Part shown: piece after piece, positions 1 to 23,523 of the stretch
How positions within the stretch are numbered: the stretch's first letter is position 1
Layout of the letters: every line of letters begins with the position of its first letter
Source of the DNA: Acetobacteraceae bacterium
Lineage (GTDB): Bacteria > Pseudomonadota > Alphaproteobacteria > Acetobacterales > Acetobacteraceae
Direction of reading: 5' to 3'
NCBI GenBank assembly: GCA_947476855.1
Contig: CANJSR010000017.1
Location: 1 to 23,523 of the forward strand
DNA: 23,523 nt
The notes under the pieces: model-generated
The model's input: only the letters and a program-made list of their open reading frames with translations
Told to the model about the DNA's origin: nothing
Database searches by the model: none
Translations under genes and position numbers: made by a program

Positions 1-2
1 GG

Positions 3-710
3 GCGACCGATCACGTCGTCGGCGGCGTCCCGGTCCTGATGCCCGCGAACGGCCCGACCGCCGATATCGAGACCCTGCTGGACCGGCTGGACGGCATCAT
101 GCTGACCGGCAGCCGGTCAAACGTGCACCCGAGCTTCTATGACGGCCCGCCGCACGCGGAAGGCACGCATGAGGACACGGCCCGCGACAACATCACCCTG
201 CCGCTGATCCGCGCCGCCATCGCGCGCGGCGTGCCGGTCCTCGCCATCTGCCGCGGATTCCAGGAACTCAACGTCGCGCTGGGCGGTTCCCTGCACCAGC
301 GCCTGCAGGACCTGCCGGACCGGATAGACCATTCCACCCCGATGCAGCCGTCCTCCAAGGTCCGCCAGGGCAAGGCGCACGCCATCCGCGTGACCCCGGG
401 CGGCTGGCTGCACCAGCTTGCCGGGACGAACCAGATCGCCGTGAACTCCCTCCACAACCAGGGCATCGACCGCATCGCCCCCGGCCTGGTCGCCGAGGGC
501 ATCGCCCCGGATGGCACGATCGAGGCGGTGCGGGTCATCTCCACCCCGAGCCGCCCGGCGCCCGGGTTCGCCGTGGGCGTGCAGTGGCATCCCGAATACG
601 ACTGGCCCGCCGACAGCCTGTCGCGCGCGATCTTCGCACAGTTCGGCGACATGGTCCGCGCCTATGCGGAGGGTGTGCGCCTCGACGCGCTGGGTGTCGC
701 CGCCGACTGA
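3..710 (+). CDS. Gamma-glutamyl-gamma-aminobutyrate hydrolase family protein (PuuD-like, peptidase C26), 5' end cut by the window
   Basis: The frame is open from base 3, so the true start lies upstream; the first in-window ATG (39) is internal because the preceding codons (ATDHVVGGVPVL) read as family sequence. Numbering from that Met, the nucleophile motif AICRGFQELN puts Cys at 71, and VQWHPEYDW supplies His184 and Glu186, completing the Cys-His-Glu triad of class I glutamine-amidotransferase-like hydrolases. SRSNVHPSFYDG near residue 26 is also typical of PuuD-type proteins. Members hydrolyse gamma-glutamyl bonds, as in putrescine degradation in the cytosol. No other putrescine gene is visible, so the substrate is open. 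The stop is 42 nt before the FkbM gene on the same strand; cotranscription is possible. Confidence 0.85.
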   Translation, partial: ATDHVVGGVPVLMPANGPTADIETLLDRLDGIMLTGSRSNVHPSFYDGPPHAEGTHEDTARDNITLPLIRAAIARGVPVLAICRGFQELNVALGGSLHQRLQDLPDRIDHSTPMQPSSKVRQGKAHAIRVTPGGWLHQLAGTNQIAVNSLHNQGIDRIAPGLVAEGIAPDGTIEAVRVISTPSRPAPGFAVGVQWHPEYDWPADSLSRAIFAQFGDMVRAYAEGVRLDALGVAAD

Positions 711-752
711 CGGCGGACCCCGCCACGATCCACGCATGCCAGGGACCTCCGC

Positions 753-1580
753 ATGGCCTATCCTCCGCGTACCCTGGCCTTCATCCTCGCCGCCACCGAC
801 CAGGGCGCGATGATCCTCAATCGTTTCGACTTCCACATCCCCTCCCCCGGCAACCTCTATGGCGTCGGCGGGACGATGCTGCGCCAGGGCACCTATGACC
901 AAATGGAGGCCGAACAGGGCGCGCGCATCCTCCAGCTTCGCCGGAAATACCATGGCGATGGCGTGGTCGCGCTGGATTGCGGCGCCAATATCGGCGTCTT
1001 CACCCTGGAATGGGCCAGGACCATGACCGGCTGGGGCCAGGTCGTGGCGATCGAGGCGCAGGAGCGTGTCTTCTACGCCCTCGCCGGGAACATCGCCCTG
1101 TCGAACTGCTTCAACGCCCGCGCCATCCACGCCGCCGTCACGTCGGAGGTCGGCACGCTCCGCATCCCCGAACTGAACCACACGGCACCTGCCTCCTTCG
1201 GCAGCCTGGAACTGCGGCCCGGCCCGAACGTGGAACAGATCGGCCAGGCGATCGATCACTCGGAGGCCCGCACCGCTGTGGTGCGCGCCATCACGATCGA
1301 CAGCCTGGACCTGCCGCGGCTCGACCTGCTGAAGATCGACGTGGAACGGATGGAGCTGGAGGTGCTGGCCGGCGCCGCCCGCACCATCGGCCGCTGCCTG
1401 CCGGTGATCATCGTGGAGCGGCTGAAGACCCCGGCCGCCGACCTCGACAGCGTGCTCGCCTCGCACGGCTACCAGCGCTACGCGTTCGGGCTGAACATCG
1501 TCGCCGTCCACCCGAGCGACGGGGTCGCGACCCATATCACGAGCCAGCCGAACGCTGATCCGAGCGCGCAATCCGCCTGA
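753..1580 (+). CDS. FkbM family SAM-dependent methyltransferase
   Basis: The 275-residue protein has the SAM-binding glycine motif ALDCGANIGVFT at residues 73-84, an acidic strand end VVAIEAQ near 97-103, and the FkbM signature LLKIDVERMELEVLAGA around 192-208, where the usual DVEGxE reads DVERME. FkbM proteins O-methylate sugars or polyketide hydroxyls and are frequent in surface-polysaccharide loci. An AGGGA at 741-745, 7 nt before the ATG, supports this start. The gene ends 4 nt before a GT22-type glycosyltransferase, so the two are probably translated from one mRNA, and methylation of a glycan or glycolipid is a reasonable inference. No signal peptide is evident; a cytosolic enzyme is expected. 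The family is confident, the substrate unknown. Confidence 0.85.
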   Translation: MAYPPRTLAFILAATDQGAMILNRFDFHIPSPGNLYGVGGTMLRQGTYDQMEAEQGARILQLRRKYHGDGVVALDCGANIGVFTLEWARTMTGWGQVVAIEAQERVFYALAGNIALSNCFNARAIHAAVTSEVGTLRIPELNHTAPASFGSLELRPGPNVEQIGQAIDHSEARTAVVRAITIDSLDLPRLDLLKIDVERMELEVLAGAARTIGRCLPVIIVERLKTPAADLDSVLASHGYQRYAFGLNIVAVHPSDGVATHITSQPNADPSAQSA

Positions 1581-1584
1581 TCGG

Positions 1585-3033
1585 ATGACCACGCGCGCGC
1601 TCTGCCTGGCCGGCGTCCTGCTGCTGGCGCTGGCTGTCCGGCTGGGCGCGATGCTGACCCAGACCTATGTCATCTTCGCCGATGAGACGTTCCAGTACCT
1701 GGAACAGGGCCATCGGCTGGCCTTCGGCGACGGGATCGTGCCGTGGGAGTATCACGACGGCATCCGATCCTGGCTGCTGCCCGGGCTGCTGGCCGGCCTG
1801 ATGCGGGTCGGTGTCCTGCTGGGCGACGGCCCGCAGGCCTATCTGACCCTGATCCGCTCCGCCTGCGTCCTGCTGTCCCTGAGCGTCGTCTGGGTCGGCT
1901 TCCGCATGGCCGAACGCAGGGATGGGCTGGGTTCGGCGGTCCTCGCCGGCGGGTTCTGCGCGCTTTGGTTCGACCTGGTCTGGTTCTCCCCCGCCGTGCT
2001 GACCGAGATGATCGCGGCGCATCTGGTCATCCTGGCGATCGGTCTGGGGGATGAACGGGCCGAACCGTCGCAGCGAGCCTTGCTGGCCGCCGGAGCCTGC
2101 CTCGGGCTGGCAGCCTGCCTGCGGTATCAGTACGGGCCGGCGATGGCCGCGATCGCGCTGTGGCAGTATCGGCTGCGTTGGGCGCGCTGGCGGCCCGTGC
2201 TGGCCGGCGGGGTTCCGGTCGCGCTGATCGCCGGCGGGCTGCTGGACTGGATCACCTGGGGGGCGCCGTTCCAGTCCACCTGGCTGCATTTCCTGCGCAA
2301 CACGGCCGACGGCGTGGGATCGGCGATGGGCGTCGACCCGGCCACCTACTACCTGTCCTATCTGGACGTGGCACTCTGGCCGATGCCGCTTCTCCTGCTG
2401 CTGGCCGTGCTGGGCGCGACGCGGGCACCGGTCCTGGGGCTCGCCGCGCTGGCGACCCTGCTGGTCCACACGGCCGTGCCGCACAAGGAAGTCCGGTTCA
2501 TCTATCTCACCCTCACCGCCGCCCCCATCCTGATCGCGCTCGGCGTCGCGGCACTGCTGGAGCGCTTCGGGCAACGCCGCCCCGCCTGGATCGCCGTCCT
2601 GCTGCTGGGCTGGGCGGGCCTGTCCTGGCATGGCGCCACGGGCCCCGCCCTCGCGGGACGCTGGTCGTTCAACCGCCCGTCCATCGACGCCTTCCTCGCG
2701 GCCAGCCGCCTGCCCGACCTGTGCGGCCTGGCGGTGCGGGACATGCGGCTGATCGACAGCGGCGGCCAAGCCTATCTGCATCGGGACGTGCCGCTGTTCT
2801 TCTCGGATTCGGCATCGGAGATCAGCCTGCCCGACAGCCGGGTGACGCTGCGCTTTTCCTATCAGCGTCACGGCAGGCAGGAACCGATCCGGCCGATCCC
2901 GGACCAGGGCGGCTACAACGCGATGATCGCCCGGAACGATCCCGGGATGCCCAGGATCGCCTGCTTCGGCGCCGAGGCCCCAGAGCAGGCGCCCTTGTGC
3001 CTGTTCCACGACCCGGGCCGGCGCTGCGAGTGA
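1585..3033 (+). CDS. GT22-like integral membrane mannosyltransferase (ALG9/PIG-B type)
   Basis: This 482-residue protein has many hydrophobic segments: residues 5-25, and several through 85-310 and 310-345. Two GT22 hallmarks are visible: an acidic pair in the first non-cytoplasmic loop (FADETFQYLE, Asp33-Glu34, followed by YHDGIRSWLLPG) and HKEVRF at 300-305, the family's HKE-x-RF motif. Eukaryotic relatives (ALG9, ALG12, PIG-B) transfer mannose from dolichyl-phosphate mannose to lipid-linked or GPI glycans; bacterial members are less studied and would use polyprenyl-phosphate sugars. The C-terminal ~130 residues are soluble, probably periplasmic. The start lies 4 nt after the FkbM stop with only a weak ribosome-binding site, suggesting coupling. 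It probably builds a lipid-linked or exported glycan; donor and acceptor cannot be read from sequence. Confidence 0.8.
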   Translation: MTTRALCLAGVLLLALAVRLGAMLTQTYVIFADETFQYLEQGHRLAFGDGIVPWEYHDGIRSWLLPGLLAGLMRVGVLLGDGPQAYLTLIRSACVLLSLSVVWVGFRMAERRDGLGSAVLAGGFCALWFDLVWFSPAVLTEMIAAHLVILAIGLGDERAEPSQRALLAAGACLGLAACLRYQYGPAMAAIALWQYRLRWARWRPVLAGGVPVALIAGGLLDWITWGAPFQSTWLHFLRNTADGVGSAMGVDPATYYLSYLDVALWPMPLLLLLAVLGATRAPVLGLAALATLLVHTAVPHKEVRFIYLTLTAAPILIALGVAALLERFGQRRPAWIAVLLLGWAGLSWHGATGPALAGRWSFNRPSIDAFLAASRLPDLCGLAVRDMRLIDSGGQAYLHRDVPLFFSDSASEISLPDSRVTLRFSYQRHGRQEPIRPIPDQGGYNAMIARNDPGMPRIACFGAEAPEQAPLCLFHDPGRRCE

Positions 3034-3125
3034 TACCAGGCGGCTTCGAGGTTGCCCCTTGTCGTGGCCACCTCGTCATGGTGGCACCGTTCGGAGGGTC
3101 AACGGTTATGCCGGCTGGAAACAAA

Positions 3126-3149
3126 CCAGCCGCCCTCGCGGACGGCTGG
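3126..3149 (-). terminator. Intrinsic terminator of the SDR gene (convergent junction)
   Basis: A 7-bp perfect stem (CCAGCCG at 3126-3132 with CGGCTGG at 3143-3149) and 10-nt loop sits 13 nt past the SDR stop. Read on the minus strand it is followed by TTTGTTT, a fair U-tract. The plus-strand GT22 gene ends about 90 nt away and may share it. Confidence 0.6.
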
Positions 3150-3162
3150 CAAGGGTCGTCGA

Positions 3163-3909
3163 TCAGCCTCGGCCGATGAACGGCATCTTGGTCGCCATGA
3201 TGGTCACGAACTGCACGTTCGATTCCAGCGGCAGGTTGGACATGAACAGGATCTGCTGGCCGACATGGTTGACGTCGAACCGCGGCTCCTGCGCCATCTG
3301 GCCATAGGGCTGCAACTGCCCGTTGGTCGAACGCGCGGTCATCGGCGTCGCGGCGTTGCCGATGTCGATCTGGCAGGAGCAGATGTCATACTGCCGCCCG
3401 TCCAGCGCGATCGACTTGGTCAGGCCGGTGACGCCATGCTTGGTCGAGGTATAGGCGACCGAGCCCGGCCGCGGCACATGGGCCGAAATCGAGCCGTTGT
3501 TGATGATCCGCCCGCCCTGCGGCGACTGGTCCCGCATGATCCGGAACGCCTGGTTGGCGCACTGGAACATCGCGTCGAGGTTGACCGAGACGACCCGGCG
3601 CCATTGCTCCCACGTGAAGTCACCGAAATTGGTCGTGGGGACGTTGCCGCCGGCGTTGTTGAACAGCATGTCGACGCGGCCGTAGGTCTCCTTCACCTTG
3701 GCGAACAGGGCGACGACCTGGTCGGGATCAGCGACATCGGTCGGCACGATCAGGGAACGGCCGCCCGTGGCCATGCCGGCGGTTTCCTCCAGCGCGTCCT
3801 TGCGGCGCCCGGCCAGCGCGACCGACCAGCCATCGCCCATCAGCGCCAGCGCCGAAGCCCGTCCGATGCCGCTGCCGGCGCCCGTGATAACCGCGATACG
3901 GTCTGCCAT
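3163..3909 (-). CDS. Classical short-chain dehydrogenase/reductase (SDR)
   Basis: Read from the ATG at 3909 the protein has 248 residues. It shows the Rossmann motif TGAGSGIG (9-16), NNAG (84-87), Asn110 in SVNLD, catalytic Ser140 in NNGS and the YTSTK pair Tyr153/Lys157, so the Asn-Ser-Tyr-Lys tetrad is complete. The ARG-ARG (residues 35-36, in AGRRKD) after the second strand suggests NADP preference. A longer frame begins at 3945, but GGGAGGAAG at 3915-3923, 8 nt before ATG 3909, and the exact N-terminal match to the SDR start favour the shorter form. The C-terminal segment (residues ~178-240) is unusually rich in Gln, Asn and Met for an SDR; substrate unknown. The patatin gene lies 97 nt upstream on the same strand with a hairpin between. 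Confidence 0.9.
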
Positions 3910-3916
3910 GTGTTCT

Positions 3917-3923
3917 TCCTCCC
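3917..3923 (-). promoter_or_regulatory. Shine-Dalgarno that sets the SDR start
   Basis: GGGAGGA on the minus strand lies 7-8 nt before the ATG at 3909 and inside the longer upstream frame, which argues for initiation at 3909. Confidence 0.75.
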
Positions 3924-3988
3924 GCCTTGGGTGTTGGTCCGTCATGATGGACCGGGCGGGCCATTCGGAAAAGTGGGGAGGAGCATAC

Positions 3989-4016
3989 CCCGGCGCTTCA
4001 CCCGCCTAGCGCCGGG
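3989..4016 (-). terminator. Hairpin overlapping the patatin stop codon
   Basis: CCCGGCGCT (3989-3997) pairs perfectly with AGCGCCGGG (4008-4016) around a 10-nt loop. The upstream arm on the minus strand includes the last base of the TAG stop (4006-4008) and the codons before it. Only scattered U residues follow, so termination may be partial and leave some read-through into the SDR gene. Confidence 0.5.
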
Positions 4017-5454
4017 CAACCGCCCGCACCGGCCTGGGCTTCAGCGCCGCGATCACGCCTTGCAGTTGGCTGGACTCGCGCACCGCTTTCGCCCCCGCCG
4101 CGACCAGGGCGTCGACGTCGTCCGGTGCCAGGGTCAGGCCCGTCGGGATGGCCAACAGCTTGTCCTTCTCCGGCCCCGCCGGCAATCCGGCCAGGGAGAC
4201 GTGGATCAGCTCCGCCGTCACGTCATCGCAGGCCGCGCCATCGATGATCCGGGCCGTCGCGCAGCGAGTCTGGCGCAGATTGGCCTGCACGTCCTGCAAC
4301 TGCCGGGTCACCGCGCTCATCGTCTCGAAGTTATAGCGATCGATCTGCGCCCCGCTGACCAAGCCCAGCAGGGAGAACACCCCGCCGACATACCGCGCTC
4401 GGGCGACCGAGGTATCCTGCGCCCCTTCCCCGTCGATCGAGATCACGACGATCCGGCGCAACCGATCATAGCCCTGGGAGCGAATGAAGGTCGGCGCGGC
4501 GGTCATCGCCTGCATCTGCCCGCCGACGATCCGCAGACCCAGATTGTCGGTGATCCCGCCATCGGCGAGATGGACGTACTTGGTTTCCTCGGGATCAAGG
4601 TAGCGGCCGAGCACACGGGCCTGTTCGCCGAGGCGGGAGAGCGGGTCCTGGAGGTCCTTGGCCGGGATGGCGCGCAGCCAGGCGGGCGTCCGCGTGCCGC
4701 AGGCGGCGCGGTGGTTGGTTAGGGTGACCGGGGAAAACAGGCCGGGAAAACCGTTGGAGGCCGCGACGGCGCGCGAGAGCGGCAGGGCTTCCAGGTCCGA
4801 GCAGATCAGGTCGAAGTATTCTTGCGTGAAGGCAAAGGGCTGGCCGTAGCTGATATCGGTGGCGCCCAGCGCGATCATCGGCCGGCCGAGCTTCGTCATA
4901 TCCTTGTAGGTTGCGCCATGGAACATGGTCTGGTCGTAGACGCGTTCCATGAAGTCGTTCGTGCCCACCGCGGGATCGCTGATCCAGGTCCAGTTCCAGG
5001 GCAGCAGATAGATGCCGAAGATGTAGGAGTTCGTGTCGCGGTAGAGGAAATCCTGCTCGTACCGGCCAAAGGCGGCGTCACGGTGCAGGCCGTAGTAGGC
5101 GGCCGTGAAGCTGCCGCCGGAGATGCCGGTGATCACGGCGACCTGGCTCAGGAAGGATGAGGGGCCGGAGGGGCCGGGCGCCTGCATGTCCCGCATTGCC
5201 TGCAGGGCGCCATAGCTGAACGCGGCGGATCGCTTGCCTCCGCCCGACATGGCCAGGACGATCAGGCGGTCATCGGGGTCGGACGGCCTGGACAGCGTGC
5301 CGTACCGGTAGCCGCCCGAGGAAATGGTTTCGCTGCCGGGCGGCATGATCCGCGCCTCGGGCAACGGGGTCGAATCGGGCACGACCATGGAGGCACAACC
5401 AGAAACCGAAACAGCCAGGGCCGCCGCCCGGGTCAACCGACGCCAATCCCACAT
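4006..5454 (-). CDS. Patatin-like phospholipase, predicted lipoprotein
   Basis: From the ATG at 5454 the protein has 482 residues. It begins with a short signal peptide ending in the lipobox VSGC (17-20), so Cys20 should be lipidated. The patatin core follows: oxyanion-loop SGGGKRSAAF (70-79), nucleophile elbow GISGG (110-114, Ser112) and the dyad aspartate in LADGG (Asp298). Patatins are Ser-Asp acyl hydrolases acting on phospholipids or other lipid esters. The central WNWTW stretch (~153-157) may touch membrane. The frame extends to 5787 upstream, but that part overlaps the end of the autotransporter and lacks protein-like composition; GGGGA 8 nt before ATG 5454 and the signal peptide fix the start. 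It lies 122 nt downstream of the autotransporter on the same strand. Envelope location is inferred; substrate is unknown. Confidence 0.88.
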   Translation of the reverse strand: MWDWRRLTRAAALAVSVSGCASMVVPDSTPLPEARIMPPGSETISSGGYRYGTLSRPSDPDDRLIVLAMSGGGKRSAAFSYGALQAMRDMQAPGPSGPSSFLSQVAVITGISGGSFTAAYYGLHRDAAFGRYEQDFLYRDTNSYIFGIYLLPWNWTWISDPAVGTNDFMERVYDQTMFHGATYKDMTKLGRPMIALGATDISYGQPFAFTQEYFDLICSDLEALPLSRAVAASNGFPGLFSPVTLTNHRAACGTRTPAWLRAIPAKDLQDPLSRLGEQARVLGRYLDPEETKYVHLADGGITDNLGLRIVGGQMQAMTAAPTFIRSQGYDRLRRIVVISIDGEGAQDTSVARARYVGGVFSLLGLVSGAQIDRYNFETMSAVTRQLQDVQANLRQTRCATARIIDGAACDDVTAELIHVSLAGLPAGPEKDKLLAIPTGLTLAPDDVDALVAAGAKAVRESSQLQGVIAALKPRPVRAVARR

Positions 5455-5576
5455 CACCCTGATCCCCGGTTGCGTGATGGGCGCGCGGCTTGTCCGATCG
5501 CCTCCGCCACGGCGTCGAAACCATAATGGCAACCGGCCGACGCGGCAACGCGGCGCTCGGCTGCGATTGTCTGGAT

Positions 5577-8500
5577 TCAGAATTTCAGCGACATGACCAG
5601 GGACCCGCCATGAGCGGTCAGGTTGCCGCCATACTCGCCTTCGTACATCAGGCGGACATCCAGCATCCCCCCGGTATAGAGCTGCACGCCCGCCGACACC
5701 CGGCCGACGATCCGGTCGATCGGCACCGCGGTCGAGAAACCGCCAACCCCGGCGGGCGCGCTGACCAGCCGTCCGGTCTGCTGCCACTGGTCGGTGCTCA
5801 GCACGCTCACGCCCGCGCTGACAAAGGGGCGCAGCGTCATGGAATCGTCCAGCGCGATCCGGCCGCCGACCTCCAGCATCGGGGTCAGCATGGCGGTCGT
5901 CTGCGAGGCGCTGTTCACCGAGAGATTGAGCACGCCGCCCCCGCTTTCCCGGTAGGCGCCGGTGCGGACATGGATCGTGCTGAGGCTGAGGGTCGGGCGC
6001 AGGTAGAACTCTTCCCGCCCGATCGTGTAGCTCGCGCGCAGCAGCAGCCCGAGATTGGCGGTGTCGGGATTGCCCTTGGCGACGGCGCCGAAGCCGGGCA
6101 GCGTGATGACGCGGGAGGTATCGAACTGTCCCGCCCCGCCAAAGGCCGCGGCGCCGAACAGCCAGGGCCCGGTCTGGTATTTCACCGTCAGGGCCGCGAA
6201 ACCCGCCTGGCCCTTGCCGGAATTGAGCTGGTCCTCACTCGACAGGCGGCTGCTTTCGTAGGCCAGCGACCCGCCGACAAACCAGCCCGCGCCGACCGCC
6301 TGCTGGCCGCCGATCTGCCAGGTTGAGGAGCTCAGCCGGTAGCTGGTCACGCCGTTGCCGCTGTCCTGGCCGGCGGTGCGGCCGGTGATCCGCAGCCAGG
6401 CGCAGGAGCCTTCGGTGAGCATCGCCGTAGTGCCCTGGAACTCGGGGCAACTCAGGGTGGCGTTGGCGAAGTTCTGGGCCGCGGCCATGCCACGCGCGCC
6501 GGGGGCGAAGGTGGAATCGGGCGACAGTTGCCGCAGTTGCGCCGCGTAGGCGGTCGCGCCCCCCGCATCGGCGGTATTGCCCAGCAGGGCGAACAGCGGG
6601 GCGAGCGCGGCGTTCCCGCCCGCGTCCCAGGCGGCCTGCAGGTGGTTCGCCGCGGCCGTCCGGCTCTCGGGCAGGTTGTAGCCCGGGGGAGTGAAATCGG
6701 CCCCCGTCGCGGTGACCGAGAAGGTATTGGCCGAACGGGTCACGCCGTAGCTGAACAGGGCCGATGGCTCCCCGGTCAGGCCGCCGGAGACCGTGCCGGT
6801 CACACTGAAGACCGGCAGGGCGATGTTCGGCAGGACGGTGGTCAGGACGGGCCGGATGCGGCCGGCCAGGGCGGCGTCGCCCTGGATCGTCAGGACATCG
6901 TTCCGCCGGCCGGAGAAATCCGCGTCGAAGGCCAGGATGCCCGACGCGGTCTGGGACAGGTTGCCGGTGATCGTGCCCGCGCTGAACGCGCCGCTCCGCC
7001 CGACCGCCAGGACGCCGGCGTTGACGACATTGGCCGTACTGGCGATCACGCCGTTGTAGTTGCCGTTGTTGGTGACCGTGCCGGTGCCGGCGCCGCCGTT
7101 CAGGTGAACGTCTCCGGTCAGGGTGCCGTTGTTGGTCACGTTCAGCGTGGCGACGCCGCTGTAGTTGATCGCCAGGCCCGACAACGCGGAGACACTGCCG
7201 GTCGACCCGATGGTCACGTTGTTCGCGGTCGTGCCGCTGTCGACCCAGATGCCGAAGCCGTTCGACCCAGCGCCGCCGCTGAGCGCGCCGTTGACGGTGA
7301 TGTCGACGAAGTTGTTGTTGGACCCGCCGCCCGTCGTCAGCCCGGAGGACTGTGCGAAGATGCCGACGGCGTTGGCGCCGGACGTGGTGATCGACCCGCC
7401 CGACAGGGTGATCCGCAGCGCGCCCGCCGATCCGTTGGCACTGGCGCTACCCGTGGTGCCGACAAACAGCGTATTGCCGGAGGCCAGCAGGCCGCCGCCG
7501 CCGCCGATCGACTGCGCCAGGATACCGAAGGCGCCGGCCCCCGACGTGTTGATCGTGCCGTCGACGTTGATCGTCACCTGCCCGCCCACGCCATTCCCGG
7601 TGCCGCTGCCGGAGGCCCGCTGCACCGTCATCGTCTGGGTGGGGAAGCCGGATATGCCGCCGCCACCGCCGATCGACTGGGCGACGATCGCGTGGGAGCC
7701 TCCGCCCGTGGTCGTGATCCGGCTGCCGGCGGACAGCGTGAGGTTCACGTCCTGCCCCCAGCTATCGCCGGTCGGGGAGCCCTGCGCGCCCAACGTGTTG
7801 GTGACATTCGTATTGTTCGGCGCGGTGAAGCCGAAGCCGCCGCCGCCGCCGATGCTCTGCGCCAGGATGCCATAGGCATTCTGGCCCGAGGTCGCGATCG
7901 TCAGCACCGCCGGCACCGTCTGGGTGCTCGACAGGCCGATCGTGACCGGTCCGCCGGTTCCCGATGATCCGCTGTTGCCGCCGACATTCAGGTTCACCTG
8001 CCCGGTGATCGGCCCAAGCTCATCGCTGAGGCTGCTGCCCGTGCCGCCGGTGCCGCCGCCGCCGCCGATCGATTGCACGATGATGGCCGCCGCCGCGTCG
8101 CCCAGCGTGGTGACCGATCCCGTGCCGGTCAGGTTGACCGCGCCGCCATTGCCGGCCGATCCGCCGCCGCCCGCATAGCCGCCGCCGATGGACATGCCGG
8201 GGAAGGTCGTGCCGTCCAAAGTGGTCGAACCCGGGGAGCCATCAGCTCCATGCCCGCCGCCGCCGCCAACGCTCTGCGCCAGCAGGCCGAAGGCGCCATA
8301 GCCATAGGTGTTGCTCGCCCCCGTCGAGGGATCGGTGACGGTCTGGCCGGTGGAGATCGTGCTGCCGGCGTTCAGCGAGACCGTGACCGTGCCTCCGTTG
8401 CCGCCCGCCCCGCCCGAGCCGCCGATCGCGAAGTTCAGCGCCGCGATCGCGCCCGCCGTGTTGGACACCGAGGTGCCGCCCTTGCCGCCGCCGCCGCCGA

Positions 8501-11500
8501 CGCTCTGCGCGAAGACGCCCTGTGCCCAGTCGCCGCTTGTGGTCACGCTGCCCGCGTTCGTGACGTTCACGCCCCCACCCTCTCCCGCAGCACCGCCCTT
8601 GCCGCCGAGGGAAACGGTGAAGCCAAATTTCAGGGGGACGTTCTTCTCGACGATGTCGGAGATGAACTCCCGCGTGCCGATCAGGATGCTGACGGGGTTG
8701 TCGGCCGAGGCTTCGGCGCCGGCCGAACCGGTCAGGCCGCCGCCGCCGCCGACGCTCTGCACGAACACGCCAGTCGAATCGCCGCCGGATGTCAGCACGC
8801 TGCCTTGGACGGTGGCCGAGGCCGATCCGCCATTGCCGCCGCTGCCCCCGGTGCCGCCCCAGTTGAAGGTGCCGGAGAAGGTGGGCTGAACCGATCCGTT
8901 TGAGCACGGCGGGCAGCCAACCGAGCCGCCGAGATTGACCGAGCCGCCCTGGCTCGTGCCGCCGCCGCCGCCGATGCTCTGCACCACGATGGCGGGCGCG
9001 CCGGAGCCGTAGGTGCGGAGCGAACTGCCGGCATAGAGCGTCGCGCTCGCGGTGCCGCCGACCGCGCCAGGCGCGCCGACGCCGCCCACGGCGACGCCGA
9101 GGGTGCCGGTCCAGGTGGCGCCGAAAGCCTCGGTGGTCGTGGTGCCGAAGCCGCCATTGCCGCCGCCGCCGGCGATCGACTGGACCAGGACCGCGTTGGC
9201 GTAGTCGCCATAGGTCGTGACCGAGGCGGTGCCGGCGGCGACGCCGTTCACGCCGCCGATCTCGGCCTTGGCGGTGCCGCCGGGGTCGGCGCTGCCGCCG
9301 CTCCCGCCGACCGCGACGGCGATGTCGGCGGAAATGGTCTGCGTGCTGGTGGCCGTGGCGATGCGGCCATAGGACAGAGTGGCGGCCATGGCGCTGGAAT
9401 CACCGCCGCTGCCGCCGCCGCCGCTGATCGACTGGACCTTGAGCCCGTGCGCGCCCTGGCCCTGGGTGGTGACCTTGCTGCCATTGGTCAGCGCGACCGA
9501 AGCCGGACCGCCACCACCGCCCGAGCCGCCGCTGCCACCGACGGATGTCGTGACGCTCATGCTGTACTGGTTGCCGGTCTCGGGGCTGGGGATCGCCAGC
9601 GTCAGGGCATTGGCCGCCGCCGATCCGCCCACGCCGCCGCCGCCGCCGATGCTCTGCACGACCACGCCGAAGGAATCGACCGGCAGGGTGTTGGACGGCG
9701 CGGTAACCTGGGAGATCGCGCCGCCGGTGCTGACCGTCACGCCCGACAGGGTGGCCGATGCCGCACCGCCGCCCCCGCCGCCGCCGCCGCTGCCGCCGAC
9801 GCCCACCGCCGCGCCGAAGCCGGCGCTGACCGAGTAGCCATAGCCCGCGCCGCCGGTGCCGCCGCCGCCGCCTACGCTGTGGACGACGATGCCGGCTGAC
9901 TTGGTATCCTGCGTGGTGATGGTCCCGCCCGTCGCGCTCAACGTGACCGCCCCGGCACTGCCCCCGTCGCCGCCCGACCCGCCGATCGCGACCGAGACGA
10001 CCACGCCTGTCGAGGTCGCGTCGCCCGCATTGCCGCCGCCGCCGCCGATCGACTGCGCCACCAGGCCATGCGCGACCCCGCCGGATGTGGCGATGTTGCC
10101 CGATGTGTTGACGGTGGTCTGGCCGCCATTGCCGCCGCCGCCGCCCGCCCCGCCGATCGCGGTGAAGATGCCGCCGCTGGTCCCACCATTGCCGCCGCCA
10201 CCGCCGACCGACTGCGCCAGCACGCCCAGGGCGTAGTCGCCTCCGGTGGTGATCGTGCCGGAATGGGTGACGTTGACCGGCCCACCGTTGGACGCGAAGG
10301 CCGCGTCGCCGCCGACGCCCGAGAAATTGCCGCCGCTGCCGCCGTTGCCGCTGCCGCCGCCGACGGCCTGGGCGATGATGCCGATGGAACCCTGGCCAGC
10401 CGTCGTGATGGTGCCCGTGTTGGTGACGCTCGCAGTGCCGACCGTGCCGCTGGCGCCGCTGTCCCCGCCCGAACCGTAGATGCCCTTCTGGCTGGAGCCG
10501 CCGGCCCCGCTCTGCCCGGTCATGGTCTGGACGAAGATGCCGGGGGCGTAGTTGCCGCCCGTGGTGATGGAGCCGTTATTGGTCACGGTGACGGTGCCGC
10601 TGTTGCCGCTGGTCCCTCCGGTGCCGGCGATGCCGACGAAGCCGGAGAAGCCGATCGTGCCGGCCGCCCCGCCTTCCCCGCCCAGGCTGCGGGCGAAGAC
10701 GCCGGCCGCGTCGTCTCCCGCGGTCGAGACGCTGGCGCCGCTGTTGACGGTGACCGTGACGTTGTAGCCTCCGCCGCCCGCCCCGCCATCGCTGCCGGCC
10801 CCGCCCAGGCCCGCCCAAAGCTCTCCGCCCGACGCCCCCGGCCCGCCGATCGAGGAGGCGATGATGCCGTGCGGCGGGGAGGTGGAGGAGGATGGCGCGC
10901 CGCTCGCCGCGCCGGTGGTGACGACGGCGGTCCCGCTGTCCAGGGTCACGGTCACCGGTGCCCCCTGCCCGCCGGTGCCGCCATCGCCGGCGAAGCCCGC
11001 GGCGGAGGGCGCATTGCTGCTGGAGCCGATGTTGCCGCCGCGCCCGCCGACGCCGCCGGCCGCGGTGGCGACGATTCCGGGGGCCTCGGCGCCCGTGGTG
11101 GAGACCCGGCTGGTGTTCTGCAGGTGGACCGCGAGCGGCCCGGAATTGCCGCCGCCGCCGCCGGTGCCGCCATAGCTGGAGAGGCCGAACTTGTCGTAGT
11201 CGGTGCCGGTGCCGCCCAGGCCCCCCTGGCTGATGGCCAGGATGCCAGGCGCGCCGCCCCCGGTGGTGGAGACGACCGTCGAGCCGGCCAGGGTGACGCC
11301 GACCGCGTTCGTGGTGTTGGTCGGGTAGCCGGTGCTGCCGCCATCGCCGCCGCTGCTGCTATCCTGCCCGATGCCGCCATTGCCGCCGACTCCGCCCGTC
11401 GCGCGGGCGATGATGCCGGCGACCTGGGTGCCGGTTGCCGTGACATTGGCGCTGGTGGCGCTGACCGTGACCCCGTTGGTCGCGCCGCCGAACCCGCCAT

Positions 11501-12629
11501 GCCCCTGGTTGTAGCCCGTGCCGCCATTGCCGCCGAGGGCGAAGGCGCCGACCGCGGCCGCGACTCCATCGCCCGGCGAACCGCCGCCCTGGATGCCCAG
11601 GCCGAGGTTCACCGTCCCGCCCGCGTTCAGGGTCACGCCGACCGCGCCGACCGCGCCGCCAGCACCGCCGTCGCCAAGGTCGCCATTGACCGACGGCGTT
11701 CCGTTGCCGCCGACGCCCTGTGCGTAGATCGCATAAAGCTCGGTCGCGGAGGTGCCGGTCATGGTGGGGGACACCGCGATCGGCGCGTTGTTGGTGAAGC
11801 TCACCGCGCCTGCGGGCCCGCCCGACTGGCCGTCATTGCCGACGCCGGCGTTGCCGCCCCGGGATTGTGCCCCGACCGCCCAGAGCGCGCTTTGGATCGA
11901 CAGGCCGCTGATCGTGATGGCGGCGTTGTTGGTCACGGTCACGGCGCCGCCCGCGGCGCCATTCGTGCCGTTCTGGCTGCCGTATTGCGGATTGCCGTTG
12001 CTGTCCGGGCCGCGGCTTGTGGTGCCGCCGCCGGTGCCGCCGGTGCTGCGGGCGAAGACGACCGACGTCGTGGGCACCGAGAACGTCCCGTTCAGGATGA
12101 CGGCCGCGTTGTTGGTGAAGGTGATCGATCCGGCGGTCCCGGCCCCGGCGCCGCCCTGGTCGTTGTCGGTCCCGGTGTAGTTTCCGCCATCGCCGCCCAC
12201 GTTTGTCAGGAAGATCGTATCGATCCCATAGCCGAGTGAACCGCCATTCCCGGTTTGGGTGACGGGGGCGGCGTTGATGAAGGTCAGGTTGCCGGAATTG
12301 CCGCCCGCGGTGGGGGCGTCGTGCTTGTCGGAGCTGTTGGTCCCGCCCCAGCCCGACACGGACCAGGTCAGCGCCTGCGTCCCATTCGCGCCCGATGTCA
12401 GATTGGTGGCCGGCAGGGGCACCGTGATCGCGCCGTTGTTCGTCACGGTATAGGAATTGGTGTCCGTCACCGAGGCCTGCGCGGTCGTCGTGTAGGACCC
12501 CGCCGGCACCTGGCACACGAACGAAGACTCACACACATACGGTGCCAGGATCGCCGCTCGGCTGCCCTGCGACAGCACCAGGCCGAACGCCATGAGAGCC
12601 AGCCCCTTTGTCGCGCGTGTCAAAGGCAT
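5577..12629 (-). CDS. Giant glycine-rich repeat autotransporter (type Va) with C-terminal beta-barrel
   Basis: The protein has 2350 residues. A signal peptide (about 1-25, ending GSRA) is followed by a CESSFVC cysteine pair near residue 33. Roughly 27 degenerate repeats of ~62 residues run from about 190 to 1800, each pairing a beta-strand/turn segment (VTNNGSITT-like) with A-x-G-[IV]-x-[AV]-Q-S-[IV]-G5. Residues ~1800-1960 are a non-glycine beta-helix (NNGTLTGDVHLN, TASGILAFDADFSG). A helical linker precedes a ~275-residue barrel from about CAWLRITGRT (~2073). The C-terminus MSLKF ends in Phe, the usual outer-membrane beta-signal. A second cysteine pair (SCPEF and EGSCAW) sits at the barrel entrance. 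GGGAG at 12638-12642 lies 8 nt before the ATG. The passenger is probably a long beta-solenoid used in adhesion or aggregation (inferred). The long Pro/Ala/Arg-rich open frames on the other strand are reflections of its Gly codons. Confidence 0.93.
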   Translation of the reverse strand: MPLTRATKGLALMAFGLVLSQGSRAAILAPYVCESSFVCQVPAGSYTTTAQASVTDTNSYTVTNNGAITVPLPATNLTSGANGTQALTWSVSGWGGTNSSDKHDAPTAGGNSGNLTFINAAPVTQTGNGGSLGYGIDTIFLTNVGGDGGNYTGTDNDQGGAGAGTAGSITFTNNAAVILNGTFSVPTTSVVFARSTGGTGGGTTSRGPDSNGNPQYGSQNGTNGAAGGAVTVTNNAAITISGLSIQSALWAVGAQSRGGNAGVGNDGQSGGPAGAVSFTNNAPIAVSPTMTGTSATELYAIYAQGVGGNGTPSVNGDLGDGGAGGAVGAVGVTLNAGGTVNLGLGIQGGGSPGDGVAAAVGAFALGGNGGTGYNQGHGGFGGATNGVTVSATSANVTATGTQVAGIIARATGGVGGNGGIGQDSSSGGDGGSTGYPTNTTNAVGVTLAGSTVVSTTGGGAPGILAISQGGLGGTGTDYDKFGLSSYGGTGGGGGNSGPLAVHLQNTSRVSTTGAEAPGIVATAAGGVGGRGGNIGSSSNAPSAAGFAGDGGTGGQGAPVTVTLDSGTAVVTTGAASGAPSSSTSPPHGIIASSIGGPGASGGELWAGLGGAGSDGGAGGGGYNVTVTVNSGASVSTAGDDAAGVFARSLGGEGGAAGTIGFSGFVGIAGTGGTSGNSGTVTVTNNGSITTGGNYAPGIFVQTMTGQSGAGGSSQKGIYGSGGDSGASGTVGTASVTNTGTITTAGQGSIGIIAQAVGGGSGNGGSGGNFSGVGGDAAFASNGGPVNVTHSGTITTGGDYALGVLAQSVGGGGGNGGTSGGIFTAIGGAGGGGGNGGQTTVNTSGNIATSGGVAHGLVAQSIGGGGGNAGDATSTGVVVSVAIGGSGGDGGSAGAVTLSATGGTITTQDTKSAGIVVHSVGGGGGTGGAGYGYSVSAGFGAAVGVGGSGGGGGGGGAASATLSGVTVSTGGAISQVTAPSNTLPVDSFGVVVQSIGGGGGVGGSAAANALTLAIPSPETGNQYSMSVTTSVGGSGGSGGGGGPASVALTNGSKVTTQGQGAHGLKVQSISGGGGSGGDSSAMAATLSYGRIATATSTQTISADIAVAVGGSGGSADPGGTAKAEIGGVNGVAAGTASVTTYGDYANAVLVQSIAGGGGNGGFGTTTTEAFGATWTGTLGVAVGGVGAPGAVGGTASATLYAGSSLRTYGSGAPAIVVQSIGGGGGTSQGGSVNLGGSVGCPPCSNGSVQPTFSGTFNWGGTGGSGGNGGSASATVQGSVLTSGGDSTGVFVQSVGGGGGLTGSAGAEASADNPVSILIGTREFISDIVEKNVPLKFGFTVSLGGKGGAAGEGGGVNVTNAGSVTTSGDWAQGVFAQSVGGGGGKGGTSVSNTAGAIAALNFAIGGSGGAGGNGGTVTVSLNAGSTISTGQTVTDPSTGASNTYGYGAFGLLAQSVGGGGGHGADGSPGSTTLDGTTFPGMSIGGGYAGGGGSAGNGGAVNLTGTGSVTTLGDAAAAIIVQSIGGGGGTGGTGSSLSDELGPITGQVNLNVGGNSGSSGTGGPVTIGLSSTQTVPAVLTIATSGQNAYGILAQSIGGGGGFGFTAPNNTNVTNTLGAQGSPTGDSWGQDVNLTLSAGSRITTTGGGSHAIVAQSIGGGGGISGFPTQTMTVQRASGSGTGNGVGGQVTINVDGTINTSGAGAFGILAQSIGGGGGLLASGNTLFVGTTGSASANGSAGALRITLSGGSITTSGANAVGIFAQSSGLTTGGGSNNNFVDITVNGALSGGAGSNGFGIWVDSGTTANNVTIGSTGSVSALSGLAINYSGVATLNVTNNGTLTGDVHLNGGAGTGTVTNNGNYNGVIASTANVVNAGVLAVGRSGAFSAGTITGNLSQTASGILAFDADFSGRRNDVLTIQGDAALAGRIRPVLTTVLPNIALPVFSVTGTVSGGLTGEPSALFSYGVTRSANTFSVTATGADFTPPGYNLPESRTAAANHLQAAWDAGGNAALAPLFALLGNTADAGGATAYAAQLRQLSPDSTFAPGARGMAAAQNFANATLSCPEFQGTTAMLTEGSCAWLRITGRTAGQDSGNGVTSYRLSSSTWQIGGQQAVGAGWFVGGSLAYESSRLSSEDQLNSGKGQAGFAALTVKYQTGPWLFGAAAFGGAGQFDTSRVITLPGFGAVAKGNPDTANLGLLLRASYTIGREEFYLRPTLSLSTIHVRTGAYRESGGGVLNLSVNSASQTTAMLTPMLEVGGRIALDDSMTLRPFVSAGVSVLSTDQWQQTGRLVSAPAGVGGFSTAVPIDRIVGRVSAGVQLYTGGMLDVRLMYEGEYGGNLTAHGGSLVMSLKF
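7230..12060 (-). repeat. Tandem ~186-bp repeat array encoding the passenger units
   Basis: About 27 units recur at ~186-bp intervals. On the plus strand the most conserved block looks like GCCGCCGCCGCCGATCGACT. Near-identical copies are seen around 7495, 7660, 7840, 8055, 8740, 8955, 9165, 9640, 10040 and 10195. Units beyond about 10500 (protein N-terminal) are degenerate: the Gly5 core reads RSTGG, QSRGG, ISQGG or ATAAGG. Unit length varies with inserts of Gly-rich or Ser/Thr-rich segments. Confidence 0.85.
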
Positions 12630-12823
12630 GTGTCAGGCTCCCGGTTCATCCGCTTCGCTGCCCATTTCGCATGGGACTGGCTCATTCAAAAGACAGGCTG
12701 CGAGATTTGATGCCGAGCGACAAGCAAGGAAATGTAACCCGGCGCGAAAGGGCGCGCCCGATTGATCCTCGGGCCGGCGCGTGCGAGCGTGACAATCAGG
12801 GAACCCGGGAGGGGAACGCCATC
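12630..12823. promoter_or_regulatory. Divergent intergenic region (autotransporter / Gfo-Idh-MocA operon)
   Basis: This 194-bp region must contain both divergent promoters, but I cannot identify convincing -35/-10 pairs. It is locally AT-richer at 12680-12740. A small palindrome, CCCAT-TTCGC-ATGGG (12661-12675), falls in the expected autotransporter leader. GGGAGGGG at 12807-12814 is the Shine-Dalgarno of the plus-strand gene. Confidence 0.45.
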
Positions 12824-13837
12824 ATGGCACGGTTCGCGGTGATCGGCCTCGATCATCGGCACGTCTACGACCTGACCGCCGGGCTGCTCGCGGCGGGGGC
12901 GGTGTGCGTGGGGCATGATCCCGTGACCTCCGACCCGCGCGTCCTGGCGGGGTTCCGCAAGCGCTTCCCGCAGGTGCCCGCGCTGGACCGGCGGGTGCTG
13001 CTGGACGATCCCTGGATCGATTTCGTCATCATCGGCGCCATCCCGCGCGACCGCGCCGCCCTGGCGGCCGAAGCCATGCGATGCGGCAAGGACGTGCTGG
13101 TGGACAAGCCGGGCGTGACGACCGAAGCCGACCTGGCGATGCTGCGCCAGGTTGTGGCCGAGACCGAACGCATCTGGTCGGTTGCCCTGGGCCGGCTGCT
13201 GTCGCGATCGGTCCAGGCGGCGCTGCGGGTGGCGCGGTCGGGAGAGATCGGCCGGCCCGTCCACCTGACTCACCTGGCCCCGCACCGGCTGAACCGAGCC
13301 CTGCGCCCGGCCTGGTTCTTCGACAAGGCGGCCTATGGCGGGATCATCACCGATATCGGCACCCACTCGGTCGACCAGTTCGTGGCCTTCGCCGGCACGA
13401 CCGATGTGGCGATCGACATGGCCGCGATCGGTGCCTTCGGCACGGCACCCGCGGGGTTCGAGGATTTCGCCGAGTTCGTGCTGCACAGCCCCTCGCTTCG
13501 CGGCTACGCAAGGGTCGACTGGTTCACCCCCGATGGGCTGGCAAGCTGGGGCGACGGGCGGCTGTTCCTGGTCGGGACCGAGGGGACGCTGGAACTGCGC
13601 AAGAACCTCGATCCAGCGGGCCGGTCCGGCGGCAACCACATGTTCGTGGTGAGCCGGGCAGAAACGCGGCATGTCGATTGTTCGGCCGAACCGCTGACCT
13701 ACTACAGCGATTTCCTGGCCGATGTGCGGGACCGGACCGGGACCGCGATGGCGCAGCCGGAGGTCTTCGCCGTCTGCGACCTGACCCTGCGGTTGCAGGC
13801 CGAGGCCACCCGCTTCACCGCGGCTCGCCCGACATGA
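12824..13837 (+). CDS. Gfo/Idh/MocA family oxidoreductase (first of pair)
   Basis: The 337-residue protein has an N-terminal NAD(P)-binding half beginning FAVIGLDHRHVYDL, where the usual GxGxxG reads GLDHRH, a variant seen in some sugar oxidoreductases. It carries VLVDKPGVTT (Asp94-Lys95-Pro96), the EKP-motif equivalent with Asp for Glu, and GGIITDIGTHSVDQF (172-186) with Asp177 and His181 as likely catalytic and substrate residues. The family reduces or oxidises sugars, inositols and related polyols using a nicotinamide cofactor in the cytosol. An in-frame extension to 12608 is dismissed: it would overlap the autotransporter start, and GGGAGGGG 9 nt before ATG 12824 is strong. It overlaps the next oxidoreductase by ATGA. 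Substrate unknown. Confidence 0.88.
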   Translation: MARFAVIGLDHRHVYDLTAGLLAAGAVCVGHDPVTSDPRVLAGFRKRFPQVPALDRRVLLDDPWIDFVIIGAIPRDRAALAAEAMRCGKDVLVDKPGVTTEADLAMLRQVVAETERIWSVALGRLLSRSVQAALRVARSGEIGRPVHLTHLAPHRLNRALRPAWFFDKAAYGGIITDIGTHSVDQFVAFAGTTDVAIDMAAIGAFGTAPAGFEDFAEFVLHSPSLRGYARVDWFTPDGLASWGDGRLFLVGTEGTLELRKNLDPAGRSGGNHMFVVSRAETRHVDCSAEPLTYYSDFLADVRDRTGTAMAQPEVFAVCDLTLRLQAEATRFTAARPT

Positions 13838-14826
13838 TCGGCCTGGCCGTGATCGGCCTGGGCAACGCGGTCGTCCCGCATGCCCGCGCCCTGCTGGACC
13901 TGACGGACCGCGCCCGCGTGATCTGGGCCGTCGCGCGCAACCAGGCCCATCGCGACGCCGTCACGACCGAGTATGGCTTCCCCACCCGCCCCGACTACGA
14001 AGGCGCGATCGCCGATCCCGCCGTTGACGCCGTCCTGATCCTGACGCCCACCAACGCGCATCTCGAGATCGCCGAACAGGCCTTCGCCGCCGGCAAGCAC
14101 GTGCTGTGTGAAAAACCCGTGGAGGTCACGGTCCCGCGCGGTGAACGCCTGGTGGCGGCCGGGCGGGCGGCGAACCGGCGCCTCGGGATCATGCTGCAAC
14201 TGCGGTTCCGCCCGGCGAGCCTGCGGCTGAAGGCCCTGCTGGCCGCCGGCGCGCTGGGGGACATCCAGGCCGCGACGATGGTGGTCCCTTGGTGGCGGTC
14301 CCAGGGCTACTACAACGAACCCGGGCGCGGCGTGAAAGCCCGCGATGGCGGCGGCGTGCTGATGATCCAGGCGATCCACACGCTCGATCTGTTCCGCTGG
14401 TTCGTCGGCGTCTCGGCGGTTGAGGCCGCGCAGGTCCGCACCACGGCGCTGCACCGGATGGAGACGGAGGACTATGCCTCGGCCCTGCTGCGGTTGGGCA
14501 ACGGCGCGCCGGGAACGATGATCGCCACCACCGCGGCCTTCCCTGGATCGGCCGAGAGCATCACCGTGATCGGCAGCCTGGGCGTGGCGCGGATGGAGGG
14601 CGGGGCCCTGCGCGTGTCGTGGCTGGACGGCACCGAGGATCGGATCGAGGATACCGGCGGAACCGGCAGTGGATCGCGCGTCATGGCGTTCTCCCACGAA
14701 CCGCACAAGGCCGTGATCCAGGATTTCCTGGACGCGATCGAGCAGGATCGCGATCCAGCCATACCCGGCGAGGAAGCGCTGGAAACCCAGCGCGTGATCG
14801 ACGCCATCATTGCAAAAGGAGGATGA
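13834..14826 (+). CDS. Gfo/Idh/MocA family oxidoreductase (second of pair)
   Basis: The 330-residue protein starts MIGLAVIGLGNAVVPHA (Rossmann GLGNAV), has the family EKP motif VLCEKPVEV (Glu93-Lys94-Pro95), and GGGVLMIQAIHTLDLFRW (172-189) with His182 in the conserved catalytic position. ATG 13834 overlaps the preceding TGA (13835-13837), and no Shine-Dalgarno is visible, so initiation probably depends on translational coupling. Its 3' end contains the ribosome-binding site of the CinA-domain gene. It is a normal-length member, closer to the family consensus than its partner. Paired Gfo/Idh/MocA enzymes often act in sequence on one sugar or cyclitol, for example oxidation and later reduction of a keto intermediate. 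That role is inferred; no transporter or regulator for such a sugar is adjacent. Confidence 0.9.
   Translation: MIGLAVIGLGNAVVPHARALLDLTDRARVIWAVARNQAHRDAVTTEYGFPTRPDYEGAIADPAVDAVLILTPTNAHLEIAEQAFAAGKHVLCEKPVEVTVPRGERLVAAGRAANRRLGIMLQLRFRPASLRLKALLAAGALGDIQAATMVVPWWRSQGYYNEPGRGVKARDGGGVLMIQAIHTLDLFRWFVGVSAVEAAQVRTTALHRMETEDYASALLRLGNGAPGTMIATTAAFPGSAESITVIGSLGVARMEGGALRVSWLDGTEDRIEDTGGTGSGSRVMAFSHEPHKAVIQDFLDAIEQDRDPAIPGEEALETQRVIDAIIAKGG
14817..14822 (+). promoter_or_regulatory. Strong Shine-Dalgarno for the CinA-domain gene
   Basis: AGGAGG, preceded by AAA, lies within the last codons of the upstream oxidoreductase, 7 nt before ATG 14830. It is the best ribosome-binding site of this operon and implies high independent translation of the third gene. 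Confidence 0.8.
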
Positions 14827-14829
14827 CCC

Positions 14830-15315
14830 ATGGACGCCTTGCTGCCACTCGCCGAGAAGATCGGCGCCCGTTTGAAGGAACGGGGTGAAACCATCGCGAT
14901 CGCCGAATCATCAACGGGCGGGCTGATCTCGGCCGCGCTGCTGTCGGTGGGCGGGGCATCGGCCTATTTCCGGGGCGGCAGCGTGATCTACACGCATTAT
15001 GCCCGGGCGGGCTTCCTGGAGATCCCGAACCCGCTGCCGGCGCCGATCGAGCGTGCCTCGACCGAGCCCTATGCCCTCCTGCTCTCCGACACCGTCCGGT
15101 CTCGGCTGCAGGCGACCTGGGGCGTGGGAGAGACCGGGGCCACGGGGCCGACCGGCAACCGCTATGGCGACAAGTCGGGCCATACCTGCATCGCGGTCAC
15201 CGGGCCGGGGTTCAGCAAGGCGATCACGCTGGAAACCGGCAGCCCGGACCGCATCGCCAACATGCGTGCGTTCGGCGTGCGGGCGATGGAACTGATCGCC
15301 GAAGCGCTGAAATAG
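14830..15315 (+). CDS. CinA C-terminal domain protein (PncC-like NMN amidohydrolase family)
   Basis: The 161-residue protein is a stand-alone CinA C-domain. It shows AESSTGGLIS (residues 25-34, with the family's catalytic serine in ESxTGG), SAYFRGGSVIYTHYARAGFL (45-63) and TGATGPTGN (102-110), matching the family's GxxGPxG segment. PncC-type enzymes hydrolyse nicotinamide mononucleotide to nicotinic acid mononucleotide and ammonia, recycling pyridine nucleotides. Compared from memory with E. coli PncC, the region around YSNEAK is replaced by YTHYAR, so a lysine considered important appears to be Arg59, and the glycine loop is longer. The family is secure but NMN deamidase activity is not. Its place behind two nicotinamide-dependent oxidoreductases is suggestive of cofactor maintenance, or of an unrelated ligand. 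Confidence 0.85.
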   Translation: MDALLPLAEKIGARLKERGETIAIAESSTGGLISAALLSVGGASAYFRGGSVIYTHYARAGFLEIPNPLPAPIERASTEPYALLLSDTVRSRLQATWGVGETGATGPTGNRYGDKSGHTCIAVTGPGFSKAITLETGSPDRIANMRAFGVRAMELIAEALK

Positions 15316-15325
15316 GCCTGTGCCG

Positions 15326-15350
15326 TCGGGGGGAGGAACCCTTCCCCCGA
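15326..15350. terminator. Bidirectional hairpin between convergent genes
   Basis: TCGGGGGGAGG (15326-15336) pairs with CCTTCCCCCGA (15340-15350), an 11-bp stem with one G-U and a 3-nt loop. It lies 11 nt after the CinA-domain stop and 14 nt past the MAPEG stop on the other strand. No clear U-tract follows on either side. Confidence 0.55.
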
Positions 15351-15363
15351 TCCAGCCGGCGGC

Positions 15364-15753
15364 TCAGACCGCCCGCAGCGCCGCCATCAGGCAGGCACCC
15401 GAACCCACCACCAGCACGGTGAAGGTCAGCGCCATGCCGGCCACGCGGAACTGAAACCGCTCCGGCTCCCGCGACATGCCGATCGCATGGACGATCCGGC
15501 CGGCCAGCAGCGCCAGGCCCATCGCGTGGATCAGCCAAGCCGGCACAGCCGTCGCCTCGGCCACGGCCATCAGGACAAGCGCGAAGGGGACGTATTCCGC
15601 GAAATTAGCGTGCACCCGCATGCGGCGCAGGAGCAGGCGGTTACCGCCATCGCCGACCGCCATCAGTCCGCTCCGCCGAACCGCGATCACGCGGATCGAG
15701 AGCAGGACGAACAAGGGTGCGAGCAGGCCGGCATAGAGCGCGGTCGTGGGCAT
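15364..15753 (-). CDS. MAPEG family membrane protein (YecN-like)
   Basis: The 129-residue protein has about four hydrophobic helices (5-24, 53-72, 74-92, 102-125). Two MAPEG signatures are present: RVHANFAEYVPFALV (46-60; Arg46, Asn50, Glu53) and AGRIVHAIG (84-92). MAPEG proteins include microsomal glutathione transferases and eicosanoid-synthesis enzymes; bacterial short members are inner-membrane proteins of mostly unknown substrate, possibly glutathione-dependent. GGGGA at 15761-15765, 7 nt before ATG 15753, supports the start. It is convergent with the CinA-domain gene and follows the PEP-CTERM gene on the same strand, with a strong hairpin between, so it is probably transcribed alone. 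Confidence 0.9.
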   Translation of the reverse strand: MPTTALYAGLLAPLFVLLSIRVIAVRRSGLMAVGDGGNRLLLRRMRVHANFAEYVPFALVLMAVAEATAVPAWLIHAMGLALLAGRIVHAIGMSREPERFQFRVAGMALTFTVLVVGSGACLMAALRAV

Positions 15754-15865
15754 GATCCTGTCCCCGGATGCGTAGTCTGTGACACTCCATCACTCAACGC
15801 ATGGGATGGCGGATTGGATCACGTCGTCCGTGGAAACGAGCGCCAGATGCCGGTATCCGGTCGGG

Positions 15866-15893
15866 GTGACGGCCTGCCTGGACAGGCCGTCAC
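15866..15893 (-). terminator. Perfect 11-bp hairpin downstream of the PEP-CTERM gene
   Basis: GTGACGGCCTG (15866-15876) and CAGGCCGTCAC (15883-15893) form a perfect stem with a 6-nt loop, about 20 nt past the PEP-CTERM stop. No U-tract follows on the minus strand, so it may terminate by stem stability or protect the mRNA 3' end. Confidence 0.6.
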
Positions 15894-15914
15894 ATCGAAC
15901 CTCGGCGGATGAGA

Positions 15915-16712
15915 TCAGCCTGTCCGGCGCGCCCGCTTGCGGACCGCGTTCATGCCGAGCAGACCGGTCAGCAGCAGGATGACGCTCGCCGGTTCGGGTA
16001 CCGACCAGTGGGCGGTGTAGTCGTTCACCACCGCGTCGGTGATGGCCGGGTCCCCGAAATTATAAGCCTGCATCAGCACCCGATCCATGTCGGTCGAACC
16101 GTTGATGGTGCTATCGGTGTACGCGACCGCCCAGTTCACCGAGTAGACGAAGCTGTCGCCGGTAAAGGCGATCTGCAGGGTGTTCCAGTCGTCGTAGGCG
16201 ACGGACGCACCCAGATCGACCCAGCCGCCCGAGACATTGGAATCCCAAACCCGGAAGCGCGGCGCGCCGCCATAGTTGGTGAAACCGATGATCGGATAGT
16301 CGGTCACCGCGGTTCCGTCCGACATCACCGCCCACATGTCGGTGCGACGGGAGCCGTTGAGCGCGTCACCCCAGCTTGTGGGGATGAACAGATCGGCCGT
16401 CAGTGTCGATCCCACGCCGCCGGCCAGGTCATAGCCGCGCCCCTGCGTGTTGTAGAATGACGAGGCAAAGGCTCCGCCCCGGTTTGCCACGTTGCCGGAG
16501 GCGGCGATGGCGATGCCCAGGACGTCCGACCGGTTCTGAAACGGCCCCACGTTGGAGAAGCCGGCCGGATCGTAGCGATCGACCGTCCAACCCGTTGGCA
16601 GGGTCGCGTAGTTGGGCATCATCTCGGTCGCCGATGCCGGGGAGGCGATACCGATGGCACCGAGCGATATTGTTGCGGTAAGAATACAAGTTGCGAACAC
16701 CCGCATGTTCAT
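15915..16712 (-). CDS. PEP-CTERM sorting-domain secreted protein
   Basis: The 265-residue protein has a signal peptide (about 1-28, ending ASPASA) and a C-terminal PEP-CTERM module at 238-265: VPEP, a hydrophobic helix (ASVILLLTGLLGMNAV) and a basic tail RKRARR. Such modules are recognised by exosortase, which anchors or releases the protein at the cell surface, usually with exopolysaccharide. The body is rich in Asp, Gly, Asn, Ser and aromatics (WAVMSDGTAVTDYP, GGAPRFRVWDSN, WNTLQIAFTG), reading as a beta-sandwich of lectin or laminin-G type, but I do not recognise a named family. AAAGGAG at 16719-16725, 6 nt before ATG 16712, and the signal peptide fix the start; the frame's upstream extension to 17159 is non-coding in character. 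No exosortase gene is in the window. Confidence 0.9.
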   Translation of the reverse strand: MNMRVFATCILTATISLGAIGIASPASATEMMPNYATLPTGWTVDRYDPAGFSNVGPFQNRSDVLGIAIAASGNVANRGGAFASSFYNTQGRGYDLAGGVGSTLTADLFIPTSWGDALNGSRRTDMWAVMSDGTAVTDYPIIGFTNYGGAPRFRVWDSNVSGGWVDLGASVAYDDWNTLQIAFTGDSFVYSVNWAVAYTDSTINGSTDMDRVLMQAYNFGDPAITDAVVNDYTAHWSVPEPASVILLLTGLLGMNAVRKRARRTG

Positions 16713-16803
16713 TTCCTTCTCCTTTGACTTCAAATTCTGGCCGTTTTTGATTTTTGCCGAGCTTTCTGCTCGATTTGTCGCGATCCGAACCGAGTCAATC
16801 CAA

Positions 16804-16819
16804 TGCAAAATTCGTACCC
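16804..16819 (-). promoter_or_regulatory. Candidate sigma-54 (RpoN) promoter of the PEP-CTERM gene
   Basis: The minus strand reads GGGTACGAATTTTGCA against the RpoN consensus TGGCACGNNNNTTGCA. The -24 GG and -12 GC are exactly 10 nt apart, ACG and TTGCA match, and only two consensus positions differ. The implied start near 16793 leaves a ~80-nt AT-rich leader before ATG 16712. PEP-CTERM genes in other Proteobacteria are known to be controlled by RpoN with the PrsK/PrsR system. Confidence 0.55.
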
Positions 16820-16881
16820 AAACAGATAAATCAAGTAAAACAATCGGTAGCGGCGCCGGCCCCATCAGTGTGCAACCAAGT

Positions 16882-16898
16882 TGTAAGGTTTTCCGACA
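16882..16898. promoter_or_regulatory. Imperfect dyad, candidate enhancer-binding site upstream of the sigma-54 element
   Basis: TGTAAGGTTTTCCGACA has half-site symmetry (TGT at the left end, ACA at the right, with G/C pairing inside) and lies about 63 bp upstream of the -24 element, a usual distance for a sigma-54 activator site. The binding protein is not in the window. Confidence 0.35.
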
Positions 16899-17066
16899 CC
16901 GTACCCCTGCCCATTTTACACCAGGCGAGCGCATGGCGGTCGCGGACACGGCCGGCCGGGCGGCCCTATGACCGCCAGGGCACGGAACGGACATCGATTT
17001 GAAGAAGGCCCGCCAGCGCGGACGAGTGCAGCGCGGAAGCGGGTTCAACCGGCGCGCAAGGCGGTC

Positions 17067-17119
17067 TCTTCCCTCTCCCAACGCCCGCCCCAGCGGGACG
17101 GCGCGTCCGGAGAGGGAGG
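17067..17119 (-). terminator. Compound hairpin downstream of the LivK-type gene
   Basis: CCCTCTCC (17071-17078) pairs with GGAGAGGG (17109-17116), with further partial pairing outside. Nested inside is CCCGC (17084-17088) with GCGGG (17093-17097). It lies just beyond the stop at 17128 on the minus strand. No U-tract follows. Confidence 0.45.
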
Positions 17120-17127
17120 TCGCGGGA

Positions 17128-18342
17128 TCAGCCCTTCTTGGCGACCAGCGGGCAGTCACCCTTGTCGAGCGGGCGGATCACCTCGTCGGCCGGGATCTGG
17201 GCCAGGATCTTGTAGAAGTCCCAGGGGCCCTTCGACTCCTCGGGGGTCTTCACCTGCACCAGCCAGGCGTCGCGGCTCAGGCGGCCGTCTTCGCGGATCT
17301 TGCCGTTCTTCACGACCATGTCGTTGACCGGCATTTCCTTCATCTTCTTGACGACGGCCTTGGCTTCGTCCGTGCCGGCGGCCTGGATCGCCTTCAGGTA
17401 GTGCATCGTGGCGCCGTAGTCGGACAGATGGATGAAGTTCGGCGGCGTGCCGTGCCGTTCCATGAACCGCTTGGAGAAGGCGCGGGTTTCGTCGTTCAGG
17501 TCCCAGTAGCCGAAGTCGGTCACGACCAGCCCGCCCGCGGCCTTCAGGCCGAGCGAACGGAAGTCGTGGATGACGGCGAGCAAGGCGGCGAGGCGGGTGC
17601 CGCCGCGGGTGACGCCGAACTCGGCGGCCTGCTTGACGCTGTTGATGAAGTCACCGCCAGCGTTGGCCAGGCCGATCACCTTGGCGCCGGAGCCCTGGGC
17701 CTGCAGCAGGAAGGCCGAGAAGTCGGAGTTGTTGATCGGCACCCGCGAACCGCCCAGCACCTTGCCGCCGGCTTCCTTGACGAAGCCCGCGGTGTCCCGT
17801 TCCAGCGCATGGCCGAACGCATAGTCGGCCGTCAGGAAGTACCAGGAATCGCCGCCCTGCTTCACCACCGCCTTGCCGGTGCCGGCGGCCAGCGCATAGG
17901 TGTCATAGGTCCAGCCGATGCCGGTCGCGGAGCAGGCCTTGCCGGTGAAGTCGGAGGTGGCGGCGGCGGTGTTCAGCACCACGCGGTTCTTGTCACGCGC
18001 CACGCCCTGGGTCGCCAGCGCCACGGCCGAATTGGCGACCGAGGTGATGACGTCGACCTTTTCCTCGTCGATCCACTTGCGGGAGACGGAGGCGGCGACG
18101 TCCGCCTTGTTCTGGTGATCGGCGGCCACGACCTCGATCTTCTTGCCCAGCACGGTGCCGCCGAAATCCTCGACCGCCATCTGCGTCGCGGTGACGGTGC
18201 CCTTGCCGGTATTGTCGGAATACAGGCCGGTCAGGTCGGTCAGGATGCCAATCTTGACCACGTCGTCGGATACTTGGGCCCGGGCGGGCGTGACGACAGC
18301 GAGCGCCGCGGCAAGCATGCCGGCGAGAGGATAATGCTTCAC
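17128..18342 (-). CDS. Branched-chain amino-acid-type ABC transporter substrate-binding protein (LivK-like), GTG start
   Basis: The 404-residue protein has a signal peptide (1-22, ending TPARA before Gln-Val) and the type I periplasmic-binding fold of the LivJ/LivK group: VVKIGILTDLTGLYSD near 28-43, GTVTATQMAVEDFGG, DHQNKADVAASVSRKWIDEEKVDVI and LNTAAATSDFTG, followed by the C-terminal lobe. Such proteins bind amino acids, amides, urea or aromatic acids in the periplasm and deliver them to an ABC importer. The first codon is GTG (18340-18342), with GGGAG at 18352-18356, 9 nt upstream. No permease or ATPase gene is nearby, so it is an orphan receptor; ligand unknown. Two cysteines (in KACSATG and GDCPLV) could form a disulfide. 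Confidence 0.92.
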   Translation of the reverse strand: MKHYPLAGMLAAALAVVTPARAQVSDDVVKIGILTDLTGLYSDNTGKGTVTATQMAVEDFGGTVLGKKIEVVAADHQNKADVAASVSRKWIDEEKVDVITSVANSAVALATQGVARDKNRVVLNTAAATSDFTGKACSATGIGWTYDTYALAAGTGKAVVKQGGDSWYFLTADYAFGHALERDTAGFVKEAGGKVLGGSRVPINNSDFSAFLLQAQGSGAKVIGLANAGGDFINSVKQAAEFGVTRGGTRLAALLAVIHDFRSLGLKAAGGLVVTDFGYWDLNDETRAFSKRFMERHGTPPNFIHLSDYGATMHYLKAIQAAGTDEAKAVVKKMKEMPVNDMVVKNGKIREDGRLSRDAWLVQVKTPEESKGPWDFYKILAQIPADEVIRPLDKGDCPLVAKKG

Positions 18343-18392
18343 GTTTCAGGTCTCCCAGATCACCCCGTCCGGAGAATGGCGGGGGCGTCCGC

Positions 18393-18421
18393 AATCTGCC
18401 GACCCGCCGCCGGGGGGTCAA
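18393..18421 (-). promoter_or_regulatory. Possible sigma-70-type promoter for the LivK-type gene, overlapping a hairpin
   Basis: On the minus strand TTGACC (18416-18421) is followed after 17 nt by CAGATT (18393-18398), placing a start near 18387. The spacer holds a GACCC/GGGTC stem, which could also terminate transcription from the upstream sensor operon. The -10 match is weak (3 of 6). Confidence 0.3.
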
Positions 18422-18443
18422 TCACGCTTGTTGAATGACAATG

Positions 18444-18914
18444 TCACGGTGGCAAATGTCGCTCGGCTTCCGGACGAGCCTTCAGTGCCTTGCCTTCCCG
18501 GGTCAGGATTTTGGCCACCCGTTCGGCCGGAAAGCCCAGGTCGAGCAGGCCCGGGCCGGGGTTCGCGACCTCTCGGTAATCGGCAATCAGGCCGTCGCGG
18601 ATGGTCATGATCGACACGCCCTCGAACATCGCCCGCCGGCCCTCGGCGCCGGCCAGTTTCGAAGTAAAGCTGAAGACGTAGCGGGCGTACAGGGTCGTGC
18701 CGTCGAACACCGGCTGGTGCATGTCCCAGCGGAAGTCGCGCGCGTCGCGGTGAAACCAGTCGGTCAGCATCGCGGCGATCCGCGCCCGTCCCTGGAACGC
18801 GCCGTAGAAGACGTCATGGTAGACGCTATCCTCGGCAAACAGGGTGGCGAAGGCGGCGCCGTCGCCGGCTTCGACGTGCCGGCAGAACGCGGTCAGAAGG
18901 GCGGTCGGGTTCAT
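18444..18914 (-). CDS. SnoaL-like / NTF2-fold protein, coupled to the sensor kinase
   Basis: The 156-residue protein reads as a SnoaL-like polyketide-cyclase or ketosteroid-isomerase-fold domain: an N-terminal helix ALLTAFCRHVEAGDGAAFA, LFAEDSVYHDVFYGAFQGRARIAAML, then strands RWDMHQPVFDGTTLYARYVFSF and FEGVSIMTIRDGLIADYREV. This GxGxI-xxM...Y-H-D pattern is common in small proteins whose activity is rarely known. There is no signal peptide. ATG 18914 overlaps the kinase stop (TGA 18913-18911), and GGAGG at 18920-18924 lies 5 nt upstream; an in-frame ATG at 18926 is disfavoured because this Shine-Dalgarno sits between the two. It is the last gene of the regulator-kinase operon, so it should be made with the kinase. 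A catalytic or ligand-binding role in the response is inferred. Confidence 0.85.
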   Translation of the reverse strand: MNPTALLTAFCRHVEAGDGAAFATLFAEDSVYHDVFYGAFQGRARIAAMLTDWFHRDARDFRWDMHQPVFDGTTLYARYVFSFTSKLAGAEGRRAMFEGVSIMTIRDGLIADYREVANPGPGLLDLGFPAERVAKILTREGKALKARPEAERHLPP

Positions 18915-20452
18915 GATTTCCTCCATCCCCGAACGCTGCCCGCGGGGCGGCTGTCTGTCCAGGAGGCCGACCGGGGCAGCGACAGCACCGCGCGCAGCCC
19001 GCCCTCCGGCCGGTTGGTCAGGGTGATGGCGCCGTGATGCGCCTCGGCGATCGCCTGCGCGATGGCCAGGCCCAAGCCCGAGCCTCCGGTTTCCCGGCTG
19101 CGCGACTGTTCCAGGCGGTGGAAGGGTTCGAACACCTTCAGCAGTTCCGCCTCGGGGATCCCTGGCCCGTCGTCGTCGATCACGATGCGCGCGGCCTGGG
19201 GTGTGGCTTCCAGGGAAACCCTGGCCGTCGTCCCGTACTTGATCGCGTTTTCGATCAGGTTGGTGACGACGCGACGCAGGCCGCCGGGCTGGCATTCCAG
19301 CACCAGCGGATCGGCCGGCCGCATCCCGACCGGCATCCCGGCGTCTTCCATGTCATCGACGATCGAGGCCAGCAGGGCGGAGAGGTCGGTGGGCCGCCAG
19401 ATCTCGGGCGCGGTGGTGTCGCGGGCGTATTTCAGGGTCGCGTCGATCATCCCATCCAGCGTGTCGATGCTGGCGAGCATCTTCTCCCGGTCCTCGGAAT
19501 CGGGCTGCGCCTCGATCCGCAGGCGCAGCAGGGTGAGCGGCGTCCTCAGGTCGTGCGACAGGGCGGCCAGCATCGTGGTCCGGTTCGTCAGCAGCCGTTG
19601 CAGGCGCGCTTGCAGGTCGTTGAAGGCATGGGCCGCCTGGCGCATCTCCCGCGTTCCGGCCTCGGCGATCGGGGGGGCGTTGACGTTGCGTCCCAGCCGT
19701 TCGGCGGCATGGGTGACGACGCCCAGGGGCGCGGTCACCCGGCGGACGGCCCAGATGCAGGCGAGGATGACGATCACCGCCATGATCCCCATGGCGATCA
19801 CGAACTGCCAGGAGATCGCGGGCCGGACATCGGGCAGGCCGAGGGAGAAGGTCAGCCACTGTCCGTCGGTGAGTTGGATGGTCACCAGCAGTCGGCGCCA
19901 CAGCCCTGGCCCCGGCGGGCCAGGCATGCCCGGTCCATGCATGCCCGGCGCGTACAGGGACGGCGCGTGCATGGACGGGCGAAGCTGCATCGCGGGGTCC
20001 GGCGGATCGATGTCCCGCATGTCCGGTGGCGGTTGGCGGGGCGCCTTGAGCTGCGCGGCCCCGTTCGGCGGCCGCCGCGGCTTGGCGACGATCACCTGCA
20101 TCCGTTCGGCGAGCCCATCGGGCAACTGGTCGAGCAGATAGTCCCGGATCGGCAGATCGGTGGGGTCCGCCGGTTCGGCCTGGACCGCGGGGGGACGCGG
20201 ACCAATGGCGATCCGCAGCCTCGGGTCGGTCGCCGCGGCGATCAGCCGGTCGCGCCAGTCCGGCGGTGCCTCGTCGATCAGCCGCGCGAGGTTGGCGATG
20301 CGCTGGGCCGCCGCGTAGCCGCCGATCGCCCGCACCGCCTTGGTGCGGTCGGAGGTGTAGATCCAGGCGGCGATCAGATGCGACGCGACCAACCCCGCCA
20401 GCAGGATCAGGATCATCTGGCTGATCAGGGTGTTCGGCCGGAAACGGCTCAT
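18911..20452 (-). CDS. EnvZ-like sensor histidine kinase with Met/His/Pro-rich periplasmic tract
   Basis: The 513-residue protein has TM1 (~11-32), a periplasmic domain (~35-212), TM2 (~214-236), HAMP (~237-290), the H-box ALSHDLRTPLTLLRLR with His300, N-box NLIENAIKYG, G1 DDDGPGIPE and G2 SGLGLAIAQ. All the catalytic boxes are intact, and the H-box matches the EnvZ/RstB type. Residues 154-183 of the periplasmic domain form a Met/His/Pro/Gly-rich tract (PSMHAP, APGMHGPGMPGPPGPG), and 127-153 is Pro/Lys-rich. This region is likely disordered and could bind Cu, Ag or another soft metal; this is inference. ATG 20452 overlaps the regulator's TGA (20451-20449), with no clear Shine-Dalgarno, implying coupling. 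Confidence 0.93.
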   Translation of the reverse strand: MSRFRPNTLISQMILILLAGLVASHLIAAWIYTSDRTKAVRAIGGYAAAQRIANLARLIDEAPPDWRDRLIAAATDPRLRIAIGPRPPAVQAEPADPTDLPIRDYLLDQLPDGLAERMQVIVAKPRRPPNGAAQLKAPRQPPPDMRDIDPPDPAMQLRPSMHAPSLYAPGMHGPGMPGPPGPGLWRRLLVTIQLTDGQWLTFSLGLPDVRPAISWQFVIAMGIMAVIVILACIWAVRRVTAPLGVVTHAAERLGRNVNAPPIAEAGTREMRQAAHAFNDLQARLQRLLTNRTTMLAALSHDLRTPLTLLRLRIEAQPDSEDREKMLASIDTLDGMIDATLKYARDTTAPEIWRPTDLSALLASIVDDMEDAGMPVGMRPADPLVLECQPGGLRRVVTNLIENAIKYGTTARVSLEATPQAARIVIDDDGPGIPEAELLKVFEPFHRLEQSRSRETGGSGLGLAIAQAIAEAHHGAITLTNRPEGGLRAVLSLPRSASWTDSRPAGSVRGWRKS

Positions 20453-21171
20453 GCGGTTTCGACCGCCGGGGTGAACATGTAGCCGCCGCCCCAGATCGTC
20501 TTGATCAGCTTCGGGTCCGCCGCGTCCAGTTCCAGCTTGCGGCGCAGGCGGCTGACCTGGGTGTCGATGCTGCGGTCGAACGCCACCGCCGCCCGCCCGC
20601 GCGCCAGGTCCAGCAACTGCTCCCGGCTGAGCACCCGTTGCGGGCGCTCGACCAGGGCCAGCAGCAGGTCATATTCCCCGGTGCTGAGCGGCACGGTCAC
20701 CCCGTCGGCGCGCAGCAGGTCACGGCTTTCGGTGTCCAGCACCCAGCGGTCGAACTGATAGCGCCGCACCGCCGGGGGCTTGCCGGCGCGGGAGGGGTCG
20801 GAGGGACCCCGGCGCAGCACGGCGCGGATGCGGGCGATGAGTTCGCGGCTGCCGAAGGGCTTGGGCAGATAGTCGTCGGCGCCCATTTCCAGGCCGATGA
20901 CCTTGTCCACCTCCTCCCCCTTCGCCGTCAGCATGATGATCGGCACGTCGCTTTCCGCCCGGACGGCGCGACACAGTGAAAGCCCGTCCTCTCCCGGCAG
21001 CATCAGGTCGAGCAGGATCAGGTCGTAGCGCCCGTCGAGCCGGGCCTTGCGCATCGCCTTGCCGTCGGCGACCGCGGTCGCCCGAAAGCCCTCCCGCCCC
21101 AGGACGCGGGCGACGAGTTCGCGGATTTCGTGATGGTCGTCGACGATCAGGATGTGCGGGTTGGTGTTCAT
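20449..21171 (-). CDS. OmpR/PhoB-family response regulator
   Basis: The 240-residue protein has a receiver domain (1-~120) with acidic pair Asp11-Asp12 (LIVDDHHE), phospho-acceptor Asp55 (LLDLMLPGEDG), Thr82 in MLTAKG and Lys104 (PKPFGSRE), followed by a winged-helix DNA-binding domain ending TIWGGGYMFTP. The partner kinase follows with an ATGA overlap. ATG 21171 is chosen because MNTNPHILIVDD gives a normal regulator N-terminus; a longer frame to 21249 adds non-conserved residues. No Shine-Dalgarno precedes 21171: the upstream minus strand is pyrimidine-rich. Together with a candidate TACACT -10 box at 21214-21219 this leaves only a ~36-nt leader. It probably controls its own operon and the divergent Spy-like gene. 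Confidence 0.93.
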   Translation of the reverse strand: MNTNPHILIVDDHHEIRELVARVLGREGFRATAVADGKAMRKARLDGRYDLILLDLMLPGEDGLSLCRAVRAESDVPIIMLTAKGEEVDKVIGLEMGADDYLPKPFGSRELIARIRAVLRRGPSDPSRAGKPPAVRRYQFDRWVLDTESRDLLRADGVTVPLSTGEYDLLLALVERPQRVLSREQLLDLARGRAAVAFDRSIDTQVSRLRRKLELDAADPKLIKTIWGGGYMFTPAVETA

Positions 21172-21404
21172 GGCGGGAAGGTAGGCGGCCCGAGGCGGGA
21201 AGGGCGCGGAAAAAGTGTAGCAGTGTGTGGCCAGGGGGCGGGCTGACAAACCTTGTCACACTTTCGGGTGAATCCGACAAACCCTGGTCATGGTTGGCGC
21301 GCATAACCTCCTCGTCGGCACAAACGGCCCTCTCCTCCGGACAGGGTCAACCGGCACCGAAAGTCGGTCCCGTCGGGGCCGTTACGGAATACAGGAGTTT
21401 CACA
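21172..21404. promoter_or_regulatory. Divergent control region between response-regulator operon and Spy-like gene
   Basis: Two related sites stand 31 bp apart: TGACAAACCTTGTCA (21244-21258, a perfect 6-bp dyad with 3-nt centre) and CGACAAACCCTGGTCA (21275-21290). The first lies about 25 bp upstream of a minus-strand TACACT -10 candidate (21214-21219); the second overlaps the expected -35 of a plus-strand CATAAC -10 candidate (21302-21307). This fits activation of both promoters by the adjacent OmpR-type regulator. The ~90-nt plus leader is GC-rich with several short dyads. AGGAG at 21393-21397 serves the Spy-like gene. Confidence 0.5.
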
Positions 21405-21980
21405 ATGAGCATCATGACCCGCGCCCTCGCCGTTGCCGCCCTTACCGCCATGGTCGGCGGCGTGGGCTTCAGCGCCAACGCCCAGACCACCCCCGCCGCG
21501 CCGAGCGCCGCCCCGGCCGCTCAGGGCCAGATGGGTGGCCCGATGGGCGGACCCGGCGGCCGCATGCATGGCGGCCATCACGGCCACGCGATGGGTGACC
21601 CGGCCGAACACCTGGGCAAGCTGAAGACCGAGATCGGCATCACCGCGGCGCAGACCGCCGCGTGGGACGCCTATGCCAAGGTGGTGCAGGACACGGCCGC
21701 CAAGATGAAGGCGAGCCACGACGGCATGAACCGCCACGCCTTCATGGAGATGTCGACCGCCGACCGCCTCGCCACCCTGTTGAAGCGCCGGGACGCGCAG
21801 GAGCAGGCCCGGAACGCGGTGAAGACCGCGGCCGAGACGCTGCTGCCGACCCTGGACGACACGCAGAAGGTGCGGGCACTGATGTCGCTGCCGGGTCTCG
21901 CCGGCCCCGGACCGATGATGATGAAGCATCACGCGATGCGGAAAGGCCCGCCCACGGCCGCCCCGACCTCGGTGAACTGA
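21405..21980 (+). CDS. Spy/CpxP-family (LTXXQ) periplasmic protein, Met/His-rich
   Basis: The 191-residue protein has a signal peptide (1-26, ending SANA), then a Gly/Met/His-rich segment (41-64, with GRMHGGHHGHAMG), an LTXXQ-like motif ITAAQ (79-83) followed by long amphipathic helices (AAWDAYAKVVQDTAAKMKA and AEMLLP-type region), a second degenerate motif LDDTQ, and a C-terminal MMMKHHAM tract (171-178). Spy and CpxP are periplasmic chaperone-like helical dimers; the relative ZraP binds zinc. AGGAG 7 nt before ATG 21405 fixes the start. The gene is divergent from the response-regulator operon and has its own terminator, so it is probably a target of that system. Metal binding by the His/Met tracts is inferred. 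Confidence 0.88.
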   Translation: MSIMTRALAVAALTAMVGGVGFSANAQTTPAAPSAAPAAQGQMGGPMGGPGGRMHGGHHGHAMGDPAEHLGKLKTEIGITAAQTAAWDAYAKVVQDTAAKMKASHDGMNRHAFMEMSTADRLATLLKRRDAQEQARNAVKTAAETLLPTLDDTQKVRALMSLPGLAGPGPMMMKHHAMRKGPPTAAPTSVN

Positions 21981-21986
21981 CGACCC

Positions 21987-22017
21987 GGCCGGCCATGGCG
22001 ACATGGCCGGCCTTTTT
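21987..22017 (+). terminator. Rho-independent terminator of the Spy-like gene
   Basis: GGCCGGCCAT (21987-21996) and ATGGCCGGCC (22003-22012) form a perfect 10-bp stem with a GGCGAC loop, immediately followed by TTTTT (22013-22017), 6 nt after the stop codon. Confidence 0.93.
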
Positions 22018-22089
22018 CGTTACCCACCCTCGCGTCGCGTGGTCGTCTCTGGCAGTTTGCCGCCTCGCGGTTCCGCAGGAGATGACCCC

Positions 22090-23481
22090 ATGGCTTCCCG
22101 GGCAAGCGCCGTCGCGCGCGCACTCGACTTCTTCGACACCAACGGTTTCCGGGATCGCCTGGCCGACCTGGTCGCGATCCGCAGCACGTCGCAGGACCCG
22201 GGGCATGAGGCCGATGTCCAGTTCTATCTGAACGACGCGATCCGCCCCTGGCTGGAGCGTATGGGCTTCACCGTCGCGATCCATTCCAACCCAAGCCCCG
22301 GCTTCGGCCCGATTCTGACCGCCGAACGGATCGAGGACCCGGCCTTCAAGACGATCCTCACCTATGGCCATGGCGACACGGTGCGCGGGCTGGAGGACCA
22401 GTGGCGCGAAGGCCTCGATCCCTGGACGCTGACCGAGGAAGGCGATCTTTGGTACGGCCGCGGCAGCGCCGACAACAAGGGCCAGCACGCGTTGAACCTC
22501 TCGTCCCTTGAAGCGGTGCTGGCCGAACGCGGCGGCAAGCTTGGCTACAACCTGAAACTGGTGCTGGAGACCAGTGAGGAACGCGGCTCCACCGGCCTGC
22601 GGGCCTTCGTCGCAGCCAATGCCCAGGCGCTGGCCGCCGATGTGCTGATCGCCTCCGACGGGCCGCGCGTGACGCCCGAGATGCCGACGATCGCGACCGG
22701 GACGCGGGGGACCTACCACTTCGACCTGGTGGTGGATTTGCGTCCGGGCGGGGTGCATTCCGGCCATTGGGGCGGGCTGACGACCGATCCAGCGGTCATC
22801 CTGACGCATGCCGTGGGCTCGATCATCGACCGGCGCGGCAAGATCCTGGTACGGGACTGGTTGCCCCAGAATGGCGTGCCGGCGGCGGTGCGCTCCGTCC
22901 TGGCCGGCTGCCCGGTCGGCGGTGGCGGGGAAGCAGCCAGCATCGATCCCGACTGGGGTGAGCCGGGGCTAAGTTCCGCCGAGAAGATCTATGGATGGAA
23001 CAGCTTCATCGTGCTGGCCATGGTGTCCGGCAAGCCCGACAACCCGGTGAACGCGGTCGCCCCGAACGCCCGCGCGCATTGCCAGATCCGCTACACCGTC
23101 GATACCGACGCCGATACGTTCATGCCGGCGCTGCGCAAGCACCTCGATGAGGATGGGTTCGGCCATGTGAAGATCGAGAACGCCGGCATCCGCATGCCCG
23201 CCAGCCGCACCGACCCCGCGCACCCCTGGGTCAACTGGACCGTCGCCAGCATGGAGAAATCCGTCGGCAAACGGGTGCAGGTGATCCCGAACTCCTCCGG
23301 CGGACTGCCGGGGGATGTATTCGTCGACCATCTGGGGGTGAAGCTGATCTGGATCCCGCACAGCTACAACGGCTGCAAGCAGCACGGGCCGGATGAGCAT
23401 TTCCTGAAGGGTCCCGCTCGGGAAGGCATGGCCGCCTTCGCGGGCATCTGGTGGGATCTGGGAGAGCCCGGGACGCCATAG
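22090..23481 (+). CDS. M20 family metallopeptidase (dipeptidase/carnosinase-like)
   Basis: From ATG 22090 the protein has 463 residues. Metal-site motifs are all present: YGHGDTVRG (His94 with catalytic Asp96), GRGSADNKGQ (Asp128, the bridging ligand), ETSEERGST (Glu163 catalytic base, Glu164 ligand), ASDGPR (Asp190) and C-terminal NGCKQHGPDEHF (His432). The lid domain (~200-310) carries VHSGHWGG (223-225 HSG), reminiscent of the carnosinase/CNDP branch. Members use two Zn(II) or Mn(II) ions to hydrolyse dipeptides or N-acyl amino acids in the cytosol; no signal peptide is seen. AGGAG at 22077-22081, 8 nt upstream, fixes the start; the open frame reaching back to 22003 lies in the preceding terminator. 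It is a separate transcription unit; substrate unknown. Confidence 0.92.
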   Translation: MASRASAVARALDFFDTNGFRDRLADLVAIRSTSQDPGHEADVQFYLNDAIRPWLERMGFTVAIHSNPSPGFGPILTAERIEDPAFKTILTYGHGDTVRGLEDQWREGLDPWTLTEEGDLWYGRGSADNKGQHALNLSSLEAVLAERGGKLGYNLKLVLETSEERGSTGLRAFVAANAQALAADVLIASDGPRVTPEMPTIATGTRGTYHFDLVVDLRPGGVHSGHWGGLTTDPAVILTHAVGSIIDRRGKILVRDWLPQNGVPAAVRSVLAGCPVGGGGEAASIDPDWGEPGLSSAEKIYGWNSFIVLAMVSGKPDNPVNAVAPNARAHCQIRYTVDTDADTFMPALRKHLDEDGFGHVKIENAGIRMPASRTDPAHPWVNWTVASMEKSVGKRVQVIPNSSGGLPGDVFVDHLGVKLIWIPHSYNGCKQHGPDEHFLKGPAREGMAAFAGIWWDLGEPGTP

Positions 23482-23523
23482 GGCGCGATCCGCCTGGCGT
23501 CCGAGGACTTCTCTCGCGGGAGA
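23482..23523. other. Window end after the M20 gene
   Basis: Only 42 bases remain. TCTC-GCGG-GAGA at the very end could begin a hairpin, but the window ends too early to tell. Confidence 0.3.

Follow-up and report, generated by a model that had tools for sequence, protein, structure and literature searches.

The divergent module of regulator, sensor kinase, and exported Spy-like protein found in the window (the whole 23,523-nt stretch of DNA analyzed here, with its closest relative in the Acetobacteraceae) probably acts as a mainly local soft-metal sensing circuit, most likely for Cu(I) and possibly for Ag(I), from an OmpR/EnvZ side-branch. Gene order, operator geometry, Met/His enrichment, the replaceability of the partner fold, and the scarcity of the box elsewhere are read directly from the sequences. 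On a more doubtful extension of this interpretation, in which LTXXQ is one of several interchangeable carriers of a Met-rich segment, some Spy/CpxP-like neighbors of two-component systems would be metal sinks with metal-mediated feedback rather than chaperone-type kinase inhibitors. The module offers a compact, testable system for the role of Spy/CpxP-family proteins beside sensor kinases. An earlier, sequence-only reading had proposed a stress or metal sensor circuit. A metal signal appears to be the best explanation, whereas a Cpx-like stress signal is disfavored, because the LTXXQ protein is replaceable and the regulator is not CpxR-like.

Gene order and distribution of the module

17128..18342, minus strand: ABC substrate-binding protein (Peripla_BP_6 by Pfam), downstream; also in L001, L002, and L143
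18444..18914, minus strand: SnoaL-like (NTF2-fold family) protein, 156 aa (PF12680, SnoaL_2, 69.3 bits; gathering cut-off 27)
18911..20452, minus strand: sensor histidine kinase, 513 aa (Pfam HAMP, HisKA, HATPase_c; predicted fold; relatives)
19907..20047, minus strand: disordered Met/His-rich periplasmic loop of the kinase, residues 136–182 (alignment, pLDDT)
20449..21171, minus strand: OmpR-subfamily response regulator, 240 aa (Pfam Response_reg and Trans_reg_C; NCBIfam; tree)
21405..21980, plus strand: Spy-like LTXXQ-family protein, 191 aa (PF07813, 35.4 bits, gathering cut-off 24.3; alignment; structure model)

The Spy-like gene runs opposite the genes for the regulator, the kinase, and the SnoaL-like protein, which overlap by ATGA at 20449–20452 (regulator/kinase) and 18911–18914 (kinase/SnoaL-like). 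Open reading frames and Pfam assignments bear out the stepwise coupling and the divergent Spy/CpxP-family gene described earlier, and the shared control region postulated between the Spy-like gene and the regulator is supported as well, with the divergent module being kept in relatives. The regulator represents a rare OmpR side-branch, which occurred in 13 of 397 sampled genomes of the family and additionally on Microvirga and Aminobacter plasmids. In each of the 16 relative loci that were read, a divergent ORF encodes a protein that is exported or lies in the membrane. This partner was LTXXQ-type in 11 loci (nine reach the Pfam cut-off, and L145 and L061 fall just below it with 22.7 and 20.2 bits, respectively) and a Met-rich protein without LTXXQ in the other five, which keep the kinase type and the operator. 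Profile matches in L054, L058, L059, and L061 are partly circular, because these sequences were included in the LTXXQ profile alignment; the Pfam scans provide an independent check. Among the OmpR/EnvZ paralogues, by comparison, 15 loci were counted and none had a divergent LTXXQ-type gene; L066 gave no match either but was left out, its upstream sequence extending over only ~230 nt. The divergent LTXXQ order is conserved well beyond chance.

The SnoaL-like gene lay beside the kinase in only three of the 16 loci (L001, L002, and L143; in L002 an 11-nt gap replaces the ATGA overlap), its absence carrying less weight in L059 and L058 with ~430 nt and ~1 kb after the kinase, respectively. Homologues occurred in four other of 200 family genomes. 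It is therefore an add-on, a lineage-specific passenger or accessory, and a four-gene core module with this third coupled gene, as proposed in the sequence-only reading, was rejected. The Peripla_BP_6 gene adjoins SnoaL in the close lineage (L001, L002, L143), and its product is probably outside the circuit.

No copper gene was seen beside the module in the window, where the flanks are Peripla_BP_6 and peptidase M20 according to Pfam, which counts against metal sensing; five of six further window ORFs scanned had no Pfam match. Neighbors in other loci would fit a metal signal: in L054, Spy is followed downstream by a multicopper-oxidase piece, L061 has a second LTXXQ protein, and L060 has an RND efflux gene, which may fit depending on its substrate. 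Seven more distant loci of the class (L100–L106, 57–63% regulator identity) were kept outside the 16. L103 encodes an LTXXQ protein (Pfam, 72.5 bits), L104 one by a weak profile match only (E = 1.6e-4), and L105 and L106 exported EF-hand proteins, while the assessment of L100, L101, and L102 was purely visual, among the matches listed.

Sensor, regulator, and exported partner

The regulator is of the OmpR type, as had been suggested: it shares 50% identity with E. coli OmpR and 41% with CpxR, groups with OmpR and not with CpxR in the tree, and has OmpR as its top NCBIfam family with a score below the cut-off (267.3 vs. 331 bits). The CpxR equivalog cut-off was likewise not reached (168.7 vs. 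341 bits). The earlier description of the kinase as EnvZ-like rather than CpxA-like in its H-box is not clearly borne out for the protein. It agrees with the NCBIfam ranking, in which EnvZ came first with 198.9 bits (cut-off 415) and CpxA scored 161.9 bits (cut-off 486), both far under their cut-offs. However, the pairwise scores of the whole protein were equal (345 and 346), and both the catalytic core alone (296 vs. 261) and a PDB sequence search (123 vs. 98 bits) favored CpxA. Matches in a structural comparison of the whole kinase were kinase cores (range 268–497). Scores for the heavy-metal families TIGR01386/TIGR01387 (CusRS/CopRS/CzcRS) stayed below the cut-offs for the regulator (142 vs. 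279.2 bits) and the kinase (117.3 vs. 292.55 bits), which counts against a metal signal.

The composition of the sensor points toward a metal. The kinase, which starts via the ATGA overlap with the regulator, is composed of TM1, a periplasmic domain, TM2, HAMP, HisKA, and HATPase, and its predicted structure had a mean pLDDT of 42–51 over the ten-residue blocks of residues 131–180. Across 48 kinases, Met and His made up 338 of 1671 residues (20.2%) in the loop, whose bounds we set on the alignment, vs. 88 of 6283 (1.4%) in the remaining periplasmic part, and the loop contained at least three such residues in 47 of them. When no bounds were preset, the 25 consecutive residues of the sensor part richest in Met/His included 4–11 of them in eight kinases of the subfamily, as opposed to 2–6 in the EnvZ paralogues, of which 16 were compared (Mann-Whitney p = 0.0004). 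That the sensor parts of the paralogues also contain some Met/His argues against a metal signal, as do the kinase of L145, with at most two such residues per 25, and that of the sister branch (L096), which is encoded close to a copper chaperone of the PCu(A)C type and has no Met cluster. P0070, with one Met/His residue in the loop, is the same kind of exception as L145.

The Spy-like protein consists of a signal peptide (assigned by eye), a Met/His-rich disordered N-terminal part (~27–65), a helical part (66–161), and a Met/His-rich tail; the helices were predicted with confidence, while residues 1–61 had a pLDDT below 50. In a sequence search of its profile against solved structures, nothing was significant (two matches, E = 0.28 and 0.35), and Foldseek with the model gave no match at E < 0.001. 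Its mature part contains 7.8% Met and 5.4% His. The Met content of the mature divergent product was 4.3–18% in 17 loci including the window, compared with 1.7–3.3% in five other window proteins, which is consistent with a metal-binding role. The L145 partner, with 4.3% Met yet 8% His, is again an exception that speaks against it. Co-variation of Met between kinase loop and partner was not significant and is suggestive only (Spearman 0.49, p = 0.075, n = 14 loci after the near-copies L001, L146, and L147 were dropped).

The divergent control region

21172..21404, no strand: shared divergent control region, 233 nt (sequence)
21216..21233, plus strand: box C, the box in inverted orientation (register in relatives)
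21243..21260, minus strand: box B, TGTGACAAGGTTTGTCAG, tandem half-sites with a ~10-bp period (leave-one-out; same register in relatives)
21276..21292, no strand: box A, degenerate third block (conserved block in a 130-nt listing of 17 sequences)

Box B begins 89 nt ahead of the regulator ATG and was the leave-one-out best site in the whole window (score 22.1). It forms an 11-nt direct repeat with box A (spacing 31), which is close to the putative −10 of the Spy-like gene (CATAAC, 21302–21307, by eye). The inverted box C, ~62 nt before the regulator ATG, overlaps the putative −10 of the regulator operon (TACACT, 21214–21219, by eye); it is weak in the window (9.6) and strong in L060, L061, L144, and L148. 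OmpR-type boxes B and C occurred at a fixed register in seven of seven held-out loci, six of which are independent, since the training set included L060, of which L146 is almost a copy; this supports the proposed metal circuit. Three results count against it: two held-out scores (L149, 11.3; L150, 12.8) were under the maximum of the shuffles (15.5), one paralogue (L063) reached 9.5 at position C, and L098, a more distant locus, scored 20.4 at another register.

Exact box matches in 13 genomes fell inside the module region in 12 of 16 cases, and the circuit therefore looks mainly local. Matches inside the module are, however, expected for a pattern drawn from the module itself, and in three of 14 loci (G670, G672, and G726) the boxes of the module escaped the pattern. 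As the four matches outside the module exceed the single match obtained with the reversed pattern as a control, there may be a few more targets. None of the four (G670:C86, G115:C414, G002:C215, and G001:C231) had a convincing promoter context by eye, and a wider regulon was rejected on these grounds. The G001:C231 site may still be a target, as it is near an exported His-rich ORF, but this ORF runs antisense into a kinase gene.

Proposed circuit, alternatives, and known systems

We propose that metal binding by the kinase takes place on the periplasmic side, chiefly through the disordered Met/His-rich loop, an insertion in the sensor domain, and that the metal-bound kinase would phosphorylate the regulator. 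From boxes A and B, the bound regulator would then activate both of the divergent promoters, whereas box C, lying over the −10 of the regulator operon, may limit autoactivation. The exported Spy-like protein, Met/His-rich at both ends, could bind or buffer the metal, with or without chaperone activity, and by removing it would shut off the kinase indirectly. Somewhat more doubtful is the notion that the selected unit is the local soft-metal circuit, comprising a sensor loop and an exported partner, both of them Met-rich low-complexity metal binders, and a three-box operator, in which LTXXQ would be one of several interchangeable carriers of a Met-rich segment. In this lineage LTXXQ was swapped for other Met-rich proteins while kinase type and operator stayed; the Met-rich loop stayed as well, with L145 as the one exception among the loci read. 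Such partner exchange can separate a metal-sink from a chaperone-inhibitor role, and the operator is defined enough for predicting binding and building a reporter.

A Cpx-like envelope-stress circuit, in which the Spy-like protein would be a chaperone and direct kinase inhibitor titrated off by misfolded proteins, shares with the module the LTXXQ/CpxP-type gene divergent from the regulator. We consider it unlikely, as Met-rich non-LTXXQ proteins replace LTXXQ in 5/16 loci with kinase type and operator kept, the regulator is not CpxR-like, and even in Cpx the affinity of CpxP for CpxA is low according to PMC4755656. Because the LTXXQ fold is replaceable, CpxP-type feedback is unsupported, and with it the earlier suggestion that the Spy-like protein modulates the kinase in the periplasm; in loci that do have LTXXQ, such modulation may yet occur. 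Next in line, and likewise improbable, is a sensor of reactive chlorine or oxidants, with oxidation of the kinase-loop Met as the signal and the Met-rich partner as a sacrificial sink. The partner is Met-rich in nearly every locus, and PMC12503329, which names HprSR as an RCS-sensing system, describes that E. coli Spy is induced by chlorite via BaeSR and that its oxidized Met is repaired by MsrPQ. Met-rich proteins could equally be oxidant sinks, which weakens the case for a metal, but His accompanies Met in many loops and partners, and the nameable neighbors are of the copper/efflux type.

An excess of Met over His suits Cu(I) and Ag(I). Such an excess is seen in most loops and partners, which makes a sensor for Zn, Ni, or Co, in which the LTXXQ protein would act like CnrX, quite improbable. 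Even less credit is due to an ordinary duplicate of OmpR/EnvZ that serves osmotic or pH responses and has an incidental Met content: OmpR is indeed the closest family of the regulator, but the near-identical genome G001 carries a separate OmpR/EnvZ-like pair (L076), and the loci read have their own operator and Met-rich partner.

A literature search, with most subscription papers outside its scope, revealed no description of this module, which is weak evidence. Like E. coli CusRS, a Cu/Ag sensor, the presumed soft-metal circuit has divergent output genes and Met/His clusters in a disordered periplasmic loop of the kinase; in CusS, loss of both the Met and the His clusters stopped cus upregulation, as described in PMC10100754. 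Unlike in CusRS, TIGR01386/TIGR01387 scores are below cut-off, and an exported Met-rich protein takes the place of the CusCFBA pump as output. The alphaproteobacterial OmpR/EnvZ systems agree with the module in the top NCBIfam families of both proteins and in the tree, but form a separate pair in the same genome type (L076), differ in the H-box (GHDLRTPI vs. SHDLRTPL), and lack the divergent LTXXQ gene in the 15 loci. By description, the module can also be likened to the U/Zn/Cu-responsive UzcRS of Caulobacter, another alphaproteobacterial two-component system, whose regulator, according to PMC8963506, switches on numerous genes with secreted or membrane-located products; unlike the module, UzcRS has a large regulon and a different motif (CATTAC-N6-TTAA). 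The likeness to E. coli cpxP-cpxRA, of which the module had been called a mirror, is confined to the layout, in which cpxP runs opposite the genes for an OmpR-family regulator and a kinase, which overlap by 4 nt there, whereas the CpxR and CpxA equivalog cut-offs were not reached. In contrast to cpxP-cpxRA, the module has an OmpR-like regulator, a Met/His loop in the kinase, a replaceable partner fold, a box seldom found elsewhere, and an extra SnoaL gene in its close lineage. The module is thus Cpx-like in its arrangement, with components of another kind.

Layout, kinship and distribution of the module

The four genes proposed by the sequence-only reading, their strands and the two 4-nt overlaps were borne out by the open reading frames and the sequence, and its domain assignments agreed with Pfam. 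The module is real, conserved and unusual in combining a Cpx-like layout with a regulator from an OmpR branch and a CusS-like Met/His-rich sensor loop. The window regulator shares 50% identity with E. coli OmpR, 41% with CpxR and 36% with CusR, and forms one branch within the OmpR group together with seven relatives (tree support 0.89). The kinase had been described as EnvZ-like rather than CpxA-like in its H-box. This agrees with its top NCBIfam family (EnvZ, and OmpR for the regulator, with neither protein reaching the cut-off), but the whole-kinase pairwise scores were equal (EnvZ 345, CpxA 346), and the kinase core (CpxA 296 vs EnvZ 261) and a PDB sequence search favored CpxA, so that the kinship signals for the kinase conflict. 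Kinase identity reaches 98% with Acetobacteraceae bacterium UBA6159 (locus L001) and 82% with L002, a MAG labelled Asaia bogorensis; on this basis we assign the window to the Acetobacteraceae. The genome of L001, G001, also contains a separate OmpR/EnvZ-like pair (L076) with a 56–57% identical regulator and the H-box GHDLRTPI.

Regulator matches were found in 13 of 397 family genomes (14 loci, 72–99% identity; E up to 1e-95) and in 8 of 385 genomes of the class sample (E up to 1e-88; G001 among them, the other seven at 57–63%). Hence, the branch is rare and patchy. Its occurrence on two plasmids (Microvirga sp. VF16 and Aminobacter sp. SR38, 74–75% identity) suggests transfer. Genome G115 carries two diverged Spy/regulator/kinase copies (L058, L059) on different contigs. 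In G198, the L060 module is flanked by an RND efflux gene (PF00873) and by genes resembling conjugation genes by eye (flanks at L060:8196-10421 and below 4600), a setting that suggests a mobile element.

Two other window frames were noted. The ORF at 15915-17159 (-) ends in VPEPASVILLLTGLLGMNAVRKRARR, which we take to resemble a PEP-CTERM sorting signal, and L001:545-1249 has a similar ending, VPEPASAAIIIMGVAGMIGLRRL; a Pfam scan of 15915-16757 gave no match. The 2350-aa open frame at 5577-12629 (-), also without a match in the Pfam scan, may simply run antisense to opposite-strand genes.

Operator boxes in the control region

Seventeen sequences share a common block upstream of the regulator in nearly constant register, with three putative OmpR-type boxes:
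Box A: TGTCAC-N4/5-GTTTGTC type
Box B: start 88–90 nt upstream of the regulator ATG
Box C: inverted, ~62–44 nt upstream of the regulator ATG

Within boxes B and C, half-sites repeat about every 10 bp, the spacing anticipated for a dimer of the OmpR family. Box C overlaps a likely -10 for the regulator operon, whereas a likely -10 for the Spy-like gene is near box A, both promoters being called by eye. With a matrix trained on 7 sequences, the best site within 400 nt coincided with B or C to within 1 nt in 7/7 held-out loci (scores 11.3–23.2); six of these are independent, since L146 hardly differs from L060, a training sequence. Best scores in 15 paralogues were 2.0–9.9, the L063 site (9.5) coinciding with position C. 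For shuffled window sequence, the 95% point was 9.5 and the highest score 15.5, and L149 and L150 are therefore convincing more by position than by score. An earlier leave-one-out test had used a crude two-base block shuffle as control. In L098, which is more distant, a strong site (20.4) occurs in another register. L103 (89 nt before the regulator ATG; score 13.3) and L104 (62 nt; 8.7, below the shuffle 95% point), two further distant loci in which an LTXXQ-type gene is divergent, have a related box at the B and C positions whose half-sites read TGTAAC, perhaps a sister specificity.

The exact box pattern, which failed to find the module's boxes in 3 of 14 loci, gave 16 matches across 13 genomes; the module control region accounts for 12 of these, and the reversed control pattern gave 1. 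Because the pattern was derived from the module, the telling figure is the outside matches (4 vs 1 control), and the circuit is therefore probably mainly local.

The divergent partner and the SnoaL-like gene

Sixteen loci were read, 14 from the family and two from plasmids (L001, L002, L054, L055, L058, L059, L060, L061, L143–L150); not all are independent, as L001 is almost identical to the window and the control region is almost the same in L060, L146 and L147. The predicted four-gene order was retained in part: an LTXXQ-type ORF is divergent from the regulator at 11 of the 16 (L001, L002, L054, L055, L058, L059, L061, L143, L145, L148, L149), but SnoaL is beside the kinase only in L001, L002 and L143. 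Nine of the 11 reached the Pfam cut-off (24.3), with L145 (22.7) and L061 (20.2) slightly below. The divergent products of L060, L146, L147 and L144 are Met-rich with an apparent signal peptide (called by eye) and without LTXXQ; Pfam scans of those from L060, L144 and L147 gave no match, and that of L146 is nearly identical to L060. L150 encodes a 50-aa Met-rich membrane protein with a sub-threshold DUF3309 match. The partner fold is thus replaceable. No LTXXQ match occurred in 15 OmpR/EnvZ paralogue loci with sufficient upstream sequence. In the protein database, 7 of 28 Spy-like rows (contigs of at least 4 kb) matched a kinase row among the best 120 of 6943 in longest-contig size (chance expectation 0.4 over all 71 Spy-like rows with contig), which suggests co-location without proving it. 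Two more distant OmpR-like systems (L105:4618-5205, L106:5748-6383) encode an apparently exported EF-hand protein, not LTXXQ, opposite the regulator, as if the regulator group paired with various exported partners.

A further SnoaL–kinase pair is perhaps on one 11,412-base contig, judged by equal contig size. The kinase–SnoaL overlap is lost in L002, and SnoaL homologues in 4 other family genomes of 200 (E up to 1e-40) included none (0/4) of the 13 genomes with this regulator. SnoaL is an accessory of the close lineage.

Sensor loop, mechanism and known systems

Across 48 kinases, the loop is placed between predicted strands two and three of the sensor domain and contains 338 Met+His in 1671 residues, while the remaining periplasmic part has 88 in 6283, a post hoc ratio with bounds drawn on the Met-rich stretch. 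The unbiased comparison, Met/His in the densest 25 residues, gave 4–11 in 8 subfamily kinases and 2–6 in 16 EnvZ paralogues (p = 0.0004); eight further loci had 2–13 (L145, 2). The loop has low confidence in the structure model. As ATG is the only methionine codon, the enrichment would not be explained by high GC. Two conserved positions, His25 in TM1 (45/48) and Met224 in TM2 (46/48), were given little weight because EnvZ paralogues commonly have a Met in alignment with 224 and several subfamily loci have Ala, Tyr or Leu instead of His25.

Beside the observed anatomy, operator, Met/His pattern and partner replaceability, we propose that a metal, of inferred identity, would be the signal, that the regulator would bind the boxes with a presumed direction of regulation, and that the exported partner would serve as a metal sink. 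The sequence-only reading had envisaged CpxP-style modulation of the kinase by the Spy-like protein. Where LTXXQ is present, this protein may interact specifically with the kinase, but a kinase dependent on a CpxP-like inhibitor is disfavored because the partner fold is replaceable. Beside this Cpx-like role, the strongest rival to the metal circuit is oxidant sensing combined with a Met sink, given that in E. coli Spy Met residues are oxidized by chlorite and repaired by MsrPQ (PMC12503329).

The divergent layout is similar to that of Cpx, but the regulator comes from the OmpR branch instead. UzcRS has a large regulon (PMC8963506), whereas the module circuit is probably mainly local. The precedent for the kinase loop is CusS, which likewise has Met and His clusters in a disordered loop: according to PMC10100754, loss of either the CusS Met triad or the His stretch was largely tolerated and loss of both stopped cus upregulation.
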